From: Geodermatophilaceae bacterium NBWT11
GTDB taxonomy: Bacteria; Actinomycetota; Actinomycetes; Mycobacteriales; Geodermatophilaceae
Length of the DNA stretch: 64,000 bases
Reading direction: 5' to 3'
Assembly (NCBI GenBank): GCA_014218215.1
Contig: CP043652.1
Coordinates: forward strand, 1,860,001 to 1,924,000
Shown piece after piece: positions 1-64,000 of the stretch. Numbering within the stretch: the first letter of the stretch is position 1; each line of letters starts with the position of its first letter. The notes beneath the pieces are model-generated. The model had not been told where the DNA came from. It saw nothing but the letters and a program-made list of their open reading frames with translations, and made no database searches. The position numbers and the translations under genes are program-made.

Positions 1-192
1 CACCACGAGGTCCGGCGCGGCGTCGGCCACCCGGGCCAGCGCCTGGTCCCCGTCGGCGGCGACGACCACGTCGAACCCGCTGCGCTGCAGGAACGGCGCC
101 AGGTTGTCGGTGATCGCGGCCTCGTCGTCCACGAGCAGGATGGTCGGCACGTCTGCCGATCCTGGACCTGCGACCGGGGATCCGCTGGTCAC
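1..192 (-). CDS. Response regulator receiver domain (partial, runs off the left edge)
   Basis: Only the N-terminal 64 codons are present. The translation contains ILLVDDEAAITDNL, the acidic pocket of a CheY-like receiver, followed by the alpha-1/beta-2 region of that fold (LQRSGFDVVVAADGDQAL) and DLVV, which leads to the phosphoacceptor Asp just past the edge. It is therefore a two-component response regulator; the output domain is outside the window, so its target is unknown. The start is uncertain: GTG at 192 adds 14 residues before a second in-frame GTG at 150, which lies directly before the PTILLVDDE core. It is divergent from the GAF-LuxR gene at 324. Confidence 0.85.
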   Translation of the reverse strand, partial: MTSGSPVAGPGSADVPTILLVDDEAAITDNLAPFLQRSGFDVVVAADGDQALARVADAAPDLVV

Positions 193-259
193 GGGGGTTG
201 CAGCGACGTGGCACCCGGTGCCGCCCACCGTTGCCCCACCGTCCCGGACGTGGTCCAGT

Positions 260-279
260 GGGGTGACGGGGGTCACCCC
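260..279. promoter_or_regulatory. Inverted repeat between two divergent regulator genes
   Basis: GGGGTGAC, four G, then GTCACCCC forms a perfect 8-bp inverted repeat with a 4-base spacer, about 45 bases before the start of the GAF-LuxR gene and in the shared promoter region with the response regulator. It could be an operator for either regulator, or a hairpin in the LuxR leader. No direct evidence of binding. Confidence 0.35.
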
Positions 280-323
280 GCGGCAGGGGGACGGAGGCCG
301 GTGCGCACGAGCTGGGGACGACG

Positions 324-1214
324 ATGACCACCCCGGGGGCCGCCGCACTGCGTCCGCCGGACCGGGACGCCCTGCGCGCCGTCCTCCGGGAGGTCGCCGG
401 GACCTCCGGGCTGCCGATCGCCTTCGGCGGCCAGGTGCAGCCCCACCTCGCCGCCAGCGGCCGGGACGCGGTGCGGATCACCGAGCTGCGCGGCACCCGG
501 ACCGCACACCTGCGCGGGCTCGCCGTGGTCGCCGGGGCCGGCCTGGGCGGCCGGGTGCTCACCGAGGGCCGGCTGCACGCCGTGGAGGACTACGGCCTGG
601 CCCGGGGCATCACCCACGACTACGACGGCCCGGTGCTCGCCGAGGGCCTGTGCACCGTCGTCGCCACCCCCGTGCTGGTCCGCGGCGCTGCGCGCGCGGT
701 GGTCTACGCCGCCAGCCGGGAGCCGGGTTCGGTGGGGGACCGGGTGCGTGACTCCCTGACCCGGGCCGCCGGCCGGATGGCCGCCGAGCTCGCGGTGCGC
801 GACGAGGTGGACCGGCGGGTGGCCATGCTGGAGGCCTCCGCGGTGGGCCCGCACCCCGGCGGTCACGACGCCGCCTCGCTGGAGGAGGTCCGGGCGGTGC
901 ACTCCGACCTGCGCCTGGTCGCCGCGGCCCTCACCGACGACGCGCTGCGCGAGCGGGTGCACGCTGCGTGCTCCCGGCTCGCCGCCCTGGGCGGCGGCGG
1001 GCGCCTGCCTGCCCCGGCGGTGGCGCTGTCGGCGCGGGAGACCGACGTGCTCGCCCAGGTGGCGCTGGGATGCTCCAACGCCGAGAGCGCCCGCCGGCTC
1101 TCGGTGCGCCCGGAGACGGTCAAGAGCTACCTCGCCGCGGCGATGGCCAAGCTGGACGCGCACACCCGCCACGAGGCCGTCGTCCGCGCCCGCTCCCTCG
1201 GGCTGCTGCCCTGA
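324..1214 (+). CDS. GAF domain / LuxR-type helix-turn-helix transcriptional regulator
   Basis: A 296-residue cytoplasmic regulator. Residues about 20-165 look like a GAF sensor domain (GLGGRVLTEGRLHAVEDYG, then a hydrophobic core with VVATPVLVRG). Residues about 230-295 are a LuxR/NarL HTH: LSARETDVLAQVALGCSNAE followed by LSVRPETVKSYL as recognition helix. There is no receiver domain with a phosphoacceptor Asp, so the input is probably a small ligand or redox signal, unidentified. ATG start with a weak purine stretch upstream. It lies divergent from a response regulator; whether they work together is not shown by the sequence. Confidence 0.85.
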   Translation: MTTPGAAALRPPDRDALRAVLREVAGTSGLPIAFGGQVQPHLAASGRDAVRITELRGTRTAHLRGLAVVAGAGLGGRVLTEGRLHAVEDYGLARGITHDYDGPVLAEGLCTVVATPVLVRGAARAVVYAASREPGSVGDRVRDSLTRAAGRMAAELAVRDEVDRRVAMLEASAVGPHPGGHDAASLEEVRAVHSDLRLVAAALTDDALRERVHAACSRLAALGGGGRLPAPAVALSARETDVLAQVALGCSNAESARRLSVRPETVKSYLAAAMAKLDAHTRHEAVVRARSLGLLP

Positions 1215-1237
1215 CCTGACGCTGGGACCCTGGCCGG

Positions 1238-2206
1238 GTGCGTCGACCCCCCGCCCCCGCCCGCCTGCTGGACGCCGTCCTCGACCGGCTCGTCGTCCCC
1301 GGGTACAGCCGGCTCGGCCCGGCGCTGCGCCACCGCTGGTGGCCCGCCGACCCCCCGGCCGGGGCGCTGGCCGGGAAGCGGGTGCTGGTCACCGGGGCCA
1401 CCTCGGGCATCGGCGAGGCCATGGTCGACGGGTTCCTGGCCCTCGGCGCCGCGGTGCACGTGCTGGGCCGCAACGGGGACAAGACGCAGGCACTGGTCGC
1501 GCGGCTGCGCGCCGAGCACGCCGGTGCCGACGTCGAGGCCGAGGTCTGCGACATCGGCGACCTGGACGCCGTCCGCACCTGGGCCGCCGGCTTCACCGGC
1601 CGGGTCGGCGCGCTGCACGGGCTGGTGCACAACGCCGGGGCGCTGCCCGCCGAGCGCAGCGAGACCGCCCAGGGCCACGAGACGACCCTGGCCGTCCACG
1701 TGCTCGGGCCGCACCTGATGACCTCGCTGCTGGCCGACACCCTGGTCGACGACGCGTCGAGCGTCGTCTGGATGTCCTCGGGCGGCATGTACGGCGCGAG
1801 GCTCCGCGACGACGACCTCGAGTTCCGCACCGGGGAGTACAGCGGGGTGCGGGCCTACGCGCGGACCAAGCGGATGCAGGTCGTGCTCGCCGCCCGCTGG
1901 GCCGACCGGCTCGCCGGCCGGCGGGTCCGGGTGGAGAGCACCCACCCCGGCTGGGTGGACACCGCGGGGGTGACCAGCTCGCTGCCGGGGTTCGGGAAGG
2001 CGGTCGGTCCGCTGCTGCGGACCGCTGCCGAGGGCGCGGACACCACCGTGTGGCTGGTCGCCACCCGACCGCCCTCGACGGGGGAGCACTTCTGGCACGA
2101 CCGGGCGCAGCGGCCCAGCACGCTGGGGTGGGAACGCGGGCAGGACCCGGCCGCGGTGACCCGGTTCCTCGACCAGGTCGCCGCGGCGACGGGCACCCCG
2201 GCCTAA
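1238..2206 (+). CDS. Short-chain dehydrogenase/reductase (SDR) family protein
   Basis: 322 residues. An N-terminal extension of about 45 residues precedes the Rossmann core: GKRVLVTGATSGIG is the TGxxxGIG dinucleotide-binding motif, HNAG is the structural NAG motif, a Ser-rich strand MSSGGMYGARL carries the catalytic Ser, and YARTK supplies the YxxxK pair. This is the pattern of dehydrogenase/reductase SDR-12-like proteins; the substrate cannot be inferred. GTG start 23 bases after the LuxR stop, so it may be co-transcribed with that regulator. The stop overlaps the end of the convergent AAA-VWA gene by 4 bases. Confidence 0.85.
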   Translation: MRRPPAPARLLDAVLDRLVVPGYSRLGPALRHRWWPADPPAGALAGKRVLVTGATSGIGEAMVDGFLALGAAVHVLGRNGDKTQALVARLRAEHAGADVEAEVCDIGDLDAVRTWAAGFTGRVGALHGLVHNAGALPAERSETAQGHETTLAVHVLGPHLMTSLLADTLVDDASSVVWMSSGGMYGARLRDDDLEFRTGEYSGVRAYARTKRMQVVLAARWADRLAGRRVRVESTHPGWVDTAGVTSSLPGFGKAVGPLLRTAAEGADTTVWLVATRPPSTGEHFWHDRAQRPSTLGWERGQDPAAVTRFLDQVAAATGTPA

Positions 2207-4101
2207 CCCAGCAGCCGGGTCAGCGCCGGGCCGATGTCCAGCACGCTGCGCACCATCTCGGCCCGACCGGCCCCGCGGGCGGCCAGCGCCCGGGCCGCGG
2301 CCTCGGCCTCCTCGGTGGGCAGCGGGCAGAGCACGTGCAACCGGTCGATGCCGGCCAACGCGGTCTCCGGCGGGGCGCCGGTGGTGTGCAGGCAGTCCGA
2401 GAGCAGCACGACCATCCGCTCGTCGGACACCGCCGGGGTGAGCTGGGTCCGGGCAGCCCGCAGGGCGGCCGCCAGGTCGGTCATGCCGTGCCCGCGCAGC
2501 GTGACCAGCTGACCGACCAGGTCCTCCGGCGGACGGCGCTGCCCCAGCGCCTGCAGCTCGGTGACCGCGCCGGCGAAGCTGATCACGCTGGTCTCCAGCT
2601 TCTCGTCCGCGGCCAGCACCACCCCGGCCGCGGCGATCGCCGCGATCGCCACGCCCAGCCCGTTCATCGACCCGGAGTGGTCCACCACCAGGCAGACCGC
2701 CCGGCGGTGCCCCGTCCAGGTGCGGGTGACCAGGTCCTCCGTGGCCGGGGGCCACTGCCCGGTCCAGCGGTCCAGCGTGCGGTCGAGGTCCAGGTCGCCG
2801 TCGGCCCGCCGGTTGGGCACCAGCCGCCGGGTGCCCCGGTTGCGCGTGCTGCCCACCCGGCCGACCTGGATGAACACCCGCGAGGCCAGCCGCCGGGCCG
2901 CGTCGCGCAGCTCCCGGTCGGTGGCCAGCGCGAGATCGGCCAGCAGCGCCGCCGCGGCGTCGGGGTCCTCGGCCATCAGCGAGGCGAAGGCCTCCTCGTC
3001 GAGCTCGCCCACCTCCGGGCTCACGTCGTCGAAGGCCTCGTGCTGCTGCTGCATCTGCTGACGGGGGTTCTGCCGCCGGCTGGCCGAGGACTCCCGACGG
3101 GCGGAGCTGGCGGACTCGGGGCCCGCAGGCTGGTCAGCCTGCGGGCCGCCCCCTTTTGGGTCGGCCGCTCCCGGGTCGCCCTGCTGCTGCTCGGACCCCT
3201 CGGAGTCCCCCGGGTCCTCCTCCGGCGGTGGCCCCTCGGCCGGCCAGACGTCGTCCAGGATCGCGTCGATCACCGACTCCGGGGTCCGCTCGACGCCGTC
3301 GACGACCTTGACCCGGCCCGACAACGCGGCGTGCGCGGCGTCCCGGGCGGTCTCCCGGGCACCGTCGGCACCCAGCCCGCCGCCCCCGCGGATCTCCAGC
3401 AGCCCGCCCAGCAGCATCACCAGGTCGATCGCACCGCGCACCGAGGAGCCCATCCGCAGGTCGCGGTGCTCCCGGGTGGCCCGCACCATCCGCACCGAGA
3501 AGCCGATGGACGCGGGGTCCCCGCCGGTCACCTGCCCGACGATCGCCCGCTCGGCGTCGGGCCCCTGGTAGCCCAGGACCACCCGGCACATCCGGTCGGC
3601 GATGGCCTGACCGACCCGGGCGGTGCCGATCGCGTCGAAGGGGTTCATCGCCGCGATGAGCCGGAACCCGCTGGCCGCGCGCACCCGGCCGAGCCGGGGC
3701 ACGGCGATCTCGCCCTCGGTGAGCACCGTGATGAGGACGTTCAGCGTCTCCTCGGGGATCCGGTTCAGCTCCTCGAGGTAGAGCAGTCCCGAACCGCGCA
3801 TCGCGGTCAGCAGCGGCCCGTCGGTGAAGCTGCTGGGCACGTACCCGTCGGTCATCACCGCCGACGGGTCGTACTGGCCCACCAGCCGGGCGGGGGTGAG
3901 CTCGGCGTTGCCCTCGACGAAGACCACCTCGGTGCCGACGTCGGCGGCGATCGAGCGCAGCAGCGTCGACTTGCCGGTGCCGGGCGGGCCCTCGAGGACC
4001 ACGTGCCGGTTGGTCCGCAGCGCGACGGTGAGCACCTCGCGCTCCTTGCGCAGGCCGATGACCGGGCTCGTGGGGGCGGGCGGTGCGGGCAGGGCGGTCA
4101 C
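2203..4101 (-). CDS. AAA+ ATPase fused to a VWA domain (magnesium-chelatase/MoxR-like)
   Basis: 632 residues. The N-terminal half is an AAA+ module: Walker A GPPGTGKST near residues 38-46, Walker B LLYLEELNR near 105-113, and the sensor-1 strand RLIAAMNPFD. A linker (about 290-370) rich in Pro, Glu, Gln and Ser separates it from a C-terminal VWA domain with the MIDAS motif DHSGSMNG near residue 470 and a later GHGMTDL loop. BchI/BchD and MoxR/VWA pairs use this architecture to remodel or metallate partner enzymes; here both parts are on one chain. The neighbouring genes are coxD/coxE/xdhC-like, so it may assist the same molybdoenzyme maturation, but a cobalt or magnesium chelatase-like role is not excluded. 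Confidence 0.85.
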   Translation of the reverse strand: MTALPAPPAPTSPVIGLRKEREVLTVALRTNRHVVLEGPPGTGKSTLLRSIAADVGTEVVFVEGNAELTPARLVGQYDPSAVMTDGYVPSSFTDGPLLTAMRGSGLLYLEELNRIPEETLNVLITVLTEGEIAVPRLGRVRAASGFRLIAAMNPFDAIGTARVGQAIADRMCRVVLGYQGPDAERAIVGQVTGGDPASIGFSVRMVRATREHRDLRMGSSVRGAIDLVMLLGGLLEIRGGGGLGADGARETARDAAHAALSGRVKVVDGVERTPESVIDAILDDVWPAEGPPPEEDPGDSEGSEQQQGDPGAADPKGGGPQADQPAGPESASSARRESSASRRQNPRQQMQQQHEAFDDVSPEVGELDEEAFASLMAEDPDAAAALLADLALATDRELRDAARRLASRVFIQVGRVGSTRNRGTRRLVPNRRADGDLDLDRTLDRWTGQWPPATEDLVTRTWTGHRRAVCLVVDHSGSMNGLGVAIAAIAAAGVVLAADEKLETSVISFAGAVTELQALGQRRPPEDLVGQLVTLRGHGMTDLAAALRAARTQLTPAVSDERMVVLLSDCLHTTGAPPETALAGIDRLHVLCPLPTEEAEAAARALAARGAGRAEMVRSVLDIGPALTRLLG

Positions 4102-4179
4102 GTCACTCCAGTGGGACTGTCCGGGTGGGTCGTGACGATCATCACCCGGACCACGCCGGGCCCGCAGGCCAGGGGTGGG

Positions 4180-4587
4180 TCAGACCGGGTGCAGACCGCT
4201 GCGCAGCAGGGGCAGCAGCACCCGGTCGACGAGGTCCGGCACGACGGCCGGGTCCAGGGGTCGGCCCAGCAGCCGGCTCACCAGCAACCCGCGCACCGTG
4301 CGGACGGCGACCCACGTCGGGCGCAGCGGCACCCCCTCGCCGCGGTCGCGGGCCCGCTGCAGCAGCAGGGCCAGGCCCTCGTCGACGACCCGGTCCGCGC
4401 CGCGCAGCAGCTCCTCGTGCGCCCGGGCCGAGGGGTCGGCGGGCAGCGCGCGGAGCTCGGCCGCGTCCGGCGCGGAGGACCACACCCGGGCCAGCTCGTG
4501 CAGGTCGGCGGCCAGCGACCCACCGTCGGCGGGCAGCACGAACGGGGCGATCGCGCCCACCGGCAGCGGGCGCACGGACGCGGTCAC
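4180..4587 (-). CDS. TetR C-terminal-domain-like protein lacking the DNA-binding domain (possible remnant)
   Basis: 135 residues, all-helical and Leu/Ala/Arg-rich. The end (PTWVAVRTVRGLLVSRLLG, then DPAVVPDLVDRVLLPLLRSGL) resembles the ligand-binding C-terminus of TetR-family regulators, but there is no N-terminal HTH (the usual roughly 50 residues). Upstream of the GTG start, a second frame (ATG at about 4616) runs into a stop at the GTG itself, so no HTH is hidden in another frame. A palindrome of TetR type lies at 4671-4685. I read it as a TetR regulator that lost its HTH by deletion, or a free-standing ligand-binding domain. The family call is tentative. Confidence 0.45.
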   Translation of the reverse strand: MTASVRPLPVGAIAPFVLPADGGSLAADLHELARVWSSAPDAAELRALPADPSARAHEELLRGADRVVDEGLALLLQRARDRGEGVPLRPTWVAVRTVRGLLVSRLLGRPLDPAVVPDLVDRVLLPLLRSGLHPV

Positions 4588-4670
4588 CGACGCCGCCGGT
4601 CGGGGAGGGGGCTCATCGGGGGCACGGCACGCTCCTCGGGGTCGGTACCGGGGAGCGACGCCCCCGTGTC

Positions 4671-4685
4671 GGTACTGAAAGTATC
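4671..4685. promoter_or_regulatory. Candidate TetR-type operator
   Basis: GGTACTgaaAGTATC is a 6-3-6 inverted repeat with one mismatch, extended by CG/CG pairs on each side. It lies in the 144-bp gap between the MOSC gene and the TetR-like gene, in the expected promoter position for the latter. TetR-family autoregulatory sites often look like this. Its presence next to a protein without an HTH is odd. Confidence 0.5.
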
Positions 4686-4731
4686 GGAACGACTACGGAC
4701 AGACGACTCGACGGTCCCTGCGTGTCGCCCG

Positions 4732-5223
4732 TCACTCCACGGGCGCGATCCTCAGCACCGCCGGCCCGAGCCTCAGCACCCCGTCGGACAACGGTCGGCA
4801 CCGCACCCCACCCCGCCCCCGCATCCCGCGGTGGGCCCCCGGCGCCAGCACGACGTCCATCCACCGGCACGGGTTCGCCGCCCGGCCACCGAGCAGCCGC
4901 ACCTCCCCCGCACCGCAGTCCAGCGCGAACTCCCGCCCGCGGAGCGCCTCGACGTCCGCCCCGCGCAGCACCACGTTCCGGCGGGCGAGCAGCGGGTCGA
5001 ACGGCGGCACCCCGAGCTCGGCGGCCAGCGCCTCCAACGACTCCACGTCGAGCACGGTCACCGCGGCGTCCCGGTGCGCGGGCTTCCCGGCGTACCGGTC
5101 ACCCACCACGCCGAACCCACCGCGCACCTCCAGCTCGGCCCGCCGGTCGGCCTCCTGCGCGGGTGTCGTGGTCCCCGGCCGGCCGTCGTAACGGTGCGCC
5201 GCCGACGCCATCAGCGCGACCAC
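4732..5223 (-). CDS. MOSC domain-containing protein
   Basis: About 163 residues, one MOSC (molybdenum cofactor sulfurase C-terminal) domain. Seen: GDRYAGKPAHRDAAVTVL, the typical GDRH/hxxx strand of the family; DPLLARRNVVLRG (the R-R-N turn of MOSC proteins); and CRWMDV with a conserved-type Cys near residue 128. Family members bind sulfurated molybdenum cofactor or carry its sulfur. Position 29 bases downstream of xdhC, whose family inserts sulfurated cofactor into xanthine dehydrogenase-type enzymes, supports that role. The GTG chosen is the first start in frame; the domain reads on upstream (PVEV) without another ATG/GTG, so a few N-terminal residues may be missing. Confidence 0.8.
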   Translation of the reverse strand: MVALMASAAHRYDGRPGTTTPAQEADRRAELEVRGGFGVVGDRYAGKPAHRDAAVTVLDVESLEALAAELGVPPFDPLLARRNVVLRGADVEALRGREFALDCGAGEVRLLGGRAANPCRWMDVVLAPGAHRGMRGRGGVRCRPLSDGVLRLGPAVLRIAPVE

Positions 5224-5252
5224 CTCGACGGGGACCTCGACGGGTCGGCCGC

Positions 5253-6374
5253 TCAGCGGTCCGCGGAGGCGTGGATCGGGCCGTCCGCGCCGGTCAGCCG
5301 CTCACCGGAACCGCCCCACCGTCCGGCGATGATCTCCGCGGCGATCGAGATCGCGGTCTCCTCCGGGGTGCGGGCACCCAGGTCCAGCCCGATCGGCGAG
5401 GACAGCCTGTCCAGCTGCCCGGGCGTCAGGCCGGCCTCGCGCAGCCGGTCCATCCGCTCGTCGTGCGTGCGCCGGGACCCCATCGCCCCGACGTAGGCCA
5501 CGTCGAGGTCCAGGGCGACCTCCAGCAGCGGGACGTCGAACTTCGGGTCGTGGGTGAGCACGCAGAGCACCGTGCGCTCGTCGATGCGGCCGGCGTCGAC
5601 CTCGGTCTGCAGGTAGCTGTGCGGCCACTCGACGACGACCTCGTGGGCGTCGGGGAAGCGGCGGGCGGTGGCGAAGACCGGGCGGGCGTCGCAGACGGTG
5701 ACCCGGTACCCCAGGAAGGCACCGACCCGGGCGACGGCGGCGGCGAAGTCGATCGCGCCGAAGACGACCATCCGGGCCGGCGGGGCGAACGAGGACACGA
5801 ACAGGGTCAGCTCGTCGCCGCGCCGCTCCCCGTCGTGGCCGAAGTTCAGCGTCGCGGTGCGGCCGGCGGCGAGCATGCCGCGGATGTCGGAGGCCGCGGC
5901 CTCGTCCAGCCGCGGCAGACCCAGGGAGCCCGAGGTGCGGTCGGGCCACACGACCAGCCGGTTGCCCAGCCGGTCCTCGGGGCCCTTGACCACCGTGACG
6001 ACGGCGACCGGCTCGTGCGCGGCGACCGAGTCGGCCACCTCGCCCAGCTCCGGGAACGTCTCCTGCGAGATCGACTCCACGTAGACGTCGAGGATCCCGC
6101 CGCAGGTCAGTCCCACGGCGAAGGCGTCGTCGTCGCTGACGCCGTAGCGCTCCAGGGTGGGGTCACCCGAGGCCACGACGTCCTTGGCCTCCTCGTAGAC
6201 CGCGCCCTCGACGCAGCCGCCGGACACGCTGCCCACCGCGGTGCCGTCGGGGCCCACGAGCATCGAGGCCCCGGCCGGGCGCGGCGCGGAGCGCCAGGTG
6301 GCCACCACGGTGCCCATGCCGACGGTCTCCCCCGCCCGCCACCAACCGACCAGGTCGTCCAGGACATCACGCAT
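5253..6374 (-). CDS. XdhC/CoxF family molybdenum-cofactor insertion protein
   Basis: 373 residues. The N-terminal XdhC/CoxI domain has GTVVATWRSAPRPAGASM, GSVSGGCVEGAV and a Cys in LTCGG; the C-terminal Rossmann domain starts at RMVVFGAIDFAAAVAR with VCDARPVFAT and ends with the usual GARTPEETAISIAAEI. XdhC proteins bind Moco, protect its sulfurated form and deliver it to xanthine dehydrogenase or CO dehydrogenase large subunits; CoxF is the CODH paralogue. The order coxD-coxE-coxF on the minus strand matches the known CODH accessory order. A 77-bp gap separates it from the upstream coxE-like gene. The structural coxMSL genes are not in the window. Confidence 0.92.
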   Translation of the reverse strand: MRDVLDDLVGWWRAGETVGMGTVVATWRSAPRPAGASMLVGPDGTAVGSVSGGCVEGAVYEEAKDVVASGDPTLERYGVSDDDAFAVGLTCGGILDVYVESISQETFPELGEVADSVAAHEPVAVVTVVKGPEDRLGNRLVVWPDRTSGSLGLPRLDEAAASDIRGMLAAGRTATLNFGHDGERRGDELTLFVSSFAPPARMVVFGAIDFAAAVARVGAFLGYRVTVCDARPVFATARRFPDAHEVVVEWPHSYLQTEVDAGRIDERTVLCVLTHDPKFDVPLLEVALDLDVAYVGAMGSRRTHDERMDRLREAGLTPGQLDRLSSPIGLDLGARTPEETAISIAAEIIAGRWGGSGERLTGADGPIHASADR

Positions 6375-6451
6375 CGTCAGATTCCTCTCGTGGTGTGGCG
6401 CCGGTCAGGGGCCCGCCGCGAGCCTGCGAGTGGTGGGGGGACCGGGGTCCT

Positions 6452-7576
6452 TCAGGCATTCTCGATCACTCCTGCCAGTTCCTCGAAGGCCGCGAGGCTG
6501 TGCCCGGCGACGAAGTGGTCAACAGCCGGCAGGGCCGCCTGCATCCCGCCGGTGAGCGGCTCGTAGCCGACCCGGCCCTTGTGCGGGTTCACCCACACCA
6601 CGCTGTGCGCCAGCCGGTGCAGCCGGCGCATCTGCTCGGCGAGCAGCTCGGTGCCCCCGCGTTCCCAGCCGTCGCTGCACAGCACGACGACCGCCCCACG
6701 GGCGGTGCCGCGCTGGCCCCAGCGGTCCAGGAAGGCCTTGAGCACCTCGCCGATCCGGGTGCCACCCGACCAGTCCGGGATGGCGTGCCCGCTCGCGGCC
6801 AGCGCCTTGTCCGGATCGCGCAGCCGCATCTCCCGGGTCACCCGGGTCAGCCGGGTGCCGATGGTGAACACCTCGGTGGACGCCGGGCGCGCCCGCACCG
6901 CGGCGTGCGCGAAGCGCAGCAGCGCGTCGGCGTACGGGCTCATCGAGCCCGACACGTCGACCAGCAGCACCACCCGCCGCGGCCGCGGCCGGGCCCGCCG
7001 GTGCTGCAGCCGGGTGATCTCCCCGCCGTCCCGCAACGCCCGCCGGACCGTGCGCCCGGGGTGCACCTGCCCGTGCAGGTCCGGACGCCGCCGCCGCGAG
7101 GGCCGCATCGGGGCAGCCGGCACCAGCAGCGCGAACAGCCGGCGCAGCTGGTCGCGCTCGGCGATGCTCAGCTCCGAGACGTCCCGGGTGCGCAGCACCT
7201 CGTCCTCGCTGGCCGCGGCCTTGAGGTCGGGGGCCTCCTCGGTGTCCTCACCGCTCCCGGCGTCCGAGGCCGACAGCGGCGCCGACTCGGCCATCCGCTG
7301 CTCCTGCTGCGCCGACTTCTGCGGCTTCCGGGGGGCCTCGCCGGCGAAGTAGGCGGCGAACGCGGCGTCGTAGCGGTCCAGGTCGTCCGGGCTCGCGCAC
7401 AGCGTCAGCCGGCCGGCCCAGTAGACGTCGGTCGCGTCGAGCACGTCGAGGTGCCCGACGGCCTGCAGCATCGCCTCGACCCGGTCCGGGGACGCGCCGC
7501 CCCCGGCGTGCCGGAGCGTGCGGGCGAACCCCAGGACGACGTCGACGACGTCCCGGGTGCCGGCGCTAGGAGCCAC
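6452..7576 (-). CDS. VWA domain protein of the CoxE family
   Basis: 374 residues. The N-terminal part (FARTLRHAGGGASPDRVEAML) matches the DUF/VWA CoxE-like family; the C-terminal VWA domain has the MIDAS motif DVSGSMSPYAD near residue 208, with WSGGTRIGE and LCSDGWERG as the later metal-loop segments. CoxE acts with the AAA+ ATPase CoxD to mature the bimetallic active site of aerobic CO dehydrogenase. The start codon overlaps the end of the upstream coxD-like gene by 11 bases, which indicates translational coupling and a shared complex. Confidence 0.9.
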   Translation of the reverse strand: MAPSAGTRDVVDVVLGFARTLRHAGGGASPDRVEAMLQAVGHLDVLDATDVYWAGRLTLCASPDDLDRYDAAFAAYFAGEAPRKPQKSAQQEQRMAESAPLSASDAGSGEDTEEAPDLKAAASEDEVLRTRDVSELSIAERDQLRRLFALLVPAAPMRPSRRRRPDLHGQVHPGRTVRRALRDGGEITRLQHRRARPRPRRVVLLVDVSGSMSPYADALLRFAHAAVRARPASTEVFTIGTRLTRVTREMRLRDPDKALAASGHAIPDWSGGTRIGEVLKAFLDRWGQRGTARGAVVVLCSDGWERGGTELLAEQMRRLHRLAHSVVWVNPHKGRVGYEPLTGGMQAALPAVDHFVAGHSLAAFEELAGVIENA

Positions 7577-8483
7577 CGAAGAGCGCTCCCCGGGTGAGCG
7601 CCCGCACCCGGTCGGTGTCCTCGCGGTACTTCAGGACGGCGCCGAGGGTGCGTGCCCCGGTCTCGGGGTCCAGCTCGCGGGCGCCCAGGGTGTGCAGCGC
7701 GGTGGCCCAGTCCATCGCCTCGGCGATGCCGGGGGGCTTGAGCAGGTCCAGGCTGCGCAGCTTCGCCGTCGCCCGGGCGACCTGGCGGGCCAGGGTCTCG
7801 GTGACCTCGGGGAGGCGCTGGCGCAGGATCGCCACCTCGCGCTCGAAGTCCGGGTGCTCCAGCCAGTGGTAGAGGCAGCGGCGCTTGAGGGCGTCGTGCA
7901 CCTCACGGGTGCGGTTGGAGGTGAGCACCACCAGCGGCGGGCTGGCCGCGCGCACGGTGCCCAGCTCAGGGATCGAGATGGTGAAGTCGCTGAGCAGCTC
8001 GAGCAGGAAGGCCTCGAACTCGTCGTCCGCGCGGTCGATCTCGTCGATGAGCAGCACCGACGGGGCGTCCTCGAGGGCCTGCAGCAGCGGGCGGGCCAGC
8101 AGGAAGCGCCGGTCGTAGAGCCCGGCCTCGAGCTGCTGCACGTCGCCGGTGGAGCCGGCGGCCTCGGCGGCCCGCAGGTGCAGGAGCTGACGGCCGAAGT
8201 CCCAGTCGTAGAGCGCCTGACTGGCCTCGAGGCCCTCGTAGCACTGCAGCCGGTACATCGGCCGGCCGGTGACCTCGGCGAGCGCGTGCGCCAGGGCGGT
8301 CTTGCCGACCCCGGCCTCGCCCTCCAGGAACAGCGGCCGGCCCATCGCCAGCGCCAGGTGTGCGGCGGTGGCCAGGCCCTCGTCGGGCAGGTAGCCGGTG
8401 GCCTGCAGCGCCGCGGCGAGGGCGTCGGGATCGGCCGGCAGGGTCTCGGCCGGGCGGGACGACGCAGTTGTGGGCTGACTCAC
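7566..8483 (-). CDS. MoxR-type AAA+ ATPase, CoxD-like
   Basis: 305 residues from the GTG at 8483, which has a GAAGGTGGG ribosome site just upstream; the frame extends 17 codons further without a better site. Walker A is GEAGVGKTALA, Walker B VLLIDEIDRAD, followed by LLELLSDF and the sensor strand VLTSNRTREVHDALKRRCLYHW, all typical of MoxR/CoxD. CoxD is a membrane-associated chaperone-like ATPase that, with CoxE, sets up the [CuSMoO2] centre in CODH. First gene of the D-E-F set here. The enzyme it serves is not encoded nearby. Confidence 0.9.
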   Translation of the reverse strand: MSQPTTASSRPAETLPADPDALAAALQATGYLPDEGLATAAHLALAMGRPLFLEGEAGVGKTALAHALAEVTGRPMYRLQCYEGLEASQALYDWDFGRQLLHLRAAEAAGSTGDVQQLEAGLYDRRFLLARPLLQALEDAPSVLLIDEIDRADDEFEAFLLELLSDFTISIPELGTVRAASPPLVVLTSNRTREVHDALKRRCLYHWLEHPDFEREVAILRQRLPEVTETLARQVARATAKLRSLDLLKPPGIAEAMDWATALHTLGARELDPETGARTLGAVLKYREDTDRVRALTRGALFGGS

Positions 8484-8552
8484 CGACCCACCTTCGCACG
8501 GGCGTTCCACACCTGCGTTGCAGGTGGGTTGCACACCGTCGCCCGGCCGGGT

Positions 8553-8789
8553 TCAGCCGGCGGCGCGCACCCGGTGCGGCAGCCCGCGGGAGGCCAGCAC
8601 GACGTCCAGGGCGCGGACGGCGACCAGCACCTCGTGCTCGTCCAGCCCGGGTTCGCGGTCGGCCAGCCAGCCCACGAACTCGGCCCGGGGTCGGTTGCCG
8701 CCGAGGGTCAGGTACTCGACCCAGAGCGCGTCGGCGCCCAGGCCGCTCAGCTCGTGCGCCCGGGCCGGGCTGACGAGGGGTTCGGTCAT
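8553..8789 (-). CDS. Small conserved hypothetical protein
   Basis: 78 residues from ATG 8789; the frame is open upstream but the segment from MTEPLVSPARAHELSG onward looks like the real protein. Soluble, acidic; contains WVEYLTLGGNR and LDEHEVLVAVRALDVVLASRGL. I do not recognise a domain. It sits 69 bases upstream of the coxD-like gene on the same strand, so it may be the first gene of that operon. Confidence 0.65.
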   Translation of the reverse strand: MTEPLVSPARAHELSGLGADALWVEYLTLGGNRPRAEFVGWLADREPGLDEHEVLVAVRALDVVLASRGLPHRVRAAG

Positions 8790-8949
8790 CGGGGTGGACT
8801 CCAGGGCACCGGCGGGTGCCCGGACCGGTTCGCGCCGTGGTTTGACGCGGGGTCTGTGCCCATCCTGCACTCCCCGGGGCCGATGGGGGTGGAGCCGCCC
8901 GGGCGGGAGAGGATCGTCAGGCCCTGCCACCGCACCCGAGGAGACCGAC

Positions 8950-9240
8950 GTGATCGTCGCCGTGACCTACCGCTACACCGACGACGTGGCCACCCGTGAC
9001 GCCGTCCGCGCCGAGCACCGCGAGTTCCTCCGGGGCCTGGCCGAGGCCGGGTCGCTGCTGCTGTCCGGGCCCTTCGGCGCCGACGCCCCGGCCGGCGCGC
9101 TGCTGGTGTTCCGGGCCGACGACGAGGCGCAGGTGCGGGGCTGGGTCGACGCCGACCCGTTCAGCGTGCGCGGCGTGGTGGCCTCCTCGACCGTCGCCGA
9201 GTGGGACCCGGTGCTGGGCTCCCTGCTGCCCGCCCTCTGA
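8950..9240 (+). CDS. YciI-like family protein
   Basis: 96 residues from GTG 8950, with CCGAGGAGA just upstream as ribosome site. The dimeric alpha-beta-barrel pattern of YciI is clear: RAEHREFLRGLAEAGSLLLSGPF, GALLVFRADDEAQVRGWVDADPFSVRGVV. Family members are small cytoplasmic proteins, some suspected to be enzymes acting on muconolactone-like compounds; no specific function is known. It stands alone, divergent from the maturation operon and convergent with the FAD protein (3-base gap). Confidence 0.85.
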   Translation: MIVAVTYRYTDDVATRDAVRAEHREFLRGLAEAGSLLLSGPFGADAPAGALLVFRADDEAQVRGWVDADPFSVRGVVASSTVAEWDPVLGSLLPAL

Positions 9241-9243
9241 CCC

Positions 9244-11073
9244 TCAGGCGGCGCGCACCGTCGTCACCCGGACCGCCGCCGACCACAGCGCGGCGGCCAG
9301 CGCGTCGTTCTGGTGGAAGAAGGGCGCGTTCGTGCCCGGCCGGGCGAAGGCCGCGACCTGCGCCCCCGACGTCCAGAACCCGACTGCGGACACCCGCGCC
9401 GAGGGCATGCCCTGCGCGGACACCAGCCGGAACGCGGCGTCCACGTGCAGCCGGCCCGAGCCGGCCTGCTCCGCGGCCACCCCGCGCGCCAGCAGCGCCC
9501 GCAGCAGCGGGTCGGTGGTGCGCCCGACGTCGACGGCCGGCACCCGGGCCTCGACCAGCGCGGTCGCCGTCGTCACCGTGTCGGTGCTCGACGAGCGGGC
9601 GACCCAGCGGGAGTCCTCCAGACCCACGACGGTGTCGGCGCCGGTGAACCGGACGACACCGGCCTCGGACAGCGCGAGGAGCTCTTCCAGCCGCGGGGAC
9701 GGCGGGCCGCTGGCCAGGTGGCTGAACAGGTTCATCCACCAGCCGCTGACGTCCTCCCGCTCGGAGCGGGGGGTCAGCCGGCCGGCCCGCACCAGCCCGG
9801 CGATGGTCCCGTGGCAGAACAGCAGCGCGGTGAACACCGCCTGGTCGGCGCTGTGTGCGGGGTCGGCGGCCCGGGCGAGGTCGGCGCGGACGTAGCCGCG
9901 CACCCACTCCTGGAGCTCCTCGTCGGAGGAGAACCGTGCGCCGGCCAACGGCCGGTCCAGCCGGGCCAGGTCGAACCGGTCGGCGGGGTCGGGGACGGCG
10001 GCAGCGACCAGCTCGGTCGGGTCGTCGGTGGCCGCGTACGCCTCGGCGAACTCCGCCCACGGCATCGCGACCCGCTCCGGGTGGGCCCGGAACAGCTCGG
10101 TGTGGTGCGCCCAGCCCAGCTCCCGGGCGATCACCGGGGCGAGGTCGGCGCGCAGGTCCAGCGGCCGGTCGCCGAAGCGCGCGGTGAGCGCGTCGGGGGT
10201 GAAGAACCGCAGCGGCACCGGCGGCCCGGCCCACGGGTAGCCCAGCTTGGCCTTGTAGGGGGTGCCCCGGCGGGAGCCCACGTGCAGCACCGGCTCCGCG
10301 CCCGAGGGGCGGTAGACCAGCCGGCCGTCGGCGTCCCGCTCGTGGACGCCACCGCGCCCACCGGTAAGCAGGGTGACCAGGTCGACGAAGGCCAGCCCGG
10401 CACCGCGCACGAGCACGTCCTGCCCGGGGTGCAGCACCGAGAGGTCCAGGTCGGCGGTGTACGCGGTCGGCACGTGTGTGAGCTCGGCCGCCGCCGCGGC
10501 TGCGGCGAGCGCGGTCTCCTCGTCGGTGGGCGTGCGGTCCAGGTGCCCCTGGGCGAGCACGACGGTGTCCGCGCGCAGCGTCCCGCCGTCCTCGAGTCGC
10601 AGTTCCACGCCGTGCGGGTGCTCGACGAGGTCGACGACCCGGGTGGCGTGCCGGTGCAGGGCCAGGCCCGGGACGGCGGCCAGGGAGTCCAGCACCCAGG
10701 ACAGGTAGGCGCTGACCAGCGTGCGCGGGGGGAAGGTCGCCGGGGTGAGTCGGCGGGCCAGCTCGCCCACCGGGCCGGGGAGGCCGACCCCGACCTGCTC
10801 GGCCCACTCCCACACGGTGGCCGACGTCACCACCCGGTCGGGCACGGTGACCGAGTCGTCGGGGAGCACGGTCACGTCCCGCACCAGCGAGTTGGCCCAC
10901 AGCAGGTCGGACTGCTCGGTCCGCCAGACCCGTCCCGCGCCGGGCGGGAACGGGTCGACGAGGTGCACGTCGAGACTGCGCCCGTCGGCGTGGGCGAGGA
11001 GCCGCTCGAGGACGCCGAGTGCGGTGGGACCGGCCCCGACGAGGGCGACGGTGAGTGCGGACGTGCTGGTCAC
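9244..11073 (-). CDS. Large FAD/NAD(P)-binding protein, under a Cys-type leader peptide
   Basis: 609 residues. The N-terminus VALVGAGPTALGVLERLLA is a Rossmann GxGxxxLGxxE-type motif; next come DPFPPGAGRVWRTEQSDLLWAN and, around residue 165, a second dinucleotide region (ADTVVLAQGHLD). This is the pattern of the NAD_binding_9 FAD/NAD(P)-binding family (loosely like SidA/lysine N-monooxygenase relatives); the substrate is unknown. GTG start 40 bases after the stop of a small leader ORF ending SALCRPA. Its position opposite a SAM-IV-controlled importer and its own Cys-type leader suggest a role in sulfur compound oxidation or reduction, which is an inference. It converges on the YciI gene. Confidence 0.8.
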   Translation of the reverse strand: MTSTSALTVALVGAGPTALGVLERLLAHADGRSLDVHLVDPFPPGAGRVWRTEQSDLLWANSLVRDVTVLPDDSVTVPDRVVTSATVWEWAEQVGVGLPGPVGELARRLTPATFPPRTLVSAYLSWVLDSLAAVPGLALHRHATRVVDLVEHPHGVELRLEDGGTLRADTVVLAQGHLDRTPTDEETALAAAAAAAELTHVPTAYTADLDLSVLHPGQDVLVRGAGLAFVDLVTLLTGGRGGVHERDADGRLVYRPSGAEPVLHVGSRRGTPYKAKLGYPWAGPPVPLRFFTPDALTARFGDRPLDLRADLAPVIARELGWAHHTELFRAHPERVAMPWAEFAEAYAATDDPTELVAAAVPDPADRFDLARLDRPLAGARFSSDEELQEWVRGYVRADLARAADPAHSADQAVFTALLFCHGTIAGLVRAGRLTPRSEREDVSGWWMNLFSHLASGPPSPRLEELLALSEAGVVRFTGADTVVGLEDSRWVARSSSTDTVTTATALVEARVPAVDVGRTTDPLLRALLARGVAAEQAGSGRLHVDAAFRLVSAQGMPSARVSAVGFWTSGAQVAAFARPGTNAPFFHQNDALAAALWSAAVRVTTVRAA

Positions 11074-11113
11074 GGGGGCGCTCCGGAGCTGGAGACGGAC
11101 GATGGGCGCGGGC

Positions 11114-11191
11114 TCAGGCCGGGCGACAGAGCGCGCTGCCGGTGCGCCGGAGGTCGACGTGCCGACGGCGGACGAGCGGCTGGTCGGGCAC
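11114..11191 (-). CDS. Putative leader peptide ending in SALCR-PA (upstream of the FAD/NAD(P) protein)
   Basis: 25 codons from GTG, preceded by GAGAGGAGG at ideal spacing. The peptide ends RRRHVDLRRTGSALCRPA. Short ORFs with HVDLxRxxSALCR near the end recur in actinobacteria upstream of sulfur-assimilation genes and are regarded as putative Cys-sensing leader peptides; I recall this from general knowledge, not from a search. A single Cys codon lies three codons before the stop. It lies 40 bases before the FAD/NAD(P)-binding gene and is the counterpart of the leader ORF on the other strand at 11426. Confidence 0.75.
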   Translation of the reverse strand: MPDQPLVRRRHVDLRRTGSALCRPA

Positions 11192-11236
11192 GGGGACCTC
11201 CTCTCCGGGGCGGGCGGACGACCTCATTCTCCACCA

Positions 11237-11253
11237 AGTCGATCGGATTTGAC
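11237..11253. promoter_or_regulatory. 17-bp element shared by both sulfur control regions, copy 1
   Basis: Reads GTCAAATCCGATCGACT on the minus strand. The same sequence with one change occurs at 16594-16610. It lies between the minus-strand leader/FAD gene and the plus-strand SAM-IV riboswitch, and its plus-strand end overlaps the TTGACG -35 hexamer at 11249. The layout suits an operator for a regulator acting on both divergent promoters. The regulator is unknown. Confidence 0.6.
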
Positions 11254-11278
11254 GACTGAGCATCCGAGGTCCTAACTT
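11249..11278 (+). promoter_or_regulatory. Predicted promoter of the riboswitch-importer transcript
   Basis: TTGACG (11249-11254), 18-base spacer, TAACTT (11273-11278). The start of transcription would fall at or just before the first bases of the SAM-IV aptamer, as expected for a riboswitch leader. The -35 overlaps the shared 17-bp element. Confidence 0.5.
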
Positions 11279-11283
11279 CTCCT

Positions 11284-11400
11284 CAGGTCCTGAGTACCAG
11301 CTGCAAGCCCCGGCTCGCTGGTCGGCAACCCTCCGCTGCGGTGGGGTGCCCCGGGTGACGACCTGGCGACGGCGCACGACTGTCGCAAGCGCAGCCCCGC
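11284..11400 (+). ncRNA. SAM-IV riboswitch 1 (ahead of the ABC importer)
   Basis: Contains the conserved SAM-IV/SAM-I-like core in order: GGTC..GAG, AAGCCCCGGCTCGCTGG, CGGCAACCCTCC, GTGGGGTGCCCCGGGTGA, closing GACC, then a short hairpin and CAAGCG that may make the 3' pseudoknot. These blocks bind S-adenosylmethionine; SAM-IV is known from Actinomycetota ahead of sulfur genes. It precedes a Cys-type leader ORF and the importer genes 11640-14449. High SAM is expected to lower expression. Confidence 0.9.
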
Positions 11401-11425
11401 TACGGCGGGGGACGAGGAGACCGCC

Positions 11426-11533
11426 ATGACCCACCCCACGACCGCCCAGCGGTCCGCGGTGCGTCCTGCGCTCCTCCTGGTCGGGCGGCCGGTCATCGAC
11501 CTGGTCCGCACCGACAGCGCGCTCTGTCGCTGA
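11426..11533 (+). CDS. Putative leader peptide ending in SALCR (between SAM-IV riboswitch and importer)
   Basis: 35 codons from ATG, with GACGAGGAGA upstream. The C-terminal part VIDLVRTDSALCR matches the leader at 11114-11191 (HVDLRRTGSALCR), and the DNA encoding the end is a 15-base identity (AGCGCGCTCTGTCGC) in opposite orientation. The Cys codon is second to last before the stop. Directly after the stop comes a GC hairpin (11551-11570). Position and peptide type suggest Cys-dependent translation-coupled control stacked on the SAM-IV switch. Confidence 0.75.
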   Translation: MTHPTTAQRSAVRPALLLVGRPVIDLVRTDSALCR

Positions 11534-11550
11534 CCCGACCGCGCCCCCCT

Positions 11551-11570
11551 CCCCCGGTCCGACCCGGGGG
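11551..11570 (+). terminator. Hairpin after the leader peptide (possible attenuator)
   Basis: CCCCCGG, 6-base loop, CCGGGGG: a 7-bp all-GC stem beginning 17 bases after the leader ORF stop. There is no U-run, as usual for actinobacteria, so it could end transcription or only shield the downstream start region. Stalling on the leader ORF could reach it, which is the arrangement of an attenuator. Confidence 0.4.
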
Positions 11571-11601
11571 CCTCCGACGACCCCTCCCCTGGAGTTCCCG
11601 C

Positions 11602-11643
11602 ATGTCCCGATCCCCCCTGCTCGACGCCGGAGACCCGCGATGA
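11602..11643 (+). CDS. 13-residue ORF coupled to the permease start
   Basis: ATG with GGAG seven bases upstream; peptide [13 protein letters not shown]. Its TGA overlaps the permease ATG as ATGA (11640-11643), the arrangement of translational coupling. No homology can be claimed. It may simply be a translation-loading ORF, or chance. Confidence 0.35.
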
Positions 11644-12620
11644 CCGCCCTGCAGACCCGCCCGTCGGAGTCCGCCGTCCCACCCGCGGGCACGCCCTACG
11701 ACCAGTTCACCGTGGTCAAGGCGAAGAACCCCGGCCGCTGGGCGGCCACCGCGGTGGTCGCGGTGCTGCTGGCGATGGTGCTGAACTCGCTGATCACCAA
11801 CCCACGGTGGGAGTGGGACGTCGTCGTCGCCTACCTCGGCGAGGTCTCGATCATCCGGGGCGTCTGGACGACCATCCAGCTCACCCTCATCACCGCGGTG
11901 CTCGGCTTCGCCCTGGGCACGGTGCTCGCGCTGATGCGGTTGTCCCGCTCGCCGCTGCTGCGCTCGGTCAGCTGGGGCTACACCTGGGTGTTCCGCTCCG
12001 TGCCGCTGATCCTGCAGCTGCTGCTCTGGTACAACCTCGCCTACCTGTACCAGACCCTGGAGATCGGGATCCCGTTCGGCCCGGCCTTCGCGAGCGTCGA
12101 GACGCTGTCGCTGATCGGCAAGTTCGGCGCCGCCATCCTCGGCCTGGGCCTGCACCAGGCCGCCTACTCCGCCGAGATCGTCCGGGCCGGCATCCTCTCG
12201 GTCGACCAGGGCCAGCACGAGGCGGCCGCCAGCCTGGGCATCCCGCGGCGCCGGCAGTCCACGAAGATCGTGCTGCCGCAGGCGATGCGGACCATCGTGC
12301 CCACCGCGGTCAACGAGATCATCGGCCTGTTCAAGGGCACCTCGATCGTCTACGTGCTGGCCCTGGGCGAGCTGTTCTACACCGTGAGCGTCATCTACGG
12401 CCGCACCCAGCGGGTGCTGCCGATGCTGGTGGTCGCCGCCATCTGGTACGTCGTGCTGACCACCGTCGTCACGGTGGTCCAGTACTACGTGGAGCGGTAC
12501 TACGCCAAGGGCGCGGTCCGCACGCTGCCACTGACCCCGCTGCAACGACTGCGGGGCAACCTGACCGCGGGCATCTCGCGGGTGCGTTCCACCTCGGGCC
12601 AGGACCCGGTGACCCGATGA
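11640..12620 (+). CDS. ABC transporter permease, polar amino acid (HisM/GltK) type
   Basis: 326 residues, with a cytoplasmic N-terminus of about 30 residues and roughly five membrane segments. The coupling-helix EAA-type loop is [28 protein letters not shown] near residues 195-225, with upstream [14 protein letters not shown], both typical of the PAAT family. With the ATPase (4-base overlap) and lipoprotein downstream it forms a complete importer. The SAM-IV riboswitch and Cys-type leader upstream point to a sulfur-containing substrate such as cystine, methionine or a related compound; which one is not decidable from sequence. Confidence 0.92.
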
Positions 12621-13396
12621 CCGCCCTGGAGACGCCTCCCGGTCGCGTGGAGGTGCACGGGGTGCACAAGTCCTTCGGGACCAACGAGGTGCTGCACGGC
12701 GTGGACCTGGTGGTCGAGCCCGGCAGCGTGACCGTCGTCCTCGGGCCCTCGGGGTCGGGCAAGTCGACGCTGCTCAGGTCGATCAACCACCTGGAGACCG
12801 TGGACCGCGGCTTCGTGGCACTGGACGGGGAGCTGGTCGGCTACCGCCGCAAGGGCGACAAGCTGCACGAGCTCAAGGAGAAGGACCTGCTCCGCCAGCG
12901 CACCCGGTTCGGCTTCGTCTTCCAGTCCTTCAACCTCTTCCCGCACCTGACCGCCCTGGAGAACGTCGTCGAGGCGCCCGTGTCCGCCCAGGGCCGCAAC
13001 CGGCGCGAGGTGGAGGCCGAGGCCCGCGAGCTGCTGGCCCGGGTGGGCCTCGCCGACAAGGCCGACGCGCACCCCCGTCAGCTGTCCGGAGGACAGCAGC
13101 AGCGGGTCGCGATCGCCCGCGCACTGGCCATGAAGCCCGCCGTCCTGCTCTTCGACGAGCCCACCTCGGCGCTGGACCCCGAGCTGGTCGGTGAGGTGCT
13201 GGCCGTGATCGCCGACCTGGCCTCCACCGGGACCACGATGATCGTGGTCACCCACGAGATCGGCTTCGCCCGCCAGGCCGCCGACCAGATCGTCTTCATG
13301 GACGAGGGCCGTGTGGTCGAGCAGGGCACCCCCGAGCAGGTCCTCGACCACCCGCAGCACGAACGGACCCAGGCCTTCCTGGCCAAGGTCCTCTGA
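12617..13396 (+). CDS. ABC transporter ATP-binding protein, polar amino acid type
   Basis: 259 residues. Walker [10 protein letters not shown] near 44-52, Q-loop [11 protein letters not shown], signature [16 protein letters not shown], Walker [16 protein letters not shown]-loop VVTHEI. The family insertion [39 protein letters not shown] is that of GlnQ/HisP. ATG overlaps the permease stop by 4 bases. It energises the importer of which 11640 is the channel and 13478 the binding protein. Confidence 0.93.
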
Positions 13397-13477
13397 CCCC
13401 ACCCCCCCCCCCAGATCCCGGACGGCGCACCCGCGTCGCCCGCCGTGGAAGCACGCCCAGAAGAGGAAGACCCACCC

Positions 13478-14449
13478 GTGAAGCTCTCCCACCTGGTCGG
13501 CGCCCTGCCGGTCGCCGCCGTCCTGCTGCTGACCGCCTGCACCAGCTCCGCCGAGATCGAGGCCGAGGCCCGTTCGGACGCTGCGGGTGGCACCTCCGCC
13601 GAGACCGCCCTGGTGGTGGACACCTCCCCGGAGCAGGCCGACCGGATCCGGACCGAGGAGGACCCCGACGCGGCCGCCCTGGTGCCGGCCGACATCGCCG
13701 AGGACGGGGTGCTGCGGGTCGGCGTCAACGGCGCCGGCGACCCCCCGCTGGGCTTCCTGGCCGACGACAACGCCACCGTCGTCGGCAGCGAGGTCGACAT
13801 CGCCCAGCTGGTCGCCGACGGTCTCGGCCTGGAGCTCGAGATCGTCAACACCACCTGGGAGGCGTGGCCGCTGGGCGTGCAGTCCGGCGACCTGGAGGCC
13901 GTCTTCTCCAACGTGGGGGTGAACGCCGAGCGGCTGCAGCTGTTCGACTTCGCCACCTACCGCCAGGGGATCATGGCCTTCATCGCCGCCCCCGACAGCG
14001 GGCTGGACATCACCGACGCCGCGGGCATCTCGGGCCTGCGGGTGGGCGTCGGTTCGGGCACCAACCAGGAGCGCATCCTGCTGGACTGGAACGCCGAGCT
14101 CGAGGCGGCCGGGGAGGAGCCGGCGACGCTGGACTACTACGTCAGCGCCGCCGACGCCCTGCTGGCCATCCAGTCCGGCCGGCTGGACACCTACATCGGC
14201 CCCAACCCCAACGCGGTCTACCAGGAGTCCGTCGGTGACCTGGAGATCGTCGGCTCGGTGAACGCCGGCTGGCCGAACACGACCTACGTGGCGGCCACCG
14301 TGCTCAAGGGCAACGGCCTGGCCGAGGCCGTCGAGGCCTCGCTGCAGAACGCCTTCGACGACGGCACGTACGCCGGGACGCTGGAGCGCTGGGGCCTGTC
14401 CGACGAGGCCGTCGAGGCCCCGGAGGTGAACCCCACCGTCGCCAGCTGA
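13478..14449 (+). CDS. Amino-acid-type ABC transporter substrate-binding lipoprotein
   Basis: 323 residues from GTG 13478 (AAGAGGAAG upstream; the in-frame GTG 33 bases earlier lacks a signal sequence context). A lipoprotein signal peptide VAAVLLLTAC gives Cys near 20 as lipid anchor. The mature part has the SBP_bac_3 pattern: VLRVGVNGAGDPPLGFLADD, GSEVDIAQLVADGLGLELEIVNTTWEAWPLGVQSGDLEAVFSNVGV, and GLRVGVGSGTNQERIL. It sits 81 bases after the ATPase, across a gap with an 11-C run. Part of the SAM-IV-controlled importer; the ligand is unknown. Confidence 0.9.
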   Translation: MKLSHLVGALPVAAVLLLTACTSSAEIEAEARSDAAGGTSAETALVVDTSPEQADRIRTEEDPDAAALVPADIAEDGVLRVGVNGAGDPPLGFLADDNATVVGSEVDIAQLVADGLGLELEIVNTTWEAWPLGVQSGDLEAVFSNVGVNAERLQLFDFATYRQGIMAFIAAPDSGLDITDAAGISGLRVGVGSGTNQERILLDWNAELEAAGEEPATLDYYVSAADALLAIQSGRLDTYIGPNPNAVYQESVGDLEIVGSVNAGWPNTTYVAATVLKGNGLAEAVEASLQNAFDDGTYAGTLERWGLSDEAVEAPEVNPTVAS

Positions 14450-14461
14450 CCTGCGCACGCA

Positions 14462-14496
14462 GAGGGGCCCGGGACCGTCACGGTCCCGGGCCCCTC
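14462..14496. terminator. Strong hairpin between convergent importer and OsmC genes
   Basis: GAGGGGCCCGGGACCGT, one base, then its exact complement: a near-perfect 35-base inverted repeat just after the lipoprotein stop and just before the OsmC stop. It fits a bidirectional terminator for the two convergent operons. Confidence 0.85.
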
Positions 14497-14507
14497 GTGC
14501 TTGCGCG

Positions 14508-14981
14508 TCAGGAGAGCGGCTGGGCGACCCAGTCGGCGGTGTACTCCAGGCCGGAACGCACGAAGAGCTGGGTGACCGGGCAGCGGCGCTCGGTCTCGGC
14601 CTGCAGCTTCGCGAAGGTCTCCTCGTCGGCGTCGGTGGCCACGGTGGCCCGCACGGTGACGGAGTCGAAGTTGGCGTTGCCGTCCTCGCCACCGACCATG
14701 ACGGCGGTGTCGAGGTCGCCCTGGACGTCGAAGGTCCAGGCGCCCAGGGTCACCCCGAGCTCCTTGGCGACGATCGAGGCGGTGATCTGGTTGCAGGAGC
14801 TCAACGCCGCGAGCACGTAGGACAGCGGGCTCGGCGAGGCGTCCGCGCCGCCGAAGGCCGGGTAGGTGTCGACGTCGAACACGTGGCCGGCGTCGCCGCC
14901 CACGGTGATCTGCTGGCCGACGCCGCTGCCCTCCGCGTGGTGGGTGAAGGGAACGACGCTCGCCTTGGGACGGGTGGCCAT
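14508..14981 (-). CDS. OsmC/Ohr family peroxiredoxin-like protein
   Basis: 157 residues. The two family cysteines are visible in context: SYVLAALSSCNQITASIVAKELG and ETERRCPVTQLF. PSPLSYVLAALSSC is the OsmC hallmark. Family members reduce organic or inorganic hydroperoxides with a thiol pair in the cytoplasm. It lies 64 bases downstream of the SufS-like gene on the same strand, thus probably in the SAM-IV-regulated transcript, where it could deal with persulfide or peroxide products; that link is an inference. Confidence 0.9.
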   Translation of the reverse strand: MATRPKASVVPFTHHAEGSGVGQQITVGGDAGHVFDVDTYPAFGGADASPSPLSYVLAALSSCNQITASIVAKELGVTLGAWTFDVQGDLDTAVMVGGEDGNANFDSVTVRATVATDADEETFAKLQAETERRCPVTQLFVRSGLEYTADWVAQPLS

Positions 14982-15045
14982 GCTGGGTGCTCCTCGGGTC
15001 GTGGACGTGCTCTCCGCCGGGTTCGGCGGGGGTCTGGGGTGCGGT

Positions 15046-16410
15046 TCAGCGAGCCGGCGCGGGCCCGCAACCGGCGCCGCGGGCGACGGCCGACAGGTCG
15101 GCCCCGGCCAGCCCGGCCAGCGGCCGCGGGTCGGCCACCGGCTGGTACCGACCGTCGACGACCGCGTACTCCACGGCGGGGCCGACGGCGACGAACCGGG
15201 CCACCGCGGCGACCAGCCGGTCGACGTCGGCCGAGGACGTGCCGACCCCCACGCTGGCCCTCAGCGCACCGCCGGGCACGCCGAGCCGGGCCAGCAGCGG
15301 GTGCGCGCAGAAGCGGCCGTCGCGCACCCCGATGCCGTGCTCGGCGGACAGGAACGCGGCCACCAGCCCGGGGTCGGCGCCCTCCACGGTGAAGCTGACG
15401 ACGCCGGTGGGGTCGACGGAGTCCGACCAGATGCGCAGCAGCCGGACACCGGGGACGGCCCCCAGTCCGGCGACCAGCCGGGTGCGCAGGGCCCGCTCGT
15501 GGTCCTCCAGGGCGCCCGGGGCCAACGCGGCCAACGCGTCGCAGGCCGCGGCCAGGGCGACGGCCCCCAGCACGTTGGGCGAGCCGCCCTCGTGCCGGTG
15601 GGGCGCGGGCACCCAGGTCGTCGCCGCCACCTCGACCTGGGCGACGGCCCCGCCACCGGGCAGGTACGGCCGGCCGGAGTCCAGCCAGTCGCGGCGCCCG
15701 ACCAGGGCGCCGGTGCCGAACGGGGCGTAGGCCTTGTGGCCGGAGAAGGCGACCCAGTCGGCGCCGGAGTCGGCCAGGGAGAACCGGCGGTGCGGGACCA
15801 GCTGCGCGCCGTCGACCAGCACGAGCGCCCCCGCGGCGTGGGCCAGCTCGGTGACCCGGCGCAGCGGGAGGGACTCCCCCGTCACGTTCGAGGCGCCGGT
15901 GACGGCGACCAGCACGTACCGGCGGGCGGCCAGCGCGTCGGCCAGCAGGTCGAGGGTGCCGGCCACCGTCGGCGCCGCGGTGAGCACGTCGCAGAGCTCG
16001 CGGGAGCGCTGCTGCCAGGGCAGCAGGTCGGCGTGGTGCTCGACGTCCAGCACGAGGACGGCGCCGTCGACGGGCAGGCAGCCGGCGAGCACCGACAGCG
16101 CGTCGGTGGTGTTGCGGGTCAGCACGCAGACGTCATCGGCGCGGGCGCCGACGAACGCGGCGACGGTGTCCCGGGCCGACTCGTACAGGGCGGTGGAGAC
16201 CTGGGAGAGGTACCCGGCACCGCGGTGCACGCTGGCGTAGAGCGGCAGCGCCTCGGCGACCCGGGCCGCGACCGCGGCCAGCGCGGGGGCGCTGGCCGCG
16301 ACGTCGAGGTTGGCGTACGTGGCGGTGTTGCCGTCGACCAGCGGGACGAGGGTGTCCGCGCCCGTGGTGGGCAGCAGCGGGGCGGTGCGGCGGTCGAGTG
16401 CGGTGGACAT
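15046..16410 (-). CDS. Aminotransferase class V / SufS-like cysteine desulfurase, SAM-IV controlled
   Basis: 454 residues, PLP-dependent fold type I. PLP Lys in AFSGHKAYAPFG; upstream DVEHHADLLPW and LVDGAQLVPHR give the PLP-stacking His and binding Asp. A Cys in GRFCAHPLLARLG sits where SufS has its catalytic Cys. Typical SufS is about 410 residues; here a C-terminal tail of about 35 residues ends GAGCGPAPAR with an extra Cys. Likely reaction: Cys to Ala plus enzyme persulfide, or removal of S from a related substrate. ATG 16410 lies 45 bases after the riboswitch. No sufBCD genes are adjacent, so a role in sulfur recycling rather than Fe-S assembly is plausible. Confidence 0.85.
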   Translation of the reverse strand: MSTALDRRTAPLLPTTGADTLVPLVDGNTATYANLDVAASAPALAAVAARVAEALPLYASVHRGAGYLSQVSTALYESARDTVAAFVGARADDVCVLTRNTTDALSVLAGCLPVDGAVLVLDVEHHADLLPWQQRSRELCDVLTAAPTVAGTLDLLADALAARRYVLVAVTGASNVTGESLPLRRVTELAHAAGALVLVDGAQLVPHRRFSLADSGADWVAFSGHKAYAPFGTGALVGRRDWLDSGRPYLPGGGAVAQVEVAATTWVPAPHRHEGGSPNVLGAVALAAACDALAALAPGALEDHERALRTRLVAGLGAVPGVRLLRIWSDSVDPTGVVSFTVEGADPGLVAAFLSAEHGIGVRDGRFCAHPLLARLGVPGGALRASVGVGTSSADVDRLVAAVARFVAVGPAVEYAVVDGRYQPVADPRPLAGLAGADLSAVARGAGCGPAPAR

Positions 16411-16454
16411 CGAGGAGCTCCTGGCCGTCAGGGGCCCGCGCCTGGCGGGACCCG

Positions 16455-16565
16455 CGCTTGCGGCTGCACTGCGCAGCCGCCAGGTCGTCACCCGGAGCAC
16501 CCCATCGCGGTGGAAGGGTTGCCGACCAGCGAGCCGGGGCTTCGCGCTGGCACTCGTGACCTGAC
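16455..16565 (-). ncRNA. SAM-IV riboswitch 2 (ahead of the SufS-like gene)
   Basis: On the minus strand the blocks are GGTCACGAG, AAGCCCCGGCTCGCTGG, CGGCAACCCTTCC, GATGGGGTGCTCCGGGTGA, GACC, a hairpin GGCTGC/GCAGCC, then GCAAGCG. Same order and spacing as switch 1. It controls the desulfurase-osmC transcript, and its back faces switch 3 on the other strand. A CCTGACGTCAGG palindrome (16560-16571) lies at its 5' edge. Confidence 0.9.
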
Positions 16566-16593
16566 GTCAGGGTGCCATGCGCCGGCGATACCC

Positions 16594-16610
16594 GTCAAAC
16601 CCGATCGACT
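16594..16610. promoter_or_regulatory. 17-bp element shared by both sulfur control regions, copy 2
   Basis: GTCAAACCCGATCGACT on the plus strand, 16 of 17 identical to the copy at 11237-11253. It lies between riboswitch 2 (minus) and riboswitch 3 (plus). As in copy 1, on one strand it contains the TTGAC of a -35 hexamer (minus strand, toward riboswitch 2), and on the other it lies just upstream of the opposing promoter. Confidence 0.6.
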
Positions 16611-16619
16611 GAGTGGGGA

Positions 16620-16648
16620 TTGGACAGCGGGCCCGGGCGTGGTTAGCG
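16620..16648 (+). promoter_or_regulatory. Predicted promoter of the monooxygenase operon
   Basis: TTGGAC (16620-16625), 17-base spacer, TTAGCG (16643-16648), placing the start of transcription just at the SAM-IV aptamer. It lies 9 bases after the shared 17-bp element. Confidence 0.4.
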
Positions 16649-16654
16649 TCGGAG

Positions 16655-16760
16655 CCGGTCGAGAGCGTCAGCGACAAGCCCTGGCTCGCTGACCGGCAAC
16701 CCTCCTCTACGGCGGGGTGCCCCAGGTGATGACCCGGCGGAGGCCACCCCTCCGCAAGCG
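16655..16760 (+). ncRNA. SAM-IV riboswitch 3 (ahead of the monooxygenase operon)
   Basis: GGTCGAGAG, CAAGCCCTGGCTCGCTGAC, CGGCAACCCTCC, GGCGGGGTGCCCCAGGTGA, GACC, a hairpin CGGAGG/CCTCCG, then GCAAGCG. It differs from switches 1 and 2 by compensated changes (for example CCCTGG in place of CCCCGG with CCAGG in place of CCGGG), which supports a folded RNA under selection. Expected to repress the operon 16868-23707 when SAM is plentiful. Confidence 0.9.
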
Positions 16761-16784
16761 TGGACGCCGCACGAGGAGAGCCCT

Positions 16785-16871
16785 GTGCCACCGAAGACCG
16801 TCGCCCGCCCACCGGCCGGGGGACGCCCCCCGCTGCCCGGGGCGCGCCCAGCCGAACCGGAGACGACATGA
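16785..16871 (+). CDS. 28-residue Pro-rich ORF coupled to the first monooxygenase
   Basis: GTG preceded by GAGGAGAG. The peptide is Pro/Arg-rich and has no Cys, so it is unlike the SALCR leaders. Its TGA overlaps the next ATG as ATGA. It sits between SAM-IV switch 3 and the first structural gene, the position the Cys leader holds at the other switch. Could be a leader or a translation-coupling ORF. Confidence 0.4.
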   Translation: MPPKTVARPPAGGRPPLPGARPAEPETT

Positions 16872-18058
16872 CCCCGACCCCGCTGCACCTGGTCGCCGCT
16901 CTCGACGGTGCCGGCTGGCACCCCGCCGCCTGGCGCGAGCCCGACGCCCGACCCCGCGAGCTGCTGCGCGCCGGGTACTGGGTGGACCTCGCCGCCGAGG
17001 CAGAGGCCGGCCTGCTCGACGCGGTGACCATCGAGGACGCGCTGAACCTGCAGTCCGACGACCCGTTCACCCCCGACGACCGCACCGACCGGGTGCGGGG
17101 CCGGCTGGACGCGGTGCTCGTCGCCTCCCGGGTGGCGCCCACCACCCGGCACCTCGGGTTCCTGCCGACCGCCGTGGTCACCCACACCGAGCCCTTCCAC
17201 CTGTCCAAGGCCATCGCCACGCTGGACTACGTGAGCACCGGCCGGGCCGGCGTGCGGGTGCAGGTCGCCGCGCGCCCGGACACCGCCACCCACTTCGGTC
17301 GGCGGGAGTTCCCGCCGGTCGACCGGGCGAGCGCCGCCACCGGGCCGCTGGTCACCGAGCTGTTCGACGAGGCGGCCGAGTACGTCGAGGTGCTCCGCCG
17401 GCTCTGGGACAGCTGGGAGGACGACGCGGAGATCCGGGACGCCGCCACCGGCCGCTTCGTGGACGTGGACAAGCTGCACTACGTCGACTTCGAGGGCCGG
17501 TCCTTCTCCGTGCGCGGGCCCTCGATCACCCCGCGCCCACCGCAGGGCCAGCCGGTCGTCGCGGCCCTGGGCCACGCGCAGGTGCCGTGGCGGCTGATCG
17601 GCCGGTCCGCCGACCTGGGGTTCGTCACCCCCACCGACGCCGCGGACGCCGCCCGGCTGGTCACCGCCGTCCGCGAGGAGCAGGCCGCGGCCGGCCGCGC
17701 GGAGGAGACCGTGCACGTGTTCGGCGACCTCGTGGTGGTGCTGGACGACGAGGAGACCACCGCCCGGGAGCGACTGGCCCGCCTCGACGAGCGCGCCGGC
17801 ACCGCGTTCACCAGCGACGCGCACGTCTTCACCGGGACGCCGGCCCAGCTGGCCGACCTGCTCGCCGACTGGCAGCAGGCCGGGCTGACCGGGTTCCGAC
17901 TGCGCCCGGCGACCCTGCCGCACGACCTGCGCCAGGTCACCCGCGGCCTCGTGCCCGAGCTGCAGCGCCGGGGCCTGTTCCGCACCGGGTACGAGGCGGA
18001 CACCCTGCGCGGGCTGCTCGGCTTGACGCGCCCCGCCAACCGCTACGCCCACGCCTGA
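16868..18058 (+). CDS. LLM-class flavin-dependent monooxygenase (first gene of the operon)
   Basis: 396 residues, bacterial-luciferase-like TIM barrel. Seen: TIEDALNLQSDDPF, DAVLVASRVAPTTRHLGFLPTAVVTHTEPFHLSKAIATLDYVSTGRAGVRVQVAA (the strand typical of the family), and a C-terminal helix with LLADWQQAGLTGFRLRPATLPHDL. Such enzymes use reduced FMN (or F420) and O2 on sulfonates, sulfones or nitriloacetate-like substrates. It is followed after 10 bases by the NtaA/SnaA/DszA enzyme. SAM-IV control implies it frees sulfur from organic compounds. Confidence 0.85.
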   Translation: MTPTPLHLVAALDGAGWHPAAWREPDARPRELLRAGYWVDLAAEAEAGLLDAVTIEDALNLQSDDPFTPDDRTDRVRGRLDAVLVASRVAPTTRHLGFLPTAVVTHTEPFHLSKAIATLDYVSTGRAGVRVQVAARPDTATHFGRREFPPVDRASAATGPLVTELFDEAAEYVEVLRRLWDSWEDDAEIRDAATGRFVDVDKLHYVDFEGRSFSVRGPSITPRPPQGQPVVAALGHAQVPWRLIGRSADLGFVTPTDAADAARLVTAVREEQAAAGRAEETVHVFGDLVVVLDDEETTARERLARLDERAGTAFTSDAHVFTGTPAQLADLLADWQQAGLTGFRLRPATLPHDLRQVTRGLVPELQRRGLFRTGYEADTLRGLLGLTRPANRYAHA

Positions 18059-18068
18059 GGAGTCCGGG

Positions 18069-19445
18069 ATGACCACGCAGATCCGCAAGCAGATCCACCT
18101 GGCCGCGCACTTCCCCGGCGTCAACAACACCACCGTATGGAGCGACCCGGCCTCGGGCAGCCACGTCGAGTTCGCGTCCTTCCGGGAGTTCGCCCAGATC
18201 GCCGAGCGGGGCAAGCTGGACTTCCTGTTCCTCGCCGAGGGCCTGCGGCTGCGGGAGCAGAACGACCGCATCTACGACCTGGACGTGGTCGGCCGGCCCG
18301 ACACCTTCACCGTGCTGGCCGCCCTGGCCGCGGTCACCGAGCGGATCGGGCTCACCGGCACGATCAACTCCACCTTCAACGAGCCCTACGAGGTGGCCCG
18401 GCAGTTCGCGAGCCTGGACCACCTCTCCGACGGGCGGGCCGCCTGGAACGTGGTCACCAGCTGGGACGCCTTCACCGGGGAGAACTTCCGCCGCGGCGGC
18501 TTCCTGGCCCAGGCCGACCGGTACGACCGGGCCAAGTCCTTCCTGCAGACCGCGCTGGAGCTCTTCGACTCCTGGCGCGGGGACGAGGTGCTGGCCGATG
18601 CCGACAGCGGCACCTTCCTCACCGACCCGCACCCCGGCGCCTTCGGCCACCGGGACCGGTTCTTCGACATCAGCGGTCACTTCGACGTCCCCCGCAGCCC
18701 GCAGGGCCGGCCGGTGGTCTTCCAGGCCGGGGACTCCGACGAGGGCCGGGACTTCGCGGCGGCGTCCGCGGACGTGATCTTCTCCCGGCACAGCACGCTG
18801 GAGGCCGGCCAGGCGTTCTACACCGACGTCAAGGGCCGGCTGCCCCGGTTCGGCCGCACCCGTGAGGAGCTACTGATCATGCCGGCGGCCACCTTCGTGC
18901 TCGGGGACACCGAGGCCGAGGCGCGCGACCTGGCGCACGAGGTCCGGATGGCGCAGGTCTCCCCGGCGACGGCGATCGCGTTCCTCGAGCAGCTGTGGAA
19001 CCGGGACCTCTCCGACCACGACCCGGACGGCCCGCTGCCCTCGGTCGACCCCCTCGTCGGCGAGCACACCATCGCCAAGGGCCGGGCCAGCGTGCGGATG
19101 CACCGCGACCCGGTGGCGACGGCGGACGAGTGGCGGGCCAAGGCCGAGGTCGAGGGCCTGACCACCCGCGAGCTGATCGTGGAGGTGACCGGCCGGCAGT
19201 CCTTCATCGGCACCCCGGCCGCGGTCGCGGCCACCATCGACGAGTACGTCCAGGCCGACGCCAGCGACGGGTTCGTGCTCGCCCCGCACATCACCCCCGG
19301 CGGTCTGGGGCCCTTCGTCGACCAGGTGGTGCCGCTGCTGCAGGAGCGCGGTGTCTTCCGCGCCGACTACGAGGGCACGACGCTGCGCGAGCACCTCGGC
19401 CTGCCCCTGCGCCGCACCGACGGGGAGTCGGCGGTGGCGTCCTGA
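18069..19445 (+). CDS. NtaA/SnaA/DszA-family FMN-dependent monooxygenase
   Basis: 458 residues, right for this family. The strong signature is HFPGVNNTTVWSDPASGSHVEFASF near the start, FDFLFLAEGLRL-like barrel strands, then DHLSDGRAAWNVVTSW and AQADRYDRAKSFL. DszA-type enzymes cleave C-S bonds in sulfones with FMNH2 supplied by a separate reductase; NtaA acts on nitrilotriacetate. In this operon sulfur substrates are the natural guess. No flavin reductase is inside the operon; the nearest flavin-dependent reductase is at 25038. Confidence 0.9.
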   Translation: MTTQIRKQIHLAAHFPGVNNTTVWSDPASGSHVEFASFREFAQIAERGKLDFLFLAEGLRLREQNDRIYDLDVVGRPDTFTVLAALAAVTERIGLTGTINSTFNEPYEVARQFASLDHLSDGRAAWNVVTSWDAFTGENFRRGGFLAQADRYDRAKSFLQTALELFDSWRGDEVLADADSGTFLTDPHPGAFGHRDRFFDISGHFDVPRSPQGRPVVFQAGDSDEGRDFAAASADVIFSRHSTLEAGQAFYTDVKGRLPRFGRTREELLIMPAATFVLGDTEAEARDLAHEVRMAQVSPATAIAFLEQLWNRDLSDHDPDGPLPSVDPLVGEHTIAKGRASVRMHRDPVATADEWRAKAEVEGLTTRELIVEVTGRQSFIGTPAAVAATIDEYVQADASDGFVLAPHITPGGLGPFVDQVVPLLQERGVFRADYEGTTLREHLGLPLRRTDGESAVAS

Positions 19446-19462
19446 CCACGACCACCGCCCAC

Positions 19463-20140
19463 GTGCTGGACGCCCCGGCCTGGGCGTCCCTGCACGGACC
19501 GCACGCCGCGTTCGCCGAGCGGGTCGGCCGGGTGGTCCGCTACCCGACCGACGTCTCGCCGTTCCTGGCGCTGCCCTTGGACACCACCGAGCAGGACTGG
19601 GCGGACGCCGCGGCCCTGGTCGGCCCGGGCGGCGTCGTCCCCCTGGCCGGCGCCACGAGCCCGCCCCCGGCGGACTGGGAGACGGTGTACTCCGTCCCCG
19701 GCGTCCAGCTCGTCGACGACGGGGTGGCCGCAGCCCCGGAGGACGAGGCGGTGCTGCTCGGCGACGACGACGTCCCGGAGATGCTGGCGCTGGTCGAGCG
19801 CACCCGGCCCGGGCCCTTCCTGCCCCGCACCCACACCATGGGCGCCTACCTGGGCATCCGCCGGGACGGCGAGCTGGTGGCGATGGCCGGGGAGCGCCTG
19901 CACCCGCCGGGCTGGACCGAGATCAGCGCGGTGTGCACCGACCCGGCCCACCGTGGCCAGGGTCTGGGCACCCGGCTGGTCCACGCCGTCGCCCACGGCA
20001 TCCGGGCGCGGGGGGAGACCCCGTTCCTGCACGCCGCGGCCAGCAACACCGGGGCGATCGGGCTGTACGAGTCCCTGGGCTTCCGGCTCCGGCGGACGAC
20101 CACCTTCGCCGCCGCACGGCCGCCCGCTGGGGACCGCTGA
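19463..20140 (+). CDS. GNAT family N-acetyltransferase
   Basis: 225 residues from GTG 19463; the frame extends to a CTG at 19442 that overlaps the previous stop, so either start is possible. The C-terminal GNAT domain shows ISAVCTDPAHRGQGLGTRLVHAVAHGI (acetyl-CoA-binding RGxGLG loop) and FLHAAASNTGAIGLYESLGFR. The N-terminal part is unlike common GNATs. Between two sulfur monooxygenases, it may acetylate a substrate or detoxify an intermediate such as an amino thiol; not shown. Confidence 0.85.
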   Translation: MLDAPAWASLHGPHAAFAERVGRVVRYPTDVSPFLALPLDTTEQDWADAAALVGPGGVVPLAGATSPPPADWETVYSVPGVQLVDDGVAAAPEDEAVLLGDDDVPEMLALVERTRPGPFLPRTHTMGAYLGIRRDGELVAMAGERLHPPGWTEISAVCTDPAHRGQGLGTRLVHAVAHGIRARGETPFLHAAASNTGAIGLYESLGFRLRRTTTFAAARPPAGDR

Positions 20141-20142
20141 CC

Positions 20143-21240
20143 GTGGACGTGCACTGGTTCCTGCCCACCCGCGGCGACAGCCGGGACGTCGGACCGGCCA
20201 CCACCGACCGGGGGCACAACGCCGCGGCGCTCAAGCGTCGGCCGACGCTGGACTACCTGGGCGCGGTCGCCGGGGCCGCCGAGCAGGCCGGGTTCACCGC
20301 CGTGCTCACCCCGACCGGGTCGGGCTGCGAGGACGCCTGGGTGACCTGCGCGGCGCTGCTGGACCGCACTCAGACCCTGCACTTCCTGGTCGCCTTCCGC
20401 CCCGGGTTCATCCTGCCGACGCTGGCCGCGCAGCAGGCGGCGAGCTTCCAGCGGCTGTCCGGCGGGCGGCTGCGGCTCAACGTCGTCACCGGCGGTGACC
20501 CGGTCGAGCAGCGGGCGTACGGCGACTTCCTCGACCACGACGCGCGCTACGCCCGCACCGGGGAGTTCCTCGACGTCTTGCGGCGGTGTCTGGCCGGGGA
20601 GCGCTTCGACGTCGACGGCGAGCACCTGCAGGCCGTGGGCACCGGGCTGAGCAACCCGCCCGACGTCGTCCCGCCGGTGTACCTGGGCGGGGCGTCCACC
20701 GCGGCCGAGGACGTGTCGGCCCGGTACGTGGACACGTACCTGACCTGGGGAGAGCCGCCGACCATGGTGCGCGAGCGACTGGACCGGGTGCGGCAGAAGG
20801 CCGCCGACCGTGGCCGCACCATCCGGTTCGGCATCCGGCTGCACGTGGTCAGCCGGGACACCCCCGAGCTGGCCTGGGCCGAGGCCGACCGGATGCTGGC
20901 CGGGATGCCCGCGAGCGCGATCGCGGCCACCCAGGAGCGGTTCGCCCGGATGGACTCCGTCGGACAGGCCCGGATGGCCTCCCTGCACCGCGGTTCGGCC
21001 GGCGACGGCGCCCGGTCATTGGAGGTCGCCCCCAACCTGTGGGCCGGGATCGGGCTGGTGCGCGAGGGGGCGGCGACCGCGCTGGTCGGCAGCCACGAGC
21101 AGGTCGCCGAGCGGATCACCGAGTACGCCGAGCTGGGGTTCGACGAGTTCGTGCTGTCGGGCTACCCGCACCTGGAGGAGGCGTGGCGGGTGGGCGAGGA
21201 GGTCCTGCCGCTGCTGGACCGGACGAGGAGTGCCGCATGA
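20143..21240 (+). CDS. ssuD: SsuD-like FMNH2-dependent alkanesulfonate monooxygenase
   Basis: 365 residues from GTG 20143, two bases after the GNAT stop. The N-terminus VHWFLPTRGDSRDV is the SsuD hallmark, followed by TPTGSGCEDAWV, FLVAFRPGFILPTLAAQQAASFQRLSGGRL and NVVTGGDPVEQRAYGD, and the C-terminal FDEFVLSGYPHLEEAWRVGE. SsuD converts alkanesulfonates to aldehyde and sulfite with FMNH2 and O2. No ssuABC transporter or ssuE reductase is adjacent, so uptake may use the importer at 11640 or a transporter elsewhere. The stop overlaps the sulfotransferase start. Confidence 0.92.
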   Translation: MDVHWFLPTRGDSRDVGPATTDRGHNAAALKRRPTLDYLGAVAGAAEQAGFTAVLTPTGSGCEDAWVTCAALLDRTQTLHFLVAFRPGFILPTLAAQQAASFQRLSGGRLRLNVVTGGDPVEQRAYGDFLDHDARYARTGEFLDVLRRCLAGERFDVDGEHLQAVGTGLSNPPDVVPPVYLGGASTAAEDVSARYVDTYLTWGEPPTMVRERLDRVRQKAADRGRTIRFGIRLHVVSRDTPELAWAEADRMLAGMPASAIAATQERFARMDSVGQARMASLHRGSAGDGARSLEVAPNLWAGIGLVREGAATALVGSHEQVAERITEYAELGFDEFVLSGYPHLEEAWRVGEEVLPLLDRTRSAA

Positions 21241-22211
21241 GCGACCGGCTGCCCCAGTTCGTGCTGGCCGGCGCCCCCAAGGCGGGGACGACGGCACTGC
21301 ACGCGGCGCTGGCCACCCACCCGGGGCTGTACCTCTCCCCGGTCAAGGAGCCGAAGTTCTACCTGACCGACGGCCGCCCGCCGCCGCGCTCGGGGCAGCA
21401 GGGCCCGGGCGACGCGCACAGCGCCCGGGAGTGGGTCTGGCGCCGGGACCGCTACGTGCGCCTGTTCGCCGACGCCCCCGAGGGCGCGGTGCGCGGGGAG
21501 AGCACGCCGTTCTACCTCTACGACCGGGCCGCCCAGCGCCGGTTGGTCGCCGACGTCCCGGACGTGAAGGTGGTCGCGGTCGTCCGTGACCCGGTCGACC
21601 GGGCGCTGTCGAACTGGGTGCACCTGCGCGCCGACGGACTGGAGCCCGAGGCCGACTTCGGCCGGGCGGTGGAGCTCGAGGAGCACCGGATCGAGGCCGG
21701 CTGGGCTCCGTTCTGGCACTACACCGGCCTGGGCCGCTACGGCGAGCAGCTGCGCGACCTGCTGACGTTGCTCCCCCGCGAGCAGCTGCTGGTGCTGCGG
21801 TTCCGCGAGGTCGTCGCCGAGCCCGCGCGGACGCTGGACCGGGTCAGCGCCTTCCTCGGCGTCGCCCCCGGGGTCGCGCACGCCGTCCCGGCGGAGAACG
21901 TGAAGCCCTTCGTCGCCGACACCCCGCGGTACCGGGCGCTGGCCCGTTGCGCGCGGGCCGGCGCACGGGCCGGGGCGTTGCTGCCGCCGCAGGTGTGGCG
22001 GCAGGTCTCGAGGCCGCTCCTCGCCGCCCTGCACGCCGGCGCGACGAAGCGGCCGCCGCTGCCGGTGGAGGTGCGCCGGGCCGTGCTGGAGCGGGTGCTG
22101 CCCGACATCGCGCTGCTCGAGGAGGTGACCGGCGAGTCCTTCGCGGACTGGCGTGCGGACACCGGACGCGGGGACTACGCCAGCCGGGCCGCCCGCCAGG
22201 AGGGCGCGTGA
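21237..22211 (+). CDS. Sulfotransferase family protein
   Basis: 324 residues; ATGA overlap with ssuD. The 5'-phosphosulfate loop is FVLAGAPKAGTTALHAAL near residues 8-25, and the 3'-phosphate-binding motif VKVVAVVRDPVDRALSNWVHLR near 110-130: both define PAPS-dependent sulfotransferases. It would move a sulfuryl group from PAPS onto a hydroxyl or amine acceptor (unknown). A sulfate-spending enzyme inside a sulfur-scavenging operon is unusual; it may act in reverse logic, preparing a storage ester, or make a sulfated surface glycan together with the next gene. Confidence 0.88.
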   Translation: MSDRLPQFVLAGAPKAGTTALHAALATHPGLYLSPVKEPKFYLTDGRPPPRSGQQGPGDAHSAREWVWRRDRYVRLFADAPEGAVRGESTPFYLYDRAAQRRLVADVPDVKVVAVVRDPVDRALSNWVHLRADGLEPEADFGRAVELEEHRIEAGWAPFWHYTGLGRYGEQLRDLLTLLPREQLLVLRFREVVAEPARTLDRVSAFLGVAPGVAHAVPAENVKPFVADTPRYRALARCARAGARAGALLPPQVWRQVSRPLLAALHAGATKRPPLPVEVRRAVLERVLPDIALLEEVTGESFADWRADTGRGDYASRAARQEGA

Positions 22212-23134
22212 CCCGGGCTGGCAGCCTGGCCCCGGTGAGCTGGAGCCGGGCACGGGTGGAGAGCTTCTGGGCCGACGCCGAGGTGGTGGCCGTCCCCGAC
22301 GACCCCCGCCCGGGCTCCTGGGTCGGCGGGCCGTCGGTGCAGCTGGTGGACGGCGTGTGGTGGCTGGCGCAGCGGCTGCGCCGTCCGGTGGGCGAGGGCC
22401 GCGGGTTCGCCAACTCCCTCTCCCGGTCCGACGACGGCGTGCACTTCGAGCCGGTCGCCGCGCTGGGCAAGGACGCGTTCGGCGCCGAGTCGCTGGAGCG
22501 CCCCGCCCTGGTGCACACCCCCGACGGCCGCTGGCGGACCTACGTCAGCTGCGCGACCCCGGGCACCAAGCACTGGCGGGTGGACCTGCTGGAGGCCGAC
22601 ACCGTCGCGGGCCTGGCCACCGCGACCCCCCGCACCGTGCTGCCCGGGGACGCGGGCAGTGCGGTCAAGGACCCCGTGGTCCGGCACGACGGCGGGCGGT
22701 GGCACCTGTGGGCCTCGGTGCACCCGCTGGACGACCCCGACGCCACCGACCGGATGACGGTCGACCACGCCACCAGCACCGATGGCATCGACTGGACCTG
22801 GCAGGGCACCGTGCTCACCGGGACCCCGGGCACCTGGGACGCCCGCGGGGTGCGCCCGGCGACGGTGTGGACCGAGGACGGCGCGACCTGGGCGCTCTAC
22901 GACGGCCGGGCGACCGCCGAGGAGAACTGGGAGGAGCGCACCGGGCTGGCCCGGGTCGACCCCGACGGCTGGACCCCGGTCGGGGACGGCCCGCTGCTGC
23001 AGAGCCCGCACGCCCCGCACGGGCTGCGCTACGCCGAGGTCGTCGCACTGCCCGACGGCGGCCACCGCTGGTTCTACGAGGCCACCCGGGCCGACGGCGC
23101 GCACGAGTTGCGCACGGTGCTGCTGCGCGCCTGA
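22208..23134 (+). CDS. Five-bladed beta-propeller protein, GH43/GH32-like
   Basis: 308 residues, GTGA overlap with the sulfotransferase. Repeated propeller blades are visible: GPSVQLVDGVWWLAQRLRRP, ERPALVHTPDGRWRTYVSC, VKDPVVRHDGGRWHLWASVHP, VRPATVWTEDGATWALYDGR and RYAEVVALPDGGHRWFYEA. This is the pattern of glycoside hydrolase family 43 and related proteins of unknown activity. No signal peptide, so cytoplasmic. Its acidic residues DPVV and ERPAL are candidate active-site positions. The tight coupling to the sulfotransferase suggests that they share a sugar or sulfate-ester substrate. Confidence 0.7.
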   Translation: MTRAGSLAPVSWSRARVESFWADAEVVAVPDDPRPGSWVGGPSVQLVDGVWWLAQRLRRPVGEGRGFANSLSRSDDGVHFEPVAALGKDAFGAESLERPALVHTPDGRWRTYVSCATPGTKHWRVDLLEADTVAGLATATPRTVLPGDAGSAVKDPVVRHDGGRWHLWASVHPLDDPDATDRMTVDHATSTDGIDWTWQGTVLTGTPGTWDARGVRPATVWTEDGATWALYDGRATAEENWEERTGLARVDPDGWTPVGDGPLLQSPHAPHGLRYAEVVALPDGGHRWFYEATRADGAHELRTVLLRA

Positions 23135-23155
23135 CCCCACGGCAGACTCTCCGTC

Positions 23156-23707
23156 GTGGAGTCGTCGCCGGAGGCCGTGCTGACCCGGTTGCGGCCGCTG
23201 CTGCGGGCGGTGCACGAGGCGCTGTCGGCCGGGGTCGCGGTCAGCCACGCGATCCACCGTCAGCACGGCTGGCAGCCCGCCGCCGACCCGCACCTGGACA
23301 GGCAGCTGGTGCGCCGGCACGCGATGGAGCAGCTGCGCCCCTGGTCGGCCTCGATCGGCGAACAGCTCACCTTCGACGTCGGCGACCAGGGCGGGGAGAA
23401 CCTCGGGCTGCCGATGTCCGGGCTGATCGTCAGCACCGACGTCGACGTCCTGCGGGTCTGGCACTCCGCGGACGGCGAACTGCCCCCAGGCGACACCCGG
23501 GCGCTGCAGTCCTTCTACGACCAGTCGCCGGTGCAGCAGACCCAGCTCGTGCTCGAGGGCGCCCCACCGGCCGGCAACCACCTGGCCCTGCTGTGGGCCG
23601 ACCGGGCCGGGGTGCTCAGCCGACTGGAGCTGGTGCGCCCGTGGTGGCGCGGGGGCCGGCACCCCGAGGCCGACTGGCGGGTGGACCTGCTCCGCCAGCC
23701 GGCCTGA
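23156..23707 (+). CDS. Hypothetical protein, last gene of the sulfur operon
   Basis: 183 residues from GTG 23156, 21 bases after the propeller gene. Soluble, mixed alpha/beta, with WQPAADPHLDRQLVRRHAMEQL and GLIVSTDVDVLRVWHSADGELPPGDTRALQSFYDQ. I recognise no family. Its close spacing places it in the same transcript. It converges on the MftD-like gene with a 6-base gap. Confidence 0.6.
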   Translation: MESSPEAVLTRLRPLLRAVHEALSAGVAVSHAIHRQHGWQPAADPHLDRQLVRRHAMEQLRPWSASIGEQLTFDVGDQGGENLGLPMSGLIVSTDVDVLRVWHSADGELPPGDTRALQSFYDQSPVQQTQLVLEGAPPAGNHLALLWADRAGVLSRLELVRPWWRGGRHPEADWRVDLLRQPA

Positions 23708-23713
23708 GGTCGC

Positions 23714-24910
23714 TCAGACCACGTGCTTCTGGTCCGCGGTGCCCAGCACCCGCGGCCAGTTCGCCGGGACGACGACGTCCTCCGGGCGCAGGTCCTTCAC
23801 GTCGCGGTGGCCCAGCCCGAGGACGGCGGAGTCGATGCCGCTGCGCAGGATGTCCAGCACGTTCTCCACGCCGGCCTGCCCGTTGGCGGCCAGGCCCCAC
23901 AGGTAGCCCCGGCCGATCATCGCGGCCTTGGCACCCAGCGCCAGGGCCTTGACGACGTCGGAACCGCGGCGGATGCCACCGTCGGTGACCACCTCGACCT
24001 GGTCGCCGACGGCCTTGGCGATCGCCGGCAGCGCGCGGATCGAGGCCGGGGTGCCGTCGAGGTTGTTGCCGCCGTGGTTGGAGACCGAGATGGCGGTGAC
24101 GCCGGCGTCCACGGCGCGGTGCGCGTCGTCGACCCGCATGACGCCCTTGAGCATGAACGGCCCGCCCCACTGCTCACGCAGCCACTGGACGTCCTCCCAG
24201 GTCGGGAGGGGGGTGCCCATCCACTCGCCGTAGGCGCCGAAGAACGTCGGTGCGGGGCCGCCGCCGGCCGGGGCCAGGTTCGGGGTGGTCAGGTCGGGGA
24301 TCGCCCCGGTCTTGAGCCAGGTGTAGAGCCACTGCGGGCGCAGCGCGACCTCGGGGCCGAACTGCAGCGCCGCCTTGAGGTTCACCTTCTCCGGGATCGC
24401 CGGGGAGCCCCAGTCGCGGCCGTTGGAGAACGACCAGTCCAGGGTCATGATCAGCCCGACGCAGCCGGCCGCGCGGGCCCGCTCCATCCGCTGCACCAGC
24501 ACGTCGCGGGAGCCGACCCAGTACATCTGGAAGAAGGTCTGCGGGCTGGCCGCGGCGACCTCCTCGACGCTCTTGGAGGCGAACGAGCTCAGGCCCATCG
24601 TGATGCCGCGGGCGGCGGCGGCCCGGGCGACGGCGACCTCGCCGTCGGGGTGCACGGCCTGCACGCCGGTCGGGGAGATCATCACCGGCATCGACAGGGG
24701 CTGGCCCATCACCGAGGTGGTGAGGTCGCGCTCGCCCTGCAGCCCGGCCACGTGCGGGGCGAAGCCCAGCTCGGAGTAGGCGCGGGTGTTGTCCTCGATC
24801 GTGTTGCCGCGCTCGGAACCCGCGATCAGGGCCCCGTAGACGGACTTGGGGAGTCGCTTCTTGGCGCGACGCTGCGCCTCGGCGACGGTCTCGAACCACT
24901 GGTTGGCCAT
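23714..24910 (-). CDS. MftD-like FMN-dependent alpha-hydroxy-acid oxidase homologue (pre-mycofactocin synthase type)
   Basis: 398 residues from ATG 24910. The sequence follows pre-mycofactocin synthase MftD from my memory of that family nearly end to end: WFETVAEAQRRAKKRLPKSVYGALI, SPTGVQAVHPDGEVAVARAAAARG, LSSFASKSVEEV, WGGPFMLKGVMRVDDAHRAVDAG, SVSNHGGNNLDGTPASIRALPAI and GLAANGQAGVENVLDILRSGIDSA. FMN binding and the catalytic His of SNHGGN are intact. MftD deaminates and oxidises the AHDP intermediate in mycofactocin synthesis. No mftA, B, C, E or F gene is nearby, so it is either an orphan MftD or a paralogue such as lactate monooxygenase. Confidence 0.85.
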   Translation of the reverse strand: MANQWFETVAEAQRRAKKRLPKSVYGALIAGSERGNTIEDNTRAYSELGFAPHVAGLQGERDLTTSVMGQPLSMPVMISPTGVQAVHPDGEVAVARAAAARGITMGLSSFASKSVEEVAAASPQTFFQMYWVGSRDVLVQRMERARAAGCVGLIMTLDWSFSNGRDWGSPAIPEKVNLKAALQFGPEVALRPQWLYTWLKTGAIPDLTTPNLAPAGGGPAPTFFGAYGEWMGTPLPTWEDVQWLREQWGGPFMLKGVMRVDDAHRAVDAGVTAISVSNHGGNNLDGTPASIRALPAIAKAVGDQVEVVTDGGIRRGSDVVKALALGAKAAMIGRGYLWGLAANGQAGVENVLDILRSGIDSAVLGLGHRDVKDLRPEDVVVPANWPRVLGTADQKHVV

Positions 24911-24970
24911 GGGGTGTCCTCCTCGGGCGGCCGCGGTGCCGCACTGTGCTGTGCGTCTCAGGATGCCCTG

Positions 24971-24985
24971 TGACACTCAGTGCCA
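24971..24985. promoter_or_regulatory. Palindrome upstream of the MftD-like gene
   Basis: TGACACTCAGTGCCA: 7-bp arms around a central base with one mismatch, about 60 bases before the ATG of the mftD-like gene and about 50 bases before the divergent azoreductase start. A candidate operator for one or both genes. The regulator is not in view. Confidence 0.45.
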
Positions 24986-25037
24986 CCACCCCCGGGCAGA
25001 TCCGGTCCGCTCCGGGGCCGATGAGAAGGAGCGCCCC

Positions 25038-25682
25038 GTGCCCCACCTGCTGCACCTCGACGCCTCGGTCGACCCGCGCACGTCGTCCTCACGCCCGGTC
25101 ACCGCGGCCTTCGCCGAGGCGTGGCGCGGGCTGGGTGCCGACCACACGGTCACCCACCGCGACCTGCAGGCCGACCCGCCGCCGCACCTGCCCGACGCCG
25201 CCCTGCACTGGGCCCCGGCCCTGCGCACCCCGGCCGAGACCGGTGCCGAGGTGGACGACGTGGTGCAGCGCGAGCTGCTGGCCGAGCTGCTGGCCGCCGA
25301 CGTCGTCCTGGTCGGCGCGCCGATGTACAACTGGTCGCTGCCCTCCACGCTCAAGGCGTGGGTGGACCACGTGCACGTGCTCGGGACGACGGTGCCCTTC
25401 GGCGAGCTGACCGACCAGCCGCTGGCCGGGCGCACCGCCGTGGTGGTCTCCAGCCGGGGCGCGGGCTACGCGCCGGGCAGCCCGACCGCGGGCATGGACC
25501 ACACGGTGCCGCCGCTGGCGCTGGTGCTCGGCCAGTCCTTCGGGATGACCGTCGAGGTGGTCACCCTGGAGCTGACCCTGGCCGGGCGGGTGCCGGCGAT
25601 GACCGACCTGCAGGCGACGGCGACCGCCCAGCGGGAGGCCGCCGTCACCCGCGTGCAGGAACTGGCCCGCACGCTGGGGTGA
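25038..25682 (+). CDS. FMN-dependent NADH-azoreductase / flavodoxin-like quinone reductase
   Basis: 214 residues from GTG 25038 (GAAGGAG upstream). Flavodoxin-like fold: LLHLDASVDPRTSSSRPVTAAFAEAW, then LAADVVLVGAPMYNWSLPSTLKAWVDHVHVLG (the AzoR FMN-binding PMYNWxxPxxLKxWxD motif) and VVVSSRGAGYAPGSP. These dimeric enzymes reduce azo dyes and quinones with NAD(P)H. Divergent from the mftD-like gene. It could supply reduced flavin to the monooxygenases at 16868-21240, but that is speculation from proximity alone. Confidence 0.88.
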   Translation: MPHLLHLDASVDPRTSSSRPVTAAFAEAWRGLGADHTVTHRDLQADPPPHLPDAALHWAPALRTPAETGAEVDDVVQRELLAELLAADVVLVGAPMYNWSLPSTLKAWVDHVHVLGTTVPFGELTDQPLAGRTAVVVSSRGAGYAPGSPTAGMDHTVPPLALVLGQSFGMTVEVVTLELTLAGRVPAMTDLQATATAQREAAVTRVQELARTLG

Positions 25683-25688
25683 CCCGGG

Positions 25689-25811
25689 TCAGCGGGCCTT
25701 CTGCTTGATCGCGTCGACGGCGCCCTTGAGGCTGGGCTGGGAGGCGTTGGTCTTCGCCTTCTCGACCTTGGGCTTCTTGGTCTCGCGACCGCCCTTGTTC
25801 TTGCCGGCCAT
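25689..25811 (-). CDS. Small Lys-rich protein
   Basis: 40 residues, MAGKNKGGRETKKPKVEKAK at the start and LKGAVDAIKQKAR at the end. Very basic and low in hydrophobic residues, too short for a fold. ATG with GAGGAG upstream (cgaggagtcacc). Similar tiny Lys-rich proteins are found in actinobacteria without a known role. It is convergent with the azoreductase (6-base gap). Confidence 0.7.
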   Translation of the reverse strand: MAGKNKGGRETKKPKVEKAKTNASQPSLKGAVDAIKQKAR

Positions 25812-25913
25812 GGTGACTCCTCGCCACCGGCGGACCGGCGGTCGGTTGCGGAGCTCGGTCCGAGGTGGCGTGCGCCTGCGGCTGGACCGACGACGCTACG
25901 CGCCCACGACGCA

Positions 25914-25950
25914 GCGCAGCCCGCCCCGGTCGGACCGGGACGGGCTGCGC
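25914..25950. terminator. GC hairpin downstream of the PRC-barrel gene
   Basis: GCGCAGCCCG and CGGGCTGCGC are exact inverted arms separated by inner CCCGGTC/GACCGGG pairs, giving a stem of about 17 bp with one bulge. It lies about 40 bases past the stop of the minus-strand PRC-barrel gene and before the small Lys-rich gene, so it should end the PRC-barrel transcript. Confidence 0.75.
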
Positions 25951-25991
25951 GGGCGTGCTGGTGGTGCTGGCGTTCGGGGGGGGGTGCTGGG

Positions 25992-26936
25992 TCAGCGGGT
26001 GGTGCCGCGACCGTCGGTGCCACGGGTCGTGTCGACACCGTCCTGCACCTGCTCGATCTCCTCGTGCGCGACGTCGGCCTGCACGCGCTGCTCCTCGGTG
26101 ACGGTCTCGGTGCCCAGGCGGACCCGCTCGACCGGCACGGTCTCCTTCTCCACGACGGGACGCTCGGCGTGCAGCGTCACCTCGTGCTCCTCCTCGGTGA
26201 GGTTGCCACCGGAGAGGGCGGAGTCGCGGTTGGCGTCGGTGATCGGCTCGCGCTCGACCCGGACCTCCTCGTGCGTGACCGGGACGGTGCGGGTGACGTT
26301 CTCGGTGACGACGTGCTTGCGCAGACGCGCCCGACCGGTCTCCACGGCCTCGGTGCCGACGGACAGCCGCTCCTCGGAGCGGGTCATCGCGTCGTCGGTG
26401 GTCGGGCCGGAGGTGTCGCGGCCCACGGTGCCGGCGTCGTTGCGGGTACCGGTGAGGGTGCTGTCGTGGTCCTCGGTGGACCGGGCGGCGTGCTGGCCGC
26501 GGTCGTCGAGGTCGTCACCGAGGCGGGCGGTGCCACCGTCGGTGCGGGTGCCACGGTCGTCGAGGTCGTTGCCCACGCGGGTGGTGTCCGTGGTGGTGGT
26601 CGTCGTGTTCGACGAGGTGTTGTTGTCGGCGAAGCCGTAGTGGCGGTACAGCTCCTGCTCCTCCTCGGGGGAGAGGTGCTGGTCGGCGTCGACCTTGGGG
26701 GCGTCCTTGACGGCGGCCTTGCTCACGGGGACGCGGACGCCACCGTCGGCGAGGTCGGCGTCACGCAGCGGGACGAAGGTGGACTTCGTGCCGAAGAGGC
26801 CGGTCTTGACGGTGACCCACTCGGGGTTGCCGCTCTGGTCGTCGAGGAAGACCTCGGACGCGGTGCCGATCTTGTCGCCGTCGGCGTCGTAGACGTCGCT
26901 GCCGATGACCTGGTCGATGCTGTTGGTGTCGATCAC
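25992..26936 (-). CDS. PRC-barrel domain protein with C-terminal DUF2382 (YsnF-like stress protein)
   Basis: 314 residues from GTG 26936, CGAGGAG upstream. Residues 1-75 are a PRC barrel (VIGSDVYDADGDKIGTASEVFLDD). Residues 110-170 are a low-complexity Asn/Thr/Asp linker with two near repeats of DLDDRG. Residues about 180-300 are DUF2382: SEERLSVGTEAVETGRARLRKHVV, TVPVTHEEVRVEREPI, and EEEHEVTLHAERPVVEKETVPVERVRLGTE. In Bacillus and actinobacteria such proteins are general-stress proteins of unknown activity. A second DUF2382 protein is encoded at 40105. Confidence 0.88.
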   Translation of the reverse strand: MIDTNSIDQVIGSDVYDADGDKIGTASEVFLDDQSGNPEWVTVKTGLFGTKSTFVPLRDADLADGGVRVPVSKAAVKDAPKVDADQHLSPEEEQELYRHYGFADNNTSSNTTTTTTDTTRVGNDLDDRGTRTDGGTARLGDDLDDRGQHAARSTEDHDSTLTGTRNDAGTVGRDTSGPTTDDAMTRSEERLSVGTEAVETGRARLRKHVVTENVTRTVPVTHEEVRVEREPITDANRDSALSGGNLTEEEHEVTLHAERPVVEKETVPVERVRLGTETVTEEQRVQADVAHEEIEQVQDGVDTTRGTDGRGTTR

Positions 26937-27032
26937 AGTGGAGCTCCTCGTGTCGGTGCGTGGGGGGTGTTGTGCAAGCTCTCTCCACCACTGCCCGACG
27001 AGCCGGGAGGTGGAAACGGCCGGTTCCGGTCC

Positions 27033-27047
27033 ACGTTTCCCAAACAC
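27033..27047. promoter_or_regulatory. Near-palindrome between PRC-barrel and DUF3097 genes
   Basis: ACGTTTcccAAACAC, a 6-3-6 inverted repeat with one mismatch, in the 165-bp divergent gap (26937-27101). No clear -35/-10 could be assigned. It could be an operator for the stress gene. Confidence 0.3.
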
Positions 27048-27101
27048 CGTCCGGGCGTGTCGTTCCGCCGGCTCCCTGCGCCCGCTGCGGAGACTCGGTC
27101 G

Positions 27102-27911
27102 GTGCCTCCTCGCTCCCCGTACGACTCGCTCGTGCACCCGCGCACCCAGAAGAAGCCGCTCCCCCAGGTGGAGGCGGAGAAGGACCTGGTGGTCGAGGAC
27201 CCCAGCTCGGGGTTCGTCGGTGCCGTGGTCCGCTGCGAGAAGGACGTCGTCCACCTCGAGGACCGCTTCGGCCGGGTGAAGGGCTACCCGCTGGGCCCGG
27301 GGTTCTGGGTGGAGGGACGCCCGGTGGTGCTGGTGCGCCCGAAGAACCCGGCCGCGGCCGGGTCGGCCCGCAGCGCCTCGGGGTCGACCTACGTCGCCGG
27401 CGCCCGGGCCCGGGTGGCCCGCGAGGGCCGGATCTACGTCGAGGGCAAGCACGACGCCGAACTGGTGGAGAAGGTCTGGGGCCACGACCTGCGCATCGAG
27501 GGCGTGGTGGTCGAGCCGCTGCACGGCGTGGACGACCTGCCCGGCATCGTGAAGGAGTTCCGCCCCTCGTCGGGTCGCCGACTCGGGGTGCTGGTGGACC
27601 ACCTGGTCACCGGCTCCAAGGAGACCCGGATCGCCGCCCAGGTCACCGGCGCGCACGCCCTCGTCGTGGGCCACCCGTTCATCGACGTCTGGGAGGCGGT
27701 CAAGCCCTCGGTCGTCGGCATCCGCGCCTGGCCGACCGTCCCGAGGGGCGAGGACTGGAAGGGCGGGGTCTGTCGCCGGCTGGGCTGGGAGGACGACACC
27801 GGCTACGTCTGGGCCCAGCGCATCCTCGCCCGCGTGCAGACCTGGACAGACCTCGAGCCGGCACTGATCGGCCGGGTCGAGGAGCTCATCGACTTCGTCA
27901 CCACGGACTGA
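27102..27911 (+). CDS. DUF3097 family protein
   Basis: 269 residues from GTG 27102. The family pattern is clear: KDLVVEDPSSGFVGAVVRCEKDVVHLEDRFGRVKGYPL, then ARVAREGRIYVEGKHDAELVEKVWGHDLRIEGVVVEPLHG, GVLVDHLVTGSKETRIAAQV and GHPFIDVWEAVKP. YVEGKHD and LVDH resemble acidic residues of a TOPRIM-like fold, so it may bind metal and nucleic acid; that is an inference. DUF3097 is nearly universal in actinobacteria and uncharacterised. Followed by a terminator shared with the aldo/keto reductase. Confidence 0.88.
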   Translation: MPPRSPYDSLVHPRTQKKPLPQVEAEKDLVVEDPSSGFVGAVVRCEKDVVHLEDRFGRVKGYPLGPGFWVEGRPVVLVRPKNPAAAGSARSASGSTYVAGARARVAREGRIYVEGKHDAELVEKVWGHDLRIEGVVVEPLHGVDDLPGIVKEFRPSSGRRLGVLVDHLVTGSKETRIAAQVTGAHALVVGHPFIDVWEAVKPSVVGIRAWPTVPRGEDWKGGVCRRLGWEDDTGYVWAQRILARVQTWTDLEPALIGRVEELIDFVTTD

Positions 27912-27924
27912 CCCGGACGCACGA

Positions 27925-27953
27925 GAGCCCGCCCCCGGGTCGGGGACGGGCTC
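27925..27953. terminator. Bidirectional terminator
   Basis: GAGCCCGCCCCCGGG and the downstream CGGGGACGGGCTC form a GC stem of about 12 bp with one mismatch, between the convergent DUF3097 and aldo/keto reductase genes, right after the DUF3097 stop. Confidence 0.7.
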
Positions 27954-27986
27954 CGTGTCACGCATGGCGGCCTCGGCCGCCGGTGA

Positions 27987-28823
27987 TCAGCTCGGGATCA
28001 TGTTGAACGTGTCCGGGTCGGGGCCGGTCCGCTCGTCCCGGTTGAGCGCGGAGATTGAGGTCATGTCGTCCTGCGACAGCTCGAAGTCGAAGAGCGCGAA
28101 GTTCTCCTCGACGCGGCTGCGGGTGACCGACTTGGGGAACACGATGTCGCCGCGCTGGATCGCCCAGCGGAGGGTGACCTGCGCGGGGGTGCGGTGTACG
28201 CGCTCGGCGACGCGGACGATCGCCGGGTCGTCGAGGACCTTGCCCTGGGCGATGGGCGACCAGGCCTCGGTCAGGATGCCGCGCTCGGCGTTGTAGCCGC
28301 GCAGCTCCTCCTGGGACAGGTAGGGGTGCACCTCGATCTGGTTGACCGCCGGGGTGACGTCGGCCTGGTCGCGCAGCTTGTTGAGGTGGTTGCTCTGGAA
28401 GTTCGAGACGCCGATCGCGCGGGCCTTGCCGTCGCGGTAGAGCTGCTCCATGCCCTTCCAGGTCTCGACGAAGTCGATGTCGATGCCCGGCAGCGGCCAG
28501 TGGATCAGGAACAGGTCGACCCGGTCCATCTGCAGGTCGGCCAGGGTCTGGTCGATCGCCTTCGCCACGTCGGCCTCGGCGTGGAAGCCGTTGTTCAGCT
28601 TCGAGGTGATGAAGACGTCGTCGCGGGAGAGACCGGAGTCGCGGAAGCCCTCGCCGACCTCCTTCTCGTTGCCGTACATCTCGGCGGTGTCGATGTGCCG
28701 GTAGCCGACCTCGAGGGCGGTCTTCACGGCCTCACGGGTGTTCTCGGGCTCGATCTGGTAGGTGCCGAAGCCCAGCTGGGGGATCTCGACGCCGTTGTTC
28801 AGGGTGATCATGGGGATGGCCAT
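27987..28823 (-). CDS. Aldo/keto reductase (2,5-diketo-D-gluconate reductase type)
   Basis: 278 residues from ATG 28823. The family features are GVEIPQLGFGTYQI, then VGYRHIDTAEMYGNEKEVG (Asp, Tyr), FITSKLNNG (Lys) and DLFLIHWPL (His), giving the catalytic tetrad; FPKSVTRSRVEENF binds the 2'-phosphate of NADPH. The reaction is NADPH-dependent reduction of aldehydes or ketones; the sugar or substrate is not determined. It stands as a single gene. Confidence 0.92.
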   Translation of the reverse strand: MAIPMITLNNGVEIPQLGFGTYQIEPENTREAVKTALEVGYRHIDTAEMYGNEKEVGEGFRDSGLSRDDVFITSKLNNGFHAEADVAKAIDQTLADLQMDRVDLFLIHWPLPGIDIDFVETWKGMEQLYRDGKARAIGVSNFQSNHLNKLRDQADVTPAVNQIEVHPYLSQEELRGYNAERGILTEAWSPIAQGKVLDDPAIVRVAERVHRTPAQVTLRWAIQRGDIVFPKSVTRSRVEENFALFDFELSQDDMTSISALNRDERTGPDPDTFNMIPS

Positions 28824-28921
28824 GGGTCTCCTCCTCGTGGTGGTGCGGATGCGGGTGGGGCACGACGCCACAGGCGCGGCCACTCTCTCTCGCACTACCC
28901 GGTCGTGCAGCGCTCAACCGG

Positions 28922-30106
28922 TCAGAAGTAGTCGAGCAGCTCGGCGCGGGGTCCGCAGGCGAGCAGGTCCAGCGCCGCCGGGTCGCCGCTGCCGCCGGCC
29001 AGCCCGGTCTGGGCGAGCGCGCGGCCACCGGTCGCCGCGCAGTACAGGACGGCGAAGCCCCGCACGTCGAGCCACAGGTCGGGTTCGGTCGCGGCACGCC
29101 GGAGGGTGGCCGCCCCGTCGGCGACCTCGAGCTCCCAGTCCCCCGCGTTCCAGGGGGCGACGTCGTCCCGCAGCCGGAAGGCGACGCGACCGGTCGCGTG
29201 CGCCGGCCAGCCCCGGTCGGCCACGGCGCGGACGACGTCGACCGGGCGGTGCATCCACGCCCTGGCCGAGCCGGCCGACGCCCGCTCCAGCGGCAGCACC
29301 GTGGAGAACACGTCGCCGGCCAGCAGCGGGACCCGCACCGCGCGCGTCACCGTGGTCCAGCCGGCGAGCACGCCGACCAGGGCACGGGCGGCGTCCGGGG
29401 TGGTGGCCAGCAGGTGGTGCACGTCGAGCTTGGACTCGACGCCGTACCCGGTGCCCCGGCCGAACACGAGCGCGCCGACCAGCAGGTCGCCGTCGAACAC
29501 CAGGGACAGCGCGTCGACGCCCTCGGGCAACGGGGTGTCCGGGGCCTCGTCGAAGTGCCCGCCGCGGCGGGTGAGCAGCCCCTGCCGCTGCCGGGCGACC
29601 CGCTCGTACAGCTCGGTGACCAGCGGCAGCTCGTCGGGCTCCCCCGGCCGCACGGTCAGCCCGTCGACGGCCCGGGTGCGCGGCAGGGCGGCGGTGTCCA
29701 GCTCGGTCGCACCGAGGGACCCGGCAACCTCCCAGCCCAGGGACCGGTAGACCGCCGACACGGTCGGGTAGAGCGCGCTGACCGCGGCGCCCCGCTCCCG
29801 GGCGCGCACCAGCAGCTCGGTGAGCAGCTGCCGGGCCACCCCGCCGCCGCGGGTCTCGGGCCGGACGGCGACCCCGCTGACGTCCGCAGCGACCACCCGC
29901 CGGCCGCCCCACCACTGCTCGTGGGCGACGTCGACGACCTTGCCGACCAACGTGCCGCGCTCGTCGAAGGCGCCCAGCCGGGTCATCCCGGGCACCACCC
30001 GCAGCGCCCGGGCCGGCGCCTCGGCGGGGCCGCCGAAGGCCATCCGGCCCAGCGCCCAGGAGGCGGGCAGCTCGTCGGCGGTCAGCTCGCGGAGGGTGAG
30101 AGGCAC
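28922..30106 (-). CDS. Eis-type GNAT acetyltransferase with sterol-carrier-like domain
   Basis: 394 residues from GTG 30106. N-terminal GNAT (VSGVAVRPETRGGGVARQLLTELLVRARERG), central second GNAT lobe, and C-terminal SCP2-like part (WELEVADGAATLRRAATEPDLWLDVRGFAVLYCAATGG) ending with the free C-terminal Phe (LLDYF) that Eis enzymes use as catalytic base. Eis hexamers acetylate aminoglycosides and proteins at several Lys or amine sites. Its start is 13 bases after the MFS stop, so the two are probably one operon; this could be export plus modification of a toxic amine. Confidence 0.88.
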   Translation of the reverse strand: MPLTLRELTADELPASWALGRMAFGGPAEAPARALRVVPGMTRLGAFDERGTLVGKVVDVAHEQWWGGRRVVAADVSGVAVRPETRGGGVARQLLTELLVRARERGAAVSALYPTVSAVYRSLGWEVAGSLGATELDTAALPRTRAVDGLTVRPGEPDELPLVTELYERVARQRQGLLTRRGGHFDEAPDTPLPEGVDALSLVFDGDLLVGALVFGRGTGYGVESKLDVHHLLATTPDAARALVGVLAGWTTVTRAVRVPLLAGDVFSTVLPLERASAGSARAWMHRPVDVVRAVADRGWPAHATGRVAFRLRDDVAPWNAGDWELEVADGAATLRRAATEPDLWLDVRGFAVLYCAATGGRALAQTGLAGGSGDPAALDLLACGPRAELLDYF

Positions 30107-30119
30107 GTGCCCGACCCTC

Positions 30120-31337
30120 TCAGGCCGCCACGCGCTCCCGGTCGGGACGTCGCAGCACGACCGCGCCCACCAGTGCCAGCACCCCCGCAGCAGCGGCGCC
30201 CAGGGCCGGCACGAGGAAGGCGTCCTGGGCGCCCCAGGCGTCCACCGCGGCACCGGCCAGCGCCGCGCCGCCGGTGACGCCGAGGGTGAGTCCGGTCGAC
30301 GTCCAGGTCAGGCCCTCGTTGAGCGCCCGGCGGTCGACCCGGCTCTCCACCAGCGACATCCCGGCGACCAGCACCGGGGCGATGGCCAGCCCGGCGAGGA
30401 ACGCCGCGGCCACCAACCAGGGCAGGGAACCGACCAGTAGCAGACCCTGCGCGGCGACGCCGAAGAAGACCGCGCACGCCACGAACCGGGTGACCAGCGT
30501 GCCGGGCAGCCGGACCACGCCGTAGGCCAGCCCGGAGACCAGGCTGCCCCCGGCGTAGGCGGCCAGCGCCACGCCGGCCAGCACCGGGGCGCCCTGCACC
30601 TCGGCGAACCCGACGACCACGACGTCCATCGCGCCGAACACGGTGCCCACCGCGAGGTAGGCGGTGGCGACGACGACCAGGGTCGGGCTGAGCACCGACG
30701 TGCGGGAGCGGCGCTCGCCGGGCGCGGTCTCGGCGACCGGGGGCTGGGTGGCCTCCTGGCGGGCCAGCCAGAACGCCCCGGACACCCCCACCAGCAGCCC
30801 GACCACGAAACCGGCCGGCGGGGCCACCAGCGCAGCCAGGAAGGTGATCGAGGGCGGTCCGACGACGAAGACGACCTCGTCGACGACGGACTCGAAGGCG
30901 AACGCGGTCTGCCGGTCGTCGGCGTCCTCCAGGGCGTGGGACCAGCGGGCCCGGACGGCGGCGCCCACGTTGGCCCCGCACGCCCCGGCCAGGGCGGCGA
31001 GCACGAACCAGGACCAGCGCGGGGCGTCGAGCACCACCGCGGAGGCGAAGGAGAGCCCGAGCACCAGGTAGGCGATCGAGGCCCAGACCAGCACCCGGCC
31101 CTGGCCGAGCCGGTCCATGCCGCGGGCCCACTGCGGGCTGCCGACGGCGAAGGCCAGCGACAGCGTGCCGGCCACGGCCCCGGCCAGGCCGTAGCTGCCG
31201 GTCTCGCCGGCGACGAGGAGCACCGAGCCCAGGCCGACGGTGGACATCGGCACCCGGGCCAACCAGCCGGCGAAGGAGAAGGCCCTCGAGCCGGGGACGG
31301 TGAAGATGCGGGCGTACGGGGAGAACGGGTTGAGCAC
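30120..31337 (-). CDS. Major facilitator superfamily transporter
   Basis: 405 residues from GTG 31337. About 12 membrane segments with a longer cytoplasmic loop after segment 6 (QEATQPPVAETAPGERRSRTS). The first loop has a charged motif WARGMDRLGQGRVLVW like MFS motif A. It resembles putative drug/metabolite exporters of actinobacteria; the substrate is unknown. Upstream of, and probably co-transcribed with, the Eis-like gene. Confidence 0.88.
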   Translation of the reverse strand: MLNPFSPYARIFTVPGSRAFSFAGWLARVPMSTVGLGSVLLVAGETGSYGLAGAVAGTLSLAFAVGSPQWARGMDRLGQGRVLVWASIAYLVLGLSFASAVVLDAPRWSWFVLAALAGACGANVGAAVRARWSHALEDADDRQTAFAFESVVDEVVFVVGPPSITFLAALVAPPAGFVVGLLVGVSGAFWLARQEATQPPVAETAPGERRSRTSVLSPTLVVVATAYLAVGTVFGAMDVVVVGFAEVQGAPVLAGVALAAYAGGSLVSGLAYGVVRLPGTLVTRFVACAVFFGVAAQGLLLVGSLPWLVAAAFLAGLAIAPVLVAGMSLVESRVDRRALNEGLTWTSTGLTLGVTGGAALAGAAVDAWGAQDAFLVPALGAAAAGVLALVGAVVLRRPDRERVAA

Positions 31338-31435
31338 GGGATCGATCTCGACTTCCTGGCCACAGGCGGAGACAAGGGGGCTTGCCGGACTCCCGGGTGG
31401 CAGCCCGATCGTAGGGGGCGGGGCAGGATGCCGGC

Positions 31436-31960
31436 GTGGCCACGTCGACCGTGTTGCGTCCCCTCACCCGCCGCCGTGAGGACGTCGACCCGCACCGCGC
31501 GGAGAGCAGGGTGGCCGCCTACGTCTACGGCAACGTGCTGGTGCTGGCCGCCGTCGTCGGCACCTCCCCGGCGACGGTGGACTCCGGGACCGCCGCGGTG
31601 CTCGTCGTGGGCACCGTGCTGTCCACCTACGTGGCGCACGTACTGGCGCACTCGATCGGTGCGCTGTTCACCGGGGGCGACCGGCGCCGGGTCGCCCAGG
31701 CGCTGCGGGACGCGACCCCGATCCTGAGCTCGGGCGTGCTCCCGGCCGCGCTGCTGCTGGGCACCGCGCTCGGCTGGCCGTCGGAGCTGGTCGGGCAGTC
31801 GCTGGCCTCGGCCGTCGGTGTCGTCCGGATCGCCGGGGTGGGCCTGGTCTACCGGCGGCTGCAGGCCGACGTCCCGCTGGGCCGCGCGGTGCTCGTCGGG
31901 GTCACGGCCTCCGCGGTCGCCCTGCTCGCCGTCGTCCTCAAGCTGACCCTGACCCACTGA
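31436..31960 (+). CDS. Small integral membrane protein
   Basis: 174 residues, GTG start. Four hydrophobic stretches: NVLVLAAVVGTSPATV, GTAAVLVVGTVLSTYVAHVLAHSIGALF, GVLPAALLLGTALGW and VLVGVTASAVALLAVVLKLTL. A His pair in YVAHVLAH lies in one helix. No family recognised. Divergent from the MFS gene; followed by moaA after 127 bases. Confidence 0.75.
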   Translation: MATSTVLRPLTRRREDVDPHRAESRVAAYVYGNVLVLAAVVGTSPATVDSGTAAVLVVGTVLSTYVAHVLAHSIGALFTGGDRRRVAQALRDATPILSSGVLPAALLLGTALGWPSELVGQSLASAVGVVRIAGVGLVYRRLQADVPLGRAVLVGVTASAVALLAVVLKLTLTH

Positions 31961-32087
31961 GGGTGCAACCCTGCGCAACCCGCCGGTGCGGCTCCCCGGT
32001 GCCGGCACGTCCGCACCTGCGGAACCCGTGGTGACGGCGCCCACAGTGCCCGGTGCAGGTGACGGAGGCCGCTCTACAGTCGGGCGG

Positions 32088-33149
32088 GTGACGACGCCGA
32101 GCCCGCTGCCCGACCCCCAGGTCCGCGTGCCCGACCCGGTGCTCGGCGCCCCCGGAACCGGCGGTCTGGTCGACCGGCACGGCCGGACGGCGACCGACCT
32201 GCGGGTCTCCCTCACCGACCGCTGCAACCTGCGCTGCAGCTACTGCATGCCCCCCGAGGGCCTGGACTGGCTGCCCAAGGTCGAGCAGCTCACCGACGAC
32301 GAGGTCGTCCGGCTGGTGCGGATCGGCGTGGAGCACCTGGGCATCGAGGAGGTCCGGTTCACCGGCGGCGAGCCGCTGCTGCGCCCGGGTCTGCCCGGCA
32401 TCGTCGCGGCCACCACCGCGCTGCTCCCCCGCCCCGAGGTCAGCCTGACCACCAACGCCGTCGGGCTCTCCCGGATGGCACCGGCGCTGGCCGCGGCCGG
32501 TCTCGACCGGCTCAACGTCAGCCTGGACACCCTGGACCGCGCCCGGTTCAAGGAGCTCACCTTCCGCGACCGGCTGCCCGACGTGCTGGCCGGGCTCAAG
32601 GCCGCCAAGGACGCCGGGCTCACCCCGGTCAAGGTCAACACCGTGCTGCTCAAGGGGATCAACGAGGACGACGCCGTCCCCCTGCTGGAGTACTGCCTGG
32701 AGCACGGCTACGAGCTGCGCTTCATCGAGCAGATGCCGCTGGACGCCCACCACGCGTGGACCCGCAGCGAGATGGTGACCGCCGAGGACATCCTGGCCAA
32801 GCTCACCGCCACGCACACGCTGGTGCCCGACGTCCAGGAGCGCGGCGCCGCCCCGGCCGAGCGCTGGCTGGTCGACGGCACCGACCTCACCGTCGGCGTC
32901 ATCGCCTCGGTCACCCGCAGCTTCTGCGGGGCCTGCGACCGCACCCGGCTCACCGCCGACGGCCAGATCCGCAACTGCCTGTTCGCCCGCGAGGAGTCCG
33001 ACCTGCGCACCGCGATGCGGGACGGCGCGACCGACCAGGAGCTGGCCGACCGCTGGCGGATCGCCACCCTCACCAAGCTGCCCGGGCACGGCATCGACGA
33101 CCCGTCCTTCCTGCAGCCCTCCCGGCCGATGTCCGCGATCGGCGGCTGA
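32088..33149 (+). CDS. moaA: GTP 3',8-cyclase MoaA
   Basis: 353 residues from GTG 32088; earlier in-frame codons give a low-complexity extension. The radical-SAM cluster motif is DRCNLRCSYCMPP (CxxxCxxC), the SAM-binding GGE is FTGGEPLLRPG, the second cluster is SFCGACDRTRLTADGQIRNCLF, and the protein ends in the essential GG. MoaA rearranges GTP to 3',8-cyclo-GTP, the first step of molybdenum cofactor synthesis. moaD follows by 1 base. moaC, moaB/mogA and moeA are not in the window. Confidence 0.97.
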   Translation: MTTPSPLPDPQVRVPDPVLGAPGTGGLVDRHGRTATDLRVSLTDRCNLRCSYCMPPEGLDWLPKVEQLTDDEVVRLVRIGVEHLGIEEVRFTGGEPLLRPGLPGIVAATTALLPRPEVSLTTNAVGLSRMAPALAAAGLDRLNVSLDTLDRARFKELTFRDRLPDVLAGLKAAKDAGLTPVKVNTVLLKGINEDDAVPLLEYCLEHGYELRFIEQMPLDAHHAWTRSEMVTAEDILAKLTATHTLVPDVQERGAAPAERWLVDGTDLTVGVIASVTRSFCGACDRTRLTADGQIRNCLFAREESDLRTAMRDGATDQELADRWRIATLTKLPGHGIDDPSFLQPSRPMSAIGG

Positions 33150-33150
33150 G

Positions 33151-33393
33151 ATGGCCGTGACCGTGCGGTACTTCGCCGGGGCCCGCGCCGCGGTCGGCGT
33201 GGACACCGAGACCCGGGACGCCGGCTCCCTCGACGAGCTGGTCGGCCAGATCGTCGACCAGCACGGCGAGAAGCTCGAGCGGGTGCTGACCGCCTGCTCG
33301 TTCCTCGTGGATGGAACGTCCACGCGGGACCGTGCGTTGAGGCTGGGACCCGGGGCAGTCGTCGACGTGCTGCCCCCCTTCGCCGGAGGCTGA
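33151..33393 (+). CDS. moaD: MoaD, molybdopterin synthase small subunit
   Basis: 80 residues. Ubiquitin-like fold with VTVRYFAGARAAVG start and the C-terminal FAGG whose end Gly is thiocarboxylated to carry sulfur into molybdopterin. Paired with moaA one base upstream, the partner MoaE being encoded at 38246. Confidence 0.92.
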   Translation: MAVTVRYFAGARAAVGVDTETRDAGSLDELVGQIVDQHGEKLERVLTACSFLVDGTSTRDRALRLGPGAVVDVLPPFAGG

Positions 33394-33464
33394 TCCACCC
33401 CGCTCGTGAGCTCGCTGCCTCACCTACCCGAGACACCTGCCCGTCCCCCCGTGGGGAGCCAGCC

Positions 33465-34868
33465 GTGATCGAGTGGCTGCTGGTCCTGGTCGGGATCCTG
33501 CTGATCGCGGCCTGCGCCGCCTTCGTCGCCTTCGAGTTCGCCCTGGTCACCGTCGACCGGTCGACCGTCGAGCGCCGGGCCGCCGACGGCGAGCGCGGGG
33601 CCGACGGCGTGCTGGCCGCCATGCGCACGCTGTCCACCCAGCTCTCCGGCGCCCAGCTCGGCATCACCGTCACCAACCTGGCGATCGGCTTCGTCGCCGA
33701 GCCCTCGATCGCGGCCCTGCTCGCCGGGCCACTGGAGTCGGTCGGGCTCTCCGGTGGGGCCGCCCGCTCGGTGTCGATCACCCTGGCGCTGGTGCTGGCC
33801 ACCGTGCTGACGATGGTGTTCGGCGAACTGGTGCCCAAGAACCTCGCGATCGCCAAGCCCTTCGAGGTGGCCAAGGCCGTCTCGGGCTTCCAGCGCGGCT
33901 TCACCCGGGGCACCTCTCTGGTCATCCGGCTGCTCAACGGCTGGGCCAACGCGATCCTGCGCCGGCTCTTCAAGGTCGAGCCCCAGGAGGAGCTGGCCTC
34001 GGCCCGCTCCCCCGAGGAGCTCACCTCCCTGGTCCGCCGCTCGGGCACCACCGGCACGCTGGGCGCGGAGACCGCCGCCCTGCTCGAGCGCGGACTGGCC
34101 TTCGGCGAGCTGCGGGCCAGCGACGTCGCCACCCGACGGGTGCAGATGTCCTCCGTCCGCGGCGACGACCCGGTCGCCGTCGTGCTGGCCACCGCCCGGG
34201 ACTCCGGGCACTCCCGCTTCCCGGTGCTGTCCGCCGACGGCGTGGACGACGTCATCGGGTTGGTCCACGTGAAACACGCGCTGTCGGTCCCCCGCGACCG
34301 CCGCACCGGGGTGTCCGTGGCCGACGTGATGGTCGAGGCGCTCTTCGTGCCCACCTCCCGCCAGCTCGACGACCTGCTGGTCGACCTCCGGCGGGGCTCG
34401 CTGCAGATGGCCGTGGTGGTCGACGAGTACGGCGGCACCGACGGCGTGGTCACCATCGAGGACCTGGTGGAGGAGCTCGTCGGTGACCTCACCGACGAGC
34501 ACGACGACGACGCCGACGACTCCGACGTCGACGACCGCGGCGACGGCACCTGGTCGGTGTCGGGCCTGCTGCGTCCCGACGAGGTGGCCGCGGCCACCGG
34601 TCTCACCGTCCCCGGCGACCGGCACTACGACACGATCGGCGGGCTCGTGCTCCATCACCTGGGTCGCATCCCCGAGGTCGGCGACCGGGTGGAGGCGCTT
34701 CGCCAGCTCCCGCCCGAGCTCGCCGAGGAGGCCGAGGGCCACCCCGGTGGCGTCTGGGTCGAGGTGACCGTCGTCGACGGCACCCGGGTGGAGCGGGCCG
34801 TGGTCGGCGAGCTCCTCCCCGAGGTCGACGCGGCGAACGACGACGAGCAGAGCGGGGTGCCGGCGTGA
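33465..34868 (+). CDS. CNNM/CorC-type membrane protein 1 (DUF21-CBS-CorC)
   Basis: 467 residues from GTG 33465. DUF21 with about four membrane segments (LLVLVGILLIAACAAFVAFEFALVTVDRSTVERRA; GAQLGITVTNLAIGFVAEPSI; VFGELVPKNLAIAKP), then a CBS pair (RFPVLSADGVDDVIGLVHVKHAL; VVVDEYGGTDGVVTIEDLVEELVGDL) and a C-terminal transporter-associated domain. The acidic stretch with DDDADDSDVDD between CBS and CorC parts is notable. The family exports Mg2+ or Co2+, or is called hemolysin-like; the ion is uncertain. A 4-base overlap links it to the next paralogue. Confidence 0.9.
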   Translation: MIEWLLVLVGILLIAACAAFVAFEFALVTVDRSTVERRAADGERGADGVLAAMRTLSTQLSGAQLGITVTNLAIGFVAEPSIAALLAGPLESVGLSGGAARSVSITLALVLATVLTMVFGELVPKNLAIAKPFEVAKAVSGFQRGFTRGTSLVIRLLNGWANAILRRLFKVEPQEELASARSPEELTSLVRRSGTTGTLGAETAALLERGLAFGELRASDVATRRVQMSSVRGDDPVAVVLATARDSGHSRFPVLSADGVDDVIGLVHVKHALSVPRDRRTGVSVADVMVEALFVPTSRQLDDLLVDLRRGSLQMAVVVDEYGGTDGVVTIEDLVEELVGDLTDEHDDDADDSDVDDRGDGTWSVSGLLRPDEVAAATGLTVPGDRHYDTIGGLVLHHLGRIPEVGDRVEALRQLPPELAEEAEGHPGGVWVEVTVVDGTRVERAVVGELLPEVDAANDDEQSGVPA

Positions 34869-35890
34869 GCGACTGGATCGGCGTGCTCGTCGCCGTCGTG
34901 CTGCTGGGTGCCAACGCGTTCTTCGTCGGCGCGGAGTTCGCGCTGATCTCCGCGCGCCGCTCCTCCATCGAGCCGATGGCCGAGGCCGGCAGCCGCCGGG
35001 CCCGCACCACGCTGCACGCCATGGAGCGGGTGTCGATGATGATGGCCGGCGCGCAGCTGGGCATCACCGTGTGCTCGCTGGGCCTGGGCGCGATCGGCGA
35101 GCCGGCCGTGGCGCACCTGCTCGAGCCGGTCTTCGACGCCGTCGGGGTCCCCGAGGGCGCGGTCTACCCGATCTCCTTCGTGATCGCGCTGACCGTCGTC
35201 GTCGCCCTGCACGTGGTGATCGGCGAGATGGTGCCGAAGAACCTGGCCCTGGCCGGCCCGGACAAGGCCGCGCTGCTGCTGGCCCCGCCGCTGGCCGCCG
35301 TCGTCACCGTGCTCAAGCCGGTGATCTGGACGATGAACGCGCTGGCCAACGCCGTGCTCCGGCTGCTGAAGGTCGACCCCAAGGACGAGGTGACCAGCTC
35401 CTTCACCCGCGACGAGGTCGCCGGGCTGCTGGACGAGTCGCGGGCCGGCGGGCTGCTCGACGCCGCCGATCACGACCTGCTCACCGGGGCGCTGACCCTG
35501 GAGGACCGGGAGACGCGCACCGTGCTCATCCCGCGCGCCGAGCTCACCGTGCTCTCCCCCACCGACGACGCCCTCGCCGTCGAGCGGGTCGCGGCGGTCA
35601 CCGGGTTCTCCCGCTTCCCGGTGGTCACCGACGGCGAGCTGAGCGGCTACGTGCACGTCAAGGACGTGCTGGTCGCCGACGGCGAGCCCGACGTGCAGGT
35701 CGCCGACATCACCCGCCCGCTCCCGCGGGTGGACGCCGCCGCGGACCTGCGGAGCACGCTGCAGACCATGCAGGCCGACCGGGCGCAGCTGGCCGCGGTG
35801 CTCGACGACGGCGTCGTGGTCGGTGTCGTGGCCCTGGAGGACATCCTCGAGGAGCTCGTGGGCGAGATCCGGGACAGTGTGCACAGATGA
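34865..35890 (+). CDS. CNNM/CorC-type membrane protein 2
   Basis: 341 residues, GTGA overlap with the first copy. DUF21 membrane part (VVLLGANAFFVGAEFALISARRSSIEPMA; AQLGITVCSLGLGAIGEPAV; VIGEMVPKNLALAGPDKA) and a CBS pair (LIPRAELTVLSPTDDALAVERVA; VALEDILEELVGEIRDS). The C-terminal CorC domain is absent, so it is shorter than copy 1. The pair of genes, one long and one short, is common in actinobacteria and suggests a heteromer. Confidence 0.9.
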   Translation: MSDWIGVLVAVVLLGANAFFVGAEFALISARRSSIEPMAEAGSRRARTTLHAMERVSMMMAGAQLGITVCSLGLGAIGEPAVAHLLEPVFDAVGVPEGAVYPISFVIALTVVVALHVVIGEMVPKNLALAGPDKAALLLAPPLAAVVTVLKPVIWTMNALANAVLRLLKVDPKDEVTSSFTRDEVAGLLDESRAGGLLDAADHDLLTGALTLEDRETRTVLIPRAELTVLSPTDDALAVERVAAVTGFSRFPVVTDGELSGYVHVKDVLVADGEPDVQVADITRPLPRVDAAADLRSTLQTMQADRAQLAAVLDDGVVVGVVALEDILEELVGEIRDSVHR

Positions 35891-35906
35891 CCAGGGAGGA
35901 ACGGAC

Positions 35907-36116
35907 ATGAGCGTGTTCGACAGGGCGAAGGCCAAGGCCGAGGAGCTGCTGGGCAGGGCGACCGAGGTCTACGGGGAGTCGCACGGCGACGCCGCGGCCG
36001 AGGCGGCCGGCGAGGCCCGTCGACTGGAGGGCGAGGCCGAGGAGGAGGCGTTGGAGGCCCGCGAGGCCGCCGAGCGCCGGCACCCCGACGACGACGGGCT
36101 CGCCGGCGCCCGCTGA
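35907..36116 (+). CDS. Small highly charged helical protein
   Basis: 69 residues, ATG with AGGGAGGA upstream. Mostly Ala, Glu, Arg; forms an amphipathic helix (EAAGEARRLEGEAEEEALEAREAAERR), so a coiled coil is possible. MSVFDRAKAKAEELLGRA recalls CsbD-type stress proteins but is not a clear match. It is 16 bases after the second CNNM gene and may be co-transcribed. Confidence 0.65.
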   Translation: MSVFDRAKAKAEELLGRATEVYGESHGDAAAEAAGEARRLEGEAEEEALEAREAAERRHPDDDGLAGAR

Positions 36117-36240
36117 GCGCCCCCCGGGAGTCGCGCGCGACGCGCCGGTGCCGGGTTGCCGTCCGGGTCGACCGGGCGGGACCCTGGCGCCGGTGCAGCG
36201 TCGCGCCGCCCCCGTGTCCCCCAGCACCGAGGAGCAGGTC

Positions 36241-36558
36241 ATGACCGCACCCGAGGACGTCCAGCACGTCGAGGTCACCGAGGGCGGTCGGCTGCTCGCC
36301 TCCGCCGACGTGGTCGGTGACGAGCACGCCGCCGTCGCCGCTCTGCACGTCGAGGCCGGTCAGCTCCCGGCGGGGACCCGCACCCGGCTGGTCGACGCGG
36401 TGCTCGACGCCCCGACCGTCGCGGGCGCCGAGAAGCTCACGACCGCCGGCCCGGCGGGCGACGCCGAGGTGGCCGACCGGCTGCGGGAGCGGCTGGACGA
36501 CGTCGAGCTGCGCGCCGCCGGCTCCACCACGTTCACCGACGGCACCGTCCCGCACTGA
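36241..36558 (+). CDS. Hypothetical small protein
   Basis: 105 residues from ATG 36241, GAGGAGCAG upstream. One compact alpha/beta domain: RLLASADVVGDEHAAVAALHVEAGQLPAGTRTRLVDAVLD, later DRLRERLDDVELRAAGSTTFTDG. No family recognised. It converges on the SpoIIE-type phosphatase gene (10-base gap). Confidence 0.6.
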   Translation: MTAPEDVQHVEVTEGGRLLASADVVGDEHAAVAALHVEAGQLPAGTRTRLVDAVLDAPTVAGAEKLTTAGPAGDAEVADRLRERLDDVELRAAGSTTFTDGTVPH

Positions 36559-36568
36559 GCGCGGGCGG

Positions 36569-38170
36569 TCAGGCCAGCCGGACGGCGACCAGCGCCACGT
36601 CGTCCTCCGGCCGGCCGTGCACGAGCTGTTCGACGAGCTCGTCGCACAGCTCGGTGAGCGGGCGGGTGGCGAGGGTCCCCACCAGGGTGCGCAGCCGCTC
36701 GAGGCCGGCGTCGAGGTCCTCGCTGCGCCGCTCCACCAGCCCGTCGGTGAACAGCAGCACCGTCGAACCGGGCTCCAGGTCGACGGTGTGCTCGCGGCGG
36801 CCGGTGGTGCTGTCCACGCCGAGCAGCAGGTCGCCGTCCCAGCCACGGGCATCCAGCAGGGTCCCGTCGGGCCGCAGCACCACCGGCTCGAGGTGCCCGG
36901 CGTTCGCCCAGACCAGCCTGGCCGTGCCGTCGGCCGCGGGCGGCTCCAGGCGGGCGACGGCGGCGGTGGCGAGCACCTGCAGGTCCAGCAGGGCCATGGC
37001 CGCGTCCAGCCCGCGCAGCACCTCGGCCGGCCCGGCACCGGAGTAGGCGGCCACCCCGCGGAGCAGCCCGCGCAGCTGGCCCATCGCGGCCGCCGCGGCG
37101 GTGTCGTGGCCGACCACGTCCCCGATCACCAGGGTCATCGCCCCGTCGGGCTGGCGGAAGGCGTCGTACCAGTCACCACCCACCCGGGCGGCCTCGACCG
37201 CCGGGATGTACCGGACGGCGACCTCGGCGTGCTCGGGCTGGACCGGCTGGGTGAGCATGCTGCGCTGCAGCTCCTCGGCCAGCTGGGCCTGCTGCCGGTA
37301 GAGCCGGCCGTTGTCCAGCGCCAGCCCGATCCGGTCGGCGACCTCGCGGGCGGTGGCCAGCTCGTCCCCGACCAGCGGCCGCCCGTGCTCGCACCAGAGC
37401 GTGATGACCCCCAGGGTCCGGCCGCGGCCCAGCAGCGGCAGGTAGACCCCGCTCCCGTCGGCGAGCTGGGCCTGCAGGTCCCGGGCCTCGCCCGGGGGCA
37501 GCGACCCGGCGATCTCGGCGTGGGTGGTGGTGACCGGCTCCTGGGTGCCCAGCGCCCGGATCAGCGGGGTGTCGGCGGGCAGCGCCCCCAGCCGCAGCTG
37601 CACGTACCGGGCGAGCACCCCGCGCAGCCGGGCGTCGGCGTGCCAGCTGCCCACATCGTGCGGGCGGCCGTCGTCCTCGATCACGGTGACCACGGCCCAG
37701 TCGGCCAGGGCCGGCACCAGCAACCGGGGCAGGCGGGCCATCGACTGCACCGGGTCCGGGGAACCGGCGAGCTCGCTGCTGACCCGGGCGAGCACGGCCA
37801 GCCGCTCCTGCGCCCGGCGCCGGTCGCTGACCTCGGTGAAGAACAGGTGCAGCCCCGGTCCGGCGGGGACGGCGCGGACCTCGAACCAGGTCTCCAGCGG
37901 CTCGGGGTACCAGGCCTCGACGGCCTCGCTGACCCCGGTGGCCCGGACCCGCTCGTAGGTCTCGCCGAAGGCGTTGTGCCGGTTGTCCGGGAACACCTCC
38001 CAGTAGTCCCGCCCCAGCAGCTCCTCGCGGGGGCGGCTCACCGCGTGTTCGGCGGCGGCGTTGACCTGGGTGATCGTCCAGTCGGCGTCCAGGGCGAGGA
38101 AGCCCACGGGCATGCCCTCGACGACCTGCTCCGCGCCCTCCACGGTCAGCTGCTCCCTGTCGTCGTCCAC
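36569..38170 (-). CDS. PAS-GAF-PP2C (SpoIIE-type) serine phosphatase
   Basis: About 533 residues from GTG 38170; the frame continues to a TTG at 38209. PAS domain near residues 10-110 (GFLALDADWTITQVNAAAEHA), GAF near 140-290, then a PP2C-type SpoIIE domain (VGGDWYDAFRQPDGAMTLVIGDVVGHDTAAAAAMGQLRGLLRG; VLLFTDGLVERRSEDLDAGLERL) with the metal-binding Asp of GDVVGHD. Such RsbU-like phosphatases dephosphorylate anti-sigma antagonists to release stress sigma factors. No anti-sigma or antagonist gene is adjacent. Confidence 0.9.
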   Translation of the reverse strand: MDDDREQLTVEGAEQVVEGMPVGFLALDADWTITQVNAAAEHAVSRPREELLGRDYWEVFPDNRHNAFGETYERVRATGVSEAVEAWYPEPLETWFEVRAVPAGPGLHLFFTEVSDRRRAQERLAVLARVSSELAGSPDPVQSMARLPRLLVPALADWAVVTVIEDDGRPHDVGSWHADARLRGVLARYVQLRLGALPADTPLIRALGTQEPVTTTHAEIAGSLPPGEARDLQAQLADGSGVYLPLLGRGRTLGVITLWCEHGRPLVGDELATAREVADRIGLALDNGRLYRQQAQLAEELQRSMLTQPVQPEHAEVAVRYIPAVEAARVGGDWYDAFRQPDGAMTLVIGDVVGHDTAAAAAMGQLRGLLRGVAAYSGAGPAEVLRGLDAAMALLDLQVLATAAVARLEPPAADGTARLVWANAGHLEPVVLRPDGTLLDARGWDGDLLLGVDSTTGRREHTVDLEPGSTVLLFTDGLVERRSEDLDAGLERLRTLVGTLATRPLTELCDELVEQLVHGRPEDDVALVAVRLA

Positions 38171-38245
38171 CGGTGCCCCGTTGTGCCACACCGGACCCGT
38201 CCGCGGCAAGCAGCCACCCCCGGTCGTGACCGCGACGTCACCTGC

Positions 38246-38680
38246 TCAGGGGCAGGCCACCCACTCCTCGGCGCCGTCGCCGAACACCTGGCGCTTCCAG
38301 ATCGGCAGCCGGGCCTTGACCTCGTCGACCAGCTCGGCGCAGGCGGTGAACGCCTGACCGCGGTGGCTGGTGGACACCGCGCAGGCCAGCGCGACGTCGC
38401 CGATGCCGAGCAGGCCCACCCGGTGGCTGACGGCGACGCTGTGCACCTCGGGCCGGGCGGCGAACTCCGCGGCGATCTCCTCGATGAGGGCCTGCGCGGT
38501 GGGGTGCCCGACGTACTCGAGCTCCGTGACGGTCTTGCCACCGTCGTGGTCGCGGACCACGCCGGCGAAGGAGACGGTCGCCCCGGCCGCCGGGTGCGCG
38601 ACGGCGTCCTCGTGCGCGGCGACGCTCAGGGGCTCCTCGGAGATCACGGCGATGGCAGGCAGGACCCCAGGCTGGCTCAC
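38246..38680 (-). CDS. moaE: MoaE, molybdopterin synthase large subunit
   Basis: 144 residues. ATVSFAGVVRDHDGGKTVTELEYVGHPTA is the MoaE signature, followed by VAVSHRVGLLGIGDVALACAVSTSHRGQAFTACAELVDEVKARLPIWKRQVF, containing the Lys residues of the MoaD thiocarboxylate site. It joins MoaD (33151) to put both sulfurs onto precursor Z. GTGA overlap with the mobA-like gene upstream. Confidence 0.95.
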   Translation of the reverse strand: MSQPGVLPAIAVISEEPLSVAAHEDAVAHPAAGATVSFAGVVRDHDGGKTVTELEYVGHPTAQALIEEIAAEFAARPEVHSVAVSHRVGLLGIGDVALACAVSTSHRGQAFTACAELVDEVKARLPIWKRQVFGDGAEEWVACP

Positions 38681-39255
38681 GGTTCGACGCTACCCGGCGG
38701 GGTGTCCCAGTCGGTGGGGTCGGCGAGCCCGGTGCAGTCGACCTCGACCACCTCGGCGGCGTGCGCGGCCAGGTAGCTGCGCGCGCCCTCGTCCCCGGTC
38801 GCTGCCTCGGCCACCCCCGCCCAGTGGTCGCGGCCCAGCAGCACCGGGTGCCCCCGGACGCCGTCGTAGGTGGGGACGACGAGCGTCCCCGGGGCGGCGT
38901 GCCCGGCCAGCCGGTGCAGCGCCTCGGCGGTCATGCCGGGGACGTCGACGAGCAGCACCAGGACCGCGTCGATCCCGCTGCCCAGCGCCTGCAGCCCCTG
39001 GATCCCGGTGCGCAGCGAGGACGCCATCCCCGACTCCCAGTCGCGGTTGCCGACCACGGTGGCGCCGTCGAGATCGGCCCGCTGCCACACCTCGAGCATC
39101 GAGGCGCCGAGCACGACGAGCACCGGGTCGCAGGCCGCGCGCGCCGTCCGCACCGCGCGCTCGACGAACAGCGACCCCTCGTGCTCCACGAGCGCCTTGG
39201 GCATCCCGTAGCGACGGCCGCCCCCGGCGGCCAGGACCAGCGCGGCGACGGACAC
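38677..39255 (-). CDS. MobA-like molybdenum cofactor nucleotidyltransferase (NTP-transferase)
   Basis: 192 residues from GTG 39255 (a GTG three codons earlier is possible). The MobA/MocA pattern is VAALVLAAGGGRRYGMPKALVEHEGSLF and VLLVDVPGMTAEAL, with GHPVLLGRDHW later. MobA adds GMP and MocA adds CMP to molybdopterin; aerobic CODH and xanthine dehydrogenases need the cytosine form made by MocA, so the nearby coxDEF-like genes favour MocA. The sequence alone does not decide. The stop overlaps the moaE start. Confidence 0.82.
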   Translation of the reverse strand: MSVAALVLAAGGGRRYGMPKALVEHEGSLFVERAVRTARAACDPVLVVLGASMLEVWQRADLDGATVVGNRDWESGMASSLRTGIQGLQALGSGIDAVLVLLVDVPGMTAEALHRLAGHAAPGTLVVPTYDGVRGHPVLLGRDHWAGVAEAATGDEGARSYLAAHAAEVVEVDCTGLADPTDWDTPPGSVEP

Positions 39256-39268
39256 GACCGCCACCCTC

Positions 39269-39919
39269 TCAGGAGGTGCCGGTCTGCACCTTGCCCACGT
39301 ACTCCTCGAAGGTGATGGTGCCGCCCTCGTCGGCGGTCCGGCCCGCGTCGGGCAGCACGTCCTGCACGACGTCCAGGCGCTTCCACGAGGGCCGCGGCGC
39401 CTGCCCCTCGTCGTCGGGCACGTACTCGCTGGCCCGGACACGCTCGTGCACGTGCACGTAGCGGCCGCAGTTGGGGAAGACCTCGTCCACCGTGGCCCGG
39501 GTGACCAGCGAGGCGCCGGGCCAGCGGGCGAGCAGCTCGTCGTCGGCGCTGACGCTGGCGGTGGCCTGCACGCGCACCCGGTTCGGGGTCTCCAGGTCGA
39601 TGAACAGCAGCCCGATCCGGCCGGTCTCGCTGGCGTTGCCCATCGACAGGAACATGCCGTTGCCGTCGTAGTGCGGGAAGGCCAGCGTGCGCTCGTCGAG
39701 CACGGCCACCACGCCCTGCGGCCCGCCCTTGTAGGAGACCGTCGGGCGGCCCTCGCCGTCGACGGTGGACAGGAAGAAGAAGTCCCGGGAGGCGATGAAC
39801 GCCGCGGACCCCTCGTCGAGGGTGTCGGCGACGATCGCGGCCTCGAGCCGGTCGGCCAGCGGGCGGGACTCGAAGTGGTCCTGCCACTCGCGCTGGGAGT
39901 CGGTGAAGAACGTGGTCAC
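39269..39919 (-). CDS. Pyridoxamine 5'-phosphate oxidase-like flavin-binding protein
   Basis: 216 residues from GTG 39919. A split-barrel FMN-binding fold: AAFIASRDFFFLSTVDGEGRPTVSYKGGPQGVVAVLDERTLAFPHYDGNGMF, then RIGLLFIDLETPNRVRVQATASV and VFPNCGRYVHVHERV. These proteins bind FMN or F420 and act as reductases or in stress defence; the substrate is open. Only 13 bases from the mobA-like gene, on the same strand and upstream of it, so possibly co-transcribed with moaE-mobA. Confidence 0.85.
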   Translation of the reverse strand: MTTFFTDSQREWQDHFESRPLADRLEAAIVADTLDEGSAAFIASRDFFFLSTVDGEGRPTVSYKGGPQGVVAVLDERTLAFPHYDGNGMFLSMGNASETGRIGLLFIDLETPNRVRVQATASVSADDELLARWPGASLVTRATVDEVFPNCGRYVHVHERVRASEYVPDDEGQAPRPSWKRLDVVQDVLPDAGRTADEGGTITFEEYVGKVQTGTS

Positions 39920-40104
39920 GGTGTCTCCTCGTCCCCGGCCGCGACGCTGCGGACCGGTGTCGCCCCACCCTCCCCCGGTCGCCCGTCGCACGCCCCTCGG
40001 GGACCGGGCGTCGGCGGGTCGTGTGTCGGACCCCCGGCGCGGTGGGCAGGGACCCGGTGTCGTGCTCACCGGCCCGGCCCCACCTGCTGCCGACCGGAGT
40101 CCCC

Positions 40105-40479
40105 GTGACCGTCGAACCGACCGAGATCGTCCGCTCCGAGGAACGGCTCACCGTGACCACCGAGGTCGTGCCCTACGCCCGCGCGCGGCTGCGGGTGGAG
40201 ACCACCACCGAGGAGGTGCTGGTGCCGGTGACGATCACCCGCCAGCACGCCCGGGTCGAGTACGTCGACGCGCAGGGCGCCCCGGTCGGCGCGCGGCCTG
40301 TCGAGCAGGCGGGCGACTGGGTGACCCTGCACGTGGACGAGCCGGTGGTCAGCACCCGAGCCGTCCCGGTCGAGCGGGTCCGGCTGGTGACCGGGTGGGT
40401 GGCCGGCACCGCGCAGGTGCAGGCGCAGGTCGCCCACGAGGTCGTCACCGAGGAGCTCGGCCCCGCTCAGCGCGGGTAG
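40105..40479 (+). CDS. DUF2382 (YsnF/AvaK-type) domain protein
   Basis: 124 residues from GTG 40105. Two halves repeat the DUF2382 pattern: IVRSEERLTVTTEVVPYARARLRVETTTEEVLVPVTITRQHARVEY and VTLHVDEPVVSTRAVPVERVRLVTGWV. It is the same domain as the C-terminus of the PRC-barrel protein at 25992, without the PRC part. Stress-linked in other bacteria; activity unknown. The stop region overlaps the end of the modC gene by 13 bases (convergent). Confidence 0.85.
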   Translation: MTVEPTEIVRSEERLTVTTEVVPYARARLRVETTTEEVLVPVTITRQHARVEYVDAQGAPVGARPVEQAGDWVTLHVDEPVVSTRAVPVERVRLVTGWVAGTAQVQAQVAHEVVTEELGPAQRG

Positions 40480-41525
40480 ACCGCCACCTCCGAGGCCTTC
40501 ACCGACGCCCAGAGCGCGGCCCCGGGCACCAGCCCCATCTCCGCGAACGCGGTGGCGGTGACGTCGGCGGTCAGCGGCACCTCGCCGTCCAGGTCGCAGC
40601 GCACCGTGGAGCCGTGCGGGGTGGCGGCGACCAGCGTCGCCGGCCACACGTTGCGCGGGCTGCCCTCGGGGCGGGCCAGGTACAGCGACACCGTCTCCGG
40701 GCGGACGGCGACGAACACCGGCCCGTCCGCGGCCTCGCCGGTGGCGACCCGTCCACCGCCCTCGAGGTCGACCGTCGTCCCCACCGCCGTGCCGGGCAGC
40801 AGCGACAGCCCGACCAGCCGGGCCACGTAGTCGGTGCGCGGCATCCGGGCGACCTCGGTGGGGCTGCCCTCCTGCACCACCACGCCGTCCTCGACGACCA
40901 CCACCCGGTCGGCCAGTGCCATCGCGTCCACCGGGTCGTGGCTGACCAGCACCGTGCAGCCGCCGAACGCGGCCAGGTGCCGGCGCAGCTCGGCCCGCAC
41001 GGTCAGCCGGGTGCGGGCGTCCAGCGCGCTCAGCGGCTCGTCGAGCAGCAGCAGCCGGGGCTCCCCCACCAGCGCCCGGGCCAGGGCCGCCCGCTGGGCC
41101 TGCCCGCCCGAGAGCTGGGTGGGCCGCCGGTCGCCGAACCCCTCCAGCCCGACCCGGGCCAGCCACTCCTGCGCGGTCGCCCGGGACCGGGCCTTGCGCA
41201 CACCGCGGGTGCGCAGCCCGAAGGCGACGTTGTCGGTGACGCTCAGGTGCGGGAAGAGCAGGTGGTCCTGGAAGACCATGCCCAGGGGCCGCTCGTGGGC
41301 GGGCACGTGCCGGGTGTCGTCGTCCCAGACCAGCTCACCGCCGGGGACGTCGATCGCCACCCGCCCGCCGTCGGGGGCCAGCAGCCCCGCCAGCACCCGC
41401 AGCACGGTGGACTTGCCCGCGCCGTTGGGCCCCAGCACGGCCAGCACCTCGCCGTCGGCGACGGTCAGGTCGACGTCGACCAGCAGGGCCCCCCGCCGGA
41501 CGACGACGTGCGCGCGCAGGCTCAT
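40467..41525 (-). CDS. modC: ModC, molybdate ABC transporter ATP-binding protein
   Basis: 352 residues from ATG 41525, overlapping the modB stop. Walker A GPNGAGKST near 30-38, signature LSGGQAQRAALARALVG, Walker B LLLLDEPLSALDAR, H-loop VLVSHDPVDA. The C-terminal 110 residues hold a TOBE/Mop-type domain (FVAVRPETVSLYLARPEGSPRN..TLVAATPHGSTVRCDLDGEVPLTADVT). It powers import of molybdate by ModB with ModA; the Mop domain may sense molybdate. Confidence 0.92.
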   Translation of the reverse strand: MSLRAHVVVRRGALLVDVDLTVADGEVLAVLGPNGAGKSTVLRVLAGLLAPDGGRVAIDVPGGELVWDDDTRHVPAHERPLGMVFQDHLLFPHLSVTDNVAFGLRTRGVRKARSRATAQEWLARVGLEGFGDRRPTQLSGGQAQRAALARALVGEPRLLLLDEPLSALDARTRLTVRAELRRHLAAFGGCTVLVSHDPVDAMALADRVVVVEDGVVVQEGSPTEVARMPRTDYVARLVGLSLLPGTAVGTTVDLEGGGRVATGEAADGPVFVAVRPETVSLYLARPEGSPRNVWPATLVAATPHGSTVRCDLDGEVPLTADVTATAFAEMGLVPGAALWASVKASEVAVYPR

Positions 41526-42307
41526 GCCGCCGGGGTCCCCGAACGGCCCAGCCACCGGTCGCGCAGCAGCAGCAGGGTGGCCAGCGAGACCCCCAGCAGC
41601 ACCAGGGACAGCACGATCGCGGCCTCCGGGTCGCTCTGCAGGGCCAGGTAGACCGCCAGCGGCATGGTCTGCGTCGTCCCCGGGAAGTTGCCGGCGAAGG
41701 TGATCGTGGCGCCGAACTCACCCAGGGCCCGCGCCCAGCAGAGCACCGCGCCGGCGGCGACCCCGGGCAGCACCAGCGGCAGGGTGACCCGGCGGAACGT
41801 CGTCCACCGGTCGGCGCCCAGCGTGGCCGCGGCGTCCTCGAAGCGGGCGTCGGCGGCCCGCAGCGCGCCCTCGACGCTGATCACCAGGAACGGCATGGCC
41901 ACGAAGGTCTCGGCGATGACGACGGCCGTGGTGGTGAACGGGATCGTGTAGTCGAAGGTCTCGAAGAGCCAGCGCCCGACCAGGCCCTGCCGGCCCAGCA
42001 CCAGGAACAGCGCGACGCCGCCGACCACCGGCGGGAGCACCAGCGGCACCGTGACCAGCGCCCGCAGCACCGAGCGGCCGCGGATCGTGGAGCGGGCCAG
42101 CACCCAGGCCAGCGGGACGCCGAGCACCAGCGAGAGCAGGGTCGCCAGCGTCGCCGACACCAGCGAGAGCCGGAGCGCCTGGCCGATCTGCGGCTCGGCC
42201 AGCGAGCTGAGCAGCTGCGACCAGGGCGCCCGGACGACCAGCCCGACCAGCGGCAGGACGAGGAAGAGGACCCCGAGCAGCGCCGGCACCAGGAGCGGCG
42301 CGGGCAC
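41522..42307 (-). CDS. modB: ModB, molybdate ABC transporter permease
   Basis: 261 residues from GTG 42307; upstream codons are Pro/Arg-rich and the hydrophobic part starts directly here. About five or six membrane segments; the EAA loop is GALRAADARFEDAAATLGADRWTTFRRVTLPLVLPGV, followed by ARALGEFGATITFAGNFPGTTQTMPLAVY, which is typical of ModB/CysT. Lies between modA and modC on the minus strand. Confidence 0.92.
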   Translation of the reverse strand: MPAPLLVPALLGVLFLVLPLVGLVVRAPWSQLLSSLAEPQIGQALRLSLVSATLATLLSLVLGVPLAWVLARSTIRGRSVLRALVTVPLVLPPVVGGVALFLVLGRQGLVGRWLFETFDYTIPFTTTAVVIAETFVAMPFLVISVEGALRAADARFEDAAATLGADRWTTFRRVTLPLVLPGVAAGAVLCWARALGEFGATITFAGNFPGTTQTMPLAVYLALQSDPEAAIVLSLVLLGVSLATLLLLRDRWLGRSGTPAA

Positions 42308-42363
42308 GCCGGTGCCCCGGGGCCGTCGTCGGCGCCGGGGCGGGGCGGTGGTGCTGCTCAGGC

Positions 42364-43167
42364 TCAGGCGCCGGGGCTGCGGAAGCCGGCGTCGGTGAGC
42401 GCCTGCTGGCCGGCGTCGGACTCCACCAGGTCGAGGAACGCCTGGGCCGCCTCGGGGTTCGGTGCCGCGGCGAGGGTGGCGATCGGGTACTCGTTCACGG
42501 CGTCCTCGGCCTCGGGGAACGTGATGCCCTCGACGCTGTCCCCGGCCGACTGCACGTCGGAGGCGTAGACCAGCGCGGCGTCGACCTCGCCCAGCTCGAC
42601 CTTGGTCAGCGCGGCCCGGACGTCCTCCTCGAGGGTGTCGGGCTGTGCGGTGACCCCGGCGGCCTCGAAGACCTGCTCGGCAGCCGCGCCGCAGGGCACG
42701 TCGGGGGCGCAGACCGCGAGCGTCAGGTCGGGGTCGCCGAAGTCGTCGATGCCGGTGACGTCGGCCGGGTTGCCCTGGGGGACGGCGATCTCCAGCACGT
42801 TCTCGGTGAACACCGTCGGGTCGCCCCCCGCCAGGCCGGCGTCGGTGACCACGGTCATCTGGGTCTGGTTGGCGCTGGCGAACACGTCGGCCGGGGCGCC
42901 CTGGCCGATCTGGGTGGCCAGCGCCGAGCTGCCGGCGAAGTTGAACTCGACCGTCAGGTCGGGGTTGTCGGCCATCAGCTGGTCACCGAGGTCGGTGAAC
43001 ACGTCGGTGAGCGAGGCCGCGGCGAACACGGTGAGCGTGCCGCTGAGCCCGGCGTCCTCCGTTCCCGCCGTCGACCCGGCAGCGGCGTCGGAGGACGACG
43101 AGCCGCCGCAGGCGGTCAGGCTCAGCAGTCCGGCGGTGGCCAGGACCAGGGGGGCACGCAGTCGCAC
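42364..43167 (-). CDS. modA: ModA, molybdate-binding lipoprotein
   Basis: 267 residues from ATG 43167. The signal peptide ends LSLTAC, so Cys is the lipid anchor. The mature protein has the ModA pattern LTVFAAASLTDVFTDLGDQL, NFAGSSALATQIGQGAPADVFASANQTQM and VALVYASDVQSAGDSVEGI. It captures molybdate or tungstate outside the membrane for ModB/ModC. First gene of modABC, 28 bases after the regulator gene. Confidence 0.95.
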   Translation of the reverse strand: MRLRAPLVLATAGLLSLTACGGSSSSDAAAGSTAGTEDAGLSGTLTVFAAASLTDVFTDLGDQLMADNPDLTVEFNFAGSSALATQIGQGAPADVFASANQTQMTVVTDAGLAGGDPTVFTENVLEIAVPQGNPADVTGIDDFGDPDLTLAVCAPDVPCGAAAEQVFEAAGVTAQPDTLEEDVRAALTKVELGEVDAALVYASDVQSAGDSVEGITFPEAEDAVNEYPIATLAAAPNPEAAQAFLDLVESDAGQQALTDAGFRSPGA

Positions 43168-43195
43168 GGTGGGACCTCTCTCGACGGTGAGGGGA

Positions 43196-43591
43196 TCAGG
43201 GGACGTCGACGCTGACCTGCGTCGCCTTCACGGTGGCGACGGCGCGGACACCGGTCTCCAGACCGAGCTCGTCGGCGGCCTCGCGGCTCATCAGCGAGAC
43301 CATCCGGTAGGGCCCGCACTGGATCTCGACCTGCGCCATGACGGTGTCCCGGACGACCCGGGTGACGATGCCGGTCAGCCGGTTGCGGGCGCTGGAGGAG
43401 CGGGTGAGGCCGGGCTCGGGCGCCTCGTGCAGGGCGGCGGCCACCCGGGCGAGGTCGGTGCCGTCGACCTGCGCGGGACCACTGCCGCCCCGGTGGGCCG
43501 TCAGCCGGTCGCTGTCGATCCAGCGGCGCACGGTGTCGTCGCTGACGCCGAGCAGCTCGGCCGCCTCGGCGATCCGGTAGGTGGCGGTCAC
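43196..43591 (-). CDS. MerR-like HTH / TOBE (Mop) molybdate-responsive regulator
   Basis: 131 residues from GTG 43591. N-terminal HTH: YRIAEAAELLGVSDDTVRRWIDSDRLTAHRG (excisionase/MerR type). Residues about 65-130 are a TOBE/Mop domain: SARNRLTGIVTRVVRDTVMAQVEIQCGPYRMVSLMSREAADELGLETGVRAVATVKATQVSVDV, the molybdate-binding fold. A regulator of this layout, shorter than ModE, often heads actinobacterial mod operons; it is likely to repress modABC when molybdate is plentiful. Its promoter and start suggest a leaderless mRNA. Confidence 0.85.
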   Translation of the reverse strand: MTATYRIAEAAELLGVSDDTVRRWIDSDRLTAHRGGSGPAQVDGTDLARVAAALHEAPEPGLTRSSSARNRLTGIVTRVVRDTVMAQVEIQCGPYRMVSLMSREAADELGLETGVRAVATVKATQVSVDVP

Positions 43592-43599
43592 AGGCGCAC

Positions 43600-43627
43600 C
43601 TTAGACACGCAGATGCGGAACGAGCAA
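43600..43627 (-). promoter_or_regulatory. Predicted promoter of the molybdate regulator-mod operon
   Basis: On the minus strand TTGCTC (43622-43627), 16-base spacer, TCTAAG (43600-43605). Only 8 bases separate the -10 from the GTG start at 43591, which would make a leaderless transcript, common in actinobacteria. Confidence 0.5.
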
Positions 43628-43649
43628 CCAGTGCCCGCCGCAGCTGCGG

Positions 43650-44468
43650 CTAGCGGAGCCCGGCGAAGAGGTCGTCCTCGACCGGGTCGCCGACGGCGCG
43701 GGGCGGTCGGACCCGCACGAAGGCCTCCGTGCCCATCAGGGCGGCGAACGTCTCGACCGGGAACTTCAGGAAGACGATGTTCTCCGCCTGGCTGGCGTGG
43801 GCGGCCAGCGAGTCGCGCTTGTGCCCGGCGAAGGCGGTGGCGTCCACCTCGGCGCCGACCTCGTCGTCCTCGACGCCCCACACCGGCTGGTCGCCCTCGG
43901 GCTCGGGGAACTCCACCCCGGCCTCACGCACCAGCTCGCCGAACCGGGCGAACGAGCTGCGCCGGATCGTCGAGAAGTAGAGCTTGGCCGGGGACCCGGT
44001 CAGCTCCAGGGCCGCCAGCGTGATGCGGTGGGCCTGGATGTGGTCGGGGTGGCCGTAGAAGCCGTTCTCGTCGTAGGTGACGACGACGTCGGGGCGGTGC
44101 TGCTCGATCAGCTCGGCCAGCCGGGCCGCCGCCTCGTCCACCGGGGTGGTCCAGAACGAGCCCGGGGCGTCGTTGGACTCCCAGCCCATCATCCCGGAGT
44201 CCAGGTAGCCCAGCTGATGGGCGTGCGTGATGCCGAGGACCTCGACACTGGCGGCCAGCTCGGCCTCCCGGAGGGCCACCACCTCCTCGGTGCTGTGCCC
44301 CTCCTCCCCCGGCTTGACCGTCCCGCTGTCGCCCAGCGCGCCGTTCGTGCAGGTCACCAGCACGGTCGTCACGCCCTCGGCGGCGTACTTCGCCAGCACG
44401 CCGCCGGTCGACGTCGCCTCGTCGTCGGGGTGGGCGTGCACGGCCATCAAGGTCAGGGGTCGGGCCAC
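43650..44468 (-). CDS. PIG-L family deacetylase (LmbE/Mca-like)
   Basis: 272 residues from GTG 44468. The zinc-binding motif is VHAHPDDEATSTGG, with the third ligand in YGHPDHIQAHR, and LVTCTNGALGD as the active-site strand. This family includes MshB (deacetylates GlcNAc-inositol in mycothiol synthesis) and Mca (cleaves mycothiol conjugates). Motif spacing does not settle which; no mycothiol-specific neighbour is present. Divergent from the RecQ gene. Confidence 0.85.
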   Translation of the reverse strand: MARPLTLMAVHAHPDDEATSTGGVLAKYAAEGVTTVLVTCTNGALGDSGTVKPGEEGHSTEEVVALREAELAASVEVLGITHAHQLGYLDSGMMGWESNDAPGSFWTTPVDEAAARLAELIEQHRPDVVVTYDENGFYGHPDHIQAHRITLAALELTGSPAKLYFSTIRRSSFARFGELVREAGVEFPEPEGDQPVWGVEDDEVGAEVDATAFAGHKRDSLAAHASQAENIVFLKFPVETFAALMGTEAFVRVRPPRAVGDPVEDDLFAGLR

Positions 44469-44549
44469 GGGCTCCAGTGTGGCGTCCCGCGACACGCCCC
44501 CCACCAGGCACCTGTTTGACGATCTCGCCGAGCAGGGCAGCAGGGTCGG

Positions 44550-46268
44550 GTGACCAGCGCCAGCGTCGTTTCCTCCAGCCGGACCGCCGACCGCCCCACC
44601 GCCGGGGCCACCGCCTCGGTCCGTACCCGGCGGATCCGGCAGAGCGCCCGTGAACTGCTCGCCGTCGACCCCCTCGCCTTCCGGCCGGGTCAGGAGGAGG
44701 CCCTGCAGGCGGTCTGCGCCGGCCGGGACACCCTGGCCGTGCTGCCCAGCGGGGCGGGCAAGTCGCTGGTCTACACGGTGGCCGGCGAGCTGCTGGACGG
44801 GCCGGTGGTCGTCGTCTCGCCGCTGATCGCCCTCCAGCGCGACCAGGTCCAGCGCCTGCAGGCCCTCGGGCTCACCGCTGCCCTGCTGAACTCCGCCGAG
44901 TCGGCGGCCGACCAGCAGGCCGCCCTGGACGGTCTGCGTGACGGGACGGTCCGCTTCCTCTTCCTCGCCCCCGAGCAGCTCTCCCGGGCCCAGGTCGTGG
45001 CGGCGTTGGCGGCCACCGCGCCGGCGCTGCTCGTCGTCGACGAGGCGCACTGCGTGTCGGCGTGGGGCCACGACTTCCGGCCGGACTACCTGCGGGTGGG
45101 AGCCGTGGTCGAGCAGCTGGGCTCCCCCACCGTGCTGGCGTTGACCGCCACCGCCTCTCCCCCGGTGCGCAGCGAGATCGTCGAGCGGCTGCGGATGAGC
45201 GACCCGGACGTCGTGGTGGCCGGGTTCGACCGTCCCGAGATCGCCATCGAGGTCGAGCACCACGCCGACGCCGACCGCAAGACCGCCGCGCTGCTCGACC
45301 GGGCGGTCGTCGAGGCCGGGCGCGGGGTCGGCATCGTCTACAGCGCCACCCGGGCCGGCACCGTCGAGCTCGCCGAGGCCCTGGTCGAGCGTGGTCTGCG
45401 GTGCCGGAGCTACCACGCGGGGCTGCGCAAGGCCGAGCGCGAGGACGTGCAGCGGGCGTTCATGGCCGACGAGCTGGACGTCGTCGTGGCCACCACGGCG
45501 TTCGGGATGGGCATCGACAAGCCCGACGTCCGGTTCGTGCTGCACGCCGAGCCCGCCGACTCGGTGGACAGCTGGTACCAGGAGATCGGCCGGGCCGGCC
45601 GGGACGGCGAGCCCGCCGTCGCCGTGCTGTTCTTCCGCCAGGAGGACCTCGGGCTGCGCCGGTTCTTCGCCGCCGGCGTGCCCGCCGAGGAGGACCTGCA
45701 GCACGTGGCCGGCCTGGTGCGGGCCGGTGCCGCCGCCGGGGTGCAGGTCGACGTCGCGGCCCTGCGCGAGGAGACCCACCGGGGAGCCAGCCCGGTCACC
45801 CGCGACCTGAACCTGCTCGAGCAGGTGGGCGCGGTCGTGCTCGCCGACGACGGCACGGTCACCCCGGCCCCCGACGGCCCGGCACCCGGCGCCGCGGCCA
45901 CCGCGGCCCGGCAGGCCGCCGAGCACCACCAGCGGGTGGACGCCTCCCGGGTGGAGATGATGCGCGGGCTGGCCGACACCACCGGCTGCCGCCGCCAGCA
46001 CCTGCTGGGCTACTTCGGCGAGGAGCTCGCCGAGCCGTGCGGGAACTGCGACACCTGCCGGTCGGGCTCGGCGGCCGCCGTCCCGCCCCCGGCCCGGGAC
46101 GGCGACTTCCCCGTGGACAGCGCGGTGGAGCACAGCGAGTGGGGTCCCGGCGTGGTGATGCGCGAGGAGGGCGACCGGATCGTCGTCCTGTTCGAGCAGG
46201 CCGGGTACCGCACCCTGGCGACCGCCGCGGTGCGCGACCACCAGCTGCTGCGGCTGCGCGCGGCCTGA
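44550..46268 (+). CDS. RecQ-family ATP-dependent DNA helicase
   Basis: 572 residues from GTG 44550. Superfamily 2 motifs: FRPGQEEALQAVCAGRDTLAVLPSGAGKSLVY (0/I), VVSPLIALQRDQV (Ia), VVDEAHCVSAWGHDFRPDY (II), LALTATASPPVR (III), TTAFGMGIDKPDVRFVLHAEP (V) and YQEIGRAGRDGEPA (VI). A zinc cluster follows: GCRRQHLLGYFGEELAEPCGNCDTC with four Cys. A C-terminal domain of about 60 residues ends in VMREEGDRIVVLFEQAGYRTLATAAV. It unwinds DNA in recombinational repair. No HRDC domain, so a shorter actinobacterial form. Confidence 0.94.
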   Translation: MTSASVVSSSRTADRPTAGATASVRTRRIRQSARELLAVDPLAFRPGQEEALQAVCAGRDTLAVLPSGAGKSLVYTVAGELLDGPVVVVSPLIALQRDQVQRLQALGLTAALLNSAESAADQQAALDGLRDGTVRFLFLAPEQLSRAQVVAALAATAPALLVVDEAHCVSAWGHDFRPDYLRVGAVVEQLGSPTVLALTATASPPVRSEIVERLRMSDPDVVVAGFDRPEIAIEVEHHADADRKTAALLDRAVVEAGRGVGIVYSATRAGTVELAEALVERGLRCRSYHAGLRKAEREDVQRAFMADELDVVVATTAFGMGIDKPDVRFVLHAEPADSVDSWYQEIGRAGRDGEPAVAVLFFRQEDLGLRRFFAAGVPAEEDLQHVAGLVRAGAAAGVQVDVAALREETHRGASPVTRDLNLLEQVGAVVLADDGTVTPAPDGPAPGAAATAARQAAEHHQRVDASRVEMMRGLADTTGCRRQHLLGYFGEELAEPCGNCDTCRSGSAAAVPPPARDGDFPVDSAVEHSEWGPGVVMREEGDRIVVLFEQAGYRTLATAAVRDHQLLRLRAA

Positions 46269-46286
46269 ACCCCCGGGCAGCCGGAC

Positions 46287-46313
46287 CCGGCGCGCACCGC
46301 GGTGCCGCGCCGG
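46287..46313 (+). terminator. Candidate terminator after recQ
   Basis: CCGGCGCG and CGCGCCGG form a perfect 8-bp stem, with CACCGCGGTG inside as a second palindrome, 19 bases after the recQ stop. The rest of the 362-bp gap (46269-46630) shows no gene or recognised RNA. Confidence 0.55.
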
Positions 46314-46630
46314 ATCCGGGCCCGTCCCGGGGCGGTCCCCCGACCCTCCCGGGACGACGGCCGACCAGGTCCCCCGACCCACGGTCGTCCGCCGGCGCTG
46401 AGCGTCCGCGAGACCGTCGGACTCCGGTAGTCCCCCGCAGGTGGTACAGCCCCGGTCGTCACCCTGCGTGCCGGGCGGGGCGTGGGAACGGTCCCGACCT
46501 CACGGTCCGTGGCCACCCGGACACGCCATGGGGCACCGGCACCGACCCGCGCCGGAAAGGGCCCCGCGCGGCCCGGGCGTGGGCCACCATCTGCGCACCG
46601 GCGCAGGGGGCGCCGACGGGGCGGGGTGGC

Positions 46631-47443
46631 ATGACGCGCGGGGAGCAGCAGGTCGACACGGGGGACGGCGGCGACCCGTTCGTCCGGCAGGTGGTGTGGC
46701 TGGTCGACCGCGCCGGCGGCAAGGAGTCCCTCGCCCGCGCCACCGGCAACCGGGTCAGCGTGCGCACCCTGGACAACTGGGTGCGGGGCACCTATCCGCG
46801 GGCCGCCGTGACCGGGGCCGTGCGGGACCTCGACGCGTGGGCCCGGGCCCACGCCGAGGGCTACCCCGCTGCGGCCGGCGCGCCCCGGCTCGTGGAGTCC
46901 TGCGGCCCGGACCGCACCCCGGCCGCCATCCCGCCCGCCCCGGAGCAGCCACCGGTCCCCTCGCGGTCCCGCTGGACACCCCTGGCCCTGGTCGGCGGTG
47001 CCGCCGCGATCGTGGTGCTCACCGCGGCCGTGACCGTGCCCGTGACGCTGGCCGTCGCCACCGGCGACCCGGCGGTCGACCCGGTGCAGGCCGCCCAGGT
47101 CGAACCGGCCCCGACCGCGGTCCCCGTCGTCGGCGTGCTGCCCAGCCAGGGCGACGGCCGGCTCTACGAGGAGACCACCGGGAGCATCGGCGCGAACACC
47201 TTCTCCGACCCCCGCGCGCTCACCGACAACGCCCTGGGCATCCCGGCCGACACCACGGTGGTCGTCCGCTGCCGGTACTACTCCCCGGTCCTGCCCAGCG
47301 TGGTGCCCGACGGGTTCTGGTACCTGGTCGACAGCGAGGAGTGGGCCGGTCGGTGGTCGCCGTCCAACTCGTTCATGAACGGCGACGTGCCGGGCGGGGA
47401 GACCCTGCACAACACCGACTTCGACGTCCCGGTCTGTCGCTGA
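46631..47443 (+). CDS. Membrane-anchored HTH protein with extracellular C-terminal domain
   Basis: 270 residues, ATG start. Residues about 15-60 are an XRE-like HTH (VVWLVDRAGGKESLARATGNRVSVRTLDNWVRGTYPRA). A Pro-rich linker follows, then one membrane segment ALVGGAAAIVVLTAAVTVPVTLAVAT near 115-140. The C-terminal 120 residues are outside and contain two Cys (VVVRCRYYSP, DVPVCR) that could pair; the fold suggests an SH3-like or ligand-binding sandwich (RLYEETTGSIGANTFSDP). This is the layout of a one-component membrane sensor. It may act with the LuxR-type gene 142 bases downstream. Confidence 0.75.
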   Translation: MTRGEQQVDTGDGGDPFVRQVVWLVDRAGGKESLARATGNRVSVRTLDNWVRGTYPRAAVTGAVRDLDAWARAHAEGYPAAAGAPRLVESCGPDRTPAAIPPAPEQPPVPSRSRWTPLALVGGAAAIVVLTAAVTVPVTLAVATGDPAVDPVQAAQVEPAPTAVPVVGVLPSQGDGRLYEETTGSIGANTFSDPRALTDNALGIPADTTVVVRCRYYSPVLPSVVPDGFWYLVDSEEWAGRWSPSNSFMNGDVPGGETLHNTDFDVPVCR

Positions 47444-47585
47444 CCGGCCGCGCGCAGAACGGCGCAGAACCGCGAATGCGCTGCTCAGCAGCATGGCCGG
47501 TGGAGGCGGCGCCGCGACGCTGTACCCCTGCCAGGTGACCGGTCCTGGGCAGGGACGGCCCACGGGCCGGACGGGGGTGGGACGG

Positions 47586-48263
47586 GTGCAGCCAGCACGG
47601 CAGACGACGGAGGACGTCCGGGTGGCGGTGGTCAGCGACCACGGCGTGGTCGCAGCCGGGATGACCGCCTGGCTGGAGGACGGCCCCGGCTCGGGTGGGA
47701 CGACCGTGGTCGCCGAGGCGACCACGGTGGCGCAGCTGCTGACCGCCCGGCCGGAGGGGCCGCCCGTCGACGTCGTCCTGCTGGACCTGCTGCTCGCCGA
47801 CCGGTCGCGCCCCGCGGACAACGTCGCCGCGCTGGTCGCCACCGGCGTCGGAGTGCTGGTGTTCAGCCTCGACGGCGACCTGCGGCGGGTCACCGAGGCG
47901 GTGCGGGCCGGGGCGGCCGGGCACCTGCCACCCGGGGTGGGGCCCGCCGTGGTCCGGGAGGCCGTCACCGCGGTCGCGGCCGGCGGGCACGTCCTCGACG
48001 ACGAGCTGCGCCGGGCGGTGGCCGAGCTGGCCGGCCGCCGGCCCGACCTCTCCCCCCGCCAGCAGGACGTGCTGGTCGGCTACACCAGCAGCGCCACCAA
48101 GCTGCCCACCGTCGCCCGTGGACTGGACATGCGACCGGAGACGCTGAAGACGCACCTGCGGCGGATCAAGGAGAAGTACGCCGCCGTCGGGCGGCCGGCG
48201 CACACCCGGCTGGACCTCTACCGGCGCGCCCGGGAGGACGGCTACCTGGATCCGTCGGCCTGA
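47586..48263 (+). CDS. LuxR-type response-regulator-like protein with atypical receiver
   Basis: 225 residues from GTG 47586. N-terminal receiver-like domain: VAVVSDHGVVAAGM, DVVLLDLLLAD gives an Asp at the phosphoacceptor site, but the conserved Lys of the fifth strand is missing (AGHLPPGVGP). C-terminal HTH is LSPRQQDVLVGYTSS and LDMRPETLKTHLRRIKEKY. It may be regulated without phosphorylation, for example by the membrane HTH protein next to it. No histidine kinase gene is adjacent. Confidence 0.8.
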   Translation: MQPARQTTEDVRVAVVSDHGVVAAGMTAWLEDGPGSGGTTVVAEATTVAQLLTARPEGPPVDVVLLDLLLADRSRPADNVAALVATGVGVLVFSLDGDLRRVTEAVRAGAAGHLPPGVGPAVVREAVTAVAAGGHVLDDELRRAVAELAGRRPDLSPRQQDVLVGYTSSATKLPTVARGLDMRPETLKTHLRRIKEKYAAVGRPAHTRLDLYRRAREDGYLDPSA

Positions 48264-48311
48264 GGACCGACCCGGCTGCGACCCCCGTCACCGTGCGGAT
48301 ACCGTCCGACC

Positions 48312-49523
48312 ATGGACTTCGCTCTCTCCGCCACCGCCGAGGACGTCACCGGCCGGATGTGGGACTTCATGCGCGAGCACGTCTTCCCCGCCGAGGCGAC
48401 CTACCACGCCTGGCGCCGCGAGCGCGGCCACGACGACCACGCCCTGCCCCCGGTGATCGAGGAGCTCAAGGCCGAGGCGAAGAGGCGCGGGCTGTGGAAC
48501 CTCTTCCACCACGAGCTCGCCGGGCTGACCAACCTGGAGTACGCCTCGGTCGCCGAGATCACCGGCTGGTCGCCGGTGCTGGCCCCCGAGGCGATCAACT
48601 GCGGGGCGCCGGACACCGGCAACATGGAGACCCTGATGCTGTTCGGCACCCCCGAGCACAAGCAGCAGTGGCTCGAGCCGCTGCTGGCCGGGGAGATCCG
48701 CTCGGGCTTCGCGATGACCGAGCCCGACGTCGCGTCCTCCGACGCCCGCAACATCCAGACCTCGATCGTCCGCGACGGCGACGAGTACGTGATCAACGGC
48801 CGCAAGTGGTGGATCACCGGCTCGGCCGACGAGCGCTGTGCCGTGTTCATCGTGATGGGCAAGACCGACCCCGACGGCCCCCCGCACCAGCAGCAGTCGA
48901 TGATCCTGGTGCCCCGCGACACCCCGGGGCTGGAGATCGTCCGGCACCTGCCGGTCTTCGGCTACCAGGACCAGCACGGGCACTCGGAGCTGCAGTTCAC
49001 CGACGTCCGGGTGCCGGTGTCCAACATCCTCTCCGGCGAGGGCGATGGCTTCATGATCGCCCAGGCGCGCCTGGGCCCCGGCCGCATCCACCACTGCATG
49101 CGCGCGATCGGCATGGCCGAGCGGGCGCTGGCGCTGATGGTGAAGCGGGCCAACGAGCGGGTCGCGTTCGGCAAGCCGCTGGCCGAGCAGGGCACCGTGC
49201 GCGCCGACATCGCCCGCTCCCGCATCGAGATCGACCAGGCCCGGCTGCTGGTCCTGAAGACCGCCGATCTCATCGACAAGTTCGGGGCCAAGGGCGCCCG
49301 CACCGAGATCGCGGCGATCAAGGTCAGCGCCCCCGAGGTGTGCCTGGCCGTCATCGACCGGGCCATCCAGCTGCACGGCGGCGCCGGCGTCAGCGACGAC
49401 ACCCCGCTCGCGGAGTTCTACGCCCACGCCCGCACGCTGCGCATCGTCGACGGCCCCGACGCGGTGCACATCCGCTCGGTCGCCCGCGAGGAGCTCGCCC
49501 GGGAACGCCCCTACGCGGGCTGA
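48312..49523 (+). CDS. Acyl-CoA dehydrogenase
   Basis: 403 residues. Typical features: [21 protein letters not shown] (FAD strand), [62 protein letters not shown], and near the end [36 protein letters not shown], which are the C-terminal helices. The ACAD10/11-like pattern (no Glu at the usual MCAD site but Asp-Gly-Pro-Asp) suggests an acyl-CoA of uncertain chain length. Single gene ended by a perfect palindrome. Confidence 0.92.
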
Positions 49524-49562
49524 CCCACCCCGCTCCCGGCGTCGATCAGCTCCGACGACCGG

Positions 49563-49604
49563 CGTGCGTCCTGCGCCACCGACGTCGGTGGCGCAGGACG
49601 CACG
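49563..49604. terminator. 42-bp perfect palindrome after the acyl-CoA dehydrogenase
   Basis: Both arms of 21 bases are exact complements with no spacer, beginning CGTGCGTCCTGCGCCACCGA. A damaged third arm, TCGGTGGCGGAGGACG, follows directly. It lies between the convergent dehydrogenase and the small gene at 49624 and could serve as a terminator in both directions. Perfect palindromes of this length are rare outside mobile repeats. Confidence 0.7.
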
Positions 49605-49623
49605 TCGGTGGCGGAGGACGGGC

Positions 49624-49827
49624 CTACATCGCCAGGTTGCCGCCGATGGCGCCGCCGGCGAGGTGGCCCAGCAGGGTCTGCTGGTCGAGTCCGATCCCGG
49701 CGAGGGCGTCGCCGTCCCGGTCGGTGTCCAGCGTGTCGGGGAGCCCGGCGGCGTCCAGCCGGTCGGCGGTGTCGTTGTCGCCCTGGGTGTGCAGCAGCTG
49801 GCTGAGCTTGGTGCGGTCGATCTCCAC
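49624..49827 (-). CDS. Small hypothetical protein
   Basis: 67 residues from GTG 49827 (a GTG at 49845 is possible; a GGGGGG run lies just upstream of 49827). The sequence EIDRTKLSQLLHTQGDNDTADRLDAAGLPDTLDTDRDGDALAGIGLDQQTLLGHL has an EF-hand-like acidic loop (DTDRDGDAL). Function unknown. Confidence 0.55.
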   Translation of the reverse strand: MEIDRTKLSQLLHTQGDNDTADRLDAAGLPDTLDTDRDGDALAGIGLDQQTLLGHLAGGAIGGNLAM

Positions 49828-49923
49828 GGGAGCCCCCCTCGTCACGCGGCGACGACCGGTCGGCCGGCGTCCACGGCCGAGGTGGTGCCCGTCACACCCG
49901 GGGGTAAACGGGGTTGTCGCTGA

Positions 49924-50124
49924 TCACGCCACCCGGGAGCGCTTGACCAGGAAGCCGCCGACGCCGGCGGCGATGAGCGCGACGACGAGCTGGGCGATGC
50001 CGACGGCGCTGCGGTCGCTGCCGAACCAGGTGGGGCTGGAGAGCGCCAGCACGACTGCGACCCCGAGCAGGAAGTACCCGATCAGGCGCTCACGACGGGC
50101 GTTCCGGGTGGGTGGGGTCGTCAT
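49924..50124 (-). CDS. Small membrane protein
   Basis: 66 residues with two membrane helices: IGYFLLGVAVVLALSS and VGIAQLVVALIAAGVGGFLV. A positively charged N-terminus (RNARRERL) and tail (KRSRVA) suggest both ends in the cytoplasm. No family recognised. Confidence 0.65.
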   Translation of the reverse strand: MTTPPTRNARRERLIGYFLLGVAVVLALSSPTWFGSDRSAVGIAQLVVALIAAGVGGFLVKRSRVA

Positions 50125-50136
50125 GGCCCCACCTTA

Positions 50137-50176
50137 TGGAGTGCCACGGACGCGGGGACCGCGCCGTGGCACTCCA
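50137..50176. terminator. Terminator-like hairpin downstream of xylA
   Basis: TGGAGTGCCACGG and CCGTGGCACTCCA are 13-bp exact arms with a 14-base loop, just past the xylA stop (minus strand). It also lies just upstream of the small membrane gene and so separates the two. Confidence 0.75.
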
Positions 50177-50184
50177 CAAGACGG

Positions 50185-51330
50185 TCAGCGGACGCCGAGG
50201 AGGTGGTCCATGGCGAGCTGGTCCAGGCGCTCGAAGTGGCAGCCGCGGGCGGCCATCGCCTCGACGTCGAAGGACTCCGCGCGGACGGTCGCCAGGGTCT
50301 CCCCCGCGGCCAGCGTGGACTGCGACAGCTCGGCGACGCGGGAGGCGGCCAGTGCCTCCTGCACCTCGGGGTCGGCCCGGAACGCCGCGGCCTTCTCCTT
50401 CAGCGCGAGGTAGTTGGCCATGCAGCCGCGGGCGGACTCCCAGACGCCGTCGGCGTCCTCGGTGCGCGGGGGCTTGAAGTCGAAGTGCAGGTAGCCGTCG
50501 TAGCCACCCTGCTCCAGGGCGTCGACGGTCCAGAACGCCCCGCGCAGGTTGCCCGCGCCGAAGCGCAGGTCCTGGTCGTAGCGCGGGCCGTGCTGGCCGT
50601 TGAGGTCGACGTGGAAGAGCTTGCCGTGCCACATGGCCTGGCTGATGCCGGCAGCGAAGTTCAGCCCGGCCATCTCCTCGTGCCCGACCTCGGGGTTGAG
50701 CCCGACCATCTCGCTGTGGTCCAGCTCGTTGATCAGCGCCAGGGCGTGGCCGATCGTGGGCAGCAGGATGTCCCCGCGGGGCTCGTTCGGCTTGGGCTCG
50801 ATCGCGAAGCGCATGTCGTAGCCCTGCTCGATCGCGTACGCGCAGAGGGTGTCCATGCCCTCCTTGTAGCGCTCGAGGGCGGCGCCGATGTCCTTGGCGG
50901 CTCCGGACTCGGCGCCCTCGCGGCCACCCCAGAACACGTAGGTGGTGGCACCCAGCTCGGCGGCCAGGTCGATGTTGCGGGCGGCCTTGGCCAGGGCGTA
51001 GCGACGGACCTCTCGGTCGTTGCTGGTGAAGGCGCCGTCCTTGAACACGGCGTGCCCGAACAGGTTCGTGGTGGCCATCTCCACGCCCATGCCGGTCTCG
51101 GTCAGGGCGTCCTTGAAGCGGGCCAGCACCGCGTCGCGGGTCGCGTCGTCGGGCACCAGGTCGTCGTCGTGGAAGGTGACGGCGGCGGCGCCGAGCTCGG
51201 CGAGGCGGTGCACGGCCTCGACCGGGTCCATCGGCGGGCGGACGGCGCCACCGAAGACGTCGACGCCCTGCCAGCCGACGGTCCACAGACCGAAGGAGAA
51301 GCGGTCGGCGGGGGTGGGGGTGCGGGTCAT
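50185..51330 (-). CDS. xylA: Xylose isomerase
   Basis: 381 residues from ATG 51330, the usual length for actinobacterial XylA (about 388). [11 protein letters not shown] holds the catalytic His; [20 protein letters not shown] and [11 protein letters not shown] carry the Glu/Asp/His ligands of the two metals. It converts D-xylose to D-xylulose, the substrate for XylB encoded at 52622. The start overlaps the end of the ROK regulator gene by 4 bases, so regulator and isomerase form one operon. Confidence 0.96.
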
Positions 51331-52523
51331 GCGTGGGCCTCCTGGGCTGTGCGGACGGGGACGGTCGTGGGATCGGAGAACACCGGCTGCAGCGCGACGT
51401 GCGCGCCACCCCGGACGGCGGCGGTGAAGCCGAGCGTGGACAGCGCCACCCGGGAGGGCCCGGGCACGCGCTGGGCCAGCGCGGCGGTCAGGGGCTCGAG
51501 CAGGAACTCGCCGAGGACGGCGAAGTACCCCCCGAGGACGACGACGGCCGGGTCGAGCAGGGCGACCAGCACGGCCGCGCCCACCCCGAGCCCGGTGCCG
51601 ATGTCGGCCAGCGCCGCGAGCGTGCGGGCGTCGCCGGCCCGGGCGCGGGCGAGCAGCTCGGCGAGGCGGTCCTCGAGGTCGCGGCCGGCGTCGCGCAGCG
51701 GGTCGCCGGGGTCGGCGGCGGCGCGCAGCAGCGCGGCCAGGCCGACGACGGTCTCCCAGCACCCGGTCCGGCCGCAGCCGCAGGGCGCGTCGCCGGGGGT
51801 GAGCGCGAGGTGGCCGACCTCGCCGGCCAGTCCGGTGGACCCGCGCAGCAGCCGCCCGCCGGTCACCACGCCACCGCCGACGCCGACCTCACCGGTCAGG
51901 TAGACCAGGTCGGGCACCCCGGCGTGCGGGCCGACGGCGGTCTCGGCCAGTGCGGACAGGTCGGCGTCGTTGGCGACGGTGACCGGCAGCTCCCACGCAG
52001 CGAACCCGGCGGCGACGTCCACGCCGACCCACCGGGGCAGGTTGGGGGCCGCCGCCACGACGGTGCCCTGCACCTGGCCGGGGACGGCGACGGTGATCCC
52101 GACCGCGGTCGCGTCCTGGTCCGCCTGTGCCTCGGCCACCATCGCCGAGGCCCGGGCCAGCACGTCGGCGGGGTCCAGGGCCGGGACGTCGAGGGCCAGC
52201 CGGCTCTGCCAGCGGACGGCGCCGGTCGGGTCGAGGGCCAGGACGGCGAGGTAGTCCACGTTGACCTCGACGCCGAGGCCGCAGACCCCGCGCCCGTCGA
52301 GCTCCACGAGCATGCCGGGCCGCCCGACCGAGCCCGGACGCTGCAGCTCGCCCTCCGCGGCCAGCCCGCGCTCGACCAGCTCGCCGACCAGGCTGGAGAC
52401 GGTGGCCTTGGTCAGCCCGGTCTCGGTGGCCAGCCGGGCACGGCTGCGCGGGCCGTCGGCGCGCAGGCGGTCGAGCACGGCGGCGAGGTTGGCGCGGCGC
52501 ACCTGTCCCTGCGTCTGCACCAC
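51327..52523 (-). CDS. ROK family regulator (XylR-type)
   Basis: 398 residues from GTG 52523, which has CCAGGGGG upstream; the frame extends to TTG 52607 with an ATG at 52562, but those lie in the divergent promoter. N-terminal winged [51 protein letters not shown]. The ROK sugar-kinase-like part shows the zinc motif [10 protein letters not shown] and [13 protein letters not shown]. Such regulators repress xylose genes until sugar binds. It is in an operon with xylA and divergent from xylB. Confidence 0.9.
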
Positions 52524-52536
52524 ACCCCCTGGCCCA

Positions 52537-52550
52537 GGAACCGCGGTTCC
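52537..52550. promoter_or_regulatory. Candidate ROK operator in the xylR-xylA / xylB promoter region
   Basis: GGAACCGCGGTTCC, a perfect 14-bp palindrome, 14 bases upstream of the ROK start. It could be the binding site of the ROK regulator and control itself and xylB. Confidence 0.5.
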
Positions 52551-52621
52551 CGGGATCGCCATTCGTTCGGTCGCTGCACTATTGTCTGCGTCACGCTCGT
52601 CCGTCAACCCAGGAGGTCCCC

Positions 52622-54007
52622 GTGCCGCTCGTCGCCGGCGTCGACAGCTCGACCCAGGCCTGCAAGGTCGTCGTCCGCGACGCCGACACCGGGGACCTGG
52701 TGCGCGAGGGCCGGGCGGCCCACCCCGCCGGCACCGAGGTCGACCCGCGGGCCTGGGAGACGGCGCTGCACGAGGCGCTGGCCGCAGCGGGCGGACTGGA
52801 CGACGTCGAGGCGCTGAGCGTGGGCGGGCAGCAGCACGGGATGGTCTGCCTGGACGAGACCGGTGAGGTGGTCCGCCCGGCCCTGCTGTGGAACGACGTC
52901 CGCTCCGCCGACGCCGCGGCCGACCTGGTCACCGAGCTGGACGGCGGCCAGGCCTGGGCCGACGCCGTCGGCGTGGTCCCGGTGGCCTCGTTCACGGTGA
53001 GCAAGCTGCGCTGGCTGGCCGACGCCGAGCCCGCGAACGCCGACCGCACGGCCGCCGTCTGCCTGCCCCACGACTGGCTGACCTGGCGGCTGGCCGGCGC
53101 GGCCGGGCTGGAGACGCTCACCACCGACCGCTCGGACGCCAGCGGCACCGGGTACTGGTCGGCGGCGACGGGGGAGTACCGCACCGACCTGCTGGCCCGG
53201 GCGCTGCGCGGGCGGACGCCGGTGCTGCCGCGGGTGGCCGGCCCGGCCGAGGTGGTCGGCCGGCACGGGGGAGTGGCCCTGGGCGCCGGGGCCGGGGACA
53301 ACGCGGCCGCGGCGCTGGGCCTGGGCGCCCGCGCGGGCGACGTCGTCGTCTCGATCGGGACGTCGGGGGTGGTCTCGGCGGTGTCCGACGCCGCGGCGGC
53401 CGACCCCAGCGGCATCGTGGCCGGGTTCGCCGACGCGACCGGCCGGCACTTGCCGCTGGTCTGCACGCTGAACGCGGCCCGGGTGCTGGACGCTGCGGCC
53501 GCGATGCTGCGCGTGTCGCTGGACGAGCTCGCCGAGCTGGCGCTGCAGGCCCCGGCCGGCGCCGATGGCCTGGTGCTGGTGCCCTACCTGGAGGGGGAGC
53601 GGACGCCGGACCTGCCGCACGCCACCGGCTCGGTGCACGGTCTGACGCTGCGCACCTCGACCCCGGCGCACTGGGCGCGGGCCGCCGTGGAGGGCCTGCT
53701 CTGCGGACTCGCCGACGGGATCGAGGCACTGGCCGGTCAGGGCGCGGCGGTGGAGCGGGTGCTGCTGGTCGGTGGGGGAGCGCGCTCCCGGGCGGTGCAG
53801 GAGATCGCCCCCGCGGTGTTCGGCCGGCCGGTGCTCGTGCCCGAGCCGGGGGAGGCCGTCGCCGACGGCGCCGCCCGGCAGGCCGCGTGGGCGCTGACCG
53901 GGCAGCTCCCCGACTGGGCCGCCGCCGGGACCCGGCTGGTCGAGGCCGAGCCGACGCCGGCGGTGCGGGAGCGCTACGCGCAGGTGCGGGGCCGCACCGA
54001 CCGGTGA
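52622..54007 (+). CDS. xylB: Xylulokinase
   Basis: 461 residues from GTG 52622 with AGGAGG at ideal spacing. FGGY-family kinase: [51 protein letters not shown] (Asp base follows), [13 protein letters not shown] and [13 protein letters not shown] in the second domain, with [17 protein letters not shown] late. It phosphorylates D-xylulose to xylulose 5-phosphate. A hairpin overlaps its stop. Confidence 0.94.
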
Positions 54008-54027
54008 GCGCCCCCCGCCGGGCGCTC
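54006..54027. terminator. Bidirectional terminator between xylB and the aldehyde dehydrogenase
   Basis: GAGCGCCC, 6-base loop, GGGCGCTC. The stem overlaps the xylB stop and reaches the end of the convergent aldehyde dehydrogenase gene, so it can serve both. Confidence 0.65.
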
Positions 54028-55594
54028 AGATCGAGGCGGGGTACCGGGAGTGCTCCGGGAAGTTGCCGTAGAGGAGCTCGTTCTCCGGGCCCTGGGTGAC
54101 GGCCTGGACCAGCAGCTCGCCGCCGACGAAGCAACCCAGCCAGGAGGCACCGCGGCCGCCGAACGCCTCCTGGCGGTCGCCGCGGGAGCGGGGCTTGTTG
54201 ATGCCGATCTTGAACGCCTGCACCTCGCGGGCCAGGCGGCGGGCGAGGGTCTCGTCGTCGCAGGCGATCGAGGCGACCAGCGCACCGTTGGAGGCGTTCA
54301 TCTGGGCCAGCAGCTCGGCCTCGCTGTCGACCACGACGATGGTGTCCACCGGCCCGAAGGGCTCGGAGTGCATCAGCGCGCTCGCGCCGCCGGGGGACAG
54401 CAGCGCCGCGGGAGCCACGTAGGCCGAGGTGTCCTGGCCGGTGATGAACCGGCCGTCGGCCAGGGACCCTCGCCAGAGCGGGACGGCGCCCCGGTGCAGG
54501 CTGTCTGCGACCCGGTCGCGCAGCTCGGTGGCCTTGCCGGCGCTGATCACCGGGCCGAAGTCCAGCACCGGCAGCTCGTCGTCGTCGTGCTCCACGGCCA
54601 GCGGGTGCCCGAACCGCAGCGACTGCACGACCGGCAGGTAGGTGGCCAGGAACCGGTCGACGAGCTCGCGCTGGACGACGTAGCGCGGGTAGGCGGTGCA
54701 GCGCTGCTTGCCGTACTCGAAGCCCTTCTTCAGGTGCGCGGCGAGGCCGTCCCAGTCGGAGAACTCCCAGATGCCCCAGGCGTTGAGCCCCTCCTGCTCG
54801 AGCATGTGCCGCTTGCCGGTGTCCAACAGCCCCGCGGCCACCTTGCCGCCGTTCGACCGGCCGCCGACGAAGGCCAGCGCACCGATCTCCGGGGAGCGCA
54901 CGAGCACGCTGGACAGCTCGGCGCCGCCGCCGGACAGCAGCGTGACCGGCAGGCCCTCGCGGGCCATCAGCGCGTGGGCGAGGGTCAGGCAGGTCGCCCC
55001 GCCCTGGGACGGGGTCTTCGCGATGACCGCGTTGCCCGCCAGCAGCTGCACCAGCTCCGCGTGCACCAGCACCGACATCGGGTAGTTCCAGCTCGCGATG
55101 TTGGAGACCGGGCCGTCCAGCGGGGTGCGGTCGCCGAGCATCGCGTCGATCTCCTCGACGTACCAGCGGACGCCGTCCAGGGCCCGGTCGACGTCGGCGC
55201 AGGCCAGCTTCCACGGCTTGCCGATCTCCCAGGCCAGCAGCAGCGCCAGGTCGTCCCGGGCGTCGGCCATCGCCTCCACCGCCGCGGTGACCCGCGCCTT
55301 CCGCTCCGCCACGGGGGTCTGCGCCCACTCCCGGTGCGCGGCGGCCGAGGCGAGCACCGCGTGCTGGGCCTCACCGGCCGACACCCGGGGCAACCCGGTC
55401 AGCCGCGACCCGTCGACCGGGGACAGCAGCGGCTCGGGGTCCCCGATCGGCCGCCACGTGCCGTCCACCAGGTTGTGCAGCCGGTCGGCACCGAAGGCCT
55501 CGGGCGTGCGGGCGGCGGCGCGGCCCAGGACCGAGGACCACTCCGTCCCGGGCTTGACGTGCAGGGAGGTGGGCCGCGACGTCGGGGCTGTCAT
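54026..55594 (-). CDS. Aldehyde dehydrogenase family protein
   Basis: 522 residues from ATG 55594. Features: the Asn of SNIASWNYPMSV, the cofactor-binding FVGGRSNGGKV, the Glu of MLEQEGLNAWG, and the catalytic Cys in YGKQRCTAYPRY; then SEPFGPVDTIVVVD. All catalytic residues are in place. It oxidises an aldehyde to an acid with NAD(P)+. It is longer than usual by an N-terminal extension of about 40 residues. Divergent from the alditol oxidase-like gene, whose aldehyde products it might process (an inference). Confidence 0.9.
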   Translation of the reverse strand: MTAPTSRPTSLHVKPGTEWSSVLGRAAARTPEAFGADRLHNLVDGTWRPIGDPEPLLSPVDGSRLTGLPRVSAGEAQHAVLASAAAHREWAQTPVAERKARVTAAVEAMADARDDLALLLAWEIGKPWKLACADVDRALDGVRWYVEEIDAMLGDRTPLDGPVSNIASWNYPMSVLVHAELVQLLAGNAVIAKTPSQGGATCLTLAHALMAREGLPVTLLSGGGAELSSVLVRSPEIGALAFVGGRSNGGKVAAGLLDTGKRHMLEQEGLNAWGIWEFSDWDGLAAHLKKGFEYGKQRCTAYPRYVVQRELVDRFLATYLPVVQSLRFGHPLAVEHDDDELPVLDFGPVISAGKATELRDRVADSLHRGAVPLWRGSLADGRFITGQDTSAYVAPAALLSPGGASALMHSEPFGPVDTIVVVDSEAELLAQMNASNGALVASIACDDETLARRLAREVQAFKIGINKPRSRGDRQEAFGGRGASWLGCFVGGELLVQAVTQGPENELLYGNFPEHSRYPASI

Positions 55595-55658
55595 GGGCGC
55601 ACCCTGCCAGTCCGACGCCGTCGGACACCAGGGCGACCCCTCGCCTACCGTCGGTGCC

Positions 55659-56891
55659 GTGGAGACCGACTGGGCAGGCACGTACGTCTTCCGGGCCCCG
55701 GTGGTCCGGCCCACCGACGTCGAGGCGGTGCGGACGGCGGTCCGGGAGGCCACCCACGTGCGCGCGCTGGGCACCCGGCACACGTTCAACGGCCTGGCCG
55801 AGAGCCCGGGCGTCCTGCTGGACCTGACGGCGCTGCCCGACGACGTGCAGGTCCGTGACGACGGCACCGTCTCGGTCACCGCCGAAACGACGTACGGCGC
55901 GCTGGCCCGCGAGCTGCACAGGCACGGCCGGGGCCTGCACAACCTGGGCTCGCTGCCGCACATCTCGGTGGGCGGGGCGGTGGCCACCGGCACGCACGGG
56001 TCGGGGGACGCCCTCGGCGTGCTGGCCACCGCCGTGCGGGAGGTCGAGCTGGTGGACGCCGACGGCGAGCTGCGCACGGTCCGCCGGGACGACGCCGACG
56101 GCGCCGGCCTGCTGGTCGCGCTGGGCTCGGTGGGCGTCGTCGTCCGGCTCGTGCTGGAGACCCAGCCGACCTACGAGGTGCGCCAGGACGTCTACCGCGA
56201 CCTGTCGCTGGCCGCGGTGGTCGAGGACCCGGCGGCGGTGACCGGTGCGGGCACCAGCGTCAGCGTCTTCACCCGCTGGGACGGCCGGGCCGACGCGTGG
56301 GTGAAGACCCGGCTGCCCGCGGACGTCCCCGACACCCTGCTCGGCGCCCGGCGCGACCCGGTCTCCCGGGACGGCATCACCGACGAGATCCAGGGCAACG
56401 TGACCGAGCAGGGCGGTGCACCGGGGCCGTGGCACGAGCGGCTGCCGCACTTCCGGCACGACGCCACGCCCAGCAACGGCGACGAGATCCAGTCCGAGTT
56501 CTTCGTCGACCGGGCCGACGCGGGCGCCGCGATCGCCGCCGTCGCCGCGCTCGGCGACCGGATCCGCGAGCACCTGGTGGTCAGCGAGCTGCGCACCGTC
56601 GCCGGCGACGAGCTGTGGCTGTCCGCCGCGCACGGCCGGGACTCCCTGGCGGTGCACTTCACCTGGCGCAAGACGGCGGCCGCCCGGGACGACGCGCTGC
56701 CGCTGGTCGAAGACGCGCTGCGCGAGTTCCGGGCCCGCCCGCACTGGGGCAAGGCGCACCACCTGGGCGCGGCCGAGCTGGAGCGGGTGGTGCCGCGGCT
56801 GGCCGAGGCCCGTGCGCTGTTCGACCGGTGGGACCCCCGCGGGGTGTTCAGCTCACCCGGACTGGTCGGGCTGGGCGTCAGGTCGTCATGA
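55659..56891 (+). CDS. Alditol oxidase-like FAD-linked oxidase (AldO/xylitol oxidase family)
   Basis: 410 residues from GTG 55659. Near-complete similarity, from memory, to Streptomyces AldO: GTRHTFNGLAESPGVLL places His41 as the FAD attachment residue; LPHISVGGAVATGTHGSGD is the PP-loop; SELRTVAGDELWLSAAHGRDSLAVHFTW contains the Glu/Arg pair, and RPHWGKAHHL the Lys of the active site. AldO oxidises the terminal CH2OH of xylitol, sorbitol and similar polyols with O2 to the aldose and H2O2. It adjoins xylose genes and a PTS EIIB gene, so polyol catabolism is likely. Confidence 0.9.
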   Translation: METDWAGTYVFRAPVVRPTDVEAVRTAVREATHVRALGTRHTFNGLAESPGVLLDLTALPDDVQVRDDGTVSVTAETTYGALARELHRHGRGLHNLGSLPHISVGGAVATGTHGSGDALGVLATAVREVELVDADGELRTVRRDDADGAGLLVALGSVGVVVRLVLETQPTYEVRQDVYRDLSLAAVVEDPAAVTGAGTSVSVFTRWDGRADAWVKTRLPADVPDTLLGARRDPVSRDGITDEIQGNVTEQGGAPGPWHERLPHFRHDATPSNGDEIQSEFFVDRADAGAAIAAVAALGDRIREHLVVSELRTVAGDELWLSAAHGRDSLAVHFTWRKTAAARDDALPLVEDALREFRARPHWGKAHHLGAAELERVVPRLAEARALFDRWDPRGVFSSPGLVGLGVRSS

Positions 56892-56900
56892 CGACCGGGT

Positions 56901-56918
56901 AGTGTGAGCGTTAACACT
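56901..56918. promoter_or_regulatory. Candidate LacI-type operator ahead of the PTS EIIB gene
   Basis: AGTGTGAGCGTTAACACT has inverted AGTGT/ACACT ends around a core like LacI/GalR sites. It is 28 bases before the EIIB ATG. The regulator is not in view. Confidence 0.45.
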
Positions 56919-56946
56919 TTCTTTGATCTTGGAGTTCGCACCCCTC

Positions 56947-57252
56947 ATGCCGAGCATCGACGGCGCCGCCGTCCGCAAGCTGGTCATCGCCTGTGACGCC
57001 GGGATGGCGAGCAGCGTGCTGATGAGCTCCCAGCTGCGCAAGCACCTGTCCCCCCGCGTGGTCGTCTCGCACAGCCCGGTCGATGCCCTGCCGGCCGACG
57101 CCGACGTCGTCCTGACCCACGGCAAGCTCGCCGAGCGCGTCCGGCTGGCCGCCGGCGACCGCCCCGTCGTCGCCTACGACCTGCTCGTCGGCGACCCCGC
57201 GGTCGACGGCCTGGTCCGGGCCATCCGCGAGGGCCAGCAGATCGAGGCCTGA
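56947..57252 (+). CDS. Lone PTS EIIB domain, mannitol type
   Basis: 101 residues from ATG 56947. KLVIACDAGMASSVLMSSQLRKHL is the mannitol-class EIIB P-loop with the phosphorylated Cys16; the rest (HSPVDALPADADVVLTHGKLAERVR) follows that family. In a PTS it takes phosphate from EIIA and gives it to the sugar on EIIC. No EIIA or EIIC gene is in the window. The neighbouring alditol oxidase hints at a polyol substrate. Confidence 0.85.
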   Translation: MPSIDGAAVRKLVIACDAGMASSVLMSSQLRKHLSPRVVVSHSPVDALPADADVVLTHGKLAERVRLAAGDRPVVAYDLLVGDPAVDGLVRAIREGQQIEA

Positions 57253-57259
57253 GCCCCGC

Positions 57260-57571
57260 TCAGTCCGTCCGGTGCCGCCCTGCGGGAGCGGCAGCGGTGT
57301 CCGCCGACCGCGGGGCGGGCACGGCCGGTCGTCCGGCCTGCGCCTCGCGCTGGAGCCAGCGCCACCGGCCGGTGGTGGTCAGGTGCGCGGTCAGTCCCGC
57401 GGCGTCCCGCGCGGCCAGTGCCGCGTCGGTGAGCGCGAACTCCCCGGTCCGTGGCCCCCGGGCGTCCACCCGTCCCGCGGCGCGTGCGGCCAGCCGCCGC
57501 TCCCGGCGGGTGGGCAGGTCGGCCGGGTCGATCGGCCTGGGCAGTCCTGCGTGGTCCTGGTCGGCGGTCAT
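57260..57571 (-). CDS. Hypothetical protein
   Basis: 103 residues, ATG start. Arg/Ala-rich with RRERRLAARAAGR and LTDAALAARDAAGLTAHLTTTGRWRWLQREAQAG. No recognised domain; the tail is Pro/Ala-rich. Its stop is 7 bases from the EIIB stop (convergent). The 130-bp gap to the LCP gene holds nothing I recognise. Confidence 0.55.
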   Translation of the reverse strand: MTADQDHAGLPRPIDPADLPTRRERRLAARAAGRVDARGPRTGEFALTDAALAARDAAGLTAHLTTTGRWRWLQREAQAGRPAVPAPRSADTAAAPAGRHRTD

Positions 57572-57701
57572 CGCGGTCGGTCCTCACGGCTCGGCACCGG
57601 GACGGTGGGGCGTCCCGTCGCGACCGTGGCACAGGTCCCTGCACGGTGCGTGACCGTCCCGGGGGGCCGTCACCAGTGGTGATCGGCCGGCGACGCCGGG
57701 T

Positions 57702-59588
57702 TCAGCCGTTGCGGGTCGGAGGCTCGCCGGCGTCCAGCGCGGCCTGCGCGGCCGCCGGGTCGTAGGCGCACGCGTCGCTGACGTCGTCCACCGGCGCCTC
57801 CTCGGTCGGCGCGGCCGACGTCGGCGGCGCAGAGGTCGTCGTCCCCGGTGCCGTCGTCGGCGCGGGGCTGGGTGCCGGTGCGGTGCCCAGGGCCTGCTGG
57901 ACGAGCAGCCGGATGGCGTCGTAGTCCGGGTAGGCCGGGCTGATCACGGTGTCGTCGAAGACCACCGACCGGATGCCGGCGTCCTTGACCAGGAAGGCCA
58001 GGTCGACGAAGTCGTCGAGCACGCTCTGCGGGATGTCGGTGCTGACGATGTCGGAGGTCGTCGCCGCCAGCTGTTGGTAGCGGGTGAGCAGGGTGACCGG
58101 GTCGGCCCGGGCCACGATCGCGTCCAGCACGCAGCGCTGGCGGTCCATCCGCTGGTAGTCCGAGAGACCGAACCGTCCGCGGGCGTAGTCCAGGGCGCGC
58201 GGACCGCTCATCGTCTGGTCCGGCCCGGGGGCGATGTAGCTGTCGGGGAGGATGCCCAGGCTCGGTTCGCCGCCGACCGGCACGTAGTAGTTGACGTTGA
58301 CGGTGATGCCGCCCAGGGCGTCGACCAGCTGGCTGAACCCGTCGAGGTTGACCAGCACGTAGAAGTCGATGGGCAGGCCCAGGGCCTCGCCGACGCCCAG
58401 CTTGAGCCAGTCGGCGCCGGGATTGTCGCTGGGGACGCCGAGCGCGTCGGGGTAGAGCGCGGGGCCGTTGCGGTAGACGGCGTTGAGCAGGCTCTCGCTC
58501 TCGCTGCCGGCGTCGAAGCCGTCGGGGAACAGCTCACCCAGCGGGCTGTCGGCCGGGAAGGGCAGGTCCTCGAGGTTGCGCGGCAGGCTGAACAGCGTCG
58601 TCGCGCCGGTGGCCGTCTCGATGCTGGCCACGATCACGGTGTCGGTGCGCACGCCCTCCCGGCCGTCCCCGCCGTCCCCGCCGAGCAGCAGGACGTTGAC
58701 CCGCTCCTGGTCGCCGAACGGGTTCACCGGGTCCGCCGGCTCGACCACCGTGGCGCTCTCGCCGTCGGCGAAGACGGTGTCGACCAGGTCGCGCTGGGCA
58801 CCGGCGAGCTGGACGACGGTCACCGCGGGCACCGCGACGGCCGCGGCCAGCAGCAGGACCAGGGCCGCGCCGACGCCCTGCCGGACCCCGTCGGTGCGCC
58901 GGGGGAGCAGCAGCCGGTAGCCCAGCACCACGACGGTGATCCAGAGCGCGGCCAGCACCCCGACGCCGATCATCACCCCCAGCAGCAGGCCCGGGTCTAC
59001 GGCGGCCCGGACGGCGGTGCGCTGCCCGGCGGTGGCCAGCCACAGCAGCCCGGCGAGCAGCAGCACGAACACGGTGAGGACGACGGCGCCGGACTTCTTC
59101 CACCCGGCGGCGAGCAGTGCGCTGCCCGGCACCAGGGCGCCCAGGACGGTCAGGCCGGCGGCCCGGCCGAAGGTGGAGGCGGTGCGGGTGCGCGACCCGC
59201 TGCGCTCGTCCCGGTCGTGGTGGTCGTCCGGCTCGTCGCCGAGCTCGTCCACGGCGTCCCGGTCACGGGGCTGCGGCGACCAGGAGCCGGCCCGGCCGGT
59301 GCGGTCCGTGCGGTCGGCGTCCGGGCTCGGCGGGGGAGGGGCCTGCTCCGCGGGCGGACCGGCCTCGGGGGTCAGGCCGGCGGCGGCGCGGGCGCGGGCG
59401 GCGGCCTGCGGGTCGGCGGAGCGGTCGGCCCGGCGGCTGCGTCGTCCGGGCGCGGTGTCGGGGCCCTCGACCGACGGGGTGGACCCGGGAGGTCGGGTGG
59501 GCACCGGCGGAGGGGGCCGCATCCGGTCCAGGTCGTCCGGGGAGATGCGCGCGGTCCGGTCGTCGGGCTGGTCGTCGCGGGTGCTCAC
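57702..59588 (-). CDS. LytR-CpsA-Psr (LCP) family cell-wall glycopolymer ligase
   Basis: 628 residues from GTG 59588. A cytoplasmic N-terminus of about 150 low-complexity charged and Pro-rich residues, then about four membrane segments (155-270), then the LCP domain (about 295-540): VNVLLLGGDGGDGREGVRTDTVIVASI, TLFSLPRNLEDLPFP, LVNLDGFSQLVDALGGI and YARGRFGLSDYQRMDRQR. The conserved Arg/Asp of GVRTDT and the SLPRN motif are present. Such enzymes attach teichoic acid-like or arabinogalactan polymers to peptidoglycan. The C-terminal tail is Thr/Pro-rich. Confidence 0.92.
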   Translation of the reverse strand: MSTRDDQPDDRTARISPDDLDRMRPPPPVPTRPPGSTPSVEGPDTAPGRRSRRADRSADPQAAARARAAAGLTPEAGPPAEQAPPPPSPDADRTDRTGRAGSWSPQPRDRDAVDELGDEPDDHHDRDERSGSRTRTASTFGRAAGLTVLGALVPGSALLAAGWKKSGAVVLTVFVLLLAGLLWLATAGQRTAVRAAVDPGLLLGVMIGVGVLAALWITVVVLGYRLLLPRRTDGVRQGVGAALVLLLAAAVAVPAVTVVQLAGAQRDLVDTVFADGESATVVEPADPVNPFGDQERVNVLLLGGDGGDGREGVRTDTVIVASIETATGATTLFSLPRNLEDLPFPADSPLGELFPDGFDAGSESESLLNAVYRNGPALYPDALGVPSDNPGADWLKLGVGEALGLPIDFYVLVNLDGFSQLVDALGGITVNVNYYVPVGGEPSLGILPDSYIAPGPDQTMSGPRALDYARGRFGLSDYQRMDRQRCVLDAIVARADPVTLLTRYQQLAATTSDIVSTDIPQSVLDDFVDLAFLVKDAGIRSVVFDDTVISPAYPDYDAIRLLVQQALGTAPAPSPAPTTAPGTTTSAPPTSAAPTEEAPVDDVSDACAYDPAAAQAALDAGEPPTRNG

Positions 59589-59675
59589 GCCCGACCCACC
59601 CGACTCGTCACGGCGTCATGATCGCATCGACACCTGTGACCTGGGGTGCACCCTGCCGCGCACCACCCTCCCGGG

Positions 59676-60233
59676 TCAGGCGGGACCGCCGAGCGCCTCG
59701 ACGTCGAGCTCGAAGTGGACGGTCTGCAGCTCGGCCCCGGCGTGTCGCTCGTCGAGCACCTCGCGCACCGGCATCGACCGCCAGAAGGCCTCCGCCCCGG
59801 CGACGGCGGTGTCGGTGTGCAGGCAGACGGTCGACCAGCCACCGTCGGTCACCGCCCAGCGCGCCGCCGCGACGACGAGGGCCCGGGCGGCACCCCGCCG
59901 ACGGTGTTCGGCGAGCACCCAGACCCGGGCCAGCTGCGCCACGGACCGCCCGGCGTACCGGTCCACGAGCACCTGGGGGGAGCGCGGTCCGCCCGCCTTG
60001 ACCGCCGTGGTGCCCAGCAGCGTGCCGTCGCCGTCCTCGGCCACGAAGAGCGCGTGACCCGGGGTGTGCAGGTAGGCGGTGGCGGGATCGGCGACGTCGG
60101 CGTGCCACTCGGGGCGGAACCCGTAGCCGAGGTCCTCGGCGAGCACCCGGTACATCAGGGTGCGGACGGCGTCGACGTCGGTCGGGACGGCGGCCCGGAC
60201 CCGGACGGCGGTGGGGGTGCTTGTTGCGAACAT
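59676..60233 (-). CDS. GNAT family N-acetyltransferase
   Basis: 185 residues from ATG 60233. The acetyl-CoA motif is VAQLARVWVLAEHRRRGAARALVVAAARWAV, with a later VREVLDERHAGAELQTVHFELD. The N-terminus VRVRAAVPTDVDAVRTLMYRVLAEDLGYG is GNAT-like. The substrate is unknown. Divergent from the acyl-ACP desaturase. Confidence 0.8.
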   Translation of the reverse strand: MFATSTPTAVRVRAAVPTDVDAVRTLMYRVLAEDLGYGFRPEWHADVADPATAYLHTPGHALFVAEDGDGTLLGTTAVKAGGPRSPQVLVDRYAGRSVAQLARVWVLAEHRRRGAARALVVAAARWAVTDGGWSTVCLHTDTAVAGAEAFWRSMPVREVLDERHAGAELQTVHFELDVEALGGPA

Positions 60234-60342
60234 CAGGCAACAGAGTGGCACAGGCGTGAGCACGCTCGCTGCGGGGAACCCCCGGACAGGGCCGCCGATC
60301 CGCGTAGGTTCGACCCAGACAGCCCCACCCCGGAGGTGCACC

Positions 60343-61305
60343 GTGCCCGAGACACCCACCACTGCCGCCCTGCTGCAGGAGCTGGAGCCGGTCGTCGAGG
60401 AGAACCTCAACCGGCACGAGAAGATGGCCCAGGAGTGGCACCCGCACGACTACGTGCCGTGGTCCGAGGGTCGGGACTTCGCCTTCCTCGGTGGCGAGGA
60501 CTGGGCGCCGGAGCAGTCGCGACTGGACGAGACCGCCAAGGCCGCGATGATCACCAACCTGCTCACCGAGGACAACCTCCCCAGCTACCACCGCGAGATC
60601 GCGACCCGGTTCAGCCGGGACGGCGCCTGGGGCACCTGGGTGGGCCGCTGGACCGCCGAGGAGAACCGGCACGGCATCGCCATCCGCGACTACCTCGTCG
60701 TCACCCGCGGGGTCGACCCGGTCGAGCTCGAGCGCGCCCGGATGGACTACATGACCTCCGGCTACGACTCCGGGGACAAGACACCGCTGGAGGCCGTCGC
60801 GTACGTGTCCTTCCAGGAGCTGGCGACCCGCGTCAGCCACCGCAACACCGGCAAGGCCACCGGCGACCCGATCGCCGACCAGATGCTCGCCCGGATCGCC
60901 AAGGACGAGAACCTGCACATGGTCTTCTACCGGAACATCGTCGGTGCGGCGCTGGACATCGCCCCCGACGAGACCATGCGGGCGATCGCGAACGAGGTGA
61001 TCAACTTCGAGATGCCCGGTGCCACGATGGCCGGCTTCCGGAAGAACTCCACCATCATCGCCAAGGCCGGCATCTACGACCTGCGCCTGCACCACGACGA
61101 CGTCGTCGCCCCGATCCTGCGCCACTGGAAGGTCTTCGAGCGCTCCGGCTTCGGCCCCGAGGGCGAGAAGGCCCGCGAGGAGCTGGCGCTGTTCATGAGC
61201 GGCCTCGACGCCCAGGCCACCAAGTTCGTGGAGTCCCGGCAGCGGATGCGCGACCGGCTGCAGGCGCGGCAGGACAGCCAGATCGCGCCCCTCGCCCAGG
61301 CCTGA
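60343..61305 (+). CDS. Acyl-ACP desaturase (fatty acid desaturase type 2)
   Basis: 320 residues from GTG 60343, GGAGG upstream. The di-iron ligands are visible as WTAEENRHGIAIRDYLV and IAKDENLHMVFYRNIV, the ExxH pairs of soluble stearoyl-ACP desaturases; a further Glu lies in NLTEDNLPSYH. It puts a cis double bond into acyl-ACP with O2 and reduced ferredoxin, for membrane lipid. Homologous to DesA1/DesA2 of mycobacteria. Followed by a hairpin. Confidence 0.92.
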   Translation: MPETPTTAALLQELEPVVEENLNRHEKMAQEWHPHDYVPWSEGRDFAFLGGEDWAPEQSRLDETAKAAMITNLLTEDNLPSYHREIATRFSRDGAWGTWVGRWTAEENRHGIAIRDYLVVTRGVDPVELERARMDYMTSGYDSGDKTPLEAVAYVSFQELATRVSHRNTGKATGDPIADQMLARIAKDENLHMVFYRNIVGAALDIAPDETMRAIANEVINFEMPGATMAGFRKNSTIIAKAGIYDLRLHHDDVVAPILRHWKVFERSGFGPEGEKAREELALFMSGLDAQATKFVESRQRMRDRLQARQDSQIAPLAQA

Positions 61306-61310
61306 TGAGG

Positions 61311-61362
61311 CCTGCCTCCAGGGGCCCCCGGCAGGCGGAGCCTGTCGTGGGGAGGAGGCAGG
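61311..61362 (+). terminator. Terminator-like hairpin after the desaturase gene
   Basis: CCTGCCTCC (61311-61319) and GGAGGCAGG (61354-61362) are complementary arms with smaller GC pairs inside. It lies between the desaturase stop and the exonuclease III start. Confidence 0.5.
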
Positions 61363-61382
61363 TCCTTCTCTAAGGTCGGGGG

Positions 61383-62180
61383 GTGCGCCTGGCGACCTGG
61401 AACGTGAACTCGATCCGCACCCGCGTCGACCGGGTGGTGGGGTTCCTCGAGCGCAGCGACGTCGACGTCCTGGCACTGCAGGAGACCAAGTGCCGGGACG
61501 ACCAGTTCCCCTCGGCGGCGTTCGAGGCGCTGGGCTACGAGGTCGCGCACGTCGGGCTGAACCAGTGGAACGGCGTGGCGCTGCTGTCCCGGGTGGGGCT
61601 GGACGACGTGCAGGTCGGGTTCGAGGGTGTGCCGTCCTGGTCGTCGAAGGAGGGTGTGGAGCCCGCCCAGGAGGCCCGCGCGATCGGGGCCACCTGCGGC
61701 GGGGTGCGGGTGCTCTCGCTGTACGTGCCCAACGGCCGGCAGCTGGGCGACCCGCACCTGGCCTACAAGCTCGAGTGGCTCGAGGCGCTGCGGGCCGACG
61801 CCGCGGGCTGGCTGGTTACCGACCCCGACGCGCAGGTGGCGCTGGTGGGGGACTGGAACATCGCCCCGCAGGACGACGACGTGTGGGACATTGGCGTCTT
61901 CGCCCACTCCACCCACGTCTCCCCGCCCGAGCGGGCGGCCTTCGCCGCGATCGTCGACGCCGGGTATGCCGACGTCGTCCGGCCGTACACCCCCGGCGAG
62001 TACACGTACTGGGACTACACGCAGCTGCGCTTCCCCCGCCGGGAGGGCATGCGGATCGACTTCGCGCTGTGCTCTCCGGCCCTGGCCGCCCGGGTCACCG
62101 GGGCCTCGATCGACCGCCAGGAGCGCAAGGGGAAGGGCGCCAGCGACCACGCCCCGGTGGTCGTCGAACTGGCCGACTGA
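61383..62180 (+). CDS. xthA: Exodeoxyribonuclease III / AP endonuclease (XthA-type)
   Basis: 265 residues, GTG start. Features: LATWNVNSIRTR and LALQETKCRDDQFP (metal-binding Asn, Glu), VLSLYVPNGRQLG, LVGDWNIAPQDDDV, and ASDHAPVVVEL with the catalytic His. It nicks DNA at abasic sites and trims 3' ends in base excision repair. Confidence 0.95.
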   Translation: MRLATWNVNSIRTRVDRVVGFLERSDVDVLALQETKCRDDQFPSAAFEALGYEVAHVGLNQWNGVALLSRVGLDDVQVGFEGVPSWSSKEGVEPAQEARAIGATCGGVRVLSLYVPNGRQLGDPHLAYKLEWLEALRADAAGWLVTDPDAQVALVGDWNIAPQDDDVWDIGVFAHSTHVSPPERAAFAAIVDAGYADVVRPYTPGEYTYWDYTQLRFPRREGMRIDFALCSPALAARVTGASIDRQERKGKGASDHAPVVVELAD

Positions 62181-62248
62181 CCAGTCAACAGAGGCGTTGA
62201 GCCGGGTGTAGCGTCCGCGGCCTCAGTCGGAACCCCCCGGAGGTCATC

Positions 62249-63016
62249 GTGGACGTCAACTCCTTCTCCCTCGCCGGTCAGGTCGCTCTCGTGACGGGCG
62301 CCGCCGGCGGCATCGGGGCCCGCGTCGCCCTCGGCCTGGCCGAGTTCGGGGCCGCCGTGGGCGTGCTGGACGTCGAGGGCTCGGACCTGCAGGCGACGGC
62401 GGACTCGATCGCCGCGGTCGGCGGGCGGGCCCACGTGGTCGCCGCCGACGTGACCGACGGCGACGCCCTCACCGCGGCGGTCGCCGAGGTGGAGTCCACG
62501 CTCGGCCCGTTGCAGCTCGCGGTGAACGCGGCCGGCATCAACAACCAGATCCCCGCCGAGGACATGGCCCGCCCGGACTGGCAGCGGCTGCTGAACATCA
62601 ACCTCAGCGGCGTCTTCCTGTCCTGCCAGGCCGAGGGCCGCGCCATGCTCGCCCGCGGCGGCGGCAGCATCGTCAACATCGGCTCGGTCTCGGCCCACAT
62701 CGCCAACCGCGGCCTGGACCAGGTGCACTACAACGCCTCCAAGGCCGGCGTGCTGCAGCTGACCAAGTCCCTGGCGCTGGAGTGGGCCACCGAGGGCGTG
62801 CGCGTCAACTCCGTCAGCCCCGGCTACACCGCCACCCCGATGGCCCTGAGCCCGCAGGTCTGGCCGCTGGTGGAGGGCCTGCAGAAGGACATCCCGATGC
62901 AGCGCCTGGCCCAGACCGAGGAGCTCGTCGGCCCCATCGTGTTCCTGCTCAGCGGTGCCGCCTCCTACGTGACCGGCGTCGACCTGCTCGTGGACGGCGG
63001 CGCGGTCGCCTGGTGA
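62249..63016 (+). CDS. SDR family oxidoreductase
   Basis: 255 residues from GTG 62249 (GGAGG at ideal distance). VALVTGAAGGIGARVALGLAEFG is the TGxxxGIG loop, VNAAGINN the NAG motif, IVNIGSVSAHIANRGLDQVHYNASKAG the catalytic Ser-Tyr-Lys, and YTATPMALSPQVW the substrate loop; the end YVTGVDLLVDGGAVAW is usual. Polyol- or gluconate-dehydrogenase-like. Single gene. Confidence 0.9.
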   Translation: MDVNSFSLAGQVALVTGAAGGIGARVALGLAEFGAAVGVLDVEGSDLQATADSIAAVGGRAHVVAADVTDGDALTAAVAEVESTLGPLQLAVNAAGINNQIPAEDMARPDWQRLLNINLSGVFLSCQAEGRAMLARGGGSIVNIGSVSAHIANRGLDQVHYNASKAGVLQLTKSLALEWATEGVRVNSVSPGYTATPMALSPQVWPLVEGLQKDIPMQRLAQTEELVGPIVFLLSGAASYVTGVDLLVDGGAVAW

Positions 63017-63183
63017 GCGCGGCGGCTGCCCTCGAGCCGGCAGGGACACAGGAGCCAAGGACGGCGACCCGTCAAGAGCCGTCGCAGATCTGTGGACAGG
63101 CCGCTGAGCTGGGGATACAGGTGTCGTCAGACCGCTCATCGCGGTAGGCTTCGAACACCTGATCGAACAGCCTGGGAGGTGTC

Positions 63184-64000
63184 GTGAGCGAGCTACAGTC
63201 CGCCATCGACGCCCTCTCGGCCGACGACCTGCATGCCCTGGTCGACGGTCAGCTGGTCGACCGGACCGCCGAGCTCGTGCAGTCGATCAACCGGCTGAAC
63301 GCCGAGCTGGTGCGCACCGTGCGGCACGCCGACGTGGTCGACGCCGCCGAGCACGACGGGCTGAAGACGATGGCGTCGCTGCTGCGCGGCCACCACCACT
63401 GGTCGGCTGGTGCCGCCTCGGCGGTCGTGAAGGCGGGCCGCGTGCTGGAGCACCTGCCGCGCCTGGAGGCGGCGTTCGCGGAGGGCTCGGTGACTGCGGC
63501 CCAGGTGGGTGTCGTGGCCGACGCGCTGCGGCCGTGTGACATCGCCGCGGCCGCCGAGCAGGACATCGACCTCGACGCCTTCGACAAGGCCTGGACCGAG
63601 GTCGCCCGGACGCTGCCGCACGCGAAGCTCGCGACGGCGGTGAACGCGTTCCGCAACGCCCTGGACCCGGACGGCCCGGAGCCGGACCCGACCGAGGAGC
63701 GTCGGTTCACGATGACCCGGCATGCCGACGGCTCCGGGTCCGGGCGGTTCGACCTCGATGCCGTGGGGTTCGAGAAGGTCCAGGCCGTCATCGAGTCGAT
63801 GGTGCAGGCCGACAGGCCTCTCGGGGACCTGCGGAACCGGGCCCATCAGCAGGCCGATGCGCTGGTGCAGTGGGCCGACAACACCCTGGCCGCCGGCGAC
63901 CTGCCGTTCCTGCGGACGGTCAAGCCGCAGGTGATGGTCACGATCGACCTCGAGGACCTCATGGACCCCGCCACCGGACACGACACCGCCACCACTGGCT
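63184..64000 (+). CDS. DUF222 / 13E12-type HNH endonuclease family protein (partial at the right edge)
   Basis: 272 codons present, GTG start with GGGAGG upstream, no stop before the edge. The DUF222 region shows LVDRTAELVQSINRLNAELVRTVRHADVVDAAEHDGLKTMASLLRGHHHWSAGAASAVVKAGRVLEHLPRLEAAFAEGSVTAAQVGVV and then a longer stretch typical of the family; the C-terminal HNH motif would lie past the end. These are multi-copy actinobacterial proteins, often near mobile sequences and DNA-damage inducible. Function unknown. Confidence 0.88.
   Translation, partial: MSELQSAIDALSADDLHALVDGQLVDRTAELVQSINRLNAELVRTVRHADVVDAAEHDGLKTMASLLRGHHHWSAGAASAVVKAGRVLEHLPRLEAAFAEGSVTAAQVGVVADALRPCDIAAAAEQDIDLDAFDKAWTEVARTLPHAKLATAVNAFRNALDPDGPEPDPTEERRFTMTRHADGSGSGRFDLDAVGFEKVQAVIESMVQADRPLGDLRNRAHQQADALVQWADNTLAAGDLPFLRTVKPQVMVTIDLEDLMDPATGHDTATTG

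Follow-up and report, generated by a model that had tools for sequence, protein, structure and literature searches.

A SAM-IV riboswitch paired with a conserved cysteine-type leader ORF upstream of a probable sulfur amino-acid importer operon in Geodermatophilaceae

Introduction

In Geodermatophilaceae bacterium NBWT11, a soil actinobacterium, a SAM-IV riboswitch probably gates the translation of a putatively cysteine-sensing leader ORF, which in turn would control a transporter operon. Judged by comparison of related sequences, the SAM-IV aptamer and the leader ORF, which ends in SALCR, are real elements that belong together. The parts of this layout, their conservation, their spacing and the codon bias of the leader can be read directly in the genomes, and we infer that combined control by SAM and cysteine is the best-supported reading of them. 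The window, i.e., the whole stretch of 64,000 nucleotides analyzed here, is part of a single-contig genome of 4.59 Mb (hereafter G000).

The SAM-IV aptamer and its upstream region

A first-pass annotation of this DNA had placed a SAM-IV aptamer ahead of the importer. This assignment was confirmed by the covariance model RF00634, which matches nucleotides 11286-11397 (+) over its full length (model positions 1-116) with 97.6 bits for a gathering score of 38, and the RNA is regarded as a putative SAM binder. The promoter proposed in front of it is supported by inspection but not by computation: while a mechanical scan of positions 11000-11700 returned no promoter-like site passing threshold, the pair TTGACG (11249-11254) and TAACTT (11273-11278), separated by 18 nt, is visible at 11249-11278 (+) and is kept, by eye, in relatives. 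Over the -35 region lies an operator-like motif, AAGTCGATCGGATTTGACG (11236-11254, +; exact here), for which the DNA motif search returned a second copy with two mismatches at 16593-16611 (-), for a mean chance expectation of 0.01 at up to three mismatches. A resembling sequence is recognizable by eye 5' of SAM-IV in relatives. The motif is partly palindromic and, at both sites, is located near the -35 of a SAM-IV transcript; a transcription factor common to the two sites is possible.

Two more SAM-IV copies are found back to back in the window, at 16449-16561 (-) and 16657-16766 (+), the first preceding a SufS-like gene and the second a gene for an NtaA/DmoA-like monooxygenase. After the latter copy, a GTG ORF located by eye at approximately 16785-16871 has a TGA which overlaps the ATG of the gene. 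The window also contains a match to the ASdes sRNA (Rfam, 84.3 bits) at 60661-60728 (-).

Between the aptamer and the Shine-Dalgarno (SD) sequence of the leader, a short stem, CCCCGC/GCGGGG (11395-11410, +), is present in the sequence and in the RNAalifold consensus of seven genus sequences, its inner pairs being broken in one of them. In the same consensus, the leader SD pairs with the codons of CTCCTCCTGGTC. This candidate anti-SD pairing is not claimed because it is nearly invariant and absent, by eye, in other genera.

The leader ORF and its relatives in the genome

The 35-codon ORF ending in SALCR that the first-pass annotation had described was recovered at 11426-11533 (+), preceded by the SD sequence GAGGAG (11414-11419, +). 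It encodes MTHPTTAQRSAVRPALLLVGRPVIDLVRTDSALCR and contains a single Cys codon, TGT (11525-11527), separated from the stop by one Arg codon; the run of regulatory codons typical of a trp-type attenuator is absent, with one Cys codon in 35. Residues 16-34 form a core which aligns with all 19 positions of the NCBIfam profile NF042934 (cis_reg_atten, "putative leader peptide") with 18.5 bits and an E-value of 0.0012. Since this score is below the cut-off of 27 bits, we call the leader NF042934-like rather than a member of the family. The models of the Cys-rich leaders Ms5788A and Ms4527A (NF042933 and NF042936, cut-off 45 bits) gave no match to it at an E-value of 10.

At an E-value of 0.01, the NF042934 matches listed cover 53 of the 54 genomes of the family and none of 14 control genomes; at an E-value of 10, matches also appeared in 10 of the 14 controls, none above the cut-off. 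G000 itself contains six copies that we judge credible, two above the cut-off, the leader studied here being the weakest (E 0.033). According to Pfam, the five others precede a TauE/SafE gene, a DUF4395 gene followed by a rhodanese, a sulfite/nitrite reductase, a cysteine dioxygenase followed by a rhodanese and, in the window, an FAD-NAD(P)-binding gene (9244-11073). Together, these leaders look like a putative cysteine regulon. The leader standing before the FAD-NAD(P)-binding gene is the second, divergent ORF VPDQPLVRRRHVDLRRTGSALCRPA (11114-11191, -; start codon by eye), which reaches 27.5 bits and thus exceeds the cut-off of 27. Divergent leader pairs are also found, by coordinates, in G048, G010 and G016.

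Conservation of the riboswitch-leader pair

Orthologues of the permease, with 89-98% identity, are encoded in eight of the nine genus genomes including G000, the ninth (G005) having a distant match only. All eight loci, i.e., seven relatives and the window, contain SAM-IV and the leader, which closes with the 20 residues LLLVGRPVIDLVRTDSALCR or with a variant differing at one position; the leader also occurs in other genera. We searched a 27-nt codon-degenerate pattern of the peptide end, RTD-S-[AS]-LCR-stop (Ser as AGY, Arg as CGN, stop as TAA or TGA, synonymous positions free), in genome_contigs, which by its description covers 84,980 species and may exclude near copies of the window's genome. 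Eighteen stretches were retrieved, one from Tateyamaria and 17 from Geodermatophilaceae (Klenkia, Modestobacter, Trujillonella, Goekera, Geodermatophilus, itself a member of this family, and one more Geodermatophilaceae). SAM-IV is located just 5' of the leader in 17 of these 17 and is absent from the Tateyamaria stretch, which has TGC as Cys codon. The 17 sequences share ACC-GAC-AGC-GCG-CTC-TGT-CGC-TGA, with TCG for GCG in L120, while the first Arg has mixed codons.

The SALCR end, whose poor conservation in relatives the first-pass annotation had named as a finding that would speak against its model, is hence nearly invariant, synonymous sites included. Its proposal that SAM-IV and a Cys-type leader ORF share one transcript leader also withstood comparison, as the two are conserved together and are placed for SAM-IV to act first on leader translation. 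In L135 (Modestobacter altitudinis), near 7783-7809, a frame shift before RTDSALCR separates the start from SALCR, which is either a real loss or a sequencing error. In G028, the leader is kept but stands before a different gene.

The leader ORF at the position of a riboswitch target

SAM-IV was surveyed in 57 family genomes with filters that lose weak matches, and all of the 81 copies listed were screened. A Cys-ended leader follows 17 of them, 14 being of the LVGR..RTDS[AS]LCR type and three of the RRHIDLQLVTSALCP type. When 21 RTDS[AS]LCR leaders were compared (17 named loci with G000, G048, G010 and G055), an in-frame ATG or GTG preceded by a five-base SD match was found 14-36 nt past the aptamer in 20 of them, L135 being the exception because of its frame shift. 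This conserved SD-led uORF start directly after the aptamer is a feature expected of a riboswitch-gated uORF relay. At the 64 SAM-IV copies without leader, a long SD-led ORF, picked mechanically and in some cases in a wrong frame, starts within 70 nt in 60 cases (median 41), the exceptions being L063, L092 and L003 with its G006 counterpart. The leader ORF thus stands where, at most SAM-IV copies lacking a leader, the main gene begins, and this usual position of a target gene is the main argument for SAM-IV acting on leader translation. Long spacing alone is not diagnostic of a Cys leader, since the gene behind the third SAM-IV copy of the window (16657-16766) starts at 101 nt and has none.

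Codon and residue bias of the leaders

Seventy-eight distinct leaders were gathered by a motif requiring R/L, V/I-D, a residue among L/M/C/I, and Cys at fixed spacing. Among these related sequences, which do not count as independent events, the conserved Cys is encoded by TGT in 74 and by TGC in the remaining four. By comparison, only five of 104 Cys codons are TGT in 39 ORFs of the window called mechanically. The same preference was observed in 35 NF042934 matches (29 among the matches listed and the six of G000), L200 alone having TGC at the conserved Cys and the 34 others TGT; these leaders contain 12 further Cys codons, including a later one in L182, all of them TGC. Two residues not demanded by the motif, R8 and S11, are kept in 75 and 73 of the 78 leaders, respectively, despite mixed Arg codons, which argues for selection at the peptide level. 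Ser11, three residues before the Cys, is encoded by AGC in 68 of 73 cases versus 30% AGC in window usage, which hints at a constraint at the RNA level spanning AGC..TGT. When the spacing was left free, the last Cys was found nine residues past the Asp in 68 of 79 redundant matches. A pairing of the base before the GAC of VDL with the base after TGTC proved inconsistent across leaders; from the list assembled for this comparison, L037 and L198 (GLVDIAPC...) were dropped as spurious frames, TGT being present in 68 of the 72 remaining.

RNA downstream of the leader stop

The first-pass annotation had reported a 7-bp GC hairpin right after the leader stop. The stem exists (CCCCCGG/CCGGGGG, 7 bp, arms 11551-11557 and 11564-11570, +), but it begins 18 nt past the stop. 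The stem-loop (11551-11570) lies in a C-rich, G-poor stretch 3' of the stop and is a candidate attenuator or Rho-loading region. A CCCCGG..CCGGGG stem recurs in the Klenkia relatives. Seven of the eight genus loci were compared, G004 being left out because it has no equivalent stem by eye; G001, which has a bulge, was not included in the pairing and, among the six others, A-T in G002 and G-C in G008 replace the C-G of the rest, while the outer pair is broken in G006 and G003. Covariation of this putative hairpin is slight.

The hairpin, whose poor conservation the first-pass annotation had likewise named as contrary evidence, is a weak part of the layout: the stem recurs with two swaps but is not stable beyond its composition. 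Compared with dinucleotide shuffles, the 90 nt following the stop have a z-score of +0.56 in the window and of -0.35 on average over 21 loci (below -1 in five of the 21), so that across these loci the post-stop RNA is no more stable than its shuffles. A mechanical scan of positions 11000-11700 found no intrinsic-terminator-like site, and hence no trp-type terminator with its U-tract. On these two results, the post-stop hairpin was rejected as an intrinsic terminator. As no such terminator was found, termination would probably be of the Rho type. The excess of C over G reaches 0.15 or more in the 60 nt after the stop in 21 of 21 loci versus 8.9% of window 60-mers (both strands), a composition that would suit Rho-dependent termination.

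A deleted GNAT gene and the importer operon

The 13-codon ORF noted ahead of the permease exists at 11602-11643 (+), and its TGA overlaps the permease ATG at 11640. Its interpretation as a coupled control element had to be abandoned. At the seven other genus loci, a GNAT acetyltransferase gene of 176-183 codons is intact between the leader and the permease, its stop also in an ATGA overlap. In G006, an incomplete genome with a 98% identical permease, the gene, identified as GNAT by Pfam, extends over 552 nt where the window has 42 nt. By eye, the mini-ORF joins the first nine or ten GNAT codons, without change of frame, to the final few codons, the two parts sharing a GGA where they meet. Being a remnant in which both ends of a deleted gene are joined, it is ruled out as a regulatory uORF and its coupling to the permease is inherited from the lost gene. 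Relocation of the missing gene was likewise rejected, the nearest GNAT protein remaining in G000 being 62% identical and encoded far away. Among the 14 LVGR-type loci, the script flagged GNAT in 11; a variant of this protein is recognizable by eye in G027, a different gene stands in G028 and the mini-ORF alone in G000.

The operon continues with an ABC transporter permease of polar amino-acid type (11640-12620, +; Pfam BPD_transp_1), an ABC ATPase (12617-13396, +; Pfam ABC_tran) and a substrate-binding lipoprotein (13478-14449, +; Pfam SBP_bac_3, start codon by eye and searched on the longer frame 13445-14446). The best NCBIfam model is cystine-type for the permease (131.1 bits, 300 needed) and L-cystine TcyN for the ATPase (316.8 bits, cut-off 406). 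For the binding protein, the cystine model ranks second (60.1 of 312 bits), behind a kinase model far under its cut-off. Because the cystine-type models all score below their cut-offs, the substrate is assigned by analogy, and the importer is probably of sulfur amino-acid type.

Proposed mechanism and alternatives

Regarding ligand sensing, ribosome stalling, the downstream step and the importer substrate, we infer the following sequence of events. SAM-IV would be a translational OFF switch for the leader ORF, the SD of which begins 17 nt past the aptamer end. When SAM is low, ribosomes would enter the leader ORF and, if Cys-tRNA is short, would dwell at the single conserved UGU near its end. 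The dwelling ribosomes would cover or remodel the C-rich RNA downstream, so that termination is blocked or the next ribosome site is opened. The importer operon, the first gene of which (GNAT) is in this strain reduced to a 13-codon scar still overlapping the permease start, would then be expressed, and is expected to be ON when both SAM and cysteine are low. Importer expression is hence predicted to depend on leader translation.

The placement of the leader fits equally well a relay responding to SAM alone, in which SAM-IV gates the leader and leader translation merely couples downstream events, either by Rho shielding of the C-rich RNA or by re-initiation, the Cys codon being no sensor and the peptide end being kept for another reason. 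The C-rich RNA present after the stop in all 21 loci is consistent with such a relay, as is the B12 riboswitch of Mycobacterium tuberculosis, whose uORF translation is essential for ppe2, with no amino-acid sensing mentioned in the part of the account available (PMC11260477). It would nevertheless leave unexplained why the same Cys-ended leader family is found before sulfur genes, why UGU is preferred, and why relatives of the leader resemble in profile the Cys-rich leaders Ms5788A and Ms4527A, and we judge this reading unlikely.

A second alternative is nascent-chain arrest, in which the conserved VDLxRxxSxxC end would stall the ribosome in a cysteine- or thiol-dependent manner instead of the codon being read via tRNA supply. 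This would agree with a single Cys codon rather than a run, with the presence of R8 and S11 at fixed distance before the Cys amid synonymous Arg variation (the search pattern imposed V/I, D and Cys at set distances, but neither R8 nor S11), and with the nine-residue distance that persisted under free spacing. The UGU preference and the AGC bias at S11 indicate RNA or codon constraints as well, and arrest of this kind appears rather improbable. Last, the conserved DNA might chiefly be an RNA structural element, e.g., CGACAG-CGCGCT-CTGTCG at the leader end, with the ORF incidental. Although the 24-nt end is almost invariant in 17 of 17 sequences, third positions included, and the stem appears in the single-sequence minimum-energy fold of four of 14 loci (L086, L090, L091 and L094), 20 of 21 loci keep an open frame and a start codon led by an SD although the N-terminal DNA varies, and the wider leader family varies synonymous codons while keeping residues. 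In addition, the invariant stem has no covariation and the consensus fold of seven genus sequences pairs the stretch otherwise, which makes an incidental ORF very improbable.

Relation to known systems

Ms5788A and Ms4527A reportedly correspond to the mycobacterial leaders that respond to cysteine in the work of Canestrari et al. 2020. By the title of that work, these leaders are polycysteine and leaderless, in contrast to the one Cys codon, SD-led start and upstream aptamer found here; SAM-IV-linked leaders of other families match the Ms5788A and Ms4527A models with at best 30.7 and 29.9 bits, below the cut-offs of 45, whereas the leader of the window does not match them. With NF042934, the latter shares the full-length alignment, a Cys near the C-terminal end and relatives in G000 before sulfur genes, but differs by its score and by its location behind SAM-IV. 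Two signals read in one leader, one of them via a leader ORF, are also found in mgtA/mgtCBR-type leaders, where a metal- or nucleotide-responsive RNA is combined with a proline-codon leader ORF; there, the signals are others and the phylum is another.

The interplay between riboswitch and uORF has been described in M. tuberculosis for the B12 riboswitches of metE and ppe2 (Kipkorir et al., 2024; PMC11260477). According to the available part of that paper, the riboswitch controls a short ORF needed downstream (ppe2), as proposed here, but with another ligand and aptamer and with a uORF stop overlapping the gene start, whereas in our case 106 nt separate the leader end from the permease. Before cys operons, leader peptides carrying runs of Cys codons have been described, with no conserved hairpins and with Rho suggested (Seliverstov et al., 2005; PMC1262725). 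As far as the accessible text goes, these resemble our leader in being short ORFs with Cys codons near the stop and no conserved terminator hairpin, but differ in their codon runs and in the absence of any mention of a riboswitch, while the present leader has one UGU behind SAM-IV. The consulted portions of two other papers state that cysteine biosynthetic genes are regulated by translation attenuation (PMC13236596) and that, in S. lividans, SAM-IV precedes a cysteine desulfurase gene, a leader ORF being unmentioned there (PMC8079986). Similarly, no Cys leader is mentioned in the available sections of the SAM-IV accounts of PMC3766115, PMC2864571 and PMC3774663. A search of titles and abstract openings, a weak negative as subscription literature lies mostly outside it, found no description of SAM-IV combined with a Cys leader.

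Distribution and implications

SAM-IV is present in at least 150 of 246 genomes of the class. Ninety copies were read, L138-L167 (30) and 60 others picked for spread and not at random. A script classed 51 of them as direct, 19 as followed by a tiny RM ORF, three by a VDL-type Cys leader and 10 by other short ORFs, with seven left unresolved. Three of these 10 (L217, L218 and L255) are VDL/IDL Cys leaders, which brings the Cys leaders to six among the 90 copies, spread over four families. NF042934 matches each of the six at an E-value of 1e-4 or better, in two cases above the cut-off, and their last Cys is encoded by TGT in every case. For L220 and L211, matches below the cut-offs were also obtained with the Ms4527A and Ms5788A models. 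The direct class may hide further leaders, as a short ORF ending in RCCCR occurs at L147, a copy of that class. RM ORFs, which have a CGA-ATG core, occur after 19 of the 90 copies in seven families; 12 (L146, L149, L152, L153, L157, L162, L163, L165, L166, L223, L226 and L232) belong to one family, which we take to be Streptomyces-like (VSKRMR and variants). The RM ORF after SAM-IV is possibly a methionine-related leader. Several actinobacterial families thus show a short leader ORF behind SAM-IV (6/90 with Cys and 19/90 with RM), so that, at the level of sequence, the impression of the first-pass annotation that such two-metabolite logic in one leader is uncommon does not hold.

A broader generalization can be put forward tentatively. 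Actinobacterial SAM-IV may often gate a sulfur-sensing leader rather than a metabolic gene directly, either a Cys-ended, UGU-fixed, NF042934-like leader (seen in five families) or, in seven other families, a tiny peptide with RM (CGA-AUG) that might sense methionine. Within a single mRNA, such a leader would perform an AND operation on SAM and amino-acid supply, and UGU would be the codon fixed for sensing.

If the SAM- and cysteine-dependent reading is correct, a riboswitch and an amino-acid leader peptide would operate in series, reading the SAM/methionine and cysteine branches on one transcript. It would assign a testable role to a family of leader peptides labelled in NCBIfam as no more than "putative," and would set a definite codon rule, with UGU where sensing takes place. 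An unannotated leader ORF may then be what a SAM-IV riboswitch targets directly.
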